From contig JAOTXT010000015.1 of assembly GCA_029862205.1 (NCBI GenBank), positions 1-64,000 of the forward strand: 64,000 nucleotides of DNA, given 5' to 3'. The translations under genes were made by a program, and so were the position numbers. The notes beneath the pieces are model-generated. The model did no database searches. It was not told the DNA's origin and was given only the letters and a program-made list of their open reading frames with translations. This DNA comes from Paracoccaceae bacterium (GTDB lineage Bacteria > Pseudomonadota > Alphaproteobacteria > Rhodobacterales > Rhodobacteraceae). Shown one piece after another: positions 1 through 64,000 of this stretch; within the stretch, counting starts at the first letter, position 1, and every line of letters begins with the position of its first letter.

Positions 1-750
1 GGCCAGGTGATCTCGGAAGACCTGGGCATGAAGCTCGAGAATGTCGGCATGGACATGCTCGGCTCGGCCAAGAAGGTCCGCATCACCAAGGACGACACGA
101 CGGTGATCGACGGTGCGGGGGACAAGGGCGAGATCGATGCCCGCGTGACCCAGATCCGCCAGCAGGTCGAGGAGACCACCTCGGACTACGACCGCGAGAA
201 GCTGCAGGAGCGTCTGGCCAAGCTGGCCGGCGGTGTTGCGGTGATCCGCGTTGGCGGTGCGACCGAGATCGAGGTCAAGGAGCGCAAGGACCGTGTCGAT
301 GACGCGCTCAACGCGACCCGGGCCGCGGTGCAGGAGGGTATCGTCGTCGGTGGCGGCGCGGCGCTGCTGCACGCCGCGAAGGTGCTCGATGGCATGACCG
401 GCGACAACCCGGACCAGAATGCGGGTATCACCATCGTGCGCCGCGCCATCCAGGTGCCGCTGCGCCAGATCGCCGAGAATGCCGGCGTCGACGGCGCCGT
501 GGTTGCCGGCAAGGTGATGGAATCCTCGGACGCGCATTTCGGTTTCGACGCCCAGGACGAGGAATATGGCGACCTGATCAAGGCCGGCATCATCGACCCG
601 GCCAAGGTGGTGCGCATTGCGCTGGAGGATGCTGCGTCGGTCGCCGGCTTGCTTATCACCACCGAGGCAATGGTGGCCGAGAAGCCCGAGCCGAGGCCAG
701 CGCCTGCAGCCGGTATGCCCGACATGGGCGGCATGGGCGGCATGATGTAA
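1..750 (+). CDS. groL: Chaperonin GroEL, 3' part (partial at window start)
   Basis: C-terminal 249 residues of the 60-kDa chaperonin that folds proteins in the cytosol with GroES. The reading frame is open from base 1, so the N-terminal half lies outside the window. The fragment covers the end of the apical domain, the hinge ([14 protein letters not shown]) and the equatorial ATP-binding domain. It ends in the Gly-Met tail (MGGMGGMM) typical of Group I chaperonins. Length fits the last 45% of a protein of about 545 residues. A strong intrinsic terminator follows 29 bases after the stop. Identity is secure; whether groES precedes it cannot be seen. Confidence 0.98.
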
Positions 751-779
751 TCAGCGCGCCCAGCGCTTGAGAAAATCGA

Positions 780-805
780 GGGCCGCCCCAAGGGGCGGCC
801 CTTTT
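780..805 (+). terminator. Intrinsic terminator of groL
   Basis: Perfect inverted repeat GGGCCGCCCC/GGGGCGGCCC with an AA loop at 780-801, followed by TTTTCTTT. Classic rho-independent terminator. Confidence 0.93.
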
Positions 806-1039
806 CTTTGCACGATGTCCCAGGACCTTTCCGAATGGGCAAAAGCTTTTCGACTGGATTGACGAGTTGAATAGCTGTAATTTCTTAGTGATATCTCAAC
901 CTAATCGACGCTGCGTGACGAAATTGTATCGAAGCGTGATGTATTTTGAGAATCGATAGGTCTTTTCAAGTTTGTCCACATCGATGATTGGCGATTCTTC
1001 GCCTCACCGCGTCGTCTGAGACCGCTACATGACGGGTGA

Positions 1040-2086
1040 ATGCCTGTGGGCGCGATCAAGAACAAGTTGAAAAATCACATCCTCCCGTATTTCAAGATGC
1101 CGGACCGGAAGCCGGTGCTTGTTCAAGCGCGCGAGATGTGGAGGCTATATCGGAAGTACGGACGGCTTCCGACCCAGTACCTCGCCAACATGCTCTATCG
1201 AAGATGCGCGCCAAGTGACGTCATGTCATTCATGCCGTCCGCACTGCTGAAAAACTTGCAGAACGAGCTCAACGATCCGAACGCAAATGAGATTGCCGAT
1301 GATAAGTTTCAGTTCCGGAGGACACTCGCGGCGCAAGGGTTCCCGGTGATCCATGAGCTCTTCCGGATCTTGGATTCTGGCGAGATTCGCAATGCGGACG
1401 ACCAGGTAATCGACGAGAGCGCCGCGCGGCATATAATTGATGCGCACAATGCGCCGGTCTTTGTTAAACTGATCGGCGGCTCGTTTGGCGCCGAGGCGTT
1501 CATTCTTCCTGCGGGAGCAAATCGCGACCGCCTCTTCGTTGACCGCACCGGCTTCATCGTCCAACCGGTTCTGGAACAGCACGAAACTCTCGCCTCGCTC
1601 AATCCCGAGACGATTAATGGAATCCGCATCGACACGCTTCTCATCGGCGACCGGTGCATCAGCAGCGGCGCTATTCTGAAAATCGGCACGGGAGATGCGG
1701 TCGTAGACAATGGGGGACAAGGCGGGCTGCTCATTCAGGTAGATATCGAGACGGGGCAATTGGTCGGGCGCGCCCGGCAGAAGGCACGCTTCGGCCCGGG
1801 CGTCTATTTGCGTCACCCCGAAACCGATGCCCCGTTCGTCGGCTTAAAGATTCCGTTCTGGGACCAGTTGCGCGCGCTCGTCGCGAAAGCCGCCCGCGCG
1901 CTTCCCCAATTGCCGACGCTGGGCTGGGACGTTGGGCTGACGCCGACCGGCCCGGTTCTGATCGAGGCCAATCGCCGCTGGCAGATTGAATCAATGCAAT
2001 CCGGTGAGACCGGCATCGGAGACACGCCAGTTGGAAGGGCTGCGCTCAGCTTGGATCGAAGAGGCCGTGTCGAGCCATTTGGCTGA
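1040..2086 (+). CDS. Sugar-transfer-associated ATP-grasp family protein
   Basis: A 348-residue protein that I place in the ATP-grasp superfamily (ATPgrasp_ST type). The core shows a K-L-I-G-G-S-F-G loop near residue 142, a pair of beta strands with GGQGG, and the C-terminal metal/ATP-binding strand GWDVGLTPTGPVLIEAN with the usual Glu-x-Asn. Members of this family sit in polysaccharide or cell-surface loci and may ligate an amino acid or acid group; the substrate here is unknown. It stands alone: no glycosyltransferase or capsule gene flanks it. The start ATG at 1040 has no strong ribosome site, and an ATG at 1029 is out of frame. The 200 bases upstream are clearly AT-richer than the surroundings, which hints at acquired DNA. 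Family call fairly sure, function not. Confidence 0.75.
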   Translation: MPVGAIKNKLKNHILPYFKMPDRKPVLVQAREMWRLYRKYGRLPTQYLANMLYRRCAPSDVMSFMPSALLKNLQNELNDPNANEIADDKFQFRRTLAAQGFPVIHELFRILDSGEIRNADDQVIDESAARHIIDAHNAPVFVKLIGGSFGAEAFILPAGANRDRLFVDRTGFIVQPVLEQHETLASLNPETINGIRIDTLLIGDRCISSGAILKIGTGDAVVDNGGQGGLLIQVDIETGQLVGRARQKARFGPGVYLRHPETDAPFVGLKIPFWDQLRALVAKAARALPQLPTLGWDVGLTPTGPVLIEANRRWQIESMQSGETGIGDTPVGRAALSLDRRGRVEPFG

Positions 2087-2294
2087 TTGGCAATTTCCAC
2101 CGAACCGGCCGCTACGAAGGCCCGCCAAGAATTGACAGTCACACTTGACCAACCGGTTTGGGCTGCTCACCCGTGCGGACGGCGTGAGTGCCGGGGTTCT
2201 TCCGCAGATCAGCCGATCCCGTGTGGGCGAAGGTCTTGAATACCGCCGTGGCCCCGGATCGGGGCCGGGGTGTGGGGCGGGCCAGCCCTGCCGC

Positions 2295-3506
2295 CTAAAC
2301 CCGCTCGATCACCGTCGCGGCACCCATGCCCGAGGCGACGCAGAGCGTCACCAGCGCGGTTTCCTTTCCGGAACGCTCCAGCTCGTCCAGCGCGGTGCCC
2401 AGGATCATGGCTCCGGTGGCGCCCAAGGGGTGGCCCATGGCGATGGCGCCGCCATTGGGGTTCACCTTCGCAGGGTCGGCGCCGAATTCAGCGAGGAACA
2501 TCAGGACGACGCTGGCGAAGGCCTCGTTGACCTCGAAGAGGTCGATATCGCCGGCCTCCATGCCCGCCGTCTCCAGCACCTTCCGGGTCGCGGGGACCGG
2601 GCCGGTCAGCATGATCGTGGGGTCAGTGCCGATCTTGGCGGTGGCGCGGATGCGCGCGCGGGGCTTCAGCCCCAGGCGCTCGCCGGCCTCCTTCGAGCCG
2701 ACCAGCACGGCGGCGGCGCCGTCGACGATGCCGCTGGAATTGCCCGCGTGGTGGACATGGTTGATCCGCTCCAGATGCGGGTATTTCAGGATCGCCACCT
2801 TGTCGAAGCCCGGCATCCCCTCGCCGATCTTCTTGAAGCTGGGATCGAGCGCACCCAGCGCCTGCATGTCGGTGCCGGGGCGCATGTATTCGTCGCGGTC
2901 CAGGATCGGAATGCCGTTCTGGTCCTTAACGGGCACGACCGATCTGGCGAAGCGCTTGTCCTGCCAGGCCTCGGCCGCACGGCGCTGCGATTCCACCGCA
3001 TAGGCGTCCACATCGTCGCGGCTGAACCCGTATTCGGTGGCGATGATGTCGGCCGAGATGCCCTGGGGCACGAAATAGGTCTTCATCGCCAGATAGGGAT
3101 CGACCGCGATGGCGAACCCGTCCGAGCCCATGGGCACCCGGCTCATCATCTCGACCCCGCCGGCGACATAGAGATCGCCCGCCCCGCCCCTGATCTGGTT
3201 GGCGGCCAGGTTCACGGATTCGAGCCCCGAGGCGCAGAACCGGTTGATATGCAACCCTGGCGCGCGTTCGTCCCAGCCCGCATAGAGCACCGCCGAGCGG
3301 GCGATCTCGCCCCCCTGCTCGCCGACCGCCGTCACGCAGCCCCAGATCACGTCCTCGACCTGGGCCGTGTCCAGGTTAGTCCGGTCGCGGAGCGCATTGA
3401 GCGTGCGCGCCGAGAGCGCCAGCGAGGTCACCTCGTGCAAGGACCCGTCCTTCTTGCCCCGCCCCCGGGGCGTGCGCACGGCGTCGTAGATATAGGCGTC
3501 GGTCAT
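2295..3506 (-). CDS. Acetyl-CoA C-acyltransferase (thiolase)
   Basis: A 403-residue thiolase that catalyses thiolytic cleavage of 3-ketoacyl-CoA (last step of beta-oxidation) or the reverse condensation. The nucleophilic Cys91 is in NRFCASG, His359 in [11 protein letters not shown], and the second catalytic Cys389 in CVASGMG; all active-site residues are present and length is normal. It lies 7 bases downstream of a glutathione transferase gene and in the same direction as an acyl-CoA dehydrogenase and a MerR regulator, so a role in acyl-CoA degradation is the natural reading. FadA/PaaJ-type degradative thiolase is more likely than biosynthetic PhaA, but the two cannot be separated firmly by eye. 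Confidence 0.9.
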
Positions 3507-3513
3507 GTTTTCC

Positions 3514-4155
3514 TCACCGCCCCGGGATCAGGTGTCCCGGCATCAGGTCATAGGGGTGTTGCCAACCCGGCAGAGCCTTGATGCGGTTGCGCCAGGCATC
3601 GACATTGGGCGTCGCGGTCATCCAGTCCTCGGGATATTCGCCGTCGAAGAACATATAGCCCGCGCAGGAGAGGTCGGCGATGGTCATGGCGTCGCCGACG
3701 ATCCAATCGCGGCCTGCCAGGTGCTTGTCGAGCACGCCCAGCGCGGCGCGGGCGCGGCCTTCCAGAAAGCCGATCACATCGGCATTGCGCTTATCGGCGG
3801 GCAGGAAATTCGCCATGAACCGCCAGGTGGCGTGGTACGCGGTCAGCTTGTGATTGTCCCACAGGATCCAGCGCAGGATTTCGCGGCGCTGAGCCTCGTC
3901 CGTCGGGCCGAATTTACCCAGTTTCTCCGCAAGGTAGTCCAGGATGACGCCGGTCTGGGTCAGTTGGGTAGACCCGTGTTCAAGCACCGGCACCTCGCCC
4001 ATCTCATTCAGCGCCTGGAATTCCGGCGTCCGCCCGGCGCCATTGAAGAAGTCGACGAAGACCGGTTCCCAATCGGCGCCGCAAAGCTCCAGCATCAGTG
4101 CGGCTTTATAGGCATTCCCGGATTGAGCGAAGCAGTGCAGGCGGTATTCGGTCAT
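3514..4155 (-). CDS. Glutathione S-transferase family protein
   Basis: A 213-residue cytosolic GST. The N-terminal thioredoxin-like domain (about 1-80) contains the cis-Pro segment GEVPVLEHG and a glutathione-binding QTGVILDYL helix (in the position of the usual E/Q-S motif). The all-helical C-terminal domain holds the N-capping [12 protein letters not shown] motif. It would conjugate glutathione to an electrophile or reduce a glutathione adduct; the substrate is not evident. It overlaps the upstream small gene by four bases (ATGA) and abuts the thiolase, so it is probably part of that transcription unit. Confidence 0.9.
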
Positions 4156-4400
4156 GGATCGTCCCTCTTTTTCGTTTTGGCGCCGGGCTGGGGCGCACCG
4201 TATTCCGAGATGAAGCTCTGGAAAGCCGCGTCAAGTGCTTGCCTGTCGGCGATATCATCGAGGCGTTCCAGTAGCACAGTCAAAAGGTAGTTATTGCCCA
4301 GCCCGTATTCGTCGTTGAGCGCCCGCAACCGGGCATAGGCGGCCTCGGTCAGAGCGGCATTGAAGCGTTTCGGCAAGGCCAGGCGTTTGGCTTTGGGCAT
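4152..4400 (-). CDS. Small ribbon-helix-helix-like protein, unknown function
   Basis: An 82-residue protein starting at MPKAKRLALPKRF. An upstream in-frame ATG at 4457 exists, but the extra 19 residues would run through a palindromic repeat, so the shorter form is preferred. The basic N-terminus with LPKRFN followed by two amphipathic helices (LTEAAYARLRALNDEYG and NNYLLTVLLERLDDI) looks like a small DNA-binding or antitoxin-like fold, but no family could be named firmly. Its stop overlaps the GST start by four bases, implying translational coupling. Confidence 0.7.
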   Translation of the reverse strand: MPKAKRLALPKRFNAALTEAAYARLRALNDEYGLGNNYLLTVLLERLDDIADRQALDAAFQSFISEYGAPQPGAKTKKRDDP

Positions 4401-4424
4401 CACGGGGCATCCCAATTTCCCAAT

Positions 4425-4490
4425 CCCCGGCCGACGAGCCGGGGCCTTGATGGTCATCGGAGATTGCGAGACCCCGGGTCAAGCCCGGGG
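4425..4490. repeat. Pair of short GC palindromes (CCCCGGGTCAAGCCCGGGG type)
   Basis: Two hairpin units: 4425-4444 with arms CCCCGGC/GCCGGGG and 4472-4490 with arms CCCCGGG/CCCGGGG around TCAAG. The same TCAAG-loop unit recurs at 11448-11466 and 11397-11417. It occupies the gap between the acyl-CoA dehydrogenase stop and the small RHH-like gene. Confidence 0.8.
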
Positions 4491-4506
4491 CACTCCGGCA
4501 TCTTGC

Positions 4507-6300
4507 CTAGAACGCCTCCGCCGGCAGGTCCATGACAGGCTCGGCGCCGGTTTCGATGCGGGCCAAGCGCAATCCGGTTTCGGGCAAGACCCGGCTCATA
4601 TAGTAGCGCCCGGTCGCCAGCTTGGCCTCGTAATAGGCAGCATCGCCCTCGCCCTCCCTCAGCGCGACCGAGGCCGCCTTGGCCATCTTGGTCCAGCTCA
4701 GCCCCATGCAGACCAGGCCGAAGAGATGCAGGAAGTCCACCGAGCCCGCCAGCGCCGCGTTCGGGTTCTTCATTCCCGCCTGCATGAAGAACATCGCCGC
4801 TGCCTGCAGGTCCTTCGACGCCTTCTTCAAGGGTTCGAGGAAATGCTTGGCAAGCGTCAGGTCGTCCTCGTTCGCCTTGATGTAGCCCTTGACGTATTCG
4901 AAGAAGGTCATGATCGGCTGGCCCATCTTCTGGGGCAGCTTGCGGCCCACCAGGTCCAGCGCCTGCACGCCGGTGGCGCCCTCGTAGATCATGGTGATCC
5001 GGACGTCGCGGACGAATTGCGACATGCCGGTGTCCTCGATATAGCCGTGGCCGCCGAAGACCTGTTGGGCCTGGCCCGCCAGCCGGTAGCCTTCCTCGGT
5101 CAGGAAGCCCTTCACCACCGGGGTCAAGAGCGCGACCATGTCGGTTGCCTTCTCGCGCATCGCCGGATCCTCGTGCCGATGCTCGGCATCGAGCAGCATG
5201 GCGACCCAGCAGAGCATGCCGCGCCCGCCATCGACGAAGCTTTTCTGGTCGAGCAGCAGTCGGCGCACATCGGCGTGGACGATCAGCGGGTCGGCCGGGC
5301 CGTCCGGATTCTCGGTGCCCGTCACCGCGCGGCCCTGCAACCGCTCGCGCGCATAGTCCGACGCCGCCTGATAGGCCCCTGAGGCGACGGCCAAGCCCTG
5401 CATCCCCACCAGAAGCCGGGCCTCGTTCATCATCGTGAACATGGCCTTCAGGCCTTTATGCTCCTCGCCCACCAGCCAGCCGGTGGCGTTGTCGTAGTCC
5501 ATCGAGCAGGTGGCATTGCCGTGGATGCCCATCTTGTGCTCGATCTTCGAGCACTGGACCCCGTTGCGCGCGCCCAGCGAGCCGTCCTCGTTCACCAGGA
5601 ACTTCGGCACAACGAAAAGCGAGATGCCCTTGACGCCCTGGGGCGCGCCCTCGATCCGGGCCAGCACCAGATGGATGATGTTCTCGGTCAGGTCATGCTC
5701 GCCTGAAGAGATGAAGATCTTCGAGCCGGCGATCTTGTAGGAGCCATCGCCCTGCGGCTGGGCCTTGGTGCGCAACAGCCCCAGATCGGTGCCGCAATGG
5801 GGCTCGGTCAGGTTCATGGTGCCGGTCCACTCGCCCGAGACCAGCTTCGGCAGATAGGTCGCCTTCTGATCCTCGGTGCCGTGGCGGTGGAGCGCCGAAT
5901 AGGCCCCGTGGGTCAGGCCTGAATACATCATGAAGGCCATATTGGCCGCCGATTGCATGGTACCGACGCAGACATTCATCAGCGCCGGCATCCCCTGGCC
6001 GCCATAGTCCGGATCGCATTCCAGGCTGGGCCAGCCGCCCTCGCGCAACAAGTTGAACGCCTCGGCGAAGCCCTTGGGCGTGCGCACGACCCCGTTCTCC
6101 AGCGTGCATCCCTCCAGATCGCCAATCGCGTTCAGGGGCGCGAGCACCTCTGATGCGATCTTGCCCGCCTCCTCGAAGACGGCGCCGGTGAAGTCGGGGG
6201 TCAGTTCGTCATAGCCGCCGATCTGGGTCTCGTCGTGGATCTTCAGTGCTTCGTGCAGGATGAAGTTGTAGTCGCGCAAGGGGGGCGTGTAGTCGGGCAT
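4507..6300 (-). CDS. Acyl-CoA dehydrogenase, DmdC-like (3-methylmercaptopropionyl-CoA dehydrogenase type)
   Basis: A 597-residue FAD flavoprotein of the long acyl-CoA dehydrogenase class. It has an N-terminal ADH_N-type domain, the middle-domain signature [13 protein letters not shown] (about residues 165-177), the C-terminal FAD domain with [12 protein letters not shown] and a catalytic-region [13 protein letters not shown], and the extra C-terminal domain typical of DmdC and its paralogues. It oxidises an acyl-CoA to the 2-enoyl-CoA, passing electrons to ETF. In roseobacters this family includes DmdC of dimethylsulfoniopropionate demethylation, but many genomes carry several paralogues, so the exact substrate is open. 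Start chosen at [13 protein letters not shown], eight bases after the MerR gene. Likely co-regulated by that MerR. Confidence 0.88.
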
Positions 6301-6308
6301 TTGCGCTC

Positions 6309-6698
6309 TCAGGCCGCGGCTTCGGTTTTCGGTCGCGCGGCGAGTATCCGCTTGCCCTCGGCCATATAGCCCTCCAGATCGGCAATGGCAGCGTTCAGCT
6401 CGTCGCGCCGCGAGATCATTTCGGCATGGTGGCGTCTGGCCACCTCCATGGTCGCGGCAATCTGGGTCAGCATGGTGGGATCGACCTCGTAGAGATCGAG
6501 CAGATCCTTGATTTCGTCGAGCGTGAAGCCGAATCGCTTGCCGCGCAGAATCAGTTTCAACCGGGCGCAATCGCGCTGGGTAAAGAGGCGCTTCTGGCCC
6601 TCGCGGATCGGGGCAAGAAGCTCTTTATATTCATAGAACCTAAGGGTCCTGGGAGTGACGCCGAATTCGGCACACATTTCGCCAATGGTGAAGGTCAT
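6309..6698 (-). CDS. MerR-family transcriptional regulator
   Basis: A 129-residue one-component regulator. The N-terminal winged helix reads [21 protein letters not shown], followed by the [26 protein letters not shown] stretch that defines MerR proteins, then a long dimerisation helix. The short C-terminus lacks the Cys residues of metal sensors. MerR proteins next to acyl-CoA dehydrogenases (LiuR/PsrA-like roles) commonly sense acyl-CoA intermediates. A dyad suited to a MerR dimer lies 64 bases upstream at 6762-6777. Start MTFTIGE preferred over an ATG three codons earlier. Confidence 0.9.
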
Positions 6699-6761
6699 GG
6701 CAGTCATCAGGTCGGTCCGTTTTCCTCTGTAAATCGAAAATCGGCGGGAAACATAAGCTAC

Positions 6762-6777
6762 CTTACGTTTACGTCAA
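6762..6777. promoter_or_regulatory. Probable MerR operator
   Basis: Near-perfect dyad TTACGT-TT-ACGTCAA (one asymmetric base) in the 127-base divergent region between the MerR gene and the thioesterase gene. Position and spacing suit a MerR-family dimer controlling both directions. It resembles the ACGT-N2-ACGT sites described for LiuR-type regulators from memory; binding is inferred. Confidence 0.6.
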
Positions 6778-6825
6778 TCAAAAACGGCATTGTGATGGCC
6801 GCGCCCGGGCGGCTAGGAGTCGCGC

Positions 6826-7317
6826 ATGAGCACAGACGATCAACGACCCGGCGCAGCAAATCCGCCGGACCGGCTTATGGGATTGGCCTCAGAAACGGAC
6901 CCGGACGGCACCCTGATCGAGGCGTTGCCGTTCAGCCGCGAGATTGGGATGCGGTTGCATCGCGCCGAGGCTTCGGTCGCCGTCCTTTCGGTACCTTATG
7001 ACGCCGCCTTGGTGGGTGAGCCAGACTCCGGCGTTCTGCACGGCGGCGTCATTACGGCGCTGTTGGACACGGCCTGCGGCTGGTCGGTCATGACCACGGG
7101 GGCGCCGATCGCCGGTGTCGCGACGCTGGATCTCAGGATCGACTACATGCGGCCCGCCACCGTCGGAGAGACCGTCTATGCGCGGGCCGAGTGCTATCGG
7201 TTGACCCGGTCGGTGGGGTTTGCGCGGGCGATCGCCTATCACGCGGAAACCGAGGCCGATCCCGTCGCCACGGCCCAGGGCGCATTCATGCTGGAACGCA
7301 CCGCGAAGGGGACATGA
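6826..7317 (+). CDS. PaaI-family hotdog thioesterase
   Basis: A 163-residue single hotdog-fold protein. It has the substrate-pocket HGGVITALLDTACG (the HGG motif near residue 71) and the second-strand DLRIDYMRPA. Such enzymes hydrolyse acyl- or aroyl-CoA thioesters in the cytosol. It is divergent from the MerR/acyl-CoA dehydrogenase block and separated by one base from a second, related hotdog gene, so the pair likely recycles CoA from dead-end thioesters of the same pathway or forms a heteromer. Confidence 0.88.
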   Translation: MSTDDQRPGAANPPDRLMGLASETDPDGTLIEALPFSREIGMRLHRAEASVAVLSVPYDAALVGEPDSGVLHGGVITALLDTACGWSVMTTGAPIAGVATLDLRIDYMRPATVGETVYARAECYRLTRSVGFARAIAYHAETEADPVATAQGAFMLERTAKGT

Positions 7318-7318
7318 G

Positions 7319-7813
7319 ATGACGGGGGCCGACGGCGACCGCCAAGCCGAGCGGGACGCGGTGCTGACGGCACTGACCGGTTGCGTGCCCTATAACCGGC
7401 ATCTGGGCGTACGCTTCGACCGCCTGGGCGACGAGTTGACCGCGCGCCTGCCGTTTCGCGAGGGCCTGATCGGAAATCCGCTGCTGCCCGCGATCCATGG
7501 CGGCGTCACCGGCTCGTTCCTCGAGATCACCGGCGTGATGCAGCTGGCCTGGGACCGGGTCCTGGAGGTGATGCGGGCGGGCGGGGACGACGCGGCGGCG
7601 ATCGGCGCGGGCCGCTTTCCGCCTTTCCCGAAGACGATCGACATCACCATCGACTATCTACGCTCGGGCCGCCCACGCGAGACCTTCGCGCGGGCGACGG
7701 TCCAGAAAGCCGGCCGCCGGGTCGCCCACGTTCATGTGGAAGCCTGGCAGGAAAGCCGCGCTCGGCCGATCGCCATGCTGCGCGGCAATTTCTTGATGCC
7801 GGGCGAGGGTTAG
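7319..7813 (+). CDS. Second PaaI-family hotdog thioesterase
   Basis: A 164-residue hotdog protein whose ATG lies one base after the previous stop (TGAGATG), so the two are co-translated. It keeps a central IHGGVTGSFLEITGV helix and the DITIDYLRSGRP strand. It differs from its neighbour in a long insert rich in Gly and Ala around residues 80-95. The conserved Asp/Glu following HGG is replaced by Glu in a shifted position, so catalytic competence is probable but not certain. Its stop overlaps the stop of the convergent lipoprotein gene. Confidence 0.85.
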   Translation: MTGADGDRQAERDAVLTALTGCVPYNRHLGVRFDRLGDELTARLPFREGLIGNPLLPAIHGGVTGSFLEITGVMQLAWDRVLEVMRAGGDDAAAIGAGRFPPFPKTIDITIDYLRSGRPRETFARATVQKAGRRVAHVHVEAWQESRARPIAMLRGNFLMPGEG

Positions 7814-8328
7814 CCCTGCTGCTTGAGGTCGACGCCGAAGACCTCCTCGCAGAGATTGGCGGCGAAATCCTCGCTCAGTTGCTTCTCGGCATCCGACATC
7901 ATCGCCGCGCCGACGAAGCCGCCCCAGAAGAAGCTGTTTTCGACGAAATACTCGCCGGTCACGGTCTCGTCCGCGGCATTGGCGAACTTGGCCCGGCCCT
8001 CGAGTTCGATCTCGTCGCCCACCAGGATCGCCTTGGCGACATCCTGCTCCTCGAAGTCGGTGATTGTGATGGCGAGGCGATGATCGACTGTGCCGGTAGC
8101 GCATTTTCCCATCGCCGCCTCGAGCGCGCTTTTCATATTGGCTTCCAGCAGCGGGTTGGGTTTCGGTGTCTGCATGGTGACGCTGACCTCGGAGACGCGG
8201 ATCGAGCGCACGGCGTCTTGCGAGGCAGTCGTGACACCGGTGACATCCGAAGACGCGCAGGCCGAAAGAAGTACCGGCAGCAGGACGGCACCCGCAATGC
8301 GGGTGTGCGAAGATATCTTTGCAAGCAT
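7810..8328 (-). CDS. Outer-membrane lipoprotein of unknown function
   Basis: A 172-residue protein with a clear lipoprotein signal: basic MLAKISSHTR, hydrophobic AGAVLLPVLL, lipobox LSAC. The mature part contains a central beta-rich segment (SIRVSEVSVTM) and a glycine-containing hydrophobic stretch (SFFWGGFVGAAMM). No family recognised. The start at 8328 gives a normal signal peptide; an upstream in-frame ATG at 8376 would bury it. It is convergent with the thioesterase gene and divergent from the MATE transporter. Confidence 0.8.
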   Translation of the reverse strand: MLAKISSHTRIAGAVLLPVLLSACASSDVTGVTTASQDAVRSIRVSEVSVTMQTPKPNPLLEANMKSALEAAMGKCATGTVDHRLAITITDFEEQDVAKAILVGDEIELEGRAKFANAADETVTGEYFVENSFFWGGFVGAAMMSDAEKQLSEDFAANLCEEVFGVDLKQQG

Positions 8329-8539
8329 TTGTATTCCCCGAGAGATTTGGTGAAGCAGCAAGGGCGAAATGCCCATCTGCCTTATGCCTGAATCGCAGAA
8401 GAAAGTAAATTTTCAACTCATCCAACCACGCCAGGTTGTGGCGCCTGGGCAACGGGAACGCCTGGGGATGGCCATGTGGGAACCGGCGCTTTAACCTGAT
8501 GGCCAAAGCTCTCGCTGGCCATCCTCCGGACGTCTTTCC

Positions 8540-9883
8540 ATGACCGCGCAGCAACGATCCATGACGGGCGACATCACCTATGCCCGCGTCGCGGCGATCG
8601 CGCTGCCCGTGGTGCTGTCGAACGCGCTGGTGCCGTTGCAGGGCGCGATCGACACGGCGATCATCGGAAACCTGGGACAGGCGAGTTACCTGGCCGCTGT
8701 GGCCTTGGGCGCCGCGGTCATCCATTTCGTCTTCGCCATCTTCAATTTTCTGCAGATGGGCGTCTCGGGCCTGACCGCGCAGGCGCTGGGGGCGGGCGAC
8801 ACGCGCCGCGTGATGAACACGCTTGCGCGCGCGGGCGTCATCGCGCTGGCAATCGCGGCGGCATTGATCCTCGCCAAACTGCCGGTCAGGGCCGGGGCGC
8901 TGGGGCTGTTCGAGGGCAGCGATCAGGCGGTCGCGCTGGCAGGCACCTATATCGACATCCGGCTTTGGGGCGCACCGGCCGAGCTGATGAACTATGCGCT
9001 GATGGGCTGGTTCGCGGGCCAGGGGCAGACAAGGCGGCTGTTCGAGATGCAGGTGGTTGTCTCGATCGTGAACATCACGCTCAACCTGATCTTCGTGCTG
9101 GCTCTGGGCTGGGGCGTCGCGGGGGTCGCGCTGGGGACCGTGATCGCAGCCTTCACCGGCAGTGCGGTCGGCCTCTGGCGCGTCCAGGGACGGCGCGCCG
9201 AGATCGGACAGGATGCCTGGCGGTTCGATTGGGGCCGCATCCTAAACCCGGCCGAGCTGCGCCAGGTGATGGCCTTGAACCGCGACATCATGATCCGGAC
9301 GCTGATGCTGGCGGGCGGGTTCGCCTGGTTGACCCGGCTAAGCTCGGTGCAGGGCGACCTAGTGCTGGCGGCGAACGGGATCCTGTTGCAGTTCTTCGCC
9401 CTCTCATCCCACGCGCTCGACGGGTTCGCCTTGGCGGCGGAGGCGTTGGTCGGCCAGGCGCTGGGGGCGGGCAGCCGAGGGCGGCTGAGGCGCGCGGTGG
9501 TGGTCAGCTCGCTTTGCTCGCTGGCGCTGGCGGCGGTGCTGGCGCTGATCCTGACCGGGCTGGCGGGGCCTATTATCCGGCTTTTCACCAATGTTGAGGC
9601 GGTACGCGACGTGGCGCTGGCCCATGCGCTGTGGGCCGGGATGGTGCCGCTGGTCTCGGTGCTGGCGTTCCAGTTTGACGGCATCTTCATCGGCGCGACC
9701 GAGGGTGCGCGGATGCGCAACGCCATGGTGATCTCGACCGCGATCTTCGTGCCGCTGGGATGGTGGTGGACCGAGGCTTGGGGGAACCATGGGCTATGGG
9801 CGGCGCTGTGGGTTTGGATGCTGCTGCGGGCCGGAACCCTGGCGGTGGTCTATCCCAGGATCGAGGCGCGCATCCCGGCATAG
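8540..9883 (+). CDS. MATE-family efflux transporter (DinF-like)
   Basis: A 447-residue polytopic inner-membrane protein with about 12 hydrophobic segments in two similar halves, as in MATE proteins. The N-terminal half has the characteristic ALPVVLSNALVPLQGAIDTAIIG, and the SGLTAQALGAGD and EALVGQALGAGS repeats mark each half. MATE pumps export cationic compounds using Na+ or H+. It stands alone between a divergent lipoprotein gene and a convergent pyrD, and a palindromic repeat begins at its stop. Confidence 0.92.
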   Translation: MTAQQRSMTGDITYARVAAIALPVVLSNALVPLQGAIDTAIIGNLGQASYLAAVALGAAVIHFVFAIFNFLQMGVSGLTAQALGAGDTRRVMNTLARAGVIALAIAAALILAKLPVRAGALGLFEGSDQAVALAGTYIDIRLWGAPAELMNYALMGWFAGQGQTRRLFEMQVVVSIVNITLNLIFVLALGWGVAGVALGTVIAAFTGSAVGLWRVQGRRAEIGQDAWRFDWGRILNPAELRQVMALNRDIMIRTLMLAGGFAWLTRLSSVQGDLVLAANGILLQFFALSSHALDGFALAAEALVGQALGAGSRGRLRRAVVVSSLCSLALAAVLALILTGLAGPIIRLFTNVEAVRDVALAHALWAGMVPLVSVLAFQFDGIFIGATEGARMRNAMVISTAIFVPLGWWWTEAWGNHGLWAALWVWMLLRAGTLAVVYPRIEARIPA

Positions 9884-9943
9884 GGTGGGGTTTTACCCCA
9901 CCATCGGGCGCACAGAAGGGTGAGGTGAAACCCTCACCCTACC
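9881..9943. repeat. Double-hairpin GGTGGGGT repeat, copy 1
   Basis: Two hairpins, GGTGGGGT-TTT-ACCCCACC and AGGGTGAGG/CCTCACCCT, bracketed by TAGGGTG and CACCCTA. It lies between the convergent MATE and pyrD genes and probably serves as a two-way terminator. A related copy is at 23314-23390. Confidence 0.8.
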
Positions 9944-9955
9944 GAGACTCCGACA

Positions 9956-11014
9956 TCAAATATCCAACCCAACCATCTCGGATATATGGAAAATTCCGTC
10001 ACGCACCATTATCGCGTCGAGCCCGCGCGCGATCCGCCCGGGCAGGCTGATCCCCCGGTAGATCATTGCGGTGTAGAGCTGCACGGCGCTGGCGCCGGCG
10101 CGGATCTTGGCAATCGCCTGCTCGACCGAACCGACGCCACCGACGCCGATCAGGGGCAGCTTACCCTCGGTTCGGCGGTAGAGCTGGCGCAGCACGGCAG
10201 TCGATCGCTCGAAAAGCGGTTCACCGCTCAGGCCACCCGCCTGGTCCCGATGGCGGCTGGCCAGCCCATCGCGCGCCAGGGTCGTATTGGTGGCGATCAC
10301 GGCGTCCACGCGGTGGGTCAGCGCCAACTCCGCGATATCCGCGATCTCGGCTTCGGCCAGGTCTGGGGCGATCTTGAGGAAGACTGGCTTGGCGCCGCCG
10401 AGGTCTGCCTTTGCTGCCATCACCCGAGTCAGGAGCGCGTCCAGCGCCGCCCGGCCCTGTAGGTCCCGCAGGCGTTCGGTGTTGGGCGAGGAGACGTTGA
10501 CGGTGAAGAAATCCGCATGATCCCAAAGCGCGGTCAGCACGGTCACGTAGTCCTGGGCCTTGTCCTCGCTCTCTTTGTTGGCGCCCAGATTGACGCCCAT
10601 CACCCCTGCCCCGCGCCCCACCCGACGGGCTGCGGCAAGGCGCGGCGCGACCGCCGCCATGCCATCATTGTTGAAGCCGAAGCGGTTGATCGCGGCGCGG
10701 TCTTCCGGAAGGCGGAAGAGACGCGGGCGGGGGTTGCCCGGCTGCGGGCGCGGGGTGACGGCGCCGATCTCGACGAAACCGGGGCCTGCGGCGAGGGCCG
10801 GGCGGATCACCTCGGCGTTCTTATCGAAGCCCGCGGCAATGCCGATGGGGTTCGGCAAGTTCAGCCCAGCGATACGGATCGCGAGCCGGGGCGAGGTGAC
10901 CGGGCCGCCTCTCGGGCCGAAGCCCGCCTTCAGGGCGCTCAACGCCAGCCCGTGCGCCCGTTCCGGGTCGAGGCAATGTAGTGCCCGGAGCCCGGCCCGC
11001 TCGATCAGGTGCAT
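9956..11014 (-). CDS. pyrD: Dihydroorotate dehydrogenase (quinone), class 2
   Basis: A 352-residue FMN enzyme that oxidises dihydroorotate to orotate in pyrimidine synthesis, feeding electrons to the quinone pool. The N-terminal helical extension of class 2 enzymes is present ([22 protein letters not shown]), followed by the barrel with [24 protein letters not shown], the catalytic-loop NVSSPNT and the FMN phosphate site GVGGV and [10 protein letters not shown]. The start at 11014 gives normal length and overlaps the end of the DUF952 gene by ten bases. Confidence 0.96.
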
Positions 11015-11349
11015 GTCACGCCCTCGGGGAAGGCATGGGTGCCACCGGCGAGGGGCAGCGGCTTGGCCCAGAGCACGTCGGACATTCGCAATGGCCCGTA
11101 GAGATGCGGAAAAAAGGCGCCGCCACGCGAAGGTTCCCATTTCAGGACGGGGCCAAGGGCGTCGGCCTCGACCGCCAGCAGCATCAGCCCGTCCTGGCCG
11201 GCGAAATGCTTCGCCGTGGTCTCGGCCAGCTGTGCGACGGTCGAGAAATGGACGAAGCCGTCGGCGATGTCGACCGGAGCGCCGGGGATTTCGCCCTCGC
11301 GTTTCAGGTCGGCCCATTGGCCTGCGGTCAGGATCTTGTAGATGAGCAT
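11005..11349 (-). CDS. DUF952 family protein
   Basis: A 114-residue small cytosolic protein starting [12 protein letters not shown]. It shows the family landmarks: DGFVHFST near residue 42, a central LLAVEADAL strand and [11 protein letters not shown]952 has a fold related to glutathione-transferase-associated and ADP-ribosyl-like small proteins, but no activity is established. It is translationally coupled to pyrD by a ten-base overlap, an arrangement I believe common in related genomes. Confidence 0.88.
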
Positions 11350-11396
11350 GTGGCGAGGAGTGGGGCACGGGCAGGCGCGGGTCAAGACACAGTCGA

Positions 11397-11466
11397 TGTC
11401 CCGGGCTTGACCCAGGACCTAGACTGACCGCGCTCATTGGAGTGAGGCCCCGGATCAAGTCCGGGG
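11397..11466. repeat. Pair of short GC palindromes (TCAAG-loop type), second locus
   Basis: Units at 11397-11417 (GTCCCGGGCTTGACCCAGGAC, in the opposite orientation) and 11448-11466 (CCCCGGA-TCAAG-TCCGGGG). They fill the gap between the EamA transporter stop and the DUF952 start. Same family as 4425-4490. Confidence 0.8.
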
Positions 11467-11478
11467 CGTTGGGACGCC

Positions 11479-12432
11479 CTACCCCTGTGGCGTCACGATG
11501 CGCCGGGCCTTGCCGCGCTCGAGGCCCAGCTGCCGCTCGCGCCAGATGATGAAGAGCCCCGCCGCCATGACCAGGGCGGCGCCGATCAGCATCGGGCCCG
11601 TTGGGGCCTCTGCGAAGACAAACCAGCCGACGGCCAAGGCCAAGAGCATCGAGGTGTATTCGAAGGGCGCGATCACCGCGGTCTCGGCAAAGCGGTAGCT
11701 GGTGGTCAGCAGGATCTGCGCAAAGCCGCCCAAGAGGCCGGCCAGGATCAGAAGCGCCGCGTCGCTGGCGCTTGGGACCACCCATCCGAAGGGGATGGTG
11801 AGAAGCGACAGGAGCGTGCAGGTCAGCGAGAAGTAGAAGACGATGGCGGCGGTCTTCTCGGTCTGGACCAGCTTCCTCACGAACACCACGGCCAGGGCCA
11901 TGAAGACGGCGGCCATCAGCATGGCCATGGCGCCCAGCGTCTCGAGCTTGGTGGCGCCCGCGACCGAGAGCACGCTCATGCGCGGATGGAGCACCACAAG
12001 GACACCGACGAGCCCCAGGATCACCGCGCCCAGGCGATAAATGCGCACGGTCTCGCCCAGGAACATCGCTGCGAAGATGGTGACCAGAAGCGGCGCCGCA
12101 TAGCCGATGGCGGTCACCTCGGGCAGCGGCAAAAGCCCCAGCGCCGTGAAGCTGAGCGCCATGGCGGTGCCGCCGACGAGACCCCGCCAAAGATGACCCA
12201 TCGGGTTCCTGGTCTCGAGCCCATGGGCCAGATCGCCGGTCCACCAGAGCCATGCCAGGATCACCGGAATGGCGAAGAACGAGCGGAAGAAAACCACCTC
12301 GCCGGTGGGCACCGCCAGGCCCACGGTCTTGATGCAGGTGGACATCGCCATGAAGACGGCGACAGAGGCGACCTTGAGCCCGATCCCGCGCAAGGGGTTC
12401 GGGGCCGGTGCATAGACGGCGGTCTGGGTCAT
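11479..12432 (-). CDS. DMT-superfamily (EamA) transporter
   Basis: A 317-residue inner-membrane protein with ten predicted hydrophobic helices in two EamA repeats. Typical stretches are [32 protein letters not shown] and [18 protein letters not shown] in the first repeat, and ATSYRFA-like [15 protein letters not shown] in the second. Likely exports or imports a small metabolite; substrate unknown. Its ATG overlaps the stop of the GFA gene by four bases, so the two are co-translated. Start MTQTAVYAP chosen for this coupling. Confidence 0.9.
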
Positions 12433-12860
12433 ACCGTCTCGATCGTCGTCTTCATCCACCGCTTGAGCCGCCGGGCGATGCGGGCCTCCGCCGTCTCGCC
12501 CGAATAGGAGGCCAAGGGCGGCGCGGGGTCCAGATCGTCACGGACGTCCAGCATGTTGACGTTGAGGCTGGCGTAATGCTGGCCCGCGTGCTCGATCACC
12601 GGCGCGACATAGACGCCACAAGTGGCGCAGAGCAGGAAATCGGTGATCTTGAGCCCGAAGCGGTAGCGGGTCAGCCCGTCCTTGGGCACCCAGATCACCA
12701 GATGCCCCTCCGGATCCGCCATGGTCCGCGCCCCATGCCGGCGGCAGAAAGAACAGTCGCAACGGCCGAGCGGGAGGTCGGCGAGGGGGCGCGTGACGGT
12801 GAAGACGACCGTAGCGGCGCCGCAATGGCAGGAGCCGTTGTTACTGACTAGATCGACCAT
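12429..12860 (-). CDS. GFA family zinc protein (glutathione-dependent formaldehyde-activating-like)
   Basis: A 143-residue protein with the Zn-binding pattern of the GFA/CENP-V fold: CHC at residues 11-13, CDCSFC at 34-39 and CATC at 78-81. In the name-giving enzyme the fold promotes adduct formation between formaldehyde and glutathione, but most members are uncharacterised. It precedes and overlaps the EamA exporter gene and overlaps the 3' end of the AT-rich membrane protein gene upstream. Confidence 0.9.
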
Positions 12861-13380
12861 CGTCCTGTCGCTCAGGCATTGACATGGTCACGATCTTACG
12901 CGGTCCGAAGGCGAGCAGCCAGCCGACCAATCCCGACATCGCACCGAGGACGAATGCGCCCAAAAGAATAATTCCATGATTTAGGGCAAACCCAACTGTC
13001 AGGCTCCCGTCATCGCAAAGCGTTTCGCCATTCGAGATAAACGTTGAACCGTCTCGGCATCGCAGGGCAGTTGGAATTGTAAGGCCAATGTAGAATTGGC
13101 TCAGCATCGCGCCGCCAATCAACAGTGATTGACTCCAATATAATCTCGCCAATCTTCGGGAAAGAAAAAGATATAACGGCATTAAGAAAAGTATCGTCAC
13201 GAGAAGGGAAATAAAAAAGATCGGCAAAATTAAGAAAATTAACGCAAACGGCACTAAGGTGGAATTATCCCCAAGAATCAACTCTGGCAAAAAGAGGATT
13301 AACCCGGGAACGTTCGCGCCAAGGAGGACGCCGAGAAAAACACGCGAGGAGCTTCCCGGCCCTCCTTTAGGCGTGCTCAC
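12841..13380 (-). CDS. AT-rich integral membrane protein, unknown
   Basis: A 179-residue protein with four or five hydrophobic segments (for example VFLGVLLGANVPGLILFLPELIL and FALIFLILPIFFISLLVTILFLMPLYLF, shown here only in part). I place the start at the GTG at 13380, which has a GGAGGGG site six bases upstream inside the end of the aminotransferase gene; an ATG at 13410 lies further inside that gene. The coding sequence is far richer in A and T than any neighbour, with Ile and Lys codons unusual for this genome, so it may be acquired. The luminal or periplasmic loop carries two Cys (LRCRDG and ETLCDDG). No family recognised. Confidence 0.7.
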   Translation of the reverse strand: MSTPKGGPGSSSRVFLGVLLGANVPGLILFLPELILGDNSTLVPFALIFLILPIFFISLLVTILFLMPLYLFLSRRLARLYWSQSLLIGGAMLSQFYIGLTIPTALRCRDGSTFISNGETLCDDGSLTVGFALNHGIILLGAFVLGAMSGLVGWLLAFGPRKIVTMSMPERQDDGRSSQ

Positions 13381-14770
13381 CCAAATGCCCCTCCGCCTTG
13401 GCCCAGGCATAGGCCGCGTCCAGGCACGCCTCGAAGGGCGCGAACAGTTCCTCGATCTCGGCCTCGGTGATGATCATCGGCGGGCAGAGCCCTAGGGCAT
13501 CGCCCATGGCGCGCGCAATGATGCCGTGGTTCAGAAGCTCGGCCTGGAGCTTGGCGCCCACCTTGCCGGGCTGAGCGAACATCGCCGCCGACTCGCGGTC
13601 GGGCGAGAGCTCCAGCGCGCCCATCAGGCCCGCGCCGCGGGCCTCGCCGACCAGCGGGTGATCGCCAAAGGAGCGCAGCTTTTCCTGGAAGAGTGGCGCA
13701 ACTTTCCGCACATGGCCGACCATGTCGCGGCGCTGGTAGATCTCCAGCGCCTTCACGCCCACGGCGCAGCCCAAGGGGTGGCCTCCATAGGTAAACCCGT
13801 GCCCGAAGACCGGGTGGCGGCCGGTCTCGGCCTCGATCGCGTCCGCCATCTCGGCGTTCAGCGCCACGGCGCTCAGCGGTACATAGCCGCCGGTCAGCTG
13901 CTTGGCCATCGAGGCGCTGGTCGCCTGCATCTTGAAGGTCTCGGCACCAAACCAATTGCCCGTGCGCCCGAAGCCGCAGATCACCTCGTCGTCGACAAAC
14001 AGCACGTCGTGCTTTTGCAGGACTGGCGCAATGGCTTCGAAATAGCCCGCGGCCGGGACGATGACCCCGCCCGCGCCCATGACCGGTTCAGCGATATAGG
14101 CCGCCACCGTCTCGGGGCCCTCGGCCACGATCAGGTCGTCGAGTTCCTGGGCCAGGCGCGCGACAAACTCGGCTTCGGCCTCGCCTGGGCGCCCCTCGCG
14201 CCAGTAATGCGGGCAAGTGACGTGCTTGACGAAGTCGAAGGGCAGGTTGAACGAGTTGTGCGCCATCGGCAGCCCGGTCATCGAGCCCGAGACCAGCGTC
14301 ACCCCGTGATAACCCTTCTTCCGCGCGATGATCTTCTTCTTCTCGGGCCGGCCGAGGCCATTGTTCATATACCAGATCAGCTTGATCTGGGTCTCGTTCG
14401 CCTCGGACCCCGAGCTGCCGTAGAACACCCGGGCCATGGGGATCGGGTAGAGCTCCTTGATCTTCTCGGCCAGCTCGATCGCGGGCTCGTGGGTGCGGCC
14501 GCCGAAGAGGTGGTAATAGGGCAGGCGCCCAAGCTGCTCGCGCGCGGCCTCGATCAATTCCTGGTCGCCGAAGCCGAGACCGCAGCACCAGAGCCCGGCC
14601 ATGCCCTCGATGAAGCGCCGTCCCTGGTCGTCACGCACATAGACGCCCTCGCCCGATTCGATTAGATGGGCGCCCACCTGACGGTGGGTGATGGCGTTCG
14701 TGTAGGGGTGCAGCAACGCCTCGATATCGCGGGTCTGGGCATTGCTCAGCGGCTGAGTGTCATGGGCCAT
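13367..14770 (-). CDS. Class III PLP-dependent aminotransferase (omega-transaminase type)
   Basis: A 467-residue fold-type I aminotransferase. It shows YYHLFGGRTHEPAIELAEKI, the cofactor-phosphate loop YGSSGSEANETQIKL, the PLP-binding FVDDEVICGFGRTG and the Schiff-base lysine in SMAKQLTGGYVPLSA near residue 288. Length and motifs match the beta-alanine/taurine/putrescine-pyruvate aminotransferase group; the amine donor cannot be told. Start MAHDTQPLSNAQ chosen because the upstream in-frame extension is atypical and lacks a ribosome site; GGGGGCTCC lies just upstream in the leader. Confidence 0.9.
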   Translation of the reverse strand: MAHDTQPLSNAQTRDIEALLHPYTNAITHRQVGAHLIESGEGVYVRDDQGRRFIEGMAGLWCCGLGFGDQELIEAAREQLGRLPYYHLFGGRTHEPAIELAEKIKELYPIPMARVFYGSSGSEANETQIKLIWYMNNGLGRPEKKKIIARKKGYHGVTLVSGSMTGLPMAHNSFNLPFDFVKHVTCPHYWREGRPGEAEAEFVARLAQELDDLIVAEGPETVAAYIAEPVMGAGGVIVPAAGYFEAIAPVLQKHDVLFVDDEVICGFGRTGNWFGAETFKMQATSASMAKQLTGGYVPLSAVALNAEMADAIEAETGRHPVFGHGFTYGGHPLGCAVGVKALEIYQRRDMVGHVRKVAPLFQEKLRSFGDHPLVGEARGAGLMGALELSPDRESAAMFAQPGKVGAKLQAELLNHGIIARAMGDALGLCPPMIITEAEIEELFAPFEACLDAAYAWAKAEGHLGEHA

Positions 14771-14996
14771 TGGGGGCTCCTGGGGGCTGTGAAATAGGAC
14801 CGTTCGGTCGCACCTGACCCTCGATACAGCAACTGGGACCACCTGCGCCAGAGACCTGCGCAACAATAGACCGGGTGCATGGGATCAAGAATCCACACAT
14901 CGGTCTCTTTTGTTCGCGCCGGGATGGCCGCTCTTGCCCGTTACAGTGCTGCCGGATTATTCCGGAGGGCGAGATTCGATCATGAAGGAGAGGCCA

Positions 14997-15377
14997 ATGC
15001 GGCGGTCAAGGACGATCCCTGCATTGTTCGGTGCCATGCTGGCGCTCTGCCTCTGGCTGCCGGGGGGCCAGGGGCACGCGGCGGAAATGGTTTGGAAGTT
15101 CAAGAGCGAGCACCGCGACACGGTCAGCGTCGAACTCTATTCCCAGGACCGCAACAAGACATGGCCCGGGGGCGGGCGCGCCTTCCGGCTCAAGGGCGGC
15201 AAGACCCAGCGGTTCCGAATCGAGTGCGAGCCAGGCGAGCGGATCTGCTTCGGCGCCTGGGCACGGCGCGATACCAGCACCTTCTGGGGGGCGGGCTTCG
15301 AGGGCCATGAAGCCTGCCAACGATGCTGTGCGACATGCGGCAGCCGTGGGTTGATGACTCAGATCCTAAAGCCCTGA
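14997..15377 (+). CDS. Small secreted cysteine-rich protein, unknown
   Basis: A 126-residue exported protein. MRRSRTIPALFGAMLALCLWLPGGQGHAAE is an ordinary Sec signal with cleavage expected after GHA; written here as its basic start, hydrophobic core and AxA-like end. The mature domain has a conserved-looking WKFKSEHRDTVSVELYSQ strand and six Cys, of which four crowd into HEACQRCCATC near the C-terminus, suggesting disulfides or metal ligation. GAAGGAGAGG lies just before the ATG at 14997; an in-frame ATG at 14982 is less well placed. No family recognised. Confidence 0.75.
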   Translation: MRRSRTIPALFGAMLALCLWLPGGQGHAAEMVWKFKSEHRDTVSVELYSQDRNKTWPGGGRAFRLKGGKTQRFRIECEPGERICFGAWARRDTSTFWGAGFEGHEACQRCCATCGSRGLMTQILKP

Positions 15378-15508
15378 GACACCGGGAAATCCCAAGATTT
15401 TCCAGGTGTGAGGCCGGAATCCGCACCGAGAGCCCGTGACGGACGATTGACTCGCGGCCCGGTTGATCTCACGCTGTGCTCACGAAGCAGTGAAGTGAGG
15501 AGGCACCC

Positions 15509-15940
15509 ATGCACGTCACCCACATCATGAGGCTAAAGGGCTCGAACGCGGTCACGACCATCCCGCCGGACGCACGGATATCCGAGGCGGCCGACATGCT
15601 GTCGGCCAAGGGAATCGGCGCCCTGGTGGTCAGCACCGATGGGCACAGCATTGCCGGCATCCTTAGCGAGCGCGATATTGTCCGTGCACTGGCACGCGAA
15701 GCCGGGGGCTGCCTGACGATGCCGGTCAGCGCGCTAATGACCGCGGAAGTCGAGACCTGCGCGCCATCGGAGCAGGCCAATTCGGTTTTGCAGCGGATGA
15801 CCGCCGGCCGGTTCCGGCACATGCCGGTCGCCGAGGACGGCCGGATGGTCGGGATATTGTCGATCGGCGACGTGGTAAAGGCCCGGATGCAGGAAATCGA
15901 GCAGGAAAACGCCGCCATGGCGGACATGCTGAGCGGCTAA
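15509..15940 (+). CDS. Tandem CBS-domain protein
   Basis: A 143-residue protein made of two CBS motifs (about residues 10-65 and 75-130): VTTIPPDARISEAADMLSAKGIGALVV with SERDIVRAL, and VETCAPSEQANSVLQRMTAGRFRHMPV with SIGDVVKAR. A pair forms one Bateman module that binds adenosyl ligands and senses energy state. No catalytic domain is attached, so it probably acts by binding a partner or DNA. A GAGGAGG ribosome site sits seven bases before the ATG. Confidence 0.92.
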   Translation: MHVTHIMRLKGSNAVTTIPPDARISEAADMLSAKGIGALVVSTDGHSIAGILSERDIVRALAREAGGCLTMPVSALMTAEVETCAPSEQANSVLQRMTAGRFRHMPVAEDGRMVGILSIGDVVKARMQEIEQENAAMADMLSG

Positions 15941-16052
15941 GCGGCGCGCGCCCGACGCGGTTTCCGCTTGACCGGGACCGGGCGCCCATGTTGCCTGTCG
16001 CCCCGGAACTGTCGCGGCCCCCATAGCGGGGCAGCCGTCAGAGGAGGAGCAG

Positions 16053-16547
16053 GTGCGCACAGGGCTTTACCCGGGGACCTTCGACCCGGTGACGCGGGGG
16101 CATACGGACATCATCAACCGGGCCTCGAAGCTGGTCGACCGCCTGGTCATCGGCGTCGCGATCAACCGTGACAAGGGGCCGCTGTTCGAGCTTGATCAGC
16201 GGGTCTCGCTGATCGAGGGGGAATGCGCCGGGATCGCCGCCGCGACGGGCATGGAGATCGAGGTGCGCCCGTTCGACAACCTGCTGGTAAATTTCGCCGA
16301 GGAAGTGGGCGCCAGCGTGATCATCCGCGGCCTGCGCGCGGTTGCCGATTTCGAGTACGAGTTCCAGATGGTCGGCATGAACCGGGCATTGAACGAGAAT
16401 ATCGAAATGGCGTTCCTGATGGCCGGCGCCAAGCACCAGGCGATCGCCTCGAAGTTGGTCAAGGAGATCGCGCGGCTGGGCGGCGATGTCTCGAAATTCG
16501 TCTCACCAGCCGTGGAAGCGGCGCTGAAGGCGCGGTTTGGGAAGTAG
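16053..16547 (+). CDS. coaD: Phosphopantetheine adenylyltransferase
   Basis: A 164-residue enzyme that makes dephospho-CoA from 4'-phosphopantetheine and ATP, the penultimate step of coenzyme A synthesis. The nucleotidyltransferase motif is GTFDPVTRGHTDII (the T/HxGH motif near residues 10-18), and IIRGLRAVADFEYEFQM is diagnostic of CoaD. It starts with GTG, with GAGGAGGAG six bases upstream. A 96-base inverted repeat begins 12 bases after the stop. Confidence 0.97.
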   Translation: MRTGLYPGTFDPVTRGHTDIINRASKLVDRLVIGVAINRDKGPLFELDQRVSLIEGECAGIAAATGMEIEVRPFDNLLVNFAEEVGASVIIRGLRAVADFEYEFQMVGMNRALNENIEMAFLMAGAKHQAIASKLVKEIARLGGDVSKFVSPAVEAALKARFGK

Positions 16548-16558
16548 GTTTTTTCCGC

Positions 16559-16654
16559 CCGCCTCCCTCGCCCCCACCTCCCCACCCGACCACCAATTGT
16601 GCACCAATGGATATGATTGGTGGTCGGGTGGGGAGGTGGGGGCGAGGGAGGCGG
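16559..16654. repeat. Long inverted repeat, copy 1 (39-bp perfect arms)
   Basis: Left arm 16559-16597, loop 16598-16615, right arm 16616-16654. The arms are perfectly complementary over 39 bases. The left arm is C-rich (starts CCGCCTCCCTCG), and the right arm is G-rich with four runs of three or more G separated by 1-4 bases. Starts 12 bases after coaD. Two further copies are at 50680 and 52537. Confidence 0.95.
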
Positions 16655-16731
16655 AATTAATTCAGTTCAAATTGACCCCCAGCCCCGCACCCGCTAACCA
16701 AGCCCTTCCCAATATACGAGTGGAGCAACGG

Positions 16732-17313
16732 ATGTTCAGAACGATCTGCCTTGCGGCGGCCCTGCTGTTCTCTCTCCCCAACCCGGAGGCCCTGGCCGTG
16801 GAAATCAAAGACCCCGAGAATACCCTTGTGATCGAGCTGCAATCTGGCGAGGTCGTCATCCAAATGCTGCCCGACGTGGCGCCGAAACATGTGGAGCGCA
16901 TCAAGCAGCTGACCCGCGAGGGCGAATACGATAGCGTCGCCTTTCACCGGGTGATCGACGGCTTCATGGCCCAGACCGGCGACGTGGAATTCGCCGATAC
17001 GACGGATAATTTCCAGCCCGGCCGTGCCGGCACCGGCGGTTCGAAATACCCGGATATCGCGTCCGAGTTCTCGTCGCTGCCCTTCGACCGCGGGGTCGCG
17101 GGCATGGCGCGCTCCCAGGACCCGAACTCGGCCAATAGCCAGTTCTTCATCATGTTCGAGGAAGGCCATTTCCTGAACAACCAATACACCGTCTGGGGCC
17201 GGGTGATCTCGGGCATGGAGCATGTGGACAACATCAAGCGCGGAGCCCAGGGCTCGGGCGCGGTGACCGATCCCGACCATATGATCCGGGTGCGGGTCGC
17301 GGCGGATCAGTAG
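16732..17313 (+). CDS. Periplasmic cyclophilin-type peptidyl-prolyl isomerase
   Basis: A 193-residue cyclophilin with a Sec signal peptide (MFRTICLAAALLFSLPNPEALA). The fold is intact: VAFHRVIDGFMAQTGD near residue 73, GVAGMARSQDPNSANSQFFIM, and the NQYTVWGRVISGM strand. The catalytic Arg is in FHRVI, while the Trp of human cyclophilin A is replaced, as is usual in bacterial forms. It would speed proline isomerisation of exported proteins. It follows coaD after a long inverted repeat, so expression may be separate or attenuated. Confidence 0.93.
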   Translation: MFRTICLAAALLFSLPNPEALAVEIKDPENTLVIELQSGEVVIQMLPDVAPKHVERIKQLTREGEYDSVAFHRVIDGFMAQTGDVEFADTTDNFQPGRAGTGGSKYPDIASEFSSLPFDRGVAGMARSQDPNSANSQFFIMFEEGHFLNNQYTVWGRVISGMEHVDNIKRGAQGSGAVTDPDHMIRVRVAADQ

Positions 17314-17437
17314 CGGAATATCGGGCCTCGCCGCGCGTCCGGTCACTTTCGCGCGAGATTGCAGCCTGATTGCTGGGCGCGGGCACGCCCCGCGCCCTAT
17401 GTTCATGTGGAGCCCGACCACAACCGGGAGCCGCACC

Positions 17438-18463
17438 ATGCTGATCCGTCTTTTCCTCGCTTCTGTGCTGGCGTTTCTGCCTCTGACGGCCGCCGCACAG
17501 GAAACCTCGGCCGCTGCCGGCAGCGAACTCGCGCAGGAAGGCTTCGCCGTGAATGTGCCCAACCACTGGAAGCGCAACTGGCCGCAGACCGATTTCACTC
17601 AGATCGCCGTCGACCCCAGCGAGATATTCTCGGGCGGGCCGCCCAAGGACGGAATTCCGGCGATCACCGGGCCGGAGATGATCGCCGTCTCGGCCAAGGA
17701 GAGCCTGGCCCCGCGCGAGCCGGTCATGGTGCTGGAAATCGAGGGCGAGGCCCCGCGCGCCTATCCGGTGCGCTATCTGATGTGGCACGAAATCGTCAAC
17801 GACCAGGTCGGCGAGGTGCCGGTGGCGGTGACCTTCTGCCCCTTGTGCAATTCGGGCCTCACCTTCGACCGGCGCCTGGACGGCCAGGTGCTGGAATTCG
17901 GAGTCTCGGGAATGCTGCGGTTCTCCGACATGGTGATGTACGACCGCCAGACCGAGAGCTGGTGGCAGCAAATGCAGGGCCTCGCCATCGTCGGCGAATT
18001 GCTGGGCGCCAAGTTGGCCCCTCTGCCCAGTTGGCTGGAGAGCTGGCAGGGCTACAAGACCCGAAACCCGGAAGGCCTGGTGATGGCCGAGCCCCAGGGC
18101 TATTGGCGCCAATACGGCGCGAACCCTTACGAGCGTTACGACAGCGGGTCCTTCATGCTCTACAATGGCGAGATGCCCCCGAATGGGGTCGATCCGGTCA
18201 GCCGGGTCGTGCGGGTCGGCAACCGGGCCTGGCCACTGACGCGCCTGGCCGAGGAAGGTGAGATCACCGAAGCCGGCTATCGGCTGAGCTGGGAGGCCGG
18301 CCAGGCCTCGGCGCTCGACACCCGAGATATCGGCGCGGGCCGCGAGGTGGGTGATGTGCGGGTCTTCGATGCAGAAAGCGGCAAAGACGTGGTCCACGAG
18401 GTGGTCTTCGCGTTCGCTTTCCATGCTTTTGAGCCCGATGGGATCTGGATGACGGGACAATAG
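17438..18463 (+). CDS. DUF3179 domain-containing exported protein
   Basis: A 341-residue protein with a signal peptide (LIRLFLASVLAFLPLTAAAQ). The mature part contains DUF3179 landmarks: DGIPAITGPEMI, ARAYPVRYLMWHEIVND, VTFCPLCNSGLTFDR with a CPLC pair near residue 139, and SWWQQMQGLAIVGE. The Cys pair in FCPLCN suggests metal or redox chemistry, but no function is established for this family. Start at 17438 with GGGAG nine bases upstream; an ATG at 17399 would displace the signal peptide. Confidence 0.88.
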   Translation: MLIRLFLASVLAFLPLTAAAQETSAAAGSELAQEGFAVNVPNHWKRNWPQTDFTQIAVDPSEIFSGGPPKDGIPAITGPEMIAVSAKESLAPREPVMVLEIEGEAPRAYPVRYLMWHEIVNDQVGEVPVAVTFCPLCNSGLTFDRRLDGQVLEFGVSGMLRFSDMVMYDRQTESWWQQMQGLAIVGELLGAKLAPLPSWLESWQGYKTRNPEGLVMAEPQGYWRQYGANPYERYDSGSFMLYNGEMPPNGVDPVSRVVRVGNRAWPLTRLAEEGEITEAGYRLSWEAGQASALDTRDIGAGREVGDVRVFDAESGKDVVHEVVFAFAFHAFEPDGIWMTGQ

Positions 18464-18513
18464 CGTCGCGGCAGAGGTAGACGCCTACTCTCCGCCCCGC
18501 TATGGGGCGGTCG

Positions 18514-19569
18514 ATGAAACTCTCGGATTTCGATTTCGAGCTGCCAGAGGAGCTGATCGCGCTGAGGCCCGCGCGGCCGCGGCCAGCGTCACGCTTGTTG
18601 GTGGCCCAGGGTGCCCAAGTCCAGGACGCCCATGTACGCGATCTGCCAAGATTTCTGAACCCGGACGATATACTGGTCTTCAACGACACGCGCGTGATCC
18701 CGGCGCGGCTCTTCGGCGAGCGCCGCCGCGAAAGCCGGGACGGCAGTGGCGTCGCCCAGGTCGAGGTCACGCTGATCGAGCGCAAGGGCGATGCGGTTTG
18801 GCACGCCCTCGCGCGGCCCGCGAAGCGGTTGCGAGAAGGCGATCGGCTGCATTTCCAGGATGGGCTGACCGCCGAGATCGGCGCGAAGCGAGACGAGGGC
18901 GCGGTCAGCCTGCGCTTCAACAGGGACGGCCCGGCGCTCGATGCGGCGATTGCCGCGGCGGGCGTCATGCCGCTCCCCCCCTATATTGCCAGCCGCCGCC
19001 CGGCGGATGCCCAGGATGCCGAGGATTATCAGACGATCTTCGCGCGGCACCCCGGCGCCGTCGCCGCGCCGACTGCGGCGCTGCATTTCGACGCGGACCT
19101 GATGGCGGCGCTGGAGCACGCGGGCATCCTCTCCGCCCGCCTGACACTCCATGTGGGCGCGGGCACGTTCCAGCCGGTGAAGACCGAGGAGATCGTCAAC
19201 CACCGCATGCATGGCGAGCGGGGCCGGATCACGGCCGATGCCGCGCGGGCAATCAACACCGCCCGCGAAGCCGGCGGCCGGGTGATCGCGGCTGGTACGA
19301 CGGCGCTAAGGCTGTTGGAAAGCGCGGCGGACGAAGACGGCAGGATTGCTCCCTGGCAGGGCAAGACCGATATCTTCATCACGCCAGGCTATCGGTTTCG
19401 CGCAATCGACGGGCTGATGACGAATTTCCACCTGCCGCGCTCGACACTTTTCATGCTGGTCTCGGCGCTGATGGGGCTCGACAGAATGAAAGCGCTTTAT
19501 GCTCATGCAATCGCGCAGCGTTACCGTTTCTATTCCTATGGCGACAGCTCGCTGCTGCTGCCGGGCTGA
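18514..19569 (+). CDS. queA: tRNA preQ1(34) S-adenosylmethionine ribosyltransferase-isomerase
   Basis: A 351-residue enzyme that transfers and rearranges the ribosyl group of AdoMet onto preQ1 at tRNA position 34, giving epoxyqueuosine. The start [19 protein letters not shown] is the classic QueA N-terminus. Other signatures are [29 protein letters not shown] and [15 protein letters not shown]. Length normal. No tgt follows; an MFS gene comes next, so the queuosine genes are not clustered here. Confidence 0.96.
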
Positions 19570-19707
19570 AAACCGGACCTCAGGTCCCCGGTGCGACAAA
19601 AGGTGACGTTTCCAGGCGGGAACGGATTGCCCAATCACCCCATCCTCCGGGCGACATTCGCTCCACCACCCCCAGCCCCGATTGTCTGGCACCGAAAGTC
19701 TGGCCCA

Positions 19708-20970
19708 ATGTTCGCAGTGATCGGCAATTCCTGGGCGCTGCTGCTTGGCATGTTCCTGCTGATGCTCGGCAATGGCATGCAGGGCACGGTGCTGGGCCTG
19801 CGCGGCGGGATCGAGGCCTATGAGTCGACGACCATGGGCTTCGTCATGGCGGGCTATTTCGCGGGCTTCCTGGGCGGGGCGCAGGTCACTCCCTGGCTTC
19901 TGCGCCGAGTCGGGCATGTGCGGGTCTTCGCGGCGCTGGGCTCGCTGATCTCGGCAGCCTTTATCATCTTCGCGGCCGTGGTCGATCCAATCGCCTGGAC
20001 CCTCATGCGGGTTATCGTCGGGTTCTGCTATTCCGGGGTCTATGTGGTGGCCGAGAGCTGGCTGAACGACAGTTCGACCAACGAGAACCGGGGCCGGACA
20101 CTATCGGCCTATCTGATCGTGCAAATGCTGGGGATCATCGTCGCCCAGAGCCTGATCAACGTGGCCGATCCGGGCGGATACGACCTCTTCATCATCATGT
20201 CGGTGGCGGTCTCGATCTCGTTCGCCCCGATGCTTCTATCGGCCAGCCCCGCACCGGTCTTCTCGACCACGCGGCGGATGCCGCTGAAGACGCTATTCAA
20301 AACCTCGCCGCTCGGCTGTATCGGCACGTTCTTCCTGGGTGCGATCTTCGCCGCGCAATTCGGAATGGGGCCGGTCTTCGCCACCGAGGTCGGGATGAAG
20401 CCCGCCCAGATCTCAATTTTCATCGGCGCAATCTATCTGGGCGGGCTGGTGCTGCAATACCCGATCGGCTGGGCGTCGGACCGGATTGACCGGCGGGTGC
20501 TGATCGCTTGGGTGACCGCGATCGGAACCTTGGGGGCCATGCTGGGCTTTGTCTTCAGCGGGTCCTTCCCGATACTGATCGCCGCGGCCTTCATCATCGG
20601 CGGCATGTCGAACCCGCTTTATTCTCTGCTGATCGCCCATACTAACGACTTCCTCGAACACGAGGACATGGCCTCGGCCTCGGGCGGGCTGATCGTGTTG
20701 AACGGGGTCGGCGCGGCGGGCACGCCGATCCTGGTCGGCTATCTGATGGAGGCGTTCGGGCCGAATGCCTTCCTGGTCTTCATCGGATGGATGATGGCGC
20801 TGGTCGCCGCTTACGCGACCTACCGGATGACCGTGCGCCCGGCGCCGGCGGTCGAGGACACCTCGCCGATCGCGCCCTATTCGATGGTCTCGGGCACACA
20901 GTATTCGGCCGAATACATCCAGGAAATGGTTCTGGACGAAACTGAGGATTTGGTTGCTGAACAAAACTAA
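19708..20970 (+). CDS. MFS transporter (YcaD-like)
   Basis: A 420-residue inner-membrane protein with 12 predicted helices. It begins MFAVIGNSWALLLGMFLLMLGNG, and the first cytoplasmic loop region LRRVGHVRVFAALGSL carries the basic residues of the MFS signature. Helix 7 onward starts at PLGCIGTFFLGAIFAAQFGMG. The hydrophilic C-terminal 40 residues end in acidic ETEDLVAEQN. Substrate unknown. Start set at 19708 because the 39 preceding in-frame codons are Pro-rich and non-membrane. Confidence 0.88.
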   Translation: MFAVIGNSWALLLGMFLLMLGNGMQGTVLGLRGGIEAYESTTMGFVMAGYFAGFLGGAQVTPWLLRRVGHVRVFAALGSLISAAFIIFAAVVDPIAWTLMRVIVGFCYSGVYVVAESWLNDSSTNENRGRTLSAYLIVQMLGIIVAQSLINVADPGGYDLFIIMSVAVSISFAPMLLSASPAPVFSTTRRMPLKTLFKTSPLGCIGTFFLGAIFAAQFGMGPVFATEVGMKPAQISIFIGAIYLGGLVLQYPIGWASDRIDRRVLIAWVTAIGTLGAMLGFVFSGSFPILIAAAFIIGGMSNPLYSLLIAHTNDFLEHEDMASASGGLIVLNGVGAAGTPILVGYLMEAFGPNAFLVFIGWMMALVAAYATYRMTVRPAPAVEDTSPIAPYSMVSGTQYSAEYIQEMVLDETEDLVAEQN

Positions 20971-21113
20971 TCGCGCCCGACCGCGGCAAAAACCTCACAC
21001 CCCTGGCAAAGTTATTCACCGATTCCAGCACTTCTTGACAAATACATGACAAAGCGTTGCCACTTTTCTCAGCGAAGCTGACTTGAGATCAGTGCCGATC
21101 GAGGAGTAGCAGA

Positions 21114-21671
21114 ATGAGTGTACGTGACGTGGAGGACGTCCTCCAATTCTGGTTGGCCGAAGTCGGGCCCGAGCGCTGGTACGAGAATGATGGCGGGCTC
21201 GACACCCAGATCAAGGAACGGTTCGAGAGCTTGTGGACCCGGGCGAGTTCCGGGGATTGCGATCATTGGCTGCTGACGCCGCGAGGCGCCTTGGCCTTGA
21301 TCATCGTCCTGGACCAGTTCCCCCGGAACATGTTCCGAGGCACCGCCAGCGCCTACCGCAGTGACAGCAAGGCGCTTTGCGTCGCCAAGCAGGCGATCCG
21401 GCGCGGCCATGACAAGGTGACGCCCGAGCCTGAGCGGCAGTTCTTCTATCTGCCGCTGATGCATTCCGAGGCGTTGACCGACCAGGAACGCTGTGTCCGG
21501 CTGATCAAGCTGACCCTGCCGGCAACCGGTGATGAGAACCTGGAACATGCGCGTCGGCACCGCGAAGTGATCCGCCGCTTTGGCCGGTTCCCCAGCCGCA
21601 ACGGGCCGCTTGGCCGGAACGACACCGAGGCCGAGCGGCAGTATCGTGACGCCGGCGGCTATATGGCCTGA
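21114..21671 (+). CDS. DUF924 family protein
   Basis: A 185-residue protein of the DUF924 family, with an all-helical TPR-like fold. It starts VEDVLQFWLAEVGPERWYE. Landmarks are LALIIVLDQFPRNMFRGTASAY (near residue 60) and FYLPLMHSEALTDQE. The C-terminus RFGRFPSRNGPLGR is typical. Function unknown. GAGGAG precedes the ATG by nine bases, and a TTGACA at 21035-21040 may be its -35 box. A GC-rich hairpin follows at 21698. Confidence 0.92.
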   Translation: MSVRDVEDVLQFWLAEVGPERWYENDGGLDTQIKERFESLWTRASSGDCDHWLLTPRGALALIIVLDQFPRNMFRGTASAYRSDSKALCVAKQAIRRGHDKVTPEPERQFFYLPLMHSEALTDQERCVRLIKLTLPATGDENLEHARRHREVIRRFGRFPSRNGPLGRNDTEAERQYRDAGGYMA

Positions 21672-21697
21672 GGGTCAGCGCCGCTGGGTACCAACTT

Positions 21698-21722
21698 GCC
21701 CGGGCGGCACATCCGCCCGGGC
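21698..21722. terminator. GC-rich hairpin after DUF924 gene
   Basis: Ten-base perfect arms GCCCGGGCGG/CCGCCCGGGC around a CACAT loop, 27 bases after the stop. No T-run follows, so it is a transcript end or stabilising hairpin rather than a textbook terminator. Confidence 0.55.
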
Positions 21723-21906
21723 GCCCCTGAAATAATTGTTCGGCCTGCCTGCCTGGCGCGTGCGGAATGCTGTCGCCCCGGCCTCCGTAGCGTAGAAATC
21801 TGACCGGCGAATTTGCCGCGCCCCGTGGCGCATTGCCTTCCCGGCGGCAACCCCATTACCCTTGCCCAAATCGTTCCCTGAAATTCTTCCCTGGCGGAGA
21901 TCGGCG

Positions 21907-23298
21907 ATGAGCAAGGATTTCGATGTCGTGGTGATTGGCGCCGGCCCCGGTGGCTATGTGGCGGCGATCCGCGCGGCGCAACTGGGTCTCAAGGCCGCGA
22001 TTGTCGAGCGCGAGCATCTGGGTGGAATATGCCTCAACTGGGGCTGCATCCCCACCAAGGCGATGCTGCGCTCGTCCGAGGTTTTCCATCTGATGCACCG
22101 GGCCAAGGAATTCGGGCTTAAGGCGGAGAAGGTCGATTACGACCTGGACGCGGTGGTCAAGCGATCGCGCGGGGTCGCCAAGCAGCTGAATTCCGGCGTC
22201 GGCCATTTGCTCAAGAAGAACAAGGTCACGGTGCTGATGGGCGAGGCGACGATCCCGGACAAGGGCCGGGTCTCGGTAAGGACCGACAAGGGAACCGACG
22301 AACTGACCACCAAGAACGTCATCCTGGCGACCGGTGCCCGGGCGCGCGAGTTGCCCGGGCTCGAGGCTGATGGCGAGCGGGTCTGGACCTACAAGCACGC
22401 GCTGCTGCCGCCGCATATGCCGAAAAAGCTGCTGGTGATCGGCTCGGGTGCGATCGGGATTGAGTTCGCCAGCTTCTACAACACGCTGGGTTCCGAGACC
22501 GTGGTGGTCGAGGTGATGGACCGGATCCTGCCTGTCGAGGATGCCGAGATCTCGGACTTTGCCAAGAAAGCATTCGAGAAGCAGGGCATGACCCTGATGT
22601 CGAAAGCGATGGTCAAGCAGCTCGACCGGATGAAGACCAAGGTCACCGCCCATATCGAGTTGGGCGGCAAGCTCGAGAGACACGATTTCGACACGGTGAT
22701 CTCCGCCGTCGGGATCGTCGGCAATGTCGAGGGGCTGGGGCTGGAAGGCTTGGGCGTCAAGGTCGACCGCACCCATGTGGTGACGGACGAATATTGCTGC
22801 ACCGGGATCGATGGGCTCTTTGCCATCGGTGATGTGGCGGGTGCGCCCTGGCTGGCGCACAAGGCTAGCCATGAGGGCGTCATGGTGGCCGAGTTGATCG
22901 CCGGCCGCCATGTGCATCCGGTGAAGCCCGAGAGCATTGCCGGCTGCACCTATTGTCACCCGCAGGTCGCTAGCGTCGGCCTGACCGAGGCCAAGGCCAA
23001 GGAGGCCGGCTTAAAGGTCAAGGTCGGCAAGTTCCCCTTCATCGGCAACGGCAAGGCCATCGCGCTGGGCGAGTCGGAAGGCATGATGAAGGTGATCTTC
23101 GACGAGACGACCGGCGAGCTGTTAGGCGCGCATATGATCGGCGCCGAGGTGACCGAGCTGATCCAGGGCTACGTGGTGGGCCGCCAGCTCGAGACCACCG
23201 AGGAGGACCTGATGCACGCGGTCTTCCCGCATCCGACGCTGAGCGAGATGATGCACGAGGCGGTGCTGGACGCCTATGGACGGGCGATTCATTTTTGA
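21907..23298 (+). CDS. lpdA: Dihydrolipoyl dehydrogenase (E3)
   Basis: A 463-residue FAD/NAD flavoprotein that reoxidises dihydrolipoamide of 2-oxoacid dehydrogenase or glycine-cleavage complexes. The FAD motif GAGPGGYVAAIRAAQLG is at residues 10-26, the redox-active disulfide in GGICLNWGCIPTK near residues 40-48, the NAD motif in VIGSGAIGIEFASFY, and the catalytic His-Glu dyad in HAVFPHPTLSE. No E1 or E2 gene is nearby, so its complex cannot be told from context. Convergent with ftsH across a palindromic repeat. Confidence 0.96.
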   Translation: MSKDFDVVVIGAGPGGYVAAIRAAQLGLKAAIVEREHLGGICLNWGCIPTKAMLRSSEVFHLMHRAKEFGLKAEKVDYDLDAVVKRSRGVAKQLNSGVGHLLKKNKVTVLMGEATIPDKGRVSVRTDKGTDELTTKNVILATGARARELPGLEADGERVWTYKHALLPPHMPKKLLVIGSGAIGIEFASFYNTLGSETVVVEVMDRILPVEDAEISDFAKKAFEKQGMTLMSKAMVKQLDRMKTKVTAHIELGGKLERHDFDTVISAVGIVGNVEGLGLEGLGVKVDRTHVVTDEYCCTGIDGLFAIGDVAGAPWLAHKASHEGVMVAELIAGRHVHPVKPESIAGCTYCHPQVASVGLTEAKAKEAGLKVKVGKFPFIGNGKAIALGESEGMMKVIFDETTGELLGAHMIGAEVTELIQGYVVGRQLETTEEDLMHAVFPHPTLSEMMHEAVLDAYGRAIHF

Positions 23299-23313
23299 TA
23301 GCCATTTTTGATA

Positions 23314-23390
23314 GGTAGGGTGGGGTTTCACCCCACCATTCGACGGTTATCGGATGTCGTTGCGAGGGTGGGTTGGAAACCCACCCTACC
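23314..23390. repeat. Double-hairpin GGTAGGGTGGG repeat, copy 2
   Basis: Outer 11-base arms GGTAGGGTGGG/CCCACCCTACC enclose two hairpins, GGTGGGGT-TTC-ACCCCACC and GGGTGGGTT-containing. It sits between the convergent lpdA and ftsH genes. Confidence 0.85.
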
Positions 23391-23404
23391 CCGTTCTCTC
23401 GCAG

Positions 23405-25333
<1,929 letters not shown>

Positions 25334-25472
25334 TCTCCGATGTGGTCTTATTCGCGACGCATGAGCGCCGTTGGAGCCGGGGACTATTGTAAAACATTAG
25401 ATAAGCCCTGTCGCGGTTAAGTTAAGGGCCGGAAACGAATTTCCGCTCAGCAAAAGGTGGCCCTGAGGGCTA

Positions 25473-26786
25473 TCAATCTGCATTCGCAGCGATATTTTTC
25501 ACATCGAGGCCCCAGGTTTCAGCGATTTCGGCCGTGAACCGGGCAAGGGGTGCGGCCAAGAGCGGCCCGTCAGCCGACCAGAGCGCCGGGGTCGCCAGCC
25601 GAACCTCACGCGGTGCGGTGGCCCAATCCTCAGGCGGTGTCCAGTCCTCCATTGCCGTAAGCGCACTGAGCCCAGCTTCTCCGATCGCGCCAACAAAGGT
25701 ATCGGAGCCGGGAATCGTATCGATTGTGATCCGCCAACGGCGGTCCCAGTCGACGGAATGTCCCGTCAACGCCACCCTGCCCGCGCAGGCAGCAGGCTCG
25801 CGGCAGATCACGGCGCCGGTCCGGCCGCTGCGGATCACGCAGCCGGAGAGCGTCAAGGCCGCCGTACCGCCCAGAACGGCGTCGAGGGCGTCACCTAGCG
25901 GCGTGAACCGTGGCCGGTAGGGTGCACCCGAAATCCGTTGCAGCGTATCCGCCAAAAGCCTGAGCGCGGTGTCCCGCTCGTCCCCGGCCAGCGCGTCTGG
26001 CTCAAGCCAAGCCTCGCCGAATGGGCCCCAGCGCCGGGCCGTCCGGGCAAGCGTGCGCATCGCGCGTTCCAGCACCCGGCGCTGACGGCGCAGATGGCCA
26101 GCGCTTTTGGCCAGAGAATCGATGCTGATTCCAATGGGCGCGAGGGCGGCGAGCGCTTGACGCGCCTTCACCCGGTCATAGGCGGGTTCTTCGTTGGTCG
26201 GGTCCTCGACCCAGACGATAGAGCGCGCCTCCAAGACGCGGCGCAGAGCGGCCCGGCGCAGGTCCAAGAGCGGGCGCAGCCACAGCACGCCATCGGCCTG
26301 CCAAGCGGGCTGCATCGCCGCCAGACCCTCGATACCCGAGCCGCGCGCGAGGCGCATCAGCAGGGTCTCGGCCACATCGTCCATGGTGTGCCCCAGCAAA
26401 ACCGCGGCGCAGCGCTGGTCGCACGCCCAGCCCGCCAAAAGGCGATAACGCGCCGCCCGCGCGGCGGCAGGCAGATTGCCCGGAGTGCCGGTGAGATCGG
26501 CTTGCAGGGTCTGGTGAGCGACGCCGATGCTGTCGCAGTGGCGAGCAACCTCGGCGGCCTCGGCCGCGCTCTCGGGCCGCAGACCATGATCGACGGTCGC
26601 GGCCACGACAGAGCGGTCTTTCGCCCATTCCGCCAGCAGACTGAGCAGTGCCATGGAGTCCCCGCCGCCCGAAACGGCGACGCCGATCGGCTGATTCGGG
26701 TCGCCGTTGTCCGGGATCAGACGCGTGAACACGGCCTCCGCCGCGCGGATAGTGGCCGCGACGTCGCCCTCCGGCCCGCCGGACAT
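25473..26786 (-). CDS. tilS: tRNA(Ile)-lysidine synthetase
   Basis: A 437-residue PP-loop ATPase that joins lysine to C34 of the tRNA-Ile CAU anticodon, letting it read AUA. The PP-loop SGGGDS is at residues 39-44, and VLLGHTMDDVAETLLMRLARGSG is the tRNA/ATP-binding segment. It sits between cpoB and ftsH, an order shared by many alphaproteobacteria. The C-terminal part is divergent, as is normal for the family. Confidence 0.95.
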   Translation of the reverse strand: MSGGPEGDVAATIRAAEAVFTRLIPDNGDPNQPIGVAVSGGGDSMALLSLLAEWAKDRSVVAATVDHGLRPESAAEAAEVARHCDSIGVAHQTLQADLTGTPGNLPAAARAARYRLLAGWACDQRCAAVLLGHTMDDVAETLLMRLARGSGIEGLAAMQPAWQADGVLWLRPLLDLRRAALRRVLEARSIVWVEDPTNEEPAYDRVKARQALAALAPIGISIDSLAKSAGHLRRQRRVLERAMRTLARTARRWGPFGEAWLEPDALAGDERDTALRLLADTLQRISGAPYRPRFTPLGDALDAVLGGTAALTLSGCVIRSGRTGAVICREPAACAGRVALTGHSVDWDRRWRITIDTIPGSDTFVGAIGEAGLSALTAMEDWTPPEDWATAPREVRLATPALWSADGPLLAAPLARFTAEIAETWGLDVKNIAANAD

Positions 26787-26793
26787 CGGCGGA

Positions 26794-27627
26794 TCAGCCG
26801 CAGTTGAGGCTACGCGACTCGTCGGCGGCAGCGCCCAGTATGTCCTCCGGGCCGTTGGGGAATTGCAGACGCACCTCGTTCAGCGTCAGGCAGGCTTCGT
26901 TGAACTGCCCAAGGCGGCCCAGAGTGACCCCCAGGCGATAGAGGCTCTGCGGGCCGACCGGCGCACTGCGATCGGCGTTGTAGCCGTCGAGAAAACTACG
27001 CGCGGCATTTTGGAATGCGCCACGGACGAATTGGCTTTCGCCCATCCAATAGAGCGCCTCGCCGCGCAGCGGGCTGCCGGGATAGCTGGTCAGAAAGGTT
27101 TGCAGCCGGTCCTCGCCCTGGTCGAACCGGCCCTGTTTCACGTCATCAATGGCGCGAGTCAGCTCGTTGCGCTCGCTGATTGACACTTCGGGGCCGGCGG
27201 AAGCGACCTGGCTAGAGCCGCCGCCCAATGGTTCGACCGGCTGGATGGTCGAGATGTCGCCGCCCTCGAGCTCGGTCAGCCGAAACTCGATGTCCGAGAA
27301 GCGGCGCGCCGCCTCCTCGCCGATCCGGCGTTGCTCGAAGGAGAGCTGCTCAACCTGACCGGTCAACTGACGCAGTTCGGCTTCGAGCCGGTCGAGCCGG
27401 ACCACGAGACCGCCTCCGGCCGCGCTGCCAGACGTCGTGGCGCCACCACCCGTGGCCCCCAGCCGGGCCCGGATATCTGCCAGTTCAGCGTCGATGACGC
27501 TGAGCCGGTATTTGAGATCGTCGGCCGAGCTCGACGCGGACGAGGTCTGTGCCTGTGCCAACGGAACGGCCGCCGCGGTGCCGATGGCGATCACAGCGCC
27601 CAGAATCCAGGAACTTCGCTTTGGCAT
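26794..27627 (-). CDS. cpoB: Tol-Pal system periplasmic protein CpoB (YbgF)
   Basis: A 277-residue periplasmic protein. It has a signal peptide (MPKRSSWILGAVIAIGTAAAVPLAQA), an N-terminal coiled coil (about 35-110, including LSVIDAELADIRARLG and LDRLEAELRQLTGQVEQLS) that trimerises, a Ser/Gly linker and a C-terminal TPR region (ELTRAIDDVKQGRFDQGEDRLQ onward). In E. coli it couples Tol energetics to peptidoglycan synthesis during division. It starts at 27627, downstream of pal. Confidence 0.93.
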   Translation of the reverse strand: MPKRSSWILGAVIAIGTAAAVPLAQAQTSSASSSADDLKYRLSVIDAELADIRARLGATGGGATTSGSAAGGGLVVRLDRLEAELRQLTGQVEQLSFEQRRIGEEAARRFSDIEFRLTELEGGDISTIQPVEPLGGGSSQVASAGPEVSISERNELTRAIDDVKQGRFDQGEDRLQTFLTSYPGSPLRGEALYWMGESQFVRGAFQNAARSFLDGYNADRSAPVGPQSLYRLGVTLGRLGQFNEACLTLNEVRLQFPNGPEDILGAAADESRSLNCG

Positions 27628-27733
27628 ATGCTCCTCCTGTGCCGGCCGGCGGGCGGCGGTGCCGCCCGACCGGAACATCATGCGCGCCAGGATCAGCCCG
27701 AACCGTTACTCAGGCAGGTCAGCTGGACGGGCC

Positions 27734-28231
27734 TCAACTCGACGGGGCGCCCTCGACGACGGCGACCGCGCGGCGGTTCTGGGCCCAGGAATTTTCGTCC
27801 GAGCCCAAGGCCGCGGGGCGCTCCTTGCCGAAGCTGACCGAGCGCAGGCGGCTGGCATCGACCCCGTTCGAGATCAGGAACGATCGGGCCGCATTGGCGC
27901 GCCGGGCGCCCAGCGCCAGGTTGTATTCGCGGGTGCCGCGTTCGTCCGCATGGCCCTCGATCACCGCCGTGACGCCTGGGTTCTCGGCAAACCACTGGGC
28001 CTGCTTCGACAGAATGAACTGCGCCTCGGTCGAGAGGTCGTGGCGATCGGTGTCGAAGAACACACGGTCGCCGACGACCACGTTGAAATACTCGACCGTG
28101 TTCGGCGCGGGGCCCGTTTGGATCGTGCTCGCGGAATTGGTGGCCGCGGCATCGACGTTTTCGTCATCGGAGCTGGAGCAGGCCGCCAACAGGGCCGCCG
28201 CGCCGATGATGGCGATGGTGATCGTTTTCAT
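27734..28231 (-). CDS. pal: Peptidoglycan-associated lipoprotein Pal
   Basis: A 165-residue outer-membrane lipoprotein. The signal MKTITIAIIGAAALLAAC ends in a lipobox with Cys18. The OmpA-like domain (about 55-160) has VFFDTDRHDLS, the peptidoglycan-binding EGHADERGTREYNLALGARRA and VSFGKERP. It tethers the outer membrane to the wall and is the terminal partner of the Tol motor. Start at 28231 follows a good leader; 82 bases separate it from the upstream end of cpoB. Confidence 0.97.
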   Translation of the reverse strand: MKTITIAIIGAAALLAACSSSDDENVDAAATNSASTIQTGPAPNTVEYFNVVVGDRVFFDTDRHDLSTEAQFILSKQAQWFAENPGVTAVIEGHADERGTREYNLALGARRANAARSFLISNGVDASRLRSVSFGKERPAALGSDENSWAQNRRAVAVVEGAPSS

Positions 28232-28412
28232 CTTGGGTATCTCCTTGCCTGAGTTCGCGGTCCCCGCAGGGCCGCCTTTGCCGTTCTGCTCGCCGGGCCT
28301 CTTAGACGGGCCCTTGATGTTTGCCAATGTGCGCCGGGGTCACACTATTCCCCCGCGCGCGGGAAGCGCAACATGCGCCTGTTTCTCGCTTACTTAAGGT
28401 CATCCGATCCCG

Positions 28413-29762
28413 CTATTTCCGAACGGGCGACCAGGCCGGATCCGACGCGGCATTCGGAGTTTCGACCACCCGCAAGTTCTGGCCCGAGATGTCGATGCTC
28501 ATCAGCTGAGCACGGCCCGCCTGGCCCGGGCTTTCACGGAAGAAGGCCAGGACCCGGCCATTCGGCGAGAACGTCGGCCCTTCATCGAGAAAGCTCGACG
28601 ACAGCAGACGCTCGTCGGTGCCGTCGGTGCGCATGACGCCGATATGGAAGCGTCCGCTGAGGATCTTGGTGAAGGCGATCGTGTCGCCGCGCGGCGACCA
28701 GACCGGGGTGCCGTAGTTGCCCTTGCCGAAACTGATCCGCTGGGCCGGGCCTCCCGTGGTGGGCATGATATAGAGCTGCTGGCTGCCGCCACGGTCCGAC
28801 TCGAAGACGATCTGCGAGCCGTCCGGCGAGAACGAGGCCGAGGTGTCGATCGCCGGGTTGGTAGTCAGGCGCCGCATCTGCCGGTCGGCCAGGCGCATGA
28901 CGAAGAGATCCGTATTGCCGTCCTGGCTGAGCGACAGCACGACTTGGCCGCCATCGGGCGAGAAGCGCGGCGCGAAGGTCATGCCCGGGAAGGTGCCCAG
29001 CATCTCGCGCTGGCCGGTGTCGAGGTTGGTCAGATAGACCTGCGGCTCGCCGGTATCGTAGGAGATGTAGAGCACCGACTGGTCGTTGGGCGAAAACCGC
29101 GGGGTCAGGACCAGACCGTCGGCGCCGGGCAGATAGCGCAGGTTGGCGCCATCCTGGTCCATGATCGCCAGGCGCTTGCGCCGGTCGCCTTTGGGGCCAG
29201 TCTCGTCGACGAAGACCACGCGGCTGTCGAAATAGGGACCTTCACCGGTCAGTTTGGAATAGATGCCGTCGGCCACCTTGTGCGCGACGCGGCGCCAGTC
29301 GGCCGGATCCGAGAGGAGCTGTAGCCCCTCGATCTGTTCCTCGGCCTCGGTGTCGAAGACCCGGAACTGGACCAGAAGCCGCCCGTCACTCGCCTGTTCG
29401 ACCCGGCCTGTCACCAGGGCATCGGCCTTGATCGCGCGCCAATCCGCGTAGACGGGCGGCGTGTTGAATTCGGTCGGCTGGGCGATGAATGCGGCTTTCG
29501 GGATCACCCGGAAGAGGCCCGAGCGCAAGAGGTCGGCCTCGATCACCGAGCCGAGATCGTCGGCAACCAGTTCCATCGCCGGCGTGGCCGGCTGGAAGTC
29601 GGAGACCGCCACCGGCAGCGGCTCGAACTGGCCGCCGCCGACCGTGATCTCGAGCGGGGTGCTCTGCGCGTAGGCCCGGTCCGCACCGCACAGCGCCCCG
29701 ATCAGCAATGCGATGCCCGCAATGAGCCGCATCGCGGCGGCGGCGTCCTTGGTCGTTCTCAT
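28413..29762 (-). CDS. tolB: Tol-Pal system protein TolB
   Basis: A 449-residue periplasmic protein. After a signal peptide ending in RAYAQ comes the N-terminal alpha/beta domain and a six-bladed beta-propeller with repeated FSPDG/FSPNG and NTDLFVM motifs. It binds Pal and TolA. The first ATG overlaps the tolA stop (ATGA), so this start is chosen, although a second ATG 30 bases in would also leave a signal peptide. A 181-base gap follows before pal. Confidence 0.97.
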
Positions 29763-30982
29763 GTTGAAAACCCGATCTCTTCCGGTGTGAAGGTGACATG
29801 GATCAGCTTCCACCCGTCGTATTTCTCGGGCGGAAGTTTCTTGAATTCGCCGGCGGCCTCGGCGCGCAGCAATGCCCGGCGGCCCGAACGGAACAGGACC
29901 TGCTGGGTCGCCTGGTCGCCGCCGCCCGCATCGATCATTTCGGGCTTGCCGACGATCGAGGCGTCATTGGCCAGCTTGATGCGGATGGTGACCTGCAGGC
30001 TGCGGTCCGAGCGGTTGCCATTATAGACGAAGTAGCGCTTGATCCCCAGCCGCAGCGCGTCTTTCTCGCCCACGGTGACGATATTGGCGAATTGCGAGCT
30101 GGCGGTTGCGGCCGGCTCGGCGGGTTTGGGCTCGGCCTCCGACTCCGATTCATTGGGTTCGGGCGCTTTCACCGCCGGGTCAGGCTTGCGCGCGGCCAAC
30201 GCGGCGGCCGCCCTGTCGGCGGGCTTGGCGACCGGCAGCTTCGCCTCGCGCGGGGCCGGGCCCAAAGGCGCGGTCTCGCCGGGGTCCTCGGCGGCCTGGT
30301 CTTCCGGGTCCGGCGCTTCGGGTGCCGCGGCGATCTCGGGCTCCGGTTCCGGCTGCTCGGCCAGTTCCGGGTCGGGTTCGGGCTGAGGCTCGGCCACGGG
30401 TTCGGGCTCGGGCGGTGCGGGCGCGCGCGGGGCGGCCTCGGGCGTGGGCGCGGCGGCGAGCGCCTGGACCGGTTCGGTCGAAGGCGCGCTCTCAGGTGTC
30501 GGTGCCTGGTGCAGAACCTCGTCCGGCGAGGGGATCTCGGCGATCGAGGCACGCGGCGGCTCGGTCACGACCGAGGTCGGCGGCGGCGGGATCAGCAGCG
30601 CCGAGAGATCGGGCGGCGTGTCTTCCGGCTCGGCATCCGAGGCGAGGCTCGGCATGTCGGGCAACTCGATCGCCACATCGGGCGCCGGCAGTTCGGCCAC
30701 CGCCTGGTCCTTGACCACCTCGGGCTGCAACTCCTCCGGCGTCTCCTGCGGCACGACCGGCGCGGCCGAGACCGCAGCGTCAAACTCGCTGCCGTCGATC
30801 AGCTCGACCTCGGTGACGTTGAGCGGGACGGATTCGCGGGCCGAGAGGAAGTCGGTGCCGAACAAAAGGAACACCAGGAGAGCGATATGCATCGCCCCCG
30901 AAATGGTCGCGCCTTCCCTGAGCTCGACTGGCTTGAGCCCAGCAGGCCTGATTTCGCCTGGCCTCATCTCGACTTCGCGCAT
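29759..30982 (-). CDS. tolA: TolA-like energy-transducing protein
   Basis: A 407-residue protein assigned mostly by position between tolR and tolB. One N-terminal membrane anchor ([15 protein letters not shown], about 32-46) is followed by a 230-residue Pro/Glu/Ala/Asp-rich region replacing the long helix of enteric TolA. A compact C-terminal domain (about 300-407) with [27 protein letters not shown] (given in part) would contact Pal/TolB. The TolA C-domain is recognisable only loosely. It spans the periplasm and passes TolQR proton-motive energy outward. Confidence 0.88.
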
Positions 30983-31032
30983 CCAGGATGCCCCTGCCGA
31001 ACCTCGTCCGCAATTCAGTTCAGTTCTTACGT

Positions 31033-31497
31033 TCAGTTTCTACGTTCCGTGGACGGCTGATCCGTCACCAGTCCAATATTGTTGAACCCGCCAGCGTTGA
31101 GTGCGCCCATGATCTGCATCACGACGCCGTAATCCAGCGACTGATCGGCGCGCAAATAAACCCGGCTCGATTTCCGTTCCGCCTGGATCGCGGTCAGCTT
31201 CGGGATCAGCTCGGCCGGGTCGATCAAGCTTTTCTGGATATAGACCTTACCCTCGGCGTCCAAGTTGATGGTCAACGGCTCCTCCTGCGGGGTCGGCAGG
31301 GGCTGAGCCTGGCTTTTCGGCAGCTCCAGCGGCACGCCCACCGTCAGAAGCGGCGCGGCCACCATGAAAATGATCAAAAGCACCAGCATGACGTCCACGA
31401 AGGGCGTCACGTTGATCTCCGCCATCGGCCGCATCCCGCCGCTGCGTCGCCGCGCGCCGGCGCGGCTTTGCGCGGCCTGTGCCCGCATGACCGTCAT
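31033..31497 (-). CDS. tolR: Tol-Pal system protein TolR
   Basis: A 154-residue ExbD/TolR protein. The single membrane helix holds the proton-carrying Asp in INVTPFVDVMLVLLIIFMV (Asp near residue 35), and the periplasmic domain ends in DYGVVMQIMGALNAGG. It forms the stator-linked motor with TolQ, whose stop it overlaps by four bases. Confidence 0.97.
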   Translation of the reverse strand: MTVMRAQAAQSRAGARRRSGGMRPMAEINVTPFVDVMLVLLIIFMVAAPLLTVGVPLELPKSQAQPLPTPQEEPLTINLDAEGKVYIQKSLIDPAELIPKLTAIQAERKSSRVYLRADQSLDYGVVMQIMGALNAGGFNNIGLVTDQPSTERRN

Positions 31498-32267
31498 GAC
31501 GTTCCTCCGCTTTGCCGATCGATCTGGCGCCCCAGGATCGTAGAGAATTCATCGGCGAAATTCTCCAGCCAGCCGCTCAAACGTTCGGCATCCGCCGAGA
31601 GCCGGTTATAGGCGACAACCGCCGGGATCGCGGCCAAAAGGCCCAGGGCGGTCGCCAACAGCGCCTCGGCGATGCCGGGCGCGACCACGGCCAGCGAGGT
31701 GTTCTGCTGGACGGCGATTGATTCGAAAGCGTGCTTGATGCCCCAGACCGTGCCGAAAAGCCCAACAAAGGGCGAGACCGAGCCGACGGTCGCCAGGAAG
31801 GACAGATGCTTGTTCACCTGCTCGCCCTCGCGCGCGATGGCAACATTCATCGCACGATCGACCCGTGCCTGGGTGCCAGGAATCAACCCACCCTCCTGGC
31901 GCAGCGAGCGGCGCCACTCGGTCATGCCGGCGGTGAAAACCCGCTCGATCGGGGTATTCGGCCTGTCACCAACCCGGTCGAACAGCTCGTCGAGCGGCTT
32001 GCCGGACCAGAACTGGTCCTCGAACTTGCCCGAACGCCCGGTCAAGCGTCTGAAAAGCAGCAATTTTTCGAAAATCACCGCCCAGGACCAGAAAGACGCC
32101 AAGACCAGGATGATCATCACTGCCTGCACCACCCATGTGGCGCGCAAGAACATCGCCGTCAGCGAAAAATCTATACCATCGACTTCGGGGGCCGCCAGGG
32201 CAGCCTCGGTTCCAGTCGCCTGCGCCGCCGCGATCACCGCGGCAACGGTCAATCCAAATGGATCCAT
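31494..32267 (-). CDS. tolQ: Tol-Pal system protein TolQ
   Basis: A 257-residue MotA/TolQ/ExbB proton channel. Three membrane helices are visible: the first near 40-65 (VVQAVMIILVLASFWSWAVIF), and the second and third at PFVGLFGTVWGIKHAF and ALLATALGLLAAIPAVVAYN, which carry the conserved ion-path Thr residues. The start at 32267 is preceded by an N-terminal periplasmic segment longer than in E. coli. Together with TolR it drives outer-membrane constriction at division. Confidence 0.97.
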   Translation of the reverse strand: MDPFGLTVAAVIAAAQATGTEAALAAPEVDGIDFSLTAMFLRATWVVQAVMIILVLASFWSWAVIFEKLLLFRRLTGRSGKFEDQFWSGKPLDELFDRVGDRPNTPIERVFTAGMTEWRRSLRQEGGLIPGTQARVDRAMNVAIAREGEQVNKHLSFLATVGSVSPFVGLFGTVWGIKHAFESIAVQQNTSLAVVAPGIAEALLATALGLLAAIPAVVAYNRLSADAERLSGWLENFADEFSTILGRQIDRQSGGTS

Positions 32268-32447
32268 TTGCACGTTCCTGCCCTCATGCCTCGTGCCCGC
32301 GCCGCTTGCCCATATTTGACGCCGATTGATCGGCAATCCTTGGGCTTTCGGTCTGTTTTAGCGCCGCGCGCGGGATCTTTATGCGCGATATCGTCGAAAA
32401 TTGCGAGCGGTTCAATCCCTAGCGGTAATCCGTGACCTCACGGGATG

Positions 32448-32849
32448 TTACAAGACCAGCCGCTCGAGCGCCTGGCGGACGGGGTGCGGCAGGCGCCGTG
32501 GCCGGCCCTCCGTGTCCATGCAGGCGACCGTCACCTGGGCACGGATCAGGCAATCGCCAGCGCGCCAGACTTCCTGCGCCATTTCGGCCGAGGCGCCTTT
32601 CAACCGCGTGACGGCGGTGCGCACTTCTAGCATGTCCTCGAACCGGGCCGGACCCAGATAGTCGATCTCGAGGCGCCGGACCACGAAGACCAGGCCCTGG
32701 TCCCGTTTCATCGTGCCCTGGTCGACGCCAAGATCGCGCAGCGCCTCGGACCGGCCGCGCTCGATGAATTTCAGGTAATTGGCGTAGTAGACGACCCCGG
32801 CGAGATCGGTGTCCTCGTAATAGACGCGGAGGCCGAGCCTATGAATCAT
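32448..32849 (-). CDS. ybgC: Tol-Pal-associated acyl-CoA thioesterase
   Basis: A 133-residue hotdog thioesterase of the 4-hydroxybenzoyl-CoA type. The active-site motif is [24 protein letters not shown], with Asp near residue 15; quoted in part, the D-T-D-x-x-G-V-V-Y-Y pattern is complete. It hydrolyses short acyl-CoA or acyl-ACP. The start [10 protein letters not shown] overlaps the 3' end of ruvB by 11 bases. It leads into tolQ after a 180-base gap, the usual ybgC-tol order. Confidence 0.94.
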
Positions 32850-33897
32850 CGCGCTCGAAAAGTTCCGTCTGCTCGGCACCTTTAGGCGGGGTGAGCCCCA
32901 GATGCCGCCAGGCGCCTTGGGTCAAGACCCGGCCGCGCGGGGTGCGGGCCACCAGGCCCGCCTGCATCAGGAAAGGCTCGACCACCTCTTCGATCGCGTC
33001 GCGGGCCTCGCTCAGCACCGCGCACATCGTCTCGACACCCACCGGGCCGCCGCCGTAGTGCTGGGCGATCGCGGTGAGATAACGCCGGTCGGCGCCGTCG
33101 AGGCCCAGGTGATCGACCCCCAGCCGCGCCAGGGCCTGATCGGCCAGGTCGCGGCTCAGCCGCCCGTCTGTCTCGATGAGGGCAAAATCGGCAACCCGGC
33201 GCAACAGCCGCCCGGCGACACGCGGGGTGCCACGGGCGCGGCGCGCAATCTCGGTGATGCCGTCGGCTTCCACCTCGAGCCCCATCAGCCGCGCGGCGCG
33301 GCCGACGATCTGGGCCAGCTCGTCATGGGTGTAGAATTCCAACCGTGTCGGGATGCCGAAACGGTCCCGCAGCGGTGTGGTCAACAGCCCCAGCCGCGTC
33401 GTCGCGCCGATCAGAGTGAAGGGGGCGAGGTCGATTCGGACGGTCCGCGCCGCCGGGCCTTCGCCGATCACCAAATCCAGCTCGAAATCCTCCATCGCCG
33501 GGTAGAGGATCTCTTCGACGACCGGGCTTAGGCGATGGATCTCGTCGATGAAAAGCACATCGCGCGGCTCCAAATTGGTCAGCACCGCCGCCAGGTCGCC
33601 CGCCTTGGCGATGACGGGCCCGGAGGTCATGCGGAAATTCACGCCCAGTTCCCGCGCCACGATCTGTGCCAGCGTGGTCTTTCCGAGGCCCGGCGGCCCA
33701 TAGAGCAGCAGGTGGTCGAGCGCCGTGCCGCGCTGGCGCGCGGCGTCGATGAAGACACGCAAGTTCGACCGGGCCTCGGCCTGGCCGGTGAAATCGCTGA
33801 GCAATTGCGGGCGCAGGTTACGCTCGTCGGCATCCTGGTCATGCGCCTCGCCACGCAGGATCGGGTCGGATACCGGGTCGGTCTCGGGCATAACCAT
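32839..33897 (-). CDS. ruvB: Holliday junction branch migration ATPase RuvB
   Basis: A 352-residue AAA+ motor that drives branch migration on RuvA-bound junctions. Walker [10 protein letters not shown] is at 67-75, Walker [12 protein letters not shown], sensor 1 IGATTR, the arginine-finger region LRDRFG and a C-terminal winged helix ([16 protein letters not shown]). Normal length. Start ATG at 33897, three bases after ruvA; a second ATG two codons on is equally possible. Confidence 0.98.
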
Positions 33898-33900
33898 AGC

Positions 33901-34554
33901 CTAGAGCGTCCGGTCCAAGGATTTCAACGCCGCCTTGATCAAATGGCCCGAGCCGTTAGCCGAGCTGTTGTCCGCCTCGGCGGCTTCGGCCACTGCGCGG
34001 GCGGCCTGCATCCGGTCATAGCCGAGATTGACCAAGGCCGAGAGTGCGTCCGCAGTTGCCGCCGCATCCTCGGGCAAGGCCTTGGGCTCGGTGCCGGAGC
34101 CGAGGATCGCCGCGGCGGCCTCGCGTTGGCCTTGGGCGCCGAGCGCCATCACTGAGGGGGCCTTGTCGTTCAGCTCGTTGACGATGCGGGCCGCCAGTTT
34201 GGGCCCGACGCCCGGCGCACCCCGGATCGCGCCTGCATCGCCGAGCGCGAGCGCCCGGCTGACCCCGTCCGGTCCCAGCACGCCGAGGATCGCCAGCGAG
34301 GCCTTGGCGCCGACCCCCTGCACGCTGGTCAAGAGCCGGTGCCATTCGCGCTCGGCCAGCGTCCGGAAGCCGACGAGTTGCATCAGATCCTCGCGCACCA
34401 CCATCTCGGTATAGAGCGACGCCATCTCCCCCGGGGCCGGAAGTGCGGCGAGCGTGGAGGGCGCGCAATGGACGATATAGCCGATGCCGCCGGCCTCGAT
34501 CAGCGCATGATCCTCGGCCACATAGTCGATGATGCCCGTGATCTTGCCGATCAT
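33901..34554 (-). CDS. ruvA: Holliday junction DNA-binding protein RuvA
   Basis: A 217-residue protein forming tetramers that clamp four-way junctions. It has the N-terminal OB fold ([26 protein letters not shown], in part), helix-hairpin-helix segments [16 protein letters not shown] and [17 protein letters not shown], and a C-terminal UBA-like domain ([16 protein letters not shown]) that regulates RuvB. It overlaps ruvC by four bases. Confidence 0.97.
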
Positions 34555-35054
34555 CGTGCCGCCTCCAGCGCCTCGGTCAGGCGCGATCCAGTCTTGGCGG
34601 CCCAGGCATGGCAGATCGCCACCGCCAGCGCGTCCGCCGCATCCGCGCCGTTCAACGGCACGCCGGGAAGCAGCAGCTTGACCATATGCTGGATTTGGCC
34701 CTTTTCCGCATGGCCGACGCCGACCACGGCCTTCTTGACCGCGTTGGGCGCGTATTCCGCGACTGGCAATCCGTGGCGCGCCGGAACCAGAAGCGAGATC
34801 GCACGCGCCTGACCCAGTTTCAGAGTTCCGGCCGCGTCTTTGTTGACGAACGTGTGCTCGACCGCCGCCTTATCGGGGGCGTGATTCAGGATCACCTGCT
34901 CGATCTGCGTATAGAGGCCGGCTAGACGGCCGGCCAAGGCACCCGCATCGGTAGTGCAAACCCCGTTTGCCACATGGGTGAGTCGGCTTCCCGCCACATC
35001 CACGATGCCCCAGCCGGTGCGCCGGAGCCCCGGATCGAAGCCGATCACCCGCAT
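34551..35054 (-). CDS. ruvC: Holliday junction resolvase RuvC
   Basis: A 167-residue endonuclease of the RNase H-like fold that cuts junctions symmetrically. The catalytic acidic residues are Asp7 in IGFDPGL, the Glu in KAAVEHTFV near 67, and the Asp pair in [14 protein letters not shown] near 140-143. First gene of the ruv-tol-ftsH block; a long AT-richer gap separates it from the divergent DUF1127 gene. Confidence 0.97.
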
Positions 35055-35162
35055 GTTTTATCCCCTGCCCGACATATTTTTTTCACGATTAGCACGAAAG
35101 GGGAACAAAAACCAGCGCTGAAAGCGGTCAAAGCGCCGAAAAGCGACATCGGGAGGTCGTTT

Positions 35163-35177
35163 TTGTGCGTTGCACAA
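35163..35177. promoter_or_regulatory. Perfect TTGTGC-GTT-GCACAA dyad
   Basis: Six-base perfect arms around GTT, with a TGC-N3-GCA core, lying 41 bases before the -35 of the DUF1127 promoter and about 110 bases upstream of ruvC. A similar TGC-AGC-GCA site is in front of the phasin gene (56787-56805). PhaR proteins of related bacteria are reported to bind CTGC-N3-GCAG, so a PhaR-like factor is one candidate. Confidence 0.5.
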
Positions 35178-35217
35178 GATATGCGAAAACTGCATCTCTG
35201 ACATGCACTTACTGCAA

Positions 35218-35246
35218 TTGTCTGCGATCAATTCCGCGCCTATCTT
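35218..35246 (+). promoter_or_regulatory. Sigma70-type promoter of the DUF1127 gene
   Basis: TTGTCT at 35218-35223, 17-base spacer, TATCTT at 35241-35246. Leader of about 55 bases to the ATG at 35308, with AGGAG at 35295-35299. Confidence 0.65.
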
Positions 35247-35307
35247 TTCACCATCGACGGCACCGGAAAGGGTCCGGACCGCGATCGGATAGACAGGAGA
35301 CGCTGAT

Positions 35308-35520
35308 ATGGCCACCAACCACACTGCTGCTGCCGCGCCGTTCGGCGCTATCACCACCCACCGCATCGTCACCGCCGTTGTCGGTGCTGCGGATCGGGTC
35401 CGCATGTGGAATGACACCCGGCGCACCGTGAGCGCATTGCGCGCGCTGACGCCGGACCAGCTCGATGATATCGGCCTGACCACGGCCGACGTCGACAGCT
35501 TCGGCCGCAAGGGTTTCTAA
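35308..35520 (+). CDS. DUF1127 family small protein
   Basis: A 70-residue basic protein. The C-terminal half carries the DUF1127 motif: RRTVSALRALTPDQLDDIGLTTADV, with the Leu-x-x-Leu and DIGL signature (quoted in part). In Rhodobacter and Agrobacterium such proteins influence phosphate and RNA metabolism; the role here is not shown. It is monocistronic with its own promoter and a strong terminator, consistent with high expression. Confidence 0.92.
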   Translation: MATNHTAAAAPFGAITTHRIVTAVVGAADRVRMWNDTRRTVSALRALTPDQLDDIGLTTADVDSFGRKGF

Positions 35521-35574
35521 CCTCCCCCGGTTTGACAGAAACCTGAGCCGCACCAAGCGGCACGTGTCGAGAGA

Positions 35575-35604
35575 GACCGCCCTTCCCTGGAAGGGCGGTC
35601 TTTT
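35575..35604 (+). terminator. Intrinsic terminator of the DUF1127 gene
   Basis: Twelve-base perfect arms GACCGCCCTTCC/GGAAGGGCGGTC at 35575-35600, followed by TTTT. It directly abuts the prmA stop on the other strand. Confidence 0.92.
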
Positions 35605-36479
35605 CATTTGGATCGCTTGCGCAGCAAGAGGCTCGACCACTCGCCAAGATCAATCCGGTCCTCGGAAGTCAGGCCATGCCCGCGATAGACCGCCTGCACC
35701 CCTTGGGCCTGTTTGCGCAAGAGACCGGAGAGGATCACGCGGCCGCCTGGCGCCAGATGGCGCGCCATATCCGGCGCCAGACGCCTAAGCGGCGCCGCAA
35801 GTATATTCGCCATGATCAGCTCATAGGCTGCATAGCGCCGTTCATCCAAGCCGCGAAAACCCGCGGCCTGGTGGCAATTGATCCACGGATGCAAGTGATT
35901 GGCCCGGACATTCTCGGCTGCGGTCGCCACCGCAACCGCCTCGATATCGGCGGCGACGCAAGGAACCCGCCACGCCATGGCCGCGGCCATGGCCAGGACA
36001 CCGGTGCCGCAACCGATATCGGCGACGCGGCGCGGGCGGATGCCGCGCCGGACCAGCCGGTCGAGCAGCAGAAGGCAGCCGCGCGTCGTGCCGTGGTGGC
36101 CCGTGCCGAACGCCATTGCCGCCTCGATTCGCAGCCCCAGTTTATTGACCGCAATCCGGTCGGCGTCGTGTCCGCCATAGAGGATGAACCGGCCGGCCTC
36201 GACCGGGGTCAGCTCGCGCCGGACCTGGGCCACCCAATCGCGGTCCTCGATCCGGCTGACCGCGAAGTCCTGTGCGCCGTGCATTGCCGCGAGAAGCGCC
36301 AGGCCCGCCTGATCCGGCACTTCGGTGAAATAACCCGCGACCTCCCAGCGGCCCGATCCGTCCTCGATCTCGAGGACACCGATGCCCGAGGGTGCCGGAT
36401 CCAGTGCCTCCATCGCCTCGCCCAGCGCCTCGGCCGGGGCCCGGGCCGCCGCCGTCGTCAGAGCTGTCCAAGTCGCCAT
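35604..36479 (-). CDS. prmA: Ribosomal protein L11 methyltransferase
   Basis: A 291-residue AdoMet methyltransferase that trimethylates ribosomal protein L11. It has an N-terminal substrate-recognition domain (about 1-95), the linker with AFGTGHHGTTRGCL, AdoMet motif I ADIGCGTGVLAMAAA, and the NPPY-like IMANILAAPL. The usual N in motif IV is retained as MANIL. Start MATWTALTTAAARAP, just after an AT-poor leader. Convergent with the DUF1127 gene. Confidence 0.95.
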   Translation of the reverse strand: MATWTALTTAAARAPAEALGEAMEALDPAPSGIGVLEIEDGSGRWEVAGYFTEVPDQAGLALLAAMHGAQDFAVSRIEDRDWVAQVRRELTPVEAGRFILYGGHDADRIAVNKLGLRIEAAMAFGTGHHGTTRGCLLLLDRLVRRGIRPRRVADIGCGTGVLAMAAAMAWRVPCVAADIEAVAVATAAENVRANHLHPWINCHQAAGFRGLDERRYAAYELIMANILAAPLRRLAPDMARHLAPGGRVILSGLLRKQAQGVQAVYRGHGLTSEDRIDLGEWSSLLLRKRSK

Positions 36480-36604
36480 CGCCGGTTTCCGATTACTTTG
36501 CCCGTGCCCCTGCCCTGGGGCCAGTTTCAATCCCGGGCGGTCCGGGCTATCTACTATCTGGCCTAACAGGGCAAGGCCGGTAGCGATTCGGTAGAGGCGA
36601 TCCG

Positions 36605-37024
36605 ATGTCCAGCCCCCCGTTCACCGTGCGCGATCTGGGTGAGGTGGCGATCCGCTGCCGCGATCTGACAGCAATGACCGCTTTCTACCGCGACATCGTT
36701 GGGCTCGAGGTGATCGAGGGCGGCTATTCAGAAAGCATTGTGTTCCTGAAGGTCGCCGAAGGCTTCGGAGGTCATATCCAGGTAGTCGCTTTATTCGAAG
36801 CAGGCGCTCAGGAGGCCCCCGCGACCGGCGGCGGATCGTCGCTTCATCATTTAGCGTTGACAGTCCGGCATGAAGACCTGGCACCCGCAAGCGCGTGGTA
36901 TCGCGATAACCGGATTGCGACTCGCGTCGAGCCGCACCCCTGGATCGGCTGGGATAGCATCTATGTTTCGGACCCGGAGGGGAACACGGTCGAACTGGTC
37001 GCCGCGATCCCCAAGAAGGCCTGA
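36605..37024 (+). CDS. VOC-family (glyoxalase-like) protein
   Basis: A 139-residue single vicinal-oxygen-chelate protein made of two beta-alpha-beta-beta-beta modules. It opens with LGEVAIRCRDLTAMTAFYRDIVGLEV, and HHLALTV and VSDPEGNTVELVA supply the His and Glu metal ligands of the second module. It could be a dioxygenase, isomerase or resistance protein; substrate unknown. Convergent with mlaC, whose stop is two bases away. Confidence 0.88.
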   Translation: MSSPPFTVRDLGEVAIRCRDLTAMTAFYRDIVGLEVIEGGYSESIVFLKVAEGFGGHIQVVALFEAGAQEAPATGGGSSLHHLALTVRHEDLAPASAWYRDNRIATRVEPHPWIGWDSIYVSDPEGNTVELVAAIPKKA

Positions 37025-37026
37025 GC

Positions 37027-37638
37027 TCAGGCGCCCAGATCGTTGATCAGCTTGTCCACGTTGCCGCCGCGCGCCTCGAGCATACCGGCGATCTGCTCGC
37101 GCTCGGTCACCAGCATCGAGATGCCCTCGATGACGATATCGGCCACCACCACCCGGCCAGGCCGGTCGCTGACCAGCCATTCCACATTCACCGGCGGCCC
37201 GCTGGTCTGGTAAATCGAGGACTTGACCAACAGGCCCTTCTTGCCCGCATTGATGACGCCGCCAAGCTCGTATTGCTGGCCCGAGGCGCTGGTGCCGGAA
37301 TATTGGCCGAACCGGCCCGCATAGACGCTCGCGATGAACTTTGCGAACGCGGTCGTATAGCGCCTTTGTTGGTCTTCGTTCATGCTGCGCCAGGCCGTGC
37401 CCGCTGCAAACCGCGCGATCTGCGGCATCGCCGCGCGCCGCTCCATGATGGCCAGAAGCCTCGAAGCCTTGCTGGAGGCCTCCCCAGGGGACGAGACCAG
37501 GGCGACGACCTCGTCCATCGTGGCCTTCACATGGGCCGCCGCCTCGTTTTCGCTCAGCGCTACCGCCCATGCGGGTGCGATCAGCGTTCCGATCGCCAGC
37601 ATCGTTGCAGAACTTGTCAGGAATCCGCGCCGGTCCAT
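37027..37638 (-). CDS. MlaC/Ttg2D-like phospholipid-binding protein with Tat-type leader
   Basis: A 203-residue periplasmic protein of the MlaC family. The N-terminus MDRRGFLTSSATMLAIG has the twin-arginine pattern RRGFL followed by a mildly hydrophobic core and AWA. The mature part carries QIARFAAGTAWRSMNEDQQRRY and YAGRFGQYSG, typical of this fold. In E. coli MlaC ferries phospholipids between MlaA and MlaFEDB; no other mla gene is in the window. The start at 37638 has GGAGG seven bases upstream; the ATG at 37644 is too close to that site. Confidence 0.88.
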   Translation of the reverse strand: MDRRGFLTSSATMLAIGTLIAPAWAVALSENEAAAHVKATMDEVVALVSSPGEASSKASRLLAIMERRAAMPQIARFAAGTAWRSMNEDQQRRYTTAFAKFIASVYAGRFGQYSGTSASGQQYELGGVINAGKKGLLVKSSIYQTSGPPVNVEWLVSDRPGRVVVADIVIEGISMLVTEREQIAGMLEARGGNVDKLINDLGA

Positions 37639-38048
37639 CCACATGCCTCCAGTTTCGGTTTTTTCGCCAGTCCCTGCAAATCCGGCCAGCATTACCCCTC
37701 TATTTAATACGGCTGCGCGTCGGCATCCAGCGCAACCATGCTCGGGACGGTAAAGATTTGCGCGGATCGCGGCGCGGCTGCAACGGATTTGCCTATTCTA
37801 GTGTGCAAACACGCACTGGCTCTCCCGCCGAATTAGTTGCTAAATTGCAACAAATCTTCGTATGCCCGTGTCGCCCGAAAGCCGCTCCCTTACGATCACC
37901 TGTCCGCGTAATCAATTCTCGACACTTTTGATGCAATTTCCCCTGCCCCGGCGGCGAATCCATGATAACTCGTCGCTCGGAATCTGATTTGGCTGGTGGA
38001 ACTTGCCGGACATAATTAAACCAGGTATCGACGGCGTCGGAGTGAGCG
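37639..38048. other. 410-base intergenic region before type I secretion genes
   Basis: Divergent region, noticeably AT-richer than the genes around it. It holds a dyad GTTGC-TAAATT-GCAAC at 37836-37851 and a CATAATTAAACC stretch near 38010-38021 that could be a -10 region for the ABC gene, with CGGAGTGAG before its ATG. No open reading frame with coding character and no RNA gene recognised. Confidence 0.5.
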
Positions 38049-40988
38049 ATGCAGCCTGAAAACGGCCTACCGGAAATGAAAGCTGCCATGGCGCGATGCC
38101 GATGGCACTTCATCTCCGTTGCGATTTTCAGCGTCTTCGTGAACCTCTTGATGCTGACAGGCCCGCTTTTCATGCTGCAGATCTACGACCGTGTCCTGTC
38201 GAGCCGGTCCGAGGCGACGCTGGTCGCGCTGCTGGTGCTGGTCACTGGGCTCTTCGGGATGATGGGGATTTTGGAGTTCATCCGCGGGCGCGTCCTGGCG
38301 CGCGCGGGTGCCCGGTTCCAGAGCCTGCTCGACAGCCGGGTGATGGTCGCGGTGCTGCGCCGGTCGGTCCAGCCGGCCGAGCGCGCTAAGCCCAACACGG
38401 CGGCCCGCGACTTGGAAGCGGTGCGCCAGCTGCTGGCCGGGCCGGCGCCGTTCGCGCTGTTCGACATGCCCTGGGCGCCGATCTTCATCGCTGTGATCTT
38501 CCTGTTCCATCCGGTTCTCGGCTGGATCTCGGTTTTCGGCGCGATGATCCTGGTCGTGTTGACGCTGATGAACCAATTGCGCTCGCGCGAGCCATCGGCC
38601 GAATCTCAGCGCGCCACCAGCGAGGCGGAAAATCTGGGCGAGGCGCTGCGCCAAAACGCCGAAGCGGTCCAGGGCCTGGGGATGCGCGGGGTCGGGCTCG
38701 GCCGCTGGCTGAAGTTGCGCCAGGAGGCACTGTCGCGCCAGGTGGTCGCCTCGGACCGGACGGCGGGCTACACCTCGTCCTCGAAGGCACTGCGCTTCTA
38801 TCTGCAATCGGTGATGCTGGCCGCGGGCGCCTGGTTGGTGCTGCAACAGCAACTCTCGGCGGGCATGATGATCGCTGCCTCGATCATGCTGGGCCGCGCC
38901 CTGGCGCCGGTCGAACAAGCGATCGGTCAATGGGGCCTGGCGCAGCGTGCCGCACGCGGCTGGGCGGCACTGATCGAGCTTCTGGAGAAGACCCCGCCGG
39001 AGATCGACAAGACCGCCCTGCCAGCGCCAAAGGGCTTCGTCGACGTCCAGGGCGTCACCGTCGTCACGCCGGGAGACAACCACCCGGTCTTGCGCGCGAT
39101 CAATTTCAAGGTTCAGCCGGGCACCGCTTTGGGCGTGATCGGCCCCTCGGGCGCCGGCAAGACGACGCTCGCCAAGGTGCTGGTCGGCATCTGGCGCCCG
39201 GCCGCCGGAAAGGTCCGGATCGACGGAGCGGCGGTGGACCAATGGCCCGAGGACACGCTGGGCGCCCATATGGGCTATTTGCCCCAGGAAATCGGCCTGA
39301 TGAGCGGCAGCGTGGCCGAGAACATCGCCCGCATGGCCGAGGACCGGGACGATGCCGAGGTGGTGGCCGCGGCCCAGCGGGCAGGCGCGCACGATATCCT
39401 GCTGGCGCTGCCGCACGGCTATGACACCCAGATCGGCGCTGGCGGACAGCGCCTCTCGGGCGGCCAGCGCCAACGGGTGGCGCTGGCGCGGGCGCTTTAC
39501 AGCGATCCACCGGTGCTGGTGCTGGACGAACCCAACGCCAACCTGGACGCGCCCGGCGAGCAGGCCCTGGTCGACGCGATCCGCGAGGCCAAGTCCCGGG
39601 GCAAGACCGTGATCATCATGGCGCACAGGCCCAGCGCGATCGCTGCCTGTGATCTACTGCTGATGATCGACAAGGGACTGCAGATCGATTTCGGTCCGCG
39701 CGACGAGGTGTTGAAGAAGCGCACGAAAAATTACGCGCAATTGCCCGGCGGACAGGCGGCGGCCAGCCGGGCGCCGGCCACGGCGCAAGCGCCAAGCCAA
39801 CAGGTGCGGATGGGCGCGATTGACGCATTGCTGGCAGAGGGCGCCTTGGCCAAACGCACCGCCCCGCCATCGGAGGCGCAATCGGAGCAGGCGCCGCCGC
39901 CCGATCCGGTCACAGCCGAAACCGATATTCCGGCGCCAGCTTCCACGGACACAACGCCCGAAGCGGCGCCCGCAACCGCCGCCGAAGTCGCGCCTGAAAG
40001 GGCTCCAATGCCCGCCTCGGCCGCGCCAGCCGAAGAGCCGCCCGCCATGGACGCTGGAACCATGGCGGATGCGCGGCCAGAGCCAGCCAGCATGCCGGAT
40101 CCCGCGGCGGAGACGCCTGCCGCGGCGGCCTCTGGCCAAGGGGCGCCTGGCGAAGACGTTGCGGCGCCCGCCTTCGCCGATGCGCGGATCGAGGAGGCCG
40201 GTTTGGCCTCGATGGATGCCGTTTCCGCGTCCGGAGACGAGGAGGCCGAGGCTTTAGGCGAAACCGCAACCGGCGAGCCCGGCGCGAACCAAGACGACGA
40301 CCTGCCGCTCCTCCATCTGCCTCTCAGCCGGCTGATCCTGACCGAGCCCGATCCGGAGACCGAGACATCGGCCGACGACGAGGCGCCGGAACACCGTCCC
40401 GGATTCGCGGAACGGCCTACGCAGTATTTCTCGATCTTTCCCTCGCTCGGCGACCACTTGGCCAGCGATTTGGACGGCGATCCGGATGCCGACGAACCAG
40501 AGGCAGCGCCGGGCGCGGAGGCAGAGGCGCCGATCACCGCCGAGATCGACCTGGCAGAAACGCCGGACGCGGCGCAGCGCCCGACCCATGGGTCTGCCGA
40601 ACCAGAGGCCACGGCCGATGCCGCCACGGAGATGGCGCCGAGCTTTGAGCAAGAAGCTCCTGAACAGAAATCAGCCGAGCGAACAGGTCCGGAGCCAAAA
40701 AGCGAGACCGAGCCGGAAAACGCTCAGCCGACCAGCGCACCTTCCCAGCCTGAAACGCCTGATGCCCTACGCACCGGGCCGGAAGCCACGTCCGAGCCGG
40801 ACGCCCCGGAAGGTGCCGAACCCGCGGACGGGCCGAAGCGCGGCGGCACCAACGGCTCCGGCACCCCAAAGACGCCGGCAAAGATCCCTGCGCGCGGCGC
40901 GGCCAAAGCTGCGAAGCCCAAGGCGAAGCCGCGCAAGCGGCGGACGCGTGCCACGCCGCGCGGTCAGGCCACGGGAGATGAGTCATGA
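38049..40988 (+). CDS. Type I secretion ATP-binding/permease protein with long disordered tail
   Basis: A 979-residue PrtD-type ABC transporter. Residues about 20-300 form the six-helix permease domain (LLMLTGPLFMLQIYDRVLSSRS is a family hallmark, quoted as L-T-G-P-L-F-M-L-Q-I-Y-D-R-V). Residues 330-560 form the ATPase with GPSGAGKTT near 365, LSGGQRQR near 469, LVLDEPNANLD and the H-loop MAHRP. No C39 peptidase domain. It should export an RTX-type or similar substrate from the cytosol. Unusually, about 415 residues follow the ATPase (565-979). This tail is Ala/Pro/Glu-rich and acidic, with a central LLHLPLSRLIL and FSIFPSLGDHL island, and ends in a very basic KPKAKPRKRRTRATPRG segment. The next gene overlaps by four bases. 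Confidence 0.9.
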   Translation: MQPENGLPEMKAAMARCRWHFISVAIFSVFVNLLMLTGPLFMLQIYDRVLSSRSEATLVALLVLVTGLFGMMGILEFIRGRVLARAGARFQSLLDSRVMVAVLRRSVQPAERAKPNTAARDLEAVRQLLAGPAPFALFDMPWAPIFIAVIFLFHPVLGWISVFGAMILVVLTLMNQLRSREPSAESQRATSEAENLGEALRQNAEAVQGLGMRGVGLGRWLKLRQEALSRQVVASDRTAGYTSSSKALRFYLQSVMLAAGAWLVLQQQLSAGMMIAASIMLGRALAPVEQAIGQWGLAQRAARGWAALIELLEKTPPEIDKTALPAPKGFVDVQGVTVVTPGDNHPVLRAINFKVQPGTALGVIGPSGAGKTTLAKVLVGIWRPAAGKVRIDGAAVDQWPEDTLGAHMGYLPQEIGLMSGSVAENIARMAEDRDDAEVVAAAQRAGAHDILLALPHGYDTQIGAGGQRLSGGQRQRVALARALYSDPPVLVLDEPNANLDAPGEQALVDAIREAKSRGKTVIIMAHRPSAIAACDLLLMIDKGLQIDFGPRDEVLKKRTKNYAQLPGGQAAASRAPATAQAPSQQVRMGAIDALLAEGALAKRTAPPSEAQSEQAPPPDPVTAETDIPAPASTDTTPEAAPATAAEVAPERAPMPASAAPAEEPPAMDAGTMADARPEPASMPDPAAETPAAAASGQGAPGEDVAAPAFADARIEEAGLASMDAVSASGDEEAEALGETATGEPGANQDDDLPLLHLPLSRLILTEPDPETETSADDEAPEHRPGFAERPTQYFSIFPSLGDHLASDLDGDPDADEPEAAPGAEAEAPITAEIDLAETPDAAQRPTHGSAEPEATADAATEMAPSFEQEAPEQKSAERTGPEPKSETEPENAQPTSAPSQPETPDALRTGPEATSEPDAPEGAEPADGPKRGGTNGSGTPKTPAKIPARGAAKAAKPKAKPRKRRTRATPRGQATGDES

Positions 40989-42295
40989 CCGAGACAATGC
41001 AAGCCGACAACTGGGGCGCGCGCGGCTTTATCCGCTTCGGGCTGATCTGCGTCGCGCTTCTTGGCGGCGGGTTCGGCGGCTGGGCTGCGACCGCGAAGCT
41101 GCAAGGGGCGATTATCTCGCCGGGCAATCTTCGGGTCGAAAGCCAGCGCCAGGTGGTCCAACACCCGGATGGCGGCGTCGTCGGCGAAATTCTGGTACGC
41201 GAGGGAGACTTGGTCGAGGCGGGTGCGGTGCTGATCCGGTTGGACAGCACGACCCTTGCGTCCGAACTCGCGGTTCTCGAAAGCCAGCTGTTCGAATTGA
41301 TCGCCCGGCGCGGCCGGCTGACCGCAGAACAGACCGACAGCGACGAGATCGTGTTCGACCGGGAACTCCTGGACGAGGCCGCCGAGAACCCGGAGGTTCA
41401 GGCACTGATCGAAGGCCAGCGGTCGCTTTTCGAAGCGCGCGCGAAGACCATGGATCGCGAGATCGAGGTGATGCGCGAGCGCCAGATCCAAATCCGCGAG
41501 CAAATCTCGGGCTCGGAGGGCGAGGCAGAAGCCCTGGCGCGCCAGACCGAGCTGATCGACCAGGAACTGGGCGACCAGCGCGATCTTCTGGCGAAGGGCT
41601 TGGCGCAGGCCAGCCGGGTGCTGGCGCTCGAGCGCGAAGCGGCGCGGCTCAAGGGCCAATATGGCCAGATCGTCGCGCAGACGGCGCAGTTGAAGGGTCA
41701 GATTTCCGAGCTGGAGATCGAGCTTCTGCGCATGGGGGCGACCAGGCGCGAGGAGGCGATCACGCGGTTGCGCGATCTGGGCTTCCGCGAGCTGGAGCTG
41801 AAGGAGCGGCGGATCGCGCTCAACGGACAGCTGGCGCGGCTCGACGTGCGCGCACCGCTGGCCGGCGTGGTGCTGGACATGGCGGTCCATGCGCTGAAAT
41901 CGGTCGTCCGACCGGCCGAGCCGATCCTCTATATCGTTCCCAGCGATTCCGACCTGGTGGTCGATGCCCAGGTCGAGCCGATCGACATCGACACGGTGCG
42001 CACGGGCCAGGAGGCGGTGCTGCGCTTCTCGGCCTTCAACGCCCGCACGACCCCTGAACTTTTTGGCGTGGTCTCGAAAGTCTCGCCCGACGCTTTCTTC
42101 GAGGAGGCGACCGGACGCTCCTATTACAAGGCCGAGGTGATGCTGAAGGAAGGCGAACTCACCAAGCTGGAGGGCCAGGAATTGGTCGCCGGCATGCCGG
42201 TCGAGGTCTATATCCAGACCGGCGAGCGCACCCCGATGAATTACCTGGTCAAACCGATCACGGACTACTTCAACCGGGCGATGCGCGAGGAGTAG
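40985..42295 (+). CDS. Type I secretion periplasmic adaptor (HlyD family)
   Basis: A 436-residue membrane fusion protein. One N-terminal membrane helix (about 16-38) is followed by the barrel/lipoyl half-motif GNLRVESQRQVVQHPDGGVV, a long coiled coil (about 90-260, including RDLLAKGLAQASRVLALER) and the second lipoyl half RLDVRAPLAGVVLDM. It ends with the HlyD C-terminal segment GMPVEVYIQTGERTPMNYLVKP. It links the ABC exporter to an outer-membrane TolC, which is not in this window. Overlaps the ABC gene (ATGA). Confidence 0.95.
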   Translation: MTETMQADNWGARGFIRFGLICVALLGGGFGGWAATAKLQGAIISPGNLRVESQRQVVQHPDGGVVGEILVREGDLVEAGAVLIRLDSTTLASELAVLESQLFELIARRGRLTAEQTDSDEIVFDRELLDEAAENPEVQALIEGQRSLFEARAKTMDREIEVMRERQIQIREQISGSEGEAEALARQTELIDQELGDQRDLLAKGLAQASRVLALEREAARLKGQYGQIVAQTAQLKGQISELEIELLRMGATRREEAITRLRDLGFRELELKERRIALNGQLARLDVRAPLAGVVLDMAVHALKSVVRPAEPILYIVPSDSDLVVDAQVEPIDIDTVRTGQEAVLRFSAFNARTTPELFGVVSKVSPDAFFEEATGRSYYKAEVMLKEGELTKLEGQELVAGMPVEVYIQTGERTPMNYLVKPITDYFNRAMREE

Positions 42296-42397
42296 CCGCC
42301 CCTGGTGATTGCATCCCTTGGGCCGTGCTTTGACGCGCGGTCTTGACGCGCGCCTGTCCCGCCCCAAGCTGTTAGCCGTCGGAACACGGAGCCAGTG

Positions 42398-43585
42398 ATG
42401 GATGGTGGCGAGCAACTGGTCGAGATCCGGGTCCTGCCCGGGATCGACCGGATCGAGCCGGAAATCTGGGATGCCTGCGCTGCGCCCGAGGCGGTCGCGG
42501 GTGGGCTGGCATTATCCCCCTTCACCACGCACCGGTTCCTGAACGCGCTCGAGCAAAGCGGCTCGGCGGTCGCGGCCGAGGGCTGGGCGGCGCAGCATCT
42601 GGTTGCCTCGGTCGAGGACCGGGTCGTCGGCGTAATGCCGCTCTACCTCAAGGGCCACAGCCAGGGGGAGTATGTCTTCGACCATTCCTGGGCCCATGCC
42701 TGGGAGCGCGCGGGTGGCGACTACTACCCGAAACTGCAATCGGCGGTGCCGTTCACACCAGCCACGGGTCCGCGCCTGTTGGCGGACCCCGAGGCCGAGA
42801 TCAGCGCGGAATCGGTACGGATCGCGCTTTTGCAAGGCGCGGTGCGGCTGACCGAGCAGAACGATCTCTCGTCGCTCCACATCACCTTCTGCACTGACGA
42901 GGAATGGGAATTGGGCGGACGGATCGGGCTCTTGCAGCGGACCGACCAGCAATTCCATTGGCGCAACCACGGTTACGCGGATTTCGAGGCTTTCCTGGCC
43001 GCGCTCGCGTCGCGCAAGCGCAAGCAGATCCGCAAAGAGCGGCACCAGGCAGTGGCCACGGGGGTGGAAATCCTGCCGCTTACCGGCGATGCGATCGAGC
43101 CGCAGCACTGGGATGCCTTTTGGACCTTCTATCAGGACACCGGCGCGCGGAAATGGGGACACCCCTATTTGACCCGCGCCTTCTTCGACCTGATCCACCG
43201 GACCATGCGCGACGACATCCTGCTGATCATGTGCCGCCGCGAGGATCACTGGATCGCCGGCGCCCTGAACTTCATCGGCCGCGAAACGCTCTATGGCCGC
43301 TATTGGGGCTGCCGCGAGGATCACGCCTTTCTGCATTTCGAATGCTGCTACTACCAGGCGATCGACTACGCGATCGCGCACGGGCTGTCGCGGGTCGAGG
43401 CCGGCGCGCAAGGCCCCCATAAACTGGCGCGCGGCTACGAGCCGGTCACCACGCGCTCGCTGCACTGGCTGCCAGACCCGGGCTTTCGCCGGGCGGTCGG
43501 CGACTATCTCGAGCGCGAGCGCGCATCGGTCGATTACGAGAACCGGGCGATGCTCAAGATGATGCCGTTTCGGAAAGAGGGTTGA
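42398..43585 (+). CDS. DUF482 / FemAB-like GNAT family protein
   Basis: A 395-residue protein of the peptidogalycan-type DUF482 family with a double-GNAT fold. Landmarks are LSPFTTHRFLNALEQSGS, PLYLKGHSQGEYVFDHSWA, SRKRKQIRKERHQA and TFYQDTGARKWGHPYLTRAFF. Members are thought to transfer amino-acyl groups, but no substrate is established. The ATG at 42398 has GGAG seven bases upstream; a GTG one codon earlier is possible. It follows the secretion pair after 100 bases and could share their promoter. Confidence 0.9.
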   Translation: MDGGEQLVEIRVLPGIDRIEPEIWDACAAPEAVAGGLALSPFTTHRFLNALEQSGSAVAAEGWAAQHLVASVEDRVVGVMPLYLKGHSQGEYVFDHSWAHAWERAGGDYYPKLQSAVPFTPATGPRLLADPEAEISAESVRIALLQGAVRLTEQNDLSSLHITFCTDEEWELGGRIGLLQRTDQQFHWRNHGYADFEAFLAALASRKRKQIRKERHQAVATGVEILPLTGDAIEPQHWDAFWTFYQDTGARKWGHPYLTRAFFDLIHRTMRDDILLIMCRREDHWIAGALNFIGRETLYGRYWGCREDHAFLHFECCYYQAIDYAIAHGLSRVEAGAQGPHKLARGYEPVTTRSLHWLPDPGFRRAVGDYLERERASVDYENRAMLKMMPFRKEG

Positions 43586-43594
43586 GGGGGCTTT

Positions 43595-43648
43595 CGGCGG
43601 GATAAATCCCGCCCTACGGTGCTGTCGGTAGGGCGAGCTTCAGCCCGC
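43595..43648. repeat. Double-hairpin CGCCCTAC/GTAGGGCG repeat
   Basis: GGCGGGAT-AA-ATCCCGCC at 43595-43612, then CGCCCTAC (43609-43616) paired with GTAGGGCG (43627-43634), then GCCCGCC. It lies between the convergent GNAT and peroxiredoxin genes. Related in layout but not in sequence to 9881 and 23314. Confidence 0.75.
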
Positions 43649-43665
43649 CGTTCGTGCCCTCCGGA

Positions 43666-44154
43666 TCAGATCTGATCCACCAGCACATCGCCGACGCTGG
43701 AGACCGCTTCGCCAGGTGTGTTCTCGATGTTAATCACCTTGACTTCGCCATCATCGACCAGTGCCGAGAAACGGCGGCAGCGAACACCGAGGCCCCGGGC
43801 CGAAGCATCGAAATCGAGCGCGGTGGCGCGCGCGAATTCAGCGAACGAGTCGCAAACGATGCGGATGCCCGCCTGATCCGCCCCCGTGACCTTGGCCCAT
43901 TCCGCGGCGACGTAAGGATCGTTGACCGTCAAACAGACGATCGCGTCCACGCCCTTGGCGCGCAGCTGGTCGGCCGTGTTCACGAAACTCGGCATGTGAC
44001 TCTTGTGGCAAGTGGGCGTGAAGGCGCCAGGCACGCCAAAGAGCGCCACCTTCCGGCCCGCGAAGACCTCAGCGCTGGGCACCGGTGTCGGCCTCCCGTC
44101 GGTCATCTCGTAAAGCGTCACCTCTGGTAGGCGCTCGCCCACGGCAATGGTCAT
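43666..44154 (-). CDS. Peroxiredoxin, Prx5 type
   Basis: A 162-residue thiol peroxidase. The peroxidatic Cys49 is in VPGAFTPTCHKSHMP, and Arg and Thr of the active site are present (RRFSAL). Further Cys residues at 74 and in RIVCDSF and VRCRRF leave the resolving partner uncertain; 1-Cys use with glutathione or glutaredoxin is typical for this subgroup. It reduces H2O2 and organic peroxides in the cytosol. Downstream of an SDR gene in the same direction with a 21-base gap. Confidence 0.94.
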   Translation of the reverse strand: MTIAVGERLPEVTLYEMTDGRPTPVPSAEVFAGRKVALFGVPGAFTPTCHKSHMPSFVNTADQLRAKGVDAIVCLTVNDPYVAAEWAKVTGADQAGIRIVCDSFAEFARATALDFDASARGLGVRCRRFSALVDDGEVKVINIENTPGEAVSSVGDVLVDQI

Positions 44155-44175
44155 GTCGTCTCTCTCTCTTCGGAC

Positions 44176-44943
44176 CTAGCGGGCCCCCATGCGGATGGCA
44201 CCATCGAGGCGGATCACCTCGCCGTTCATATAGCCGGTCTCGGCGACAAAACAGGCCAGTTCGGCAAATTCCTGCGGATTCCCGAGCCGCGCCGGAAAGG
44301 GCACCTGGGCGGTGAGGCTCTGCTGCACCTCATCGGGCAGGCCCTTGAGCATCGGCGTGCCGAAAATTCCGGGCGCGATGGCCGCGACTCGGATACCGTC
44401 GCGGGCCAGATCGCGGGCGGCGGGCAGGGTAAGGCTGGCCACGCCCCCTTTCGAGGCCGCATAGGCCGCCTGGCCCATCTGCCCCTCGAAGGCCGCGACC
44501 GAGGCGGTGTTGATGATGACGCCCCGGCAGCCGTCCTGGTCGATCGGCTCGGCCTCGCGCATCGCCTGGGCGGCCTGGGACATGACACGCATGGTGCCGA
44601 TCAGGTTGATCGCGATCACCCGCTCGAAGAGGGCCATGTCGTGGGCGCCTTTCGACCCGGCGGTTTTCATAGCTGGCGCTATCCCCGCGCAGCTGATGGC
44701 GATCCGGGCGGTTCCATGCGCCTCGGATGCTTGTTTCAGCGCCGACGCCACGCTCTCGTCGCTGGTGACATCGGTTTCGACGAAGAGGGCACCGATCTCG
44801 TCCGCGACCCCGCGGCCGCGCTCGGCCTGTAGGTCAAGAAGGGCGACCTTGGCACCTCGGCCGCGCAGTGCGCGGGCGCAGGCTTCGCCGAGCCCGCTGG
44901 CCCCTCCGGTCACAATCGCGGATATTTTTTCTCCGATGCGCAT
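44176..44943 (-). CDS. Short-chain dehydrogenase (3-hydroxyacyl-CoA dehydrogenase type 2-like)
   Basis: A 255-residue SDR. It has the NAD motif VTGGASGLGEA (TGxxxGxG) at about residues 11-20, NTASVAAFEGQMGQAAYAASKGG carrying the catalytic Ser, Tyr and Lys, and VAAIAPGIFGTPM. Asp in LLDLQAE points to NAD preference. Overall it resembles human HSD17B10-type enzymes, which act in isoleucine and fatty acid breakdown. Start MRIGEKISAIVTGG chosen; an in-frame longer form would be atypical. Confidence 0.9.
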   Translation of the reverse strand: MRIGEKISAIVTGGASGLGEACARALRGRGAKVALLDLQAERGRGVADEIGALFVETDVTSDESVASALKQASEAHGTARIAISCAGIAPAMKTAGSKGAHDMALFERVIAINLIGTMRVMSQAAQAMREAEPIDQDGCRGVIINTASVAAFEGQMGQAAYAASKGGVASLTLPAARDLARDGIRVAAIAPGIFGTPMLKGLPDEVQQSLTAQVPFPARLGNPQEFAELACFVAETGYMNGEVIRLDGAIRMGAR

Positions 44944-45044
44944 GAATCCCGCCCCCGACGCGTATAATGGCTTTGAGCAGGCTTTAGCGCGGCCTGCAAC
45001 GTTCGCCAAGCGGCGGCGCATATGTTTTATGGAGGGTGCATCCC

Positions 45045-45521
45045 ATGCGTAAGATGGTTCTCGCTGCCGGTGTCGCGACTTTGGTTCTGGCGGGCTGCAC
45101 GTCCGAGGGATCGCAGGATACGATCAGGTCTACGGCGAAGGGCGGCCTAATTGGCGGCGGCGTCGGATTGGTCGTTGGCGCGCTAGACGGCAGACCGGTC
45201 AGGGGCGCGGCCCACGGCGTCGCAATCGGAGCGGCGGCGGGAGCGCTCACCAGCGTGGCGGATCAGCTCTTCAACCCGGGGCCGGCCGACTATGGCGAGG
45301 GCTACGGCACTGGCTATAACACGAATGATTATGACACGGGCAGCTATCCTCCGCAGAACCAGGCCGGATATGGCGGCGGGTATGCCGGCGGCTACGATCA
45401 GAACTCCGTGTCGTATCAAATCCAGGGTAGCGCCGTAGCCGTCTCGCCCGTGCCAGGATACGAGATCGACCCAGCAACCGGATACCGGCGCCCGATCGGG
45501 TATCGCAGTTCGGGCTACTAG
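45045..45521 (+). CDS. Glycine-zipper lipoprotein
   Basis: A 158-residue outer-membrane lipoprotein. The signal MRKMVLAAGVATLVLAGC has its lipobox Cys at 18. A glycine-zipper hydrophobic segment follows (GGLIGGGVGLVVGALDG and GVAIGAAAGALTS), then a Tyr/Gly-rich low-complexity region (YGGGYAGGYDQN) and a C-terminal GYEIDPATGYRRPIGY. Function unknown. GGAGG lies nine bases before the ATG, and a perfect TATAAT at 44963-44968 may be its -10 box. The stop overlaps that of rsmD on the other strand. Confidence 0.82.
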   Translation: MRKMVLAAGVATLVLAGCTSEGSQDTIRSTAKGGLIGGGVGLVVGALDGRPVRGAAHGVAIGAAAGALTSVADQLFNPGPADYGEGYGTGYNTNDYDTGSYPPQNQAGYGGGYAGGYDQNSVSYQIQGSAVAVSPVPGYEIDPATGYRRPIGYRSSGY

Positions 45522-46099
45522 GGTCCCGTCGCTCGGTAAATCGTAATCATCGTGTCGCCATAGCGGCGCTGATCGGCTTGGCTCAGACCATCGACTTCGG
45601 GCTCGGTCTCGCCCGCCTTCTGCTCCAGCAGCACGACCGCGCCGGGCGCGACCCAGCCTCCGGCGATTGCCGAGGCCAAGGCTTTCTCGCCCAGGTCCTT
45701 GCCGTAAGGCGGGTCGGCGAAGATCAGATCGTAAGCCGCCTCGCGGCAGGGGCCGAGTCTGGTCGCGTCGCGCCGCCAGATCTTGGTCTGGCCGATCACC
45801 CCGAGTGATTCGACATTCTCGCGGATGAGCGCCCGCGCGCTAGCGAAATCGTCGATGAAGACCGCGCGCACGGCGCCACGCGAGAGCGCTTCCAGGCCTA
45901 AGGCCCCGGTTCCGGCGAAGAGATCCAACACCCGGCGCCCCTCGGGCACGGGCAGGATTCCAAAATCCCCGTGGGCAAGCAGATTGAAGAGCGCCTCGCG
46001 CACCCGGTCCGAGGTTGGGCGCAAATGGGCCTCGCCGCCGCCCGCCGCGCCGGGCGCGGCAAGCTGCCGGCCCCGGAACGCGCCGCCCACGATGCGCAT
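45518..46099 (-). CDS. rsmD: 16S rRNA (guanine(966)-N2)-methyltransferase
   Basis: A 193-residue AdoMet methyltransferase modifying G966 in the 30S subunit. It starts MRIVGGAFRGRQLAAP, as usual for RsmD. It has RPTSDRVREALFNLL, AdoMet motif I VLDLFAGTGALGLEALSRG and catalytic DPPYGKDL. Normal length. It follows the class V aminotransferase-like gene by 19 bases. Confidence 0.95.
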   Translation of the reverse strand: MRIVGGAFRGRQLAAPGAAGGGEAHLRPTSDRVREALFNLLAHGDFGILPVPEGRRVLDLFAGTGALGLEALSRGAVRAVFIDDFASARALIRENVESLGVIGQTKIWRRDATRLGPCREAAYDLIFADPPYGKDLGEKALASAIAGGWVAPGAVVLLEQKAGETEPEVDGLSQADQRRYGDTMITIYRATGP

Positions 46100-46118
46100 C
46101 AGAGAATCACAATTCGCA

Positions 46119-47345
46119 TTAGAGAACGCGATCCAGGGCCTCGATCACCTGGTCGATTTCCTGGCGCGAGGTGTAGTGCAAGAACGAGAGCCTGAGCGCC
46201 CCGTGCTCGGGATCGATACCTAGTGCCTCGACCACCCGGCGCCCGTAGAAGTGTCCACCGCCTGCCATCACCTTGTGCAGCGACAGATCGGCCGCCAGCG
46301 CTTCGCCCGGACGTTCATGGACGATGGAAATGGTGGGCGCCCGGCGCTCGGCCTCGCGCGGGCCGATCAGCCGGATATCGTTGCGCCCAGCCAGGTAGTC
46401 GAGCAGCGGTCGCATCAGCGCCACCTCGTGGTCGCGCATCAGGTCGTGGACCCGGCGCGCGCGCCCGTCGGCCGCAAGATTGGTTCGGAAGTGGCGGGTG
46501 TAGAGCGCGTCTGTATAGTCGGCGATCCCGGACATCGCCGCGACCTGCGCATGGTCCGGCCCTGCCGGGGTCAGACGTTTGCCCGATAAATGGGCGTTGA
46601 AATAGTGACCTTGGTTTTCCGCGCGCTCGTTCAGTTCACGGCGCACGACCATGACGCCCTGATGGGGACCATAGGTCTTGTAGGCGGAGAATAGATAGAC
46701 GTCGCATCCCAGCTGATCGACATCCGGCAGCCCGTGCGGCGCAGCAGCAACGCCATCGACGATGGAAATCGCGCCCGCCTCGCGCGCCATCGCGGCGATC
46801 TCGGCAACCGGGTTGATCTCGGCAACGACGTTGGAGGCATGGGGGAACGCGACCAGCCGAGTCCTGTCGTTCAGTAAGTTCGCGAGGTCGCGCGGGTCCA
46901 GGTGCGCGGTCTCCGGATCGATCCGCCATTCGCGCACGGTGATCCCGGTCGCTTCCCAGCGCCGCCAGACGCCGGAATTGGCCTCGTGGTCCTGGTTGGT
47001 GACGACGATCTCGTCGCCCTCGGTAAGCAGCGGGCGGAGCGCATGGGCCAGCACATAGGTGTTCATGCTGGTCGAGGGGCCGAAATGGACTTCGTCGGGG
47101 GCCACGTTCAGGCAGGTGGCGATGCGCTCGTAGCTCTCGTCCATCAAGGCGCCGGCGCGGCGCGAGACCGGGAAAGGATGATCGGGCTGGACCTTGGTCT
47201 CGCGGTAGAAATCGGTCAGGCGCCGGACCGTCGCCTCGGCGGGGTAGGAGCCGCCGGCATTCTCGAAGAACGCCCAGCCTTCAAGCGTAGGTTCCGAGAA
47301 GGCCGGAAACTGGGCGCGGACGAAGTCGAGGTCGAGATCGGGCAT
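46119..47345 (-). CDS. Class V aminotransferase / cysteine desulfurase-like protein
   Basis: A 408-residue PLP enzyme of the class V fold. It has FFENAGGSYPAEATV, FGPSTSMNTYVLAHAL, the cofactor His region TNQDHEANSGVWRRWEA, SIVDGVAAAPHGLPDV and the Schiff-base Lys in FSAYKTYGPHQGVMVV near residue 223. The mobile catalytic Cys loop of true desulfurases (RxGxHC) is replaced by AGGGHFYGRR, so it is probably not an IscS-type sulfur donor. It may be an isopenicillin-N-epimerase-like or selenocysteine-lyase-like enzyme of unknown substrate. Confidence 0.88.
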   Translation of the reverse strand: MPDLDLDFVRAQFPAFSEPTLEGWAFFENAGGSYPAEATVRRLTDFYRETKVQPDHPFPVSRRAGALMDESYERIATCLNVAPDEVHFGPSTSMNTYVLAHALRPLLTEGDEIVVTNQDHEANSGVWRRWEATGITVREWRIDPETAHLDPRDLANLLNDRTRLVAFPHASNVVAEINPVAEIAAMAREAGAISIVDGVAAAPHGLPDVDQLGCDVYLFSAYKTYGPHQGVMVVRRELNERAENQGHYFNAHLSGKRLTPAGPDHAQVAAMSGIADYTDALYTRHFRTNLAADGRARRVHDLMRDHEVALMRPLLDYLAGRNDIRLIGPREAERRAPTISIVHERPGEALAADLSLHKVMAGGGHFYGRRVVEALGIDPEHGALRLSFLHYTSRQEIDQVIEALDRVL

Positions 47346-47381
47346 GGCATCAAAATGGCGGAGTGACCGCCGCCCCACAAT

Positions 47382-48374
47382 CTATCCGTTCACATCCACC
47401 ACGATCCGGCCTTTAACCTGGCCTTTCAGGATCGCGCGGCCGAGATCCGGCAGGTCAGCCAGCGTCGCCTCGGAGATCATTGCCTCAAGCTTTTCCATCG
47501 GCAGGTCGCTGGCGATCCGGGCCCAGGCCTTCACCCGGCTCGCCTGCGGCTGCATGACAGAGTCGATGCCGAGCAGGTTCACGCCGCGCAAGAGGAACGG
47601 GATCACGGTCGCCGGCAGGGCTGCGCCGCCCGCCAGCCCAACGGCGGCAACCGAGGCGCCGTATTTCATCTGGCCCAGAACGCGCGCCAGCATCGCGCCG
47701 CCGACCGCGTCGACACAGCCCGCCCAGGTCTCGGTTTCCAGCGGCCGCTTCACGGTCTCGGCCAAGTCCTCGCGCGGCACGATCTGGGTCGCGCCGAGCC
47801 CGGCCAGGTAATCCGCGGTCTCTGGCCTCCCGGTCACCGCGGCGACCTCGTGGCCGAGATTGGTCAGGATCGCGGTGGCGACCGAGCCCACCCCGCCCGC
47901 GGCGCCCGTGATCAGGACCGGGCCATCGCCCGGCTTCAGCCCGTGATCCTCGAGCGCCATCACCGCCAGCATCGCGGTTAACCCGGCGGTCCCCACCGCC
48001 ATCGCCTGGCGCGTGGTGATGCCGTCCGGCAGGGGCGTCAACCATCCGCTCTTGACCCGGGCCTTCTGGGCATAGCCTCCCCACCAGGCCTCGCCGACGC
48101 GCCAGCCGGTCAGCACCACTTTGTCGCCGGGCTGGAAATCGTCGCTGTCGGAGGACTCGACCGTTCCGGCGAAGTCGATGCCCGGCACGTGAGGGTAGTT
48201 GCGCACCAGCCCCCCTGCCCCGGTCAGACACAGACCATCCTTGTAATTCAACGTCGAATACTCGACCGCCACGGTAACATCCGCCTCAGGCAGCCGGTCA
48301 TCGCCGATCGCCCGGACCGACTGGGTGATGGTGTCATCCTCGCCCTTGTCGACGATCAGCGCGTTGAACGGCAT
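47382..48374 (-). CDS. acuI: Acrylyl-CoA reductase, AcuI/YhdH type
   Basis: A 330-residue MDR-superfamily NADPH oxidoreductase. It starts MPFNALIVDK. It has STLNYKDGLCLTG, PHVPGIDFAGTVE, GWRVGEAWWGGYAQKARV (the hallmark of the AcuI/YhdH group) and the nucleotide loop ITGAAGGVGSVATAIL. In Rhodobacter and roseobacters AcuI reduces toxic acryloyl-CoA to propionyl-CoA, notably in dimethylsulfoniopropionate and 3-hydroxypropionate use. It is divergent from a GntR regulator with a strong dyad between them. No dmdA or DMSP lyase gene is in the window. Confidence 0.93.
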   Translation of the reverse strand: MPFNALIVDKGEDDTITQSVRAIGDDRLPEADVTVAVEYSTLNYKDGLCLTGAGGLVRNYPHVPGIDFAGTVESSDSDDFQPGDKVVLTGWRVGEAWWGGYAQKARVKSGWLTPLPDGITTRQAMAVGTAGLTAMLAVMALEDHGLKPGDGPVLITGAAGGVGSVATAILTNLGHEVAAVTGRPETADYLAGLGATQIVPREDLAETVKRPLETETWAGCVDAVGGAMLARVLGQMKYGASVAAVGLAGGAALPATVIPFLLRGVNLLGIDSVMQPQASRVKAWARIASDLPMEKLEAMISEATLADLPDLGRAILKGQVKGRIVVDVNG

Positions 48375-48419
48375 GGGTTTCCTCCTGGGGTTGTGTGGTC
48401 GCGGCCCTCCAGAATCAAA

Positions 48420-48445
48420 TTGTCAAACAATTGATTGTTTGGCAA
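48420..48445. promoter_or_regulatory. Operator-like 26-base dyad between acuI and the GntR gene
   Basis: TTGTCAAACAAT at the left pairs with ATTGTTTGGCAA at the right, around a TG centre. 11 of 12 arm positions match. It is 45 bases upstream of acuI and 64 upstream of the GntR start, a place from which it could control both. Confidence 0.75.
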
Positions 48446-48509
48446 GCTAGGTGGGTTGCCCAACGCCCTGAAGTGGGCGCGGGCACCTAGACGCGGGCGG
48501 TTGAGACTT

Positions 48510-49256
48510 ATGACGTCGGATGATGCGGCAGAGCGCCAGCCGAGTGCCGGCCATCAGATCGCCGAGGCGATCCGCGAGTTGATTCTGGACGGCAAGCTGA
48601 CTGTCGATCAGCGGCTTCCGGGCGAGCAGGATCTGGCGACCCGGTTCGGGGTCTCGCGGCCAACCGTGCGCGAGGCGCTCAAGCGGCTGGCGGCGCAGAA
48701 CCTGATCCGGACCCGGCGCGGGGCGACCGGTGGCAACTTCGTCAACCGCCCCACCTGGTCCGGCGCCCATGACCAACTGGTCGCGACCGCGACGCTGCTG
48801 ATGACCATGGCGCCGATGCCGGCCGAGACCGTGGCCGAGGCGCGGCTGAGCCTGCTTGGCGCCTGCATGCCAATGGCCGCTGAACGCCGAGGGCCGGAGC
48901 ATTTGCGGGCGATGCGCGACGAGGTCGCCCGGCAACGCGTGGCGGATATCTCGGACGAGGATTTCTGCGCCTCGGATGTGCGGTTTCATCGGGTCCTGGT
49001 CGAGGCGACCGACAATCCGCTGATCGCCTTCCAGATGGCCGGTGTGGTCGAGGCGATTCAGCCGCTTCTGAACATGATCACCTACCGCGAGCGCGACCGG
49101 ACCCGGATCGCCGATTGGAACGAAAGGCTCTGCGACCGATTAGAGGCGCGCGACGTCGAGGGCGCGTTGGCCGAGTTGAGCGCCAGCGCGGACCACACGG
49201 CACAGTTGGCGGCGCGGGCACAGGAAATGCGCGCGGCGGGCGGAAGCGGGTCATGA
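48510..49256 (+). CDS. FadR-subfamily GntR transcriptional regulator
   Basis: A 248-residue regulator. The winged helix (about 15-85) reads IAEAIRELILDGKLTVDQRLPGEQDLATRFGVSRPTVREALKRLAAQNLI; its core G-V-S-R-P-T-V-R-E-A-L is classic GntR. The all-helical FCD ligand domain follows, with SDVRFHRVLVEATDNPLIAFQ containing Asp and His metal ligands. It likely senses a small acid or acyl-CoA. Divergent from acuI and overlapping the DUF2182 gene by four bases (ATGA), so it is also the first gene of the metal-motif unit. Start chosen at MTSDDAAERQ. Confidence 0.92.
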   Translation: MTSDDAAERQPSAGHQIAEAIRELILDGKLTVDQRLPGEQDLATRFGVSRPTVREALKRLAAQNLIRTRRGATGGNFVNRPTWSGAHDQLVATATLLMTMAPMPAETVAEARLSLLGACMPMAAERRGPEHLRAMRDEVARQRVADISDEDFCASDVRFHRVLVEATDNPLIAFQMAGVVEAIQPLLNMITYRERDRTRIADWNERLCDRLEARDVEGALAELSASADHTAQLAARAQEMRAAGGSGS

Positions 49257-50023
49257 ACGCCGTCGGCACACCCTACCTGGACCGCCCGAGGCTATTGTCA
49301 TTGGGCGGGGTTCTGATGATCGCGCTGGCTGCTTGGCTGGCGCTGGGTCTGCTGTCTGCGGCGGGCGGGCACACAGGTTGGGGCAATGCGCTCTCACGAA
49401 GCGTCGCCCTATCAGGCGTGGCCGCATGGCCCGGCCTGACGGCCATATGGCTACTGATGAGCGTGGCGATGATGCTGCCGACGGCGGCGCCCGTGATCGA
49501 TATCTATGTGCGGCTGAGCCGGCGAATCGAGGACCGGCGCGCGGCTCATGTTACCGCCTTCGCGGGCGGGTATCTCGGGGCCTGGGGGCTGCTGGCGGTC
49601 GCCGCGGGCGGCGCGCAGGCTTTTTTGTCCGAACCAATCGCGGCGCGGGCCACCACGCTGCCGGCGGCATGGCCCGCGGGCGGCATCCTGCTACTTGCCG
49701 GGCTCTATCAATTCACACCTCTGAAACAGGCCTGCCTGACGCTTTGCCGCAACCCGCTGACCTTCTTCATGAGCCATTGGCGCGACGGCATCGGCGGCGC
49801 TTCCCGGATGGGCCTGCATCACGGGGCGGTCTGCATCGGCTGCTGCTGGGCGCTAATGGGACTGATGTTCCTATCGGGCGCCATGAACCTGGCCTGGATG
49901 GCGACGCTGGGTCTGGTGATGCTGCTCGAGAAGACCGCTCCCGGTGCCGGCCGCATCGGCCGGCTTTTGGGCCTAGCCATGGCATTGGCCGGTGCCGGAC
50001 TGATCCTAAGCGAATATGTGTGA
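49253..50023 (+). CDS. DUF2182 metal-binding membrane protein
   Basis: A 256-residue inner-membrane protein with about seven hydrophobic segments. It shows the DUF2182 landmarks: LLMSVAMMLPTAAPVIDIY (helix with Met residues), QFTPLKQACLTLCRNPL, FFMSHWRDG and the diagnostic GLHHGAVCIGCCWALM, with His189-His190, Cys194, Cys197 and Cys198. Met, His and Cys in membrane segments suggest a soft metal such as copper, but function is unproven. Co-translated with the GntR gene and followed after 16 bases by a DUF1326 gene. Confidence 0.9.
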   Translation: MNAVGTPYLDRPRLLSLGGVLMIALAAWLALGLLSAAGGHTGWGNALSRSVALSGVAAWPGLTAIWLLMSVAMMLPTAAPVIDIYVRLSRRIEDRRAAHVTAFAGGYLGAWGLLAVAAGGAQAFLSEPIAARATTLPAAWPAGGILLLAGLYQFTPLKQACLTLCRNPLTFFMSHWRDGIGGASRMGLHHGAVCIGCCWALMGLMFLSGAMNLAWMATLGLVMLLEKTAPGAGRIGRLLGLAMALAGAGLILSEYV

Positions 50024-50039
50024 GAATGAGGGGTATCCC

Positions 50040-50672
50040 ATGCTCGATACGACCGAAGTGACCATCCCGAAATGGCGCATCCAGGGCGAGTTGATCCTGA
50101 ACTGCAATTGCACGGTCTTCTGTCCCTGCGTCGTCAGCCTCGGCAACCATCCGCCCACCGAGGGCAGCTGCAAGGCGTGGCTGGGTGTCCGAATCGACAA
50201 AGGCAAGTGGGGCAAGATCGACCTCTCGGGCTTGAACGTCGCCATGATGATCGACATTCCCGGCATGATGGGCGAAGGCGATTGGAAGGCGGCGGGTTAT
50301 TTCGACGACCGTGCCGACAATGCGCAATTCGAGGGGCTGGAACGCATCTTCACCGGCGCGGCGCGGGGCACGACCGGCCTCTTCAAGCTGCTGGTCAGCA
50401 CCTATTTCGGCTCGTCGCGCGAGGCGGTCAGCTTCACCACCGATGGCAATGCGCGCACTCTGACCGTGGGGCGCAAGATCACCGGCACCGTCGTCCCAAT
50501 AGAAGGCGGCGACGAGGGTCGCGACTTGGTGGTCACCAACACCAAATACTGGATGGGTCCGGACATAACGGTCGCCCAGGCGGTCAAGGGCAAAGTGCGC
50601 GATTTCGGCCGGGTCTGGAACCTGGACGGCCGGTCAGCCGAGATCTGCCAAATCGATTGGCGGGGGCCATGA
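50040..50672 (+). CDS. DUF1326 cysteine-motif protein
   Basis: A 210-residue soluble protein with no signal peptide. It begins with a beta segment and then NCNCTVFCPCVVS carrying Cys22, Cys24, Cys28 and Cys30, plus Cys44 in EGSCKAW; this dense motif is the mark of DUF1326 and looks like a metal or Fe-S site. The rest (DIPGMMGEGDWKAAGYFDDRAD, DGNARTLTVGRKITGTV) is beta-rich. It is the partner of DUF2182 in this unit. Start ATG at 50040 with GAGGGG upstream. A long inverted repeat starts eight bases after its stop. Confidence 0.9.
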   Translation: MLDTTEVTIPKWRIQGELILNCNCTVFCPCVVSLGNHPPTEGSCKAWLGVRIDKGKWGKIDLSGLNVAMMIDIPGMMGEGDWKAAGYFDDRADNAQFEGLERIFTGAARGTTGLFKLLVSTYFGSSREAVSFTTDGNARTLTVGRKITGTVVPIEGGDEGRDLVVTNTKYWMGPDITVAQAVKGKVRDFGRVWNLDGRSAEICQIDWRGP

Positions 50673-50679
50673 TTTGATT

Positions 50680-50773
50680 CCGCCTCCCACGCCCCCGCCT
50701 CCCCGCCCAACCACCGATGGTGCTCCGAGGGAAGATCGGTGGTTGGGCGGGGAGGCGGGGGCGTGGGAGGTGG
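50680..50773. repeat. Long inverted repeat, copy 2 (39-bp arms, one mismatch)
   Basis: Left arm 50680-50718, loop 50719-50734, right arm 50735-50773; the only unpaired arm base is the third from the outside. It differs from copy 1 at several arm positions, with matching changes in both arms. It begins eight bases after the DUF1326 stop and ends 16 bases before the next gene. Confidence 0.95.
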
Positions 50774-50789
50774 ACATAAGGAAAACCAC

Positions 50790-51392
50790 ATGACCGGCAA
50801 ACTGTTCCGCTGGCTGGGCCACAATCAGGGACCGCCGTTGGACCCGATGCAAAGCTGGCGGCACCATTGCTGGAAGGCGGCGAAGAAGAAGCTGTTCAAG
50901 CCCCTGCCGCTGGAAGTGGTGCGCCGCCGGGTTGCGCGCGCCACGGCACTGGGGCTGACCTATCACCGTTACGAACAGCTCGTGCTAGGCGGCGGCGAGA
51001 TCAAGGCGATGTTGTTCGCCGGCGATACTCTCATCGTCACCGCGCCCTATGCCGCCAGGGCCGAGTTGCTCGATCAGGCCGCAATCCGCAAGTTGGCGGA
51101 GGTCAGTGGCTGCCGCCGCCTGCTGCTGACAGGGCAGCAGGGAACGCAGGAGATCTGGGCCAGGAATCCGGCAAGCGATCTGATCGAGGCGGCAATCCGG
51201 GTGCCTGCCGCCGATCCGCTGGCCGCGCCACCTCACCGGCCCGACCGGGTGGCGCTGATCGCGGGGCTGAGGGACTGCGCCCTGCCCGCGGGCTCGGTCG
51301 CGCTGGTTGGCAATGGTGCCCATGGGCCGGCCTGGGTTGCTGGCGCGAGGCTGGCCGGCTTCGTGCCCGGCGCCGAATTCTTCGGCGCCTAA
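50790..51392 (+). CDS. Protein of unknown function
   Basis: A 200-residue protein that I do not recognise. It starts MTGKLFRWLGHNQGPPL; the N-terminal 45 residues are basic and Trp-rich (SWRHHCWKAAKKKLFKPL). They are followed by a helix VVRRRVARATALGLTYHRYEQLVLGGGEIKAMLF, quoted in part, and then an alpha/beta region with LIVTAPYAARAELLDQA, RRLLLTGQQ and VALVGNGAHGPAWVAGARLAGFVPG. The last part hints at a nucleotide-type loop but no Walker motif is complete. AAGGA lies eight bases before the ATG, just after the long inverted repeat. A 120-base gap separates it from prs. Confidence 0.75.
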   Translation: MTGKLFRWLGHNQGPPLDPMQSWRHHCWKAAKKKLFKPLPLEVVRRRVARATALGLTYHRYEQLVLGGGEIKAMLFAGDTLIVTAPYAARAELLDQAAIRKLAEVSGCRRLLLTGQQGTQEIWARNPASDLIEAAIRVPAADPLAAPPHRPDRVALIAGLRDCALPAGSVALVGNGAHGPAWVAGARLAGFVPGAEFFGA

Positions 51393-51512
51393 GCCGCGCA
51401 AGGCCCGGCCGAACCCGCCGCGGCCCCGAATATGACGGTTTGCAGACAGTCGCTGGCTTGTTAATAAGCGCCCGTAATCGCAGACGGGGTCGCTTACCCG
51501 GGGGGACGCGCC

Positions 51513-52529
51513 ATGAAGATCGACGAAACCGCGCAAATGATCGCGGGCAATTCCAACCGTCCCTTGGCCGAAGCGATCGCGCGCCGCATGTCGGTCTATC
51601 GCGGCGACCGGACCAAGCTGGCGGATGCCAGGGTCGAGCGCTTCAACGACAAGGAAATCTTCGTCGAGATCTTCGATAATGTGCGCGGGCAGGATGTCTT
51701 CATAATTCAGTCCACCTCGCACCCCGCGAACGACAACCTGATGGAAATGCTGATCATGACCGATGCGCTGAAGCGCGCCTCGGCCAAACGGATCACCGCC
51801 GTGATGCCCTATTTCGGCTATGCCAGACAGGACCGGAAAAGCGCTGCGCGCACTCCGATCTCGGCCAAGCTGGTGGCGAACCTGATCACCACGGCGGGCG
51901 TCGACCGGGTCCTGACCATGGATCTGCACGCGGGCCAGATTCAGGGCTTCTTCGATATTCCGACCGACAACCTCTACGCCGCGCCGGTCTTCGCTCTGGA
52001 TCTGAAACACCACATGAACGGCCGCGACGACCTGACCGTGGTCTCGCCCGATGTGGGCGGCGTTGTGCGCGCTCGGGATCTGGCCAAGCGGCTGGGCGCT
52101 GGTCTGGCGATCGTCGACAAGCGGCGCTCGCGTCCGGGCGAGGTGGATCAGATGACCGTGATCGGCGAGGTCAAGGGACGCACCTGCGTCATGGTCGATG
52201 ACATCTGCGACACGGCGGGCACCCTTTGCAAGGCAGCCGAACTCCTGAAGGAGGAGGGGGCCACCGAGGTCCATGCCTATATCAGCCACGGGGTCTTGTC
52301 GGGCCCGGCGATCGAGCGGGTGAGTTCGTCGGTGCTGAAGCAGCTGGTGATCACCGACTCGATCGAGCCGACACCCGAGGTCAGGGCGGCGAGCAATATC
52401 CGGGTCGTGTCGATCGCGCCGCTGTTCGCGCAAGCGGTCTTGAATGTGGGCAATGACACCTCGGTCTCGTCGCTTTTCCACGAGGAAACACTGGGGCCAA
52501 TCTACGAGGCGTTCTACCGATTTGATTAG
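51513..52529 (+). CDS. prs: Ribose-phosphate pyrophosphokinase
   Basis: A 338-residue class I PRPP synthetase. It has the family landmarks [49 protein letters not shown] and [18 protein letters not shown], and the PRPP loop [12 protein letters not shown] near residue 229. It makes PRPP for nucleotide, His and Trp synthesis. A long inverted repeat begins eight bases after its stop. Confidence 0.97.
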
Positions 52530-52536
52530 TTCGCGT

Positions 52537-52630
52537 CCGCCTCCCTCGCGCCCACCTCCCCGCCCAACCACCGATACTATACTGAGGGATTATCGGTGGT
52601 TGGGCGGGGAGGTGGGCGCGAGGGAGGCGG
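52537..52630. repeat. Long inverted repeat, copy 3 (40-bp perfect arms)
   Basis: Left arm 52537-52576, loop 52577-52590, right arm 52591-52630, perfectly paired. It mixes bases of copies 1 and 2 and has a private C-to-G change balanced in the other arm. It begins eight bases after prs. Confidence 0.95.
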
Positions 52631-52801
52631 AAGTATAAAACTACTATCGAATCCAGCCTTGCCCGGAATCAGGGCTTCCACTATACAGCGCCGAGTTTTC
52701 CAATAGCCCGATGCGCGCGCGGACTCGCTCGACCCGGCGAAGCATCGGATCACTTGAGGCGCGGCACATGTGCCGCAAAGAACCCCATGGGGAGCCGCTG
52801 G

Positions 52802-53023
52802 ATGAAGTCCGATATCCATCCCGAATATCACGAGATCACGGTTAAGACGACCGATGGCACCGAGATCCCCATGCGCTCGGCATGGGGCAAGGAGGGCGAC
52901 AGCCTGCAGCTGGACATCGACCCTGGATCGCATCCGGCTTGGACCGGAGGCGCCCAGCGCCTGATGGATACCGGTGGCCGCGTGTCGAAGTTCAAGAAGA
53001 AGTTCGAAGGTTTCGGCTTCTGA
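52802..53023 (+). CDS. rpmE: 50S ribosomal protein L31
   Basis: A 73-residue ribosomal protein, starting [19 protein letters not shown]. It carries [32 protein letters not shown], quoted in part, which is the L31 core. There are no cysteines, so it is the zinc-independent form. Start at 52802 preferred over in-frame codons upstream because HPEY is the usual N-terminus. Intergenic space of 170 bases before it probably holds its promoter. Confidence 0.94.
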
Positions 53024-53069
53024 AATAACTTTTGGGGCCCGGCGTATTCGGGCCCTGTCGAGATCACGG

Positions 53070-53094
53070 GGCGCGTCCGGCAGGGCGCGCCTTT
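53070..53094 (+). terminator. Weak terminator-like hairpin after rpmE
   Basis: GGCGCG/CGCGCC arms with a ten-base loop, followed by TTTC. A second hairpin GGGCCCG/CGGGCCC lies at 53035-53055. Transcript end after rpmE is likely but not textbook. Confidence 0.5.
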
Positions 53095-53116
53095 CAATTG
53101 GAGGCCGGGCCGGGCA

Positions 53117-53935
53117 ATGACCACTCCCGCGCATGTGATCGTCCTGGGTAATGAGAAGGGCGGCGCAGGCAAGTCGACCACGGCAATGCAAATCTTTGTC
53201 GCGTTGGCCCGGGCGGGACACCGGGTCGGCGCGTTGGATTTGGACCTGCGCCAGCAGAGCTTTTTCCGCTATCTCGACAATCGCGACGCGTACGCCAAGC
53301 GGATCGGCAAGCCGCTGCTGATGCCACGGCGGATGAACGTGACGCCATCGAACGCGATCTCGCGCGATCACGCGGCGGCCGAAGATCAGGCGCAGATGGC
53401 CAAGACCTTGGCCGAGTTGTCGCGCGATTGCGCGTTCGTCGTGATCGACACGCCAGGCGCGGTGACGCCGATGGCCGAGGCGGCCCACATCGCCGCCGAC
53501 ACGCTGGTCACACCCATCAACGACAGTCTGATCGATTTCGATCTTTTGGGCCGGGTTGATCCGGTCGACGGACGGGTGTTGGGTCCCTCGATCTATGCCG
53601 AGATGGTCTGGTCGGCGCGTCAGCGCCGCGCCGCCCGCCGGATGAAGCCGGTCGATTGGGTGGTGCTACGCAACCGAATCGCAACGCTGGATTCGCGCAA
53701 CAAGCGCAAGGTGGGCAATGTCATCGACGAGCTGTCTAAGCGGATCGGCTTTCGGGTGGTGCCCGGTTTCTCGGAGCGTGTTATCTTCCGCGAGCTGTTC
53801 CTCAGCGGTCTTACACTATTGGATCTGAAGACCAATGGACCCGTGCCCTTGACCATGAGCCATGTGGCCGCGCGCCAGGAGGTGCGCGAGATGATCAAGG
53901 CGCTGGACCTGCCGGGCGTCGGCCCGATTGAATAA
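53117..53935 (+). CDS. mipZ: Division-plane positioning ATPase MipZ
   Basis: A 272-residue ParA/MinD-type ATPase. The deviant Walker A GNEKGGAGKST spans 11-21, switch I LDLDLRQQSFFRYL and switch II VVIDTPGAV follow, and DSLIDFDLLGRVDP is typical of MipZ. In Caulobacter and Rhodobacter it forms gradients from the poles with ParB and blocks FtsZ assembly away from midcell. GGAGG lies upstream of the ATG. It precedes ugd by 30 bases. Confidence 0.95.
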   Translation: MTTPAHVIVLGNEKGGAGKSTTAMQIFVALARAGHRVGALDLDLRQQSFFRYLDNRDAYAKRIGKPLLMPRRMNVTPSNAISRDHAAAEDQAQMAKTLAELSRDCAFVVIDTPGAVTPMAEAAHIAADTLVTPINDSLIDFDLLGRVDPVDGRVLGPSIYAEMVWSARQRRAARRMKPVDWVVLRNRIATLDSRNKRKVGNVIDELSKRIGFRVVPGFSERVIFRELFLSGLTLLDLKTNGPVPLTMSHVAARQEVREMIKALDLPGVGPIE

Positions 53936-53965
53936 ACACAGTCTCAACTGAAACGGAGTGACCGG

Positions 53966-55270
53966 ATGAAAATCGCCATGATCGGCACCGGATATGTTGG
54001 GCTCGTCTCCGGCGTCTGCTTTTCGGATTTCGGCCATCAGGTCGTCTGCATCGACACGAACACGGAGAAAATCGAGCGGCTGAACCAAGGCGAGGTGCCG
54101 ATTTACGAGCCGGGCCTCGAAGCTTTGATGGCGAAGAACGTGGCTGCCGGCCGGTTGAGTTTCACCACCGATCTCGCAGCCGGTATGACCGGGGCGGAGG
54201 CGGTTTTCATCGCCGTCGGCACGCCGACGCGTCGCGGCGACGGGCACGCGGATCTGACCTACGTCTATCAGGCCGCCGAGGATATTGCGGCGCAGATCGA
54301 CGACTATCTGGTGGTGATCACGAAATCGACTGTTCCGGTCGGCACCAACCGCGAGGTCGAGCGGCGTATCCGCGCGGCGCGGCCGGATGCCGAGTTCGAT
54401 GTCGCGTCGAATCCGGAATTCCTGCGCGAGGGCGCGGCGATCGAGGACTTCATGCGGCCTGACCGGGTGGTCGTGGGCGTCGAAAGCGAGCGGGCGCGGA
54501 ATGTCATGGCCGAGGTCTACCGGCCGCTGTTCCTGCGCGAGACGCCGATCCTGGAGACCGGGTTGGAATCGGCCGAGATGATCAAATACGCGGCCAACGC
54601 CTTCCTGGCGACCAAGATCACCTTCATCAACGAGATCGCCGACCTGGCCGAGAAGGTGGGGGCGGACGTGCAAAGCATCGCCAGGGGGATCGGCCTGGAC
54701 GGACGGATCGGCGGTAAGTTCCTGCATCCTGGGCCGGGCTATGGCGGTTCGTGTTTCCCGAAGGATACCAAGGCGCTGGTCCAGACCGCGCGGCTGAACG
54801 ACACGCCGATGCGGATCGTCTCGACCGTCGTCGAGACCAACGAGGCGCGGAAGGCGTCAATGGTCTACAAGATCAAGCAGGCGGCGGGCGGATCGGTCGA
54901 CGGCAAGCGCATCGCGGTCCTGGGCGTTACGTTCAAACCCAACACCGACGATATGCGCGATGCGCCCAGCCTGGTGATCGTACCGTCGCTCAGCGAGGCT
55001 GGTGCGTCGCTCGCGATTTGCGATCCGCAAGGGCGGCGTGAGGGCGAGCCCCTGCTGGGCCCGGTGGATTGGGTGGAGGATGCTTACGAGGCGGCGGCGG
55101 GTGCCGATGTGCTGGTTCTCATGACCGAGTGGAACGAGTTCCGCGCCCTGGATCTGGACCGCTTGCGCGAGGTAATGCGCGGCAAGGTGATGGTCGATCT
55201 GCGCAACGTCTACCGGCCGGCAGAGGCGCGAGACGCCGGGTTCGACTATGTCTCGATTGGGCGAGCTTAG
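53966..55270 (+). CDS. ugd: UDP-glucose 6-dehydrogenase
   Basis: A 434-residue NAD enzyme that oxidises UDP-glucose to UDP-glucuronate for polysaccharide synthesis. It has the N-terminal GTGYVGLVSG nucleotide loop, the central domain ETNEARK and SAEMIKYAANAFLATKI, and the catalytic Cys near residue 263 in GYGGSCFPKDTKAL; VLGVTFKPNTDDMRDAPS closes the third domain. No capsule cluster surrounds it. Nearly abuts dacA, with which it is convergent. Confidence 0.97.
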   Translation: MKIAMIGTGYVGLVSGVCFSDFGHQVVCIDTNTEKIERLNQGEVPIYEPGLEALMAKNVAAGRLSFTTDLAAGMTGAEAVFIAVGTPTRRGDGHADLTYVYQAAEDIAAQIDDYLVVITKSTVPVGTNREVERRIRAARPDAEFDVASNPEFLREGAAIEDFMRPDRVVVGVESERARNVMAEVYRPLFLRETPILETGLESAEMIKYAANAFLATKITFINEIADLAEKVGADVQSIARGIGLDGRIGGKFLHPGPGYGGSCFPKDTKALVQTARLNDTPMRIVSTVVETNEARKASMVYKIKQAAGGSVDGKRIAVLGVTFKPNTDDMRDAPSLVIVPSLSEAGASLAICDPQGRREGEPLLGPVDWVEDAYEAAAGADVLVLMTEWNEFRALDLDRLREVMRGKVMVDLRNVYRPAEARDAGFDYVSIGRA

Positions 55271-55281
55271 CCCGGCCGCGT

Positions 55282-56622
55282 TTAGGTATTGGGCGCGATC
55301 GGAACGCAGTCGCGGCCGCGCGCGTGAAGCTCGACACAGGCCTTGTTCGCATCCTGCTGGGCCAGGCCGATGAATCGGACACGATAGCGCTTAGCCCCAC
55401 CGTTGCCGATCACGTCGATCACGGGATCGGCGGCGGATAGAGGTGTGTCGTCACGCATGGCGATCTCGGTGAGGCGCGCAACAGCGACGGCGCGCCGAGA
55501 GAATTCACCGAGCGCGACCGACCAGCGGGGCCGCGGCACCGGGGCGGGCTGGTTGCCGAGCAGCGCCGCGCTGACGGCGTCCGCGCCGTCCTCGCCAGGC
55601 CGCGTTGGCGGCAAGACGGTGTAAAGCGGCGCATAGCGCGACGTCGATTCCGGGGTTGCGGCGACCGCCTGCGAGCTGAGCGCCTGGGCCAGCACCGCGA
55701 AGGCGCCCGCGTTGGTGCCCGGTCTCGGGGGCGGCAACGGCGCGGCGGCGACCGCCGGGTTTTGCGCGCGAGGCGCGACCATGGCGACGCGGGTCGCCGC
55801 GTGGGAGAACCCCTTGTCTAAAAGCTTCGCCATCCGCGCATTTCGCCAGCGCGACGACTTGCCGCCAAAGAGCGCGGCCACGACCCGCTTCGAGCCACGG
55901 CGCGCCGAGGCGACCAGCGTGTAGCCCGCCGCCCGGGTATAACCGGTCTTGATGCCATCGGCGCCGCGGTAAGAGCTGAGCAGCCGGCGGTTCGTGCTGT
56001 AGATCCGCTTGCCCGCGGCGCGATCCACCTTGCGCTTGAAGATGTTGTAGTAATCTGGGAAATCGAAAAACAGATGCCGCCCCATGATCGCCATGTCGCG
56101 CGCGGTCGACAGATGGCCGCGCGCGGTCAGCCCCGAGGCATTGCGAAAGGTCGTATTCCGCATGCCAAGCTGCCGGGCGCGGGCGGTCATCATGCGGGCA
56201 AAGGCTTTTTCGGACCCGCCGATCGCCTCGGCCAAGGCGACCGCCGCGTCATTGGCGGATTTGACCGCGGTGGCGCGGATGAGGCTGCGGATCGTGACCC
56301 GCTGGCCGGCCTTTAGATAAAGCTTCGACGGCGGCTGACGCGACGCATGGCGCGAGACCCGCACCTTTTGGTCAAGGCTCAATTGTCCGCCCTCCACCGC
56401 CTCGAAGGCGAGGTAGAGGGTCATCATCTTGGTTAGAGAGGCCGGCGATTGCCGGCGGTCCGCGTTCGATTCAAAAAGAACGGTGCCGTCCCGCATATCC
56501 AGCACAATCGCCGAATACTGCGCTGCCCCCGCGGGCGTCGCCCCAAAGCCCAAGCCAAGGGCCAAACCCAATACCGCCGCAAAAAGTGCCCCGTTCCGGA
56601 TGCACCGCGCCACTGCTTGCAT
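55282..56622 (-). CDS. dacA: D-alanyl-D-alanine carboxypeptidase with SPOR domain
   Basis: A 446-residue periplasmic penicillin-binding protein. After a signal peptide (ending TPAGAAQ) comes the S11 peptidase domain with SLTK, the SAN motif in VKSANDAAVAL, and KTGYTRAAG. The C-terminal 75 residues (ALGEFSRRAVAVARL to RDCVPIAP) match a SPOR domain, which binds denuded septal peptidoglycan. It trims pentapeptide stems, probably at division sites. The start is ambiguous: TTG and two GTG codons lie just before the ATG used here. Confidence 0.93.
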   Translation of the reverse strand: MQAVARCIRNGALFAAVLGLALGLGFGATPAGAAQYSAIVLDMRDGTVLFESNADRRQSPASLTKMMTLYLAFEAVEGGQLSLDQKVRVSRHASRQPPSKLYLKAGQRVTIRSLIRATAVKSANDAAVALAEAIGGSEKAFARMMTARARQLGMRNTTFRNASGLTARGHLSTARDMAIMGRHLFFDFPDYYNIFKRKVDRAAGKRIYSTNRRLLSSYRGADGIKTGYTRAAGYTLVASARRGSKRVVAALFGGKSSRWRNARMAKLLDKGFSHAATRVAMVAPRAQNPAVAAAPLPPPRPGTNAGAFAVLAQALSSQAVAATPESTSRYAPLYTVLPPTRPGEDGADAVSAALLGNQPAPVPRPRWSVALGEFSRRAVAVARLTEIAMRDDTPLSAADPVIDVIGNGGAKRYRVRFIGLAQQDANKACVELHARGRDCVPIAPNT

Positions 56623-56786
56623 CACCACCAACCCCAGCGATTCGCCTACTCGATCGCAGCTTTTCCGGCTGCTTTATCGATCTTATTGTTTAAAGATCAC
56701 GGTAACAGATTGCTTTTCCGTTGATAATCACTTTTTTGCAAAAAGTTTCCAAATCTTACTTTTCTTCTGTCGGGCGAGCCGAAGAA

Positions 56787-56845
56787 TTTTTGTGCAGCGC
56801 AAAAATACCTCTTGACGCAGTGCAACATATTCCCCATATTGTGCA
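56787..56845 (+). promoter_or_regulatory. Phasin promoter with TGC-N3-GCA operator dyads
   Basis: A 19-base palindrome TTTTTGTGC-A-GCGCAAAAA (8 of 9 pairs) at 56787-56805 contains TGC-AGC-GCA. Next come TTGACG at 56812-56817 and CATATT at 56835-56840 (17-base spacer). A second dyad, TGCA..ATAT..ATAT..TGCA at 56821-56845, covers the -10. PhaR-type repression is the likely reading. Confidence 0.65.
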
Positions 56846-56905
56846 TCACGAGGGCAGCCCGAATGCGGGCGAGCCGACCAGCATTTGAACCAGGAGCTGC
56901 AGGAA

Positions 56906-57334
56906 ATGACTCGCGCCAAGAAGACCACCGAGACCATCACCGCCGAGGCGCAGAAGACCGTCGAGGAAGGCGTCGAGAAGATGACCAAGGGCATCGAGAC
57001 CGCCACGGCGTTCGGCCAGGAGAATGTAGAAGCCGTTGTTGCGTCTTCGAAAATTGCCGCCAAGGCGGCCGAGAGCATGAGCGCCGAGATCGCCGCTTAC
57101 CAGAAGAAGGCCTACCAGGACAGCATGGCCGCTGCCAAGGAATTGACCGCGTGCAAGTCTGTCAGCGAGCTGTTCGAGAAGCAGACGGCTTACGGCAAAT
57201 CTTCGGTCGAAGGCTTCGTCGCCGAGGCGGCCAAGCTGAACGAAATGTATGCCGCGGCTGCGAAGGACATCTTCGAACCTCTGACCGCACGCGTTAACGC
57301 CGCGGTTGAGAGCGTGAAGGACTACCGGGTCTAA
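56906..57334 (+). CDS. Phasin family protein
   Basis: A 142-residue all-helical amphipathic protein with Ala/Lys/Glu-rich heptads (for example AEAQKTVEEGVEKMTKGIETAT and SMSAEIAAYQKKAYQDSM, in part). It coats polyhydroxyalkanoate granules and controls their size. Start MTRAKKTTETI with AGGAG nine bases upstream; a TTG earlier is unlikely. It has its own promoter and terminator, as expected for an abundant storage protein. No other pha gene is in the window. Confidence 0.92.
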   Translation: MTRAKKTTETITAEAQKTVEEGVEKMTKGIETATAFGQENVEAVVASSKIAAKAAESMSAEIAAYQKKAYQDSMAAAKELTACKSVSELFEKQTAYGKSSVEGFVAEAAKLNEMYAAAAKDIFEPLTARVNAAVESVKDYRV

Positions 57335-57381
57335 GACCCAGCCATCGAATAGCCTAGGGACAACCTGGGGACAGTGGGATC

Positions 57382-57402
57382 AGGGGGCTTCGGCCCCCTT
57401 TT
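57382..57402 (+). terminator. Intrinsic terminator of the phasin gene
   Basis: GGGGGC-TTCG-GCCCCC hairpin with a stable UUCG-type tetraloop at 57383-57398, followed by TTTT. Confidence 0.93.
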
Positions 57403-57480
57403 CTATTGCATGCTTTCCCATATATTCGCGGGGAGCGCATCGAAAGCGCCCCCCGAAGCCGACTGTTTGCAAGCGCCGAT

Positions 57481-57864
57481 ATGAGTACAATTCCACCGGA
57501 TCTCCGCCATGCGTTGCGCCCGCTCCTGAGCGGGGACAACGACGGGCGTGTGGATGACGGCGAGACGGGCGACGACACCTCGATCGATGTCAGGACCAAG
57601 CCGCGCACCAAGCGACCATCGCTCTACAAGGTGCTGATGCTGAACGACGACTACACGCCGATGGAGTTTGTCGTCTATGTCCTTCAGCGCTTTTTCAACA
57701 TGGGCCAGGAGCGAGCCCTGGATGTCATGTTGACGGTGCACAACAAGGGTGTCGCCGTGGTCGGGGTCTACCCGTTCGAGGTCGCCGAGACGAAAGTGAC
57801 CCAGGTCATGGACTGTGCCCGGTCGAATCAGCATCCGCTTCAATGCACGATGGAAAAGGAATAG
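57481..57864 (+). CDS. clpS: ATP-dependent Clp protease adaptor ClpS
   Basis: A 127-residue N-end-rule adaptor. A disordered N-terminal 50 residues ([16 protein letters not shown]) precede the core [23 protein letters not shown] with the Asp pair that binds the N-terminal amino group, and [24 protein letters not shown]. It hands N-degron substrates to ClpA, encoded 227 bases downstream. Start [12 protein letters not shown] preferred; a longer in-frame form from 57406 would begin within the terminator tail. Confidence 0.95.
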
Positions 57865-57891
57865 GCGCAGTTACGCCCTGCGTGCGTGAAA

Positions 57892-57923
57892 AGGTCCGCT
57901 TCGGACCTAACTGAGTCAGTTTT
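57892..57923. promoter_or_regulatory. Two adjacent dyads between clpS and clpA
   Basis: AGGTCCG-CTT-CGGACCT at 57892-57908 followed by AACTGA-G-TCAGTT at 57910-57922, then TTTG. They may be a weak terminator after clpS or an operator for clpA; the remaining 170 bases hold no other clear signal. Confidence 0.45.
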
Positions 57924-58091
57924 GATACGCTTTCCAACATCTTCCGCTTGATCCCGCCGCAGACAAGACCAAGATAACATTTAGTAGTGTAAGATATCTG
58001 GACGCGCTCCTGCCAGAGCCGAACCATCGGCGATCGCGGAGCAGCCTAGGGGTGTGCCAGAGGGCGTAGAACGGGCGTAGAGGAGAAGTCG

Positions 58092-60416
58092 ATGCCGTCA
58101 CTCACCGCAACGCTGGAAGACGCAATCCACCGCGCGATCGGCTTTGCCAATGCCCGGCGCCACGAATTGGCGACGCTGGAGCACCTGCTGCTGGCGCTGG
58201 TGGACGAGCCGGATGCGGCGCGCGTCATGCGGGCCTGCTCGGTCGACTTGAATGATCTGCGCACCAGCCTGACCCGTTTTATCGATACCGAACTCGAGAC
58301 CCTGGTCTTCGAGAGCGACGGCTCGGAGGCCGCGCCCTCGACCGGGTTCCAGCGGGTGATCCAGCGCGCCGCGATCCATGTGCAAAGCTCGGGCCGCTCG
58401 GAAGTCACCGGCGCAAATGTGCTGGTCGCGATCTTCAACGAGCGCGAAAGCCACGCGGCCTACTTCCTGCAAGAACAAGACATGACCCGCTACGACGCGG
58501 TCAATTATCTCAGCCACGGGGTCGCCAAGGACCCCGCCTTCGGCGAGACCCGCCCGGTCCGGGGCAGCGAGGAGCCAGATACCGGCGAGAAGGTCCGAGC
58601 CGACGAGCCCAAGGGCGACGAGACCAGCCTGGACAAGTTCTGCGTCAACCTGAACGCCAAGGCCTTCGACGGCCGGGTCGATCCGCTGATCGGCCGCGAG
58701 CTGGAGGTCGAGCGCTGCATCCAGGTGCTGTGCCGCCGACGCAAGAACAACCCACTGCTGGTCGGCGACCCAGGCGTCGGCAAGACCGCCATTGCGGAAG
58801 GGCTGGCGAAGAAGATCGTCGACGAGGAAGTGCCCGAGGTGCTGTCGGGCTCGACCATATTCGCGCTCGATATGGGCGCGCTCCTGGCTGGCACCCGCTA
58901 TCGCGGCGATTTCGAGGAGCGGCTGAAATCGGTGATCCAGGAGCTGGAGGAGCACCCGGACGCGGTCCTGTTCATCGACGAGATCCACACGGTGATCGGC
59001 GCGGGCGCCACCACAGGCGGCGCCATGGATGCCTCGAACCTGCTGAAGCCCGCGCTGCAATCGGGCACGCTACGCTGCATGGGCTCGACGACCTATAACG
59101 AGTTCCGCCAGCACTTCGAGAAGGACCGGGCGCTGAGCCGCCGGTTCCAGAAGATCGACGTGAAGGAGCCCACGACCGACGACACGGTCAAGATCCTGAA
59201 AGGCCTGAAGCCCTTCTTCGAGGAGCACCACGAGGTCAAGTATACCGGCGAGGCGATCAAGGCCGCGGTCGACCTGTCGTCGCGCTACATCAACGACCGG
59301 AAGCTACCGGACAAGGCAATCGATGTGATCGACGAGGCAGGCGCGGCCCAGCACCTGCTGCCCGCTAACAAGCGGCGCAAGACAATCACACCGAAGGAAA
59401 TCGAGGTGGTGGTCTCGAAGATCGCCCGCATCCCGCCCAAGACGGTGTCGAAAAACGATGCCGAGACGCTGCGCGAGCTCGAGGTCAACCTCAAGCGCGT
59501 CGTTTTCGGCCAGGACCCGGCGATCGATGCGCTTGCCTCGGCGATCAAGCTGAGCCGCGCCGGGCTGCGCGAGCCGGAGAAGCCGATCGGATGCTATCTG
59601 TTCGCTGGCCCAACGGGCGTCGGCAAGACGGAAGTCGCCAAGCAACTCGCCAGTTGCATGGCGGTCGAGATGCTGCGCTTCGATATGTCGGAATACATGG
59701 AGAAGCACTCGGTCAGCCGGCTGATCGGCGCGCCTCCGGGCTATGTGGGGTTCGATCAGGGCGGGCTTTTGACCGATGGGGTCGATCAGCACCCGCACTG
59801 TGTGCTGCTGCTCGACGAGATCGAGAAAGCACACCCGGACGTCTATAATATCCTGTTGCAGATCATGGACCACGGCAAGCTGACGGACCACAACGGCAAG
59901 CAAGTCAACTTCCGCAACGTGATCCTGATCATGACCACCAACGCCGGCGCCCAGGAACAGGCCAAGGCCGCGATCGGCTTCGGCCGCGGGCGCCGCGAAG
60001 GCGAGGACATGGCGGCGATCGAGCGCATGTTCACGCCGGAGTTCCGCAACCGGCTGGACGCGGTGATCTCGTTCGGCGCGCTGCCGCGCGAGGTCATCCT
60101 GCAGGTGGTCGAAAAGTTCGTCCTGCAGCTCGAGGCCCAGTTGATGGAACGCGGGGTGACGATCGACCTGACCGCGCAGGCGACCAGCCTGCTGGCGGAT
60201 CTGGGCTACGACGACGCCATGGGCGCGCGGCCATTGGCCCGAGTGATCCAGGAGCAGATCAAGAAGCCGCTGGCGGAGGAGCTCTTGTTCGGAAAGCTCG
60301 CCAAGGGCGGTCTCGTGAAGGTCGGGGTCAAGGACGGCAAGATCGATCTGGAGATCCAGCCGCCGGACCACCCGCGCCTGTCACAGAAGAAGACCCCACT
60401 GCTGACCGCAAGCTAG
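58092..60416 (+). CDS. clpA: ATP-dependent Clp protease ATP-binding subunit ClpA
   Basis: A 774-residue HSP100 unfoldase. It has an N-terminal Clp_N repeat domain (1-145), a first AAA+ module with GDPGVGKTAIAEGLA near 227, a second with GPTGVGKTEVAKQLA near 505, and the ClpP-contact loop region AAIGFGRGRREGED with an IGF motif. It threads substrates into ClpP, which is not in this window. GAGGAG lies before the ATG. A strong terminator follows. Confidence 0.98.
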   Translation: MPSLTATLEDAIHRAIGFANARRHELATLEHLLLALVDEPDAARVMRACSVDLNDLRTSLTRFIDTELETLVFESDGSEAAPSTGFQRVIQRAAIHVQSSGRSEVTGANVLVAIFNERESHAAYFLQEQDMTRYDAVNYLSHGVAKDPAFGETRPVRGSEEPDTGEKVRADEPKGDETSLDKFCVNLNAKAFDGRVDPLIGRELEVERCIQVLCRRRKNNPLLVGDPGVGKTAIAEGLAKKIVDEEVPEVLSGSTIFALDMGALLAGTRYRGDFEERLKSVIQELEEHPDAVLFIDEIHTVIGAGATTGGAMDASNLLKPALQSGTLRCMGSTTYNEFRQHFEKDRALSRRFQKIDVKEPTTDDTVKILKGLKPFFEEHHEVKYTGEAIKAAVDLSSRYINDRKLPDKAIDVIDEAGAAQHLLPANKRRKTITPKEIEVVVSKIARIPPKTVSKNDAETLRELEVNLKRVVFGQDPAIDALASAIKLSRAGLREPEKPIGCYLFAGPTGVGKTEVAKQLASCMAVEMLRFDMSEYMEKHSVSRLIGAPPGYVGFDQGGLLTDGVDQHPHCVLLLDEIEKAHPDVYNILLQIMDHGKLTDHNGKQVNFRNVILIMTTNAGAQEQAKAAIGFGRGRREGEDMAAIERMFTPEFRNRLDAVISFGALPREVILQVVEKFVLQLEAQLMERGVTIDLTAQATSLLADLGYDDAMGARPLARVIQEQIKKPLAEELLFGKLAKGGLVKVGVKDGKIDLEIQPPDHPRLSQKKTPLLTAS

Positions 60417-60437
60417 AACGCAATCCACGATACCGAG

Positions 60438-60463
60438 AACCGGCCGCCGCGCGGCCGGTTTTT
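60438..60463 (+). terminator. Intrinsic terminator of clpA
   Basis: Ten-base perfect arms AACCGGCCGC/GCGGCCGGTT with a CGC loop at 60438-60460, then TTT. Confidence 0.92.
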
Positions 60464-60531
60464 CATTGCGTGGTCGGGGCAACTCCTCCAACACTCGCGC
60501 GAGTTCACTCCGGCACGCGGGAGCAAGCAAT

Positions 60532-61740
60532 ATGGCAGAGAAGGTCGTGGTTGTCGGTGCGGGCCAGTCCGGAGCCTCGCTTGTGACCAAGCTCCGGAAT
60601 GACGGCTTCACGGGCGCGATCACCCTGATCGGCGACGAGTCGGTGCCACCCTATCAGCGCCCGCCCCTGTCGAAGAAATACCTGCTGGGGGAGATGGCCG
60701 AGGAGCGGCTCTATCTCAAGCCCGAAGCCTTCTACGCCGAGCATGAGATCACGCTTCTGACCGGCGCCCCCGCGGCCGCGATCGACCGCGCGGCGCGGGA
60801 GGTGGTGCTGGGGGATGATCGGATCGCCTATGATGCGCTGGCATTAACCACCGGATCGCGGCCGCGCCTGCTGCCCGCAGCGATCGGAGGGGATCTGGAC
60901 GGGGTCTATCCCGTGCGGACGCTCGCGGATGTGGACGCCATGGCACCCGAGGTCCAGCCGGGGCGCCGGGTGCTGATCATCGGCGGCGGGTATATCGGGC
61001 TGGAAGCCGCGGCGGTCTGCGCCATGAAGGGTCTGCAGGTCACCCTGGTCGAAATGGCGCCGCGCATCCTCCAACGGGTCGCCGCGCCCGAGACCTCGGA
61101 TTTCGTCCGGGCGCTGCACCAAGGCCACGGGGTCGAGATCCGCGAGGGCGTCGGGCTCGAGCGGCTGACCGGCGAGGGCCGGATCGCCAGCGCCGCACTC
61201 TCGACGGGTGAAGAGCTGGAGGTCGACTTCGCGATCATGGGGATCGGCATCACGCCCAACGCGGCTTTGGCTGAGGCAGCCGGTCTGGAGATCGACAACG
61301 GCATCGCCGTCGATGGGCATTGCCGCACCTCTGACCCGGCGATCTATGCCGCCGGCGACTGTGCCTCGTTTCCCTACAAGGGCGCGCGCATCCGGCTGGA
61401 ATCGGTGCAGAACGCCATCGATCAGGCGGAACATGTGGCCAGCGTGATCATGGGCGGCCAGGACGCCTACCTGCCCTATCCCTGGTTCTGGTCCGACCAA
61501 TACGATGCCCGGCTGCAGATCGCTGGGCTCAACACTGGTTACGACAGCGTCGTCGTGCGGCCTGGGCACCGGCCCGGCGGTCAGTCGATATGGTATTTCC
61601 AGGGGATCGCATTGCTCGCGGTCGATGCGGTCAGCGACCCGAAGGCCTATATGCAGGGCAAGCGGTGGATCGAGGCCGGCCTCTCGCCCGATCCAAACGC
61701 GGTCGGCAATCCAGAGACCGATCTGCGCGGCCTCTGCTGA
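60532..61740 (+). CDS. FAD-dependent ferredoxin/rubredoxin reductase family protein
   Basis: A 402-residue flavoprotein of the putidaredoxin-reductase type. It has GAGQSGASLV near residue 8 for FAD, the PYQRPPLSKKYLLGE signature, a second dinucleotide fold IIGGGYIGLEAAAV near 146 for NAD(P)H, and the FAD motif IYAAGDCASFP. It passes electrons to a ferredoxin or rubredoxin that serves an oxygenase; no partner is nearby. GGGAG lies upstream of the ATG; an upstream in-frame start would overlap the clpA terminator. Confidence 0.92.
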   Translation: MAEKVVVVGAGQSGASLVTKLRNDGFTGAITLIGDESVPPYQRPPLSKKYLLGEMAEERLYLKPEAFYAEHEITLLTGAPAAAIDRAAREVVLGDDRIAYDALALTTGSRPRLLPAAIGGDLDGVYPVRTLADVDAMAPEVQPGRRVLIIGGGYIGLEAAAVCAMKGLQVTLVEMAPRILQRVAAPETSDFVRALHQGHGVEIREGVGLERLTGEGRIASAALSTGEELEVDFAIMGIGITPNAALAEAAGLEIDNGIAVDGHCRTSDPAIYAAGDCASFPYKGARIRLESVQNAIDQAEHVASVIMGGQDAYLPYPWFWSDQYDARLQIAGLNTGYDSVVVRPGHRPGGQSIWYFQGIALLAVDAVSDPKAYMQGKRWIEAGLSPDPNAVGNPETDLRGLC

Positions 61741-61914
61741 CCGGTTGAAAGTAATTGGCGGGCGGCCCTGGCACTGGCCGCCCGCCAATCACGACGCAAC
61801 ACTGGATTACATCTATGAACGGTTCATGGCTTCGGAACTGGGGATGACGAAGAGCGTCTGGGGTGTGCCGGGTCGTGAACAAAAAGAGGGTAAAGCGTCA
61901 CGGTAAATCGGGGC

Positions 61915-61930
61915 TGTGACGATTGTCACA
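61915..61930. promoter_or_regulatory. CRP-type binding site
   Basis: Perfect TGTGA-N6-TCACA (TGTGACGATTGTCACA), about 135 bases upstream of the Crp-like gene. TATTAT follows at 61939-61944 and may be a -10 box, placing the site over the -35, which would suit autorepression. Confidence 0.7.
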
Positions 61931-62064
61931 AACCGGTCTATTATGCCAGACAGGCTGCGAGGCCCGACCGGGTGCCGTGGCCTTTTGGGGGATTTTCTTC
62001 AGTCTCATTGCGGAACCGTGGTGGCGTCAGCCAACTGCTGTCCATGACCAAGGGAGGGGCTGAC

Positions 62065-62751
62065 ATGGCGATGAACACCAACCTGACCTTCCCAAAGGGC
62101 AGCACGCTGGATCTATGCGGAACCGATGGCTATGCGGCGCTTGCGAGATATTGGACCGAGGCGACCTACCCCGCCCGTGCCCTGATCGTCAGCGAGGACG
62201 AGACCGACGACGACGTGTTCTTCATCCTGGAGGGCCGCGCCCGGGCCGCTACCTATACGGATACAGGCAAGGAAGTCCTGATGTCGGAACTGCCGGCGGG
62301 CGAATCCTTCGGTATCTTTGCGGCGGTCGACGGCCAGCCGCGCTCGACCAATGTGCTCGCCGTCGAAGATGTGCGGATCGCCCGCATGTCGGCCGAGAAC
62401 TTCAACAAGGTGCTCTACAGCCACGCAAGCGTCACCCGCGCCTTTGTCCTGTATCTGGTCGAGCGCATCCGTCACCTCTCGAGCCGGATGACGGCCGTTA
62501 CCACCCGGAATGCCGAGCAGCGGCTGATCGCGGAACTGCTGCGCCTGGGCGAAGCCGGCCGTACGGGCCCCGAAACGGCGGTGATCGAGCCGCTGCCGAC
62601 CCAGCAGGAATTCGCGACGCTGCTTTTCTCGCAGCGCGAGGCGATCGGCCGCGATATGTCGAAGCTCAAGGATGCGGGACTGATCGAGCGCAAGGGCCGG
62701 ACGCTGGAGATCAAGAGTATCGAGGGCCTGCGTGCCCGCCTGGGCGACTAA
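62065..62751 (+). CDS. Crp/Fnr-family transcriptional regulator
   Basis: A 228-residue regulator. The N-terminal cyclic-nucleotide-binding beta roll (about 20-130) has [14 protein letters not shown] and LPAGESFGIFAAVDGQPRSTNV, a degenerate phosphate cassette retaining G-E-S-F-G and R-S-T. A long dimer helix is followed by the winged helix with LPTQQEFATLLFSQREAIGRDMSKL. The N-terminal Cys cluster of FNR is absent (only one Cys, LCGTDG). Start at 62065 has GGAGGGG about eight bases upstream. Convergent, with overlapping stops, to an ArsR-type gene. Confidence 0.93.
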   Translation: MAMNTNLTFPKGSTLDLCGTDGYAALARYWTEATYPARALIVSEDETDDDVFFILEGRARAATYTDTGKEVLMSELPAGESFGIFAAVDGQPRSTNVLAVEDVRIARMSAENFNKVLYSHASVTRAFVLYLVERIRHLSSRMTAVTTRNAEQRLIAELLRLGEAGRTGPETAVIEPLPTQQEFATLLFSQREAIGRDMSKLKDAGLIERKGRTLEIKSIEGLRARLGD

Positions 62752-63104
62752 CCCGGATGCCGGTCGCTGGGGATCATCGCAAGAATCCGCTCCACCAAGG
62801 CCCCGGAGACTCCGGCAGCTAAGCTGTAGATGATCGTCTTGCCTTGGCGGCGAGCCTCGACGAGGCCGATGCGCCGCAACCGGGCAAGCTGCTGGCTTAC
62901 CGCGGGCTGGCGCTGCTGGAGCAAGAACTCGAGCTCGGAGACCGACCGGTCGCCGCGCGCCAAATGCCAAAGGATCCGCAGGCGCCCCGCATGGCCCAAA
63001 ACTTTGAGCGTCTTGGCAATCTCATCGACCTTCGCGGATGGCCCGAGGACCGATGGGTCGGCCGTTGTGGCGCCGGTCTGCTGATCTGCGCTGTGCACGT
63101 CCAT
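62748..63104 (-). CDS. ArsR/SmtB-family regulator, BigR-like but Cys-less
   Basis: A 118-residue winged-helix repressor. The core AKTLKVLGHAGRLRILWHLARGDRSVSELEFLLQQRQPAVSQQLARLRRIGLVEARRQGKTIIYSL (quoted in part) resembles the BigR/SqrR branch through RQPAVSQQLARLR. It lacks any cysteine from the chosen start: the Cys of RILCxL is Trp here. The redox or persulfide switch of SqrR is therefore impossible, and metal sensing through ArsR thiols is also excluded. Start MDVHSADQQ chosen; a longer form from 63173 would add one Cys. Confidence 0.88.
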   Translation of the reverse strand: MDVHSADQQTGATTADPSVLGPSAKVDEIAKTLKVLGHAGRLRILWHLARGDRSVSELEFLLQQRQPAVSQQLARLRRIGLVEARRQGKTIIYSLAAGVSGALVERILAMIPSDRHPG

Positions 63105-63473
63105 CGCTGGATAATGCAACCGGGTCCGGAGATGTCTACCGGCGCATGGCACGGCATCGGGCCGGACCGGCACACCGCCGCGGAATTCTCACGGCGGATC
63201 ACGGCCCCGTGACCCGTTAACGGTCTGAAAAAAATGACAAAACGCCACGCCAAGCCGTATTGCATGACCGACGGGGGCGCGACGCTTCGCCCGTTCACTT
63301 ATCGGCGAGCAGCGGGCCTGCCGAACTGATCGAACCGGTCAGACGGATCAGGGTTCGCTTTCCCAGCCGCAATCCAGTATAAGTCCTTCGAGCGGGGTTG
63401 TGGGGATCACCGAAAAAAGAAACGAAGAGGCCGTGCCAAACTGGCGCGTGGCGCGTCGGCGCCGGGAGCGGGA
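63105..63473. other. 369-base divergent region between ArsR and methyltransferase genes
   Basis: It contains a ten-base perfect palindrome CCGTTAACGG at 63214-63223, next to TCACGG-CC-CCGTGA at 63199-63212, then an A-run. These lie about 100 bases upstream of the ArsR gene and are candidate operator sites. The part nearest the methyltransferase has no clear promoter. No RNA gene seen. Confidence 0.5.
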
Positions 63474-64000
63474 ATGGACAGGAACGTCTATCTTCGGATG
63501 TCCGAGCAGGACAGCCAACACTGGTGGTTTGTCGCGCGCCGCCAGATCCTGGCCGATCAGATCGCGGCCTTGGACCTGGGCGCGGATGCGCGCGTCCTGG
63601 AGGCCGGGTGCGGCCCAGGAGGAAATCTGGAAATGCTGAGCCGCTTCGGCAACTTGGCGGCCTTCGAACTGGATGATCAGGCGCGGCAAGTCGCCTCGGT
63701 GCGCTCGGGCGTCGACGTCGATTCTGGCGCCCTACCCGATCAGATCTCCTATCCGGCGGAAACGTTCGATCTGGTCGCCGCTTTCGACGTTGTCGAGCAT
63801 ATCGAGCGCGACCGGGAATCGGTGCGCTCGATGGCAGAATTGCTACGCCCCGGCGGCCGGCTGATGATCTCGGTTCCCGCCTATCAATGGCTTTGGTCCA
63901 GGCATGACGAACGCCACCACCATTGGCGCCGCTATACCCGCCAGGAAATCGAGGCTCTTATCCAGGAGGCCGGGCTACGGATTGAGAAGTCGACCCATTT
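63474..64000 (+). CDS. Class I SAM-dependent methyltransferase (partial at window end)
   Basis: At least 175 residues, open to the window edge. It begins MDRNVYLRMSEQDSQHWWFVARRQIL, where the HWWF-x-x-R motif is typical of a family of methyltransferases tied to glycosyltransferase or lipid loci. AdoMet motif I is VLEAGCGPGGNLEML (about 43-57), with acidic FELDD at the ribose site, then FDLVAAFDVVEHIERD and LRPGGRLMISVPAYQWLWS. GGGAGCGGGA lies before the ATG. Substrate unknown; downstream genes are outside the window. Confidence 0.88.
   Translation, partial: MDRNVYLRMSEQDSQHWWFVARRQILADQIAALDLGADARVLEAGCGPGGNLEMLSRFGNLAAFELDDQARQVASVRSGVDVDSGALPDQISYPAETFDLVAAFDVVEHIERDRESVRSMAELLRPGGRLMISVPAYQWLWSRHDERHHHWRRYTRQEIEALIQEAGLRIEKSTH

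Follow-up and report, generated by a model that had tools for sequence, protein, structure and literature searches.

Dispersed alphaproteobacterial hairpins with matched arms and invertible loops: probable exchange of sequence between paired arms

Several systems described earlier come close to the hairpins treated here. In the excerpt of PMC3733652, GTAG and CGTC REP sequences and BIMEs were described as intergenic dispersed palindromes with complementary variation in the stem; most REP stems were 6-9 bp, reaching 12-13 bp in the longest GTAG family, and the CGTC families predominated in Alphaproteobacteria. In yeast, template switching between the arms of inverted repeats led to arm homogenisation and to spacer inversion at the same locus, and the authors noted that template switching in bacteria had favoured transversions (the available part of PMC8604942). 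The idea that template switching is able to create and to keep RNA hairpins has already been published (PMC8794818, in extract). The intrastrand-triplex repeats of E. coli, as presented in a section of PMC4666352, were dispersed G/C-rich foldbacks that were always intergenic. Finally, intrinsic terminators are stem-loops found just past stop codons.

The window analyzed here was a stretch of 64,000 nucleotides of a Paracoccaceae bacterium (GCA_029862205.1, contig JAOTXT010000015.1), in which a first-pass annotation had noticed three long inverted repeats with covarying arms. All three were recovered. Copy 1 (16559-16654) consisted of the arms 16559-16597 and 16616-16654, with 39/39 bases paired, and an 18-nt loop (16598-16615), and it was located between a cytidylyltransferase-like gene (16089-16547, probably coaD) and a cyclophilin gene (16732-17313). 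Copy 2 (50679-50774) had the arms 50679-50718 and 50735-50774, with 39/40 pairs, a 16-nt loop (50719-50734), and a DUF1326 gene (50040-50672) and an ORF with no Pfam match (50790-51392) as neighbours. Copy 3 (52536-52631) had the arms 52536-52576 and 52591-52631, with 41/41 pairs, a 14-nt loop (52577-52590), and was flanked by the genes of ribose-phosphate pyrophosphokinase (51513-52529) and ribosomal protein L31 (52802-53023). The genes flanking the three hairpins were ordinary.

The six variable arm positions listed by the annotation (T/A/T, C/C/G, A/G/A, A/G/G, G/A/A and A/G/G) were all correct, and each was compensated in the opposite arm. A single broken pair had been claimed among about 118; the recount gave one in 120 for the three copies, a G-T near the outer end of the copy at 50679. 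The distance from the stop codon, stated as 8-12 bases, was measured by our own gene calls as 11, 6 and 6 nt. When inverted repeats of the window were listed with arms of at least 20 nt and copies at most 200 apart, the other 11 had arms of 20-32 nt and a complementarity of 71-88%. The predicted folding energy was approximately −100 kcal/mol for each window copy (z from −12.9 to −16.4), and none of 200 shuffled sequences was as stable.

The hairpins could then be set beside the described systems. They were rightly called longer and more perfect than REP or BIME units, the window elements being 96 bp with arms of 39-41 bp where REP units have stems of about 6-13 bp in elements of 20-40 bp, and in the window's genome the stem was mostly 34-46 bp and the loop 14-21 nt. 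The three window hairpins had neither a GTAG nor a CGTC tag next to the stem, and none was conserved in an alignment of 16 copies. REPs and BIMEs are associated with RAYT/TnpA-REP proteins, whereas the Y1 transposase family PF01797 was absent from the window's genome; the remark that no transposase was near holds in this sense only, as the absence of PF01797 from the whole genome. The family shared arm homogenisation and same-locus spacer inversion with the yeast repeats; those, however, were scattered short inverted repeats within genes, with arms of 7-16 bp in the part of PMC8604942 available, and the cases in the PMC8794818 extract were RNA genes, whereas the present hairpins are dispersed, bacterial and long-armed, so that many copies report on the process. 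The E. coli triplex repeats differed in consisting of a 37-nt motif with three short tracts and in the extraordinary identity of their 23 copies, and because these copies are so identical they offered no comparable paired variation in the section of PMC4666352 concerned. Unlike intrinsic terminators, the hairpins had a stem several times longer and no U-tract in 17/18 flanks. No family of Rfam 15 was matched at the hairpins at the gathering score in seven sources (110,438 bases), where the only hits were two tRNAs elsewhere in L011, and no published description of the family was found in the literature searched.

The genome-wide search with a covariance model, as proposed in the annotation, was performed with a model built from 16 copies of the window's genome (G000). 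It returned 40 rows corresponding to 20 places found on both strands, not three; the weak places C149, C83 and C142:37364 were omitted from the arm statistics. The annotation had left room for the three copies being the only ones or for other copies having decayed, and the copies found were mostly undecayed. The element was a dispersed palindrome of about 90-100 bp, in G000 mostly with two arms of 34-46 bp and a loop of 14-21 nt. The question of its presence in relatives received a divided answer: the congener G003 carried 41 paired copies, and other Alphaproteobacteria were positive as well, but the congeners G001, G002 and G004 gave no match with either the covariance model or a sequence-only arm model. 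Matches were obtained in 4/61 genomes, own genome included (G000, G003 and, from the same class, G037 and G043), and in 14/289 genomes of the class, again with the own genome, under stricter filters by which weak matches were lost.

A DNA pattern of the inner arm was also found in 96 stretches of GTDB contigs. Alphaproteobacterial names (Sphingomonadales, Hyphomicrobiales, Rhodospirillales and others) were carried by 65 of them, 27 belonged to bin B13T1L10, which is the congener G003 labelled only Proteobacteria, and the remainder comprised two Eggerthellaceae records, whose 12-bp arms were within predicted genes, a SAR324 record and one with no label beyond bacterium. These stretches were parsed as 80 + 16. 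After exclusion of the G003 bin, 56 loci with 57 copies from the set of 80 entered the counts of context and mismatches, which retain two probable chance matches (L109 and L181) and the contig-end case L165. Other lineages had different cores (CCCGACCACC, CCCGGCCACC) that were also well paired.

The agreement of the two arms was measured within each copy and against shuffled partners. Own arms in the 17 copies of G000 differed by 20 edits over their inner 34 nt, compared with a mean of 95.7 and a minimum of 56 among 10,000 shuffles; all 17 5' arms were distinct, and the own partner was strictly the closest in 14. The 41 copies of G003 gave 31 edits against a shuffled mean of 156.5 (minimum 114), with 31 distinct 5' arm haplotypes and the own partner strictly closest in 15 copies and closest or tied in 31. 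For the 39 copies of G159 that were used, of 41 pattern matches, the inner 26 nt differed by 55 edits against 140.0 (minimum 110), the own partner being strictly closest in 12/39 and closest or tied in 23/39. The corresponding values for the 36 copies of G263, several of which were interrupted in one arm, were 94 edits against 173.0 (minimum 123), 15/36 and 22/36. A one-arm, sequence-only model was used so that copies were not picked by their pairing. By hand count, its 32 arm matches in G000 formed 15 pairs with 2 left unpaired at the threshold, and its 87 matches in G003 formed 41 pairs with 5 solitary arms.

In the 16-copy alignment of G000, 97.2% of cells were paired and 13/40 pairs had changed on both sides, and neither value was reached in 500 shuffles. 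Further pair types numbered 24 where 20.6 were expected, a value reached in 16/500 shuffles; sliding the partner as a control left 44-55% of cells paired. Some of the compensated differences had no route through G-U, such as C-G to G-C or U-A, A-U and G-C at one site, and length differences between subfamilies occurred in both arms of a copy. Compensated transversions and transitions stood at 420:332 in G003, 298:116 in G159, 396:130 in G263 and 48:116 in G000, counted pairwise over few variable columns so that shared events are inflated, and in G159 and G263 over 23/39 and 25/36 copies, from which length-shifted and imperfect copies were omitted. At variable sites of perfect copies, all four combinations were present pairwise among columns −24, −19 and −11 of G003 and at one site pair of G000, which would be a sign of reassortment between copies. 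In L088 and L199, the two arms of one copy came from different family types. Imperfect copies were also encountered: the damaged copy L012 had lost its outer 5' arm (10 edits), and several copies of G159 and G263 had an insertion in one arm only.

The loops of the three window copies had been described as unrelated. This was incorrect for the family, in which loop types recurred, and the loop of the copy at 16559 resembled its type only when it was reverse-complemented. Most G003 hairpins were embedded in a mosaic of about 190 bp, in which a module with a short hairpin of its own stood to the left and another to the right. Relative to these modules, 19 loops had one orientation and 15 the other (7/41 could not be scored), and five loop sequences were found in both orientations. 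It was also observed that the right-hand unit of G003 was repeated three times in tandem at L069:313 to about 440, and that its right-hand stem also varied in both arms. A GGRTAY-like loop motif was detected in 37/39 copies of G159, 31/36 of G263, 21/32 of seven further genomes and 23/57 of other GTDB loci, and was scarcer in G003 (12/41) and G000 (2/17); the numbers expected in shuffled loops were 1.0, 0.9, 0.7, 1.3, 1.6 and 0.5, respectively, and 1/150 flanks contained it.

Occupied orthologous sites from two genus pairs allowed loop orientation to be compared at the same locus, and 4 of the 10 loops were inverted, 5 were the same and 1 was marginal. Among the nine sites shared by G159 and G263, the loops were clearly inverted at L224/L266, L239/L261 and L246/L282, the same at L221/L258, L225/L286, L253/L283, L255/L275 and a second L224/L266 site, and marginal at L227/L268. 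At the first L224/L266 site, the loop was inverted and the arms differed by one pair, G-C in one genome and T-A in the other, in both arms; the adjoining 60-nt flanks matched in 57/60 and 52/62 columns. One-sided rather than paired changes were recorded at L225/L286, L255/L275 and the second L224/L266 site, the last having the same loop orientation and a core that was not exact in G263. At L323/L326 (G230 and G323), both 30-nt arms were identical and the 14-nt loop was the exact reverse complement, when the 300-nt flanks matched in 252/300 and 258/302 columns (~84-85%). The 60 unchanged arm bases against a flank divergence of about 15% could reflect constraint on the arms. A flank match at L229/L290 (one side, 70%) and short repeats to L282, L266, L261 and L290 were left unscored, and no orthologous sites were present among the 7 and 11 loci compared between G118 and G233.

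Based on these comparisons, we proposed that the arms within a copy repeatedly overwrite one another at the DNA level, most likely by template switching, and that the stems thereby stay matched as the copies diverge. A probability of about 0.78 was assigned to this reading, which was drawn from sequence comparison. The nascent strand at a replication fork would switch template from arm to arm and back, and each switch would write the sequence of one arm, length changes included, into the other and so restore pairing. A switch spanning the loop would leave the loop inverted. New variants, arising from a change in one arm or from recombination with another copy, would be either erased or copied into both arms. 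Arm homogenisation was deduced here from comparison of copies, and spacer inversion was seen at 4/10 orthologous sites; the two together have been published as the signature of template switching, and the process fits the hairpin family. The first-pass annotation had left two readings, stem selection or the spread and conversion of hairpin units. Conversion was upheld, in the specific form of exchange within one copy, which is favoured because loops invert in place, and selection on an RNA stem gained no positive support. The proposal does not account for the spread of copies between sites.

The position of the hairpins relative to genes was evaluated by gene calls from a simple codon-usage script, some of which are surely wrong. 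Out of the 17 copies of G000, one fell within a gene call that may be wrong, one was between divergent genes and 15 faced the 3' end of a gene. Placement close to stop codons was real in this genome: 14 of the 15 scorable copies were 2-22 nt past a stop codon, the exception being the damaged copy L012 at 45 nt, and the median of all 15 was 8 nt. All 11 copies between co-directional genes were nearer to the upstream gene (combined p 0.0066), as were 18/24 in other genomes (p 7.5e-5); for the module-flanked hairpins of G003 the number was 15/21 (p 0.50). In three convergent gaps, a copy was 2-8 nt away from the stop codon on either side. The placement makes a role at mRNA 3' ends plausible, and a barrier to 3' exonucleases during decay would be our guess for it. 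An intrinsic terminator was considered and rejected, because a U-tract (at least six T in 10 nt) was present in only 1/18 sense-strand 3' flanks of G000.

The same placement is what selection for an RNA hairpin at mRNA 3' ends would lead one to expect, with broken pairs removed or compensated singly and the hairpin protecting the upstream message or ending transcription. The 14/15 copies within 25 nt of a stop codon, the preference for the upstream gene in G000 and elsewhere, the convergent gaps and the folding energies near −100 kcal/mol are all in its favour. If such selection acted alone, G-U should exceed A-C among the mismatches in transcript sense, but co-directional copies had 13 G-U and 10 A-C (p 0.68), plus 15 others. 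Stem mismatches amounted to 38/2791 pairs in co-directional, 17/1363 in convergent and 16/748 in divergent contexts, absolute rates that are underestimates because stems were delimited by their own pairing, and the divergent context differed little from the other two combined (16/748 against 55/4154, p 0.095). As G-U was not favoured over A-C and the stems between divergent genes were nearly as good, the pairing does not require RNA selection. Loop inversion, length changes with compensation and many transversion pairs would not be expected from such selection either, and the U-tract was lacking in all but 1/18 flanks; as the cause of the matched stems it was judged quite unlikely. The suggestion that the invertible hairpins flip their loops often enough to be a heritable two-state switch, with the loop and its GGRTAY-like motif read by a protein or RNA at mRNA 3' ends, its orientation altering expression of the neighbour and the matched stems being a by-product, appears very doubtful.

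Bacterial homologous recombination begins near the length of these arms (27-41 bp). Recombination of the RecA type between the arms, or their processing as a cruciform, could accordingly flip the loop and convert the arms with no template switch at replication, and its products would be the same. An 11-21 nt spacer is probably sterically poor for duplex arms, and for this reason inversion over it counts against recombination, which we considered unlikely; template switching needs no added assumption to invert a spacer of this length, and in yeast it has been documented with short arms (in the available part of PMC8604942). We infer that replicational template switching, rather than RecA-type recombination, was the route of exchange. 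Alternatively, the copies could be young and derived by recent spread from several perfect masters, among which the compensated variation is old, with no exchange within a copy. The existence of subfamilies agrees with this, as does absence from G001, G002 and G004, which implies fast gain or loss. The many private arm haplotypes (5' arms distinct in 17/17 copies of G000 and 31/41 of G003), the sites in all four combinations (three site pairs in G003, one in G000) and the mixed-type arms of L088 and L199 do not agree with it. It is already strained by the orthologous sites, where copies shared by two species within flanks ~76-90% identical show paired changes and inverted loops, and we regarded it as highly improbable. 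Misassembly and parallel insertion would be the chief sources of a false signal of inversion. Several of the genomes were fragmented or metagenome assemblies, and misassembly of a repeat of 70-100 bp is an unlikely but conceivable source of inverted loops; with a symmetric element, two independent insertions in opposite directions into the same site would look like an inversion.

When compensatory changes are seen in a stem, they are commonly read as a sign of RNA selection. The present family points to copying between the arms, beside RNA selection, as a way in which pairing can stay perfect. Paired base changes, paired length changes and loop inversions occurred together in many natural copies, a combination from which covariation can come by arm copying, and calls of structured RNAs made on covariation alone should be treated with corresponding caution. 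The hairpins may also be used in bacteria to learn how often, and by what rules, templates are switched at long hairpins.

Two further candidates were examined. A G-quadruplex as the shared cause of stalling was rejected, the canonical motif in 3' arms not being general across genomes (16/17 copies in G000, 41/41 in G003, 9/39 in G159 and 5/36 in G263). RAYT-driven mobility was likewise dismissed as a requirement. In the 28 genomes searched, PF01797 was absent from the positive genomes G000, G064, G118, G220, G233 and G323, though it was present in seven others (G003, G037, G043, G159, G223, G230 and G315) and also in G048, which gave no hairpin match. In the comparison with empty sites for target duplications, the congeners were too diverged for an exact match. 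The coaD-cyclophilin gap contained a hairpin in G000 and in G003, but not the same version of it, and the prs-rpmE gap of G003 contained a tandem repeat in place of the hairpin.

Some REP look-alikes were noticed by eye. GTAG-type ones (GTAGGGTGGG-like) were seen at 23314-23390 of the window and at L016:1279-1344, L016:2190-2260 and L086:4110-4173, in the window's genome and the congener, and CGTC-type ones (CCGTCATTCCCGC-like) in G003 at L087:2594-2664, L088:2224-2292 and L092:1718-1786. The right-hand module beside the G003 hairpins, which has CGTC after its stem, may be a REP of the CGTC type.

Family members were also present in the viral-collection contigs L300, L303 and L306, of which L300 and L303 were the same element in the part seen; phages may be carriers, or the contigs may be misassigned. 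A SAR324-labelled bin (L175) contained an element of the G003 type together with the beginning of the flanking module, by misbinning or transfer. The hairpin at L165:1-283 had perfect arms of 136 bp reaching the contig start, as a fold-back assembly artefact or a real extension of the palindrome. In L249, L264 (1194), L265, L270, L271, L278 and L283, an arm was interrupted directly after GGTGGTTGG, and in L265 both arms were; the insert was short and often palindromic (CCAA.GTCGAC.TTGG-like) and is possibly an element targeting the hairpin arm. Several hairpins of the MAGs OFTM307 and Dive96 (L122, L131, L132, L134, L151, L167, L190 and L198) had arms of 42-59 bp, next to others of 26-39 bp, and the outer parts of the long arms were strongly different between copies and perfectly paired.
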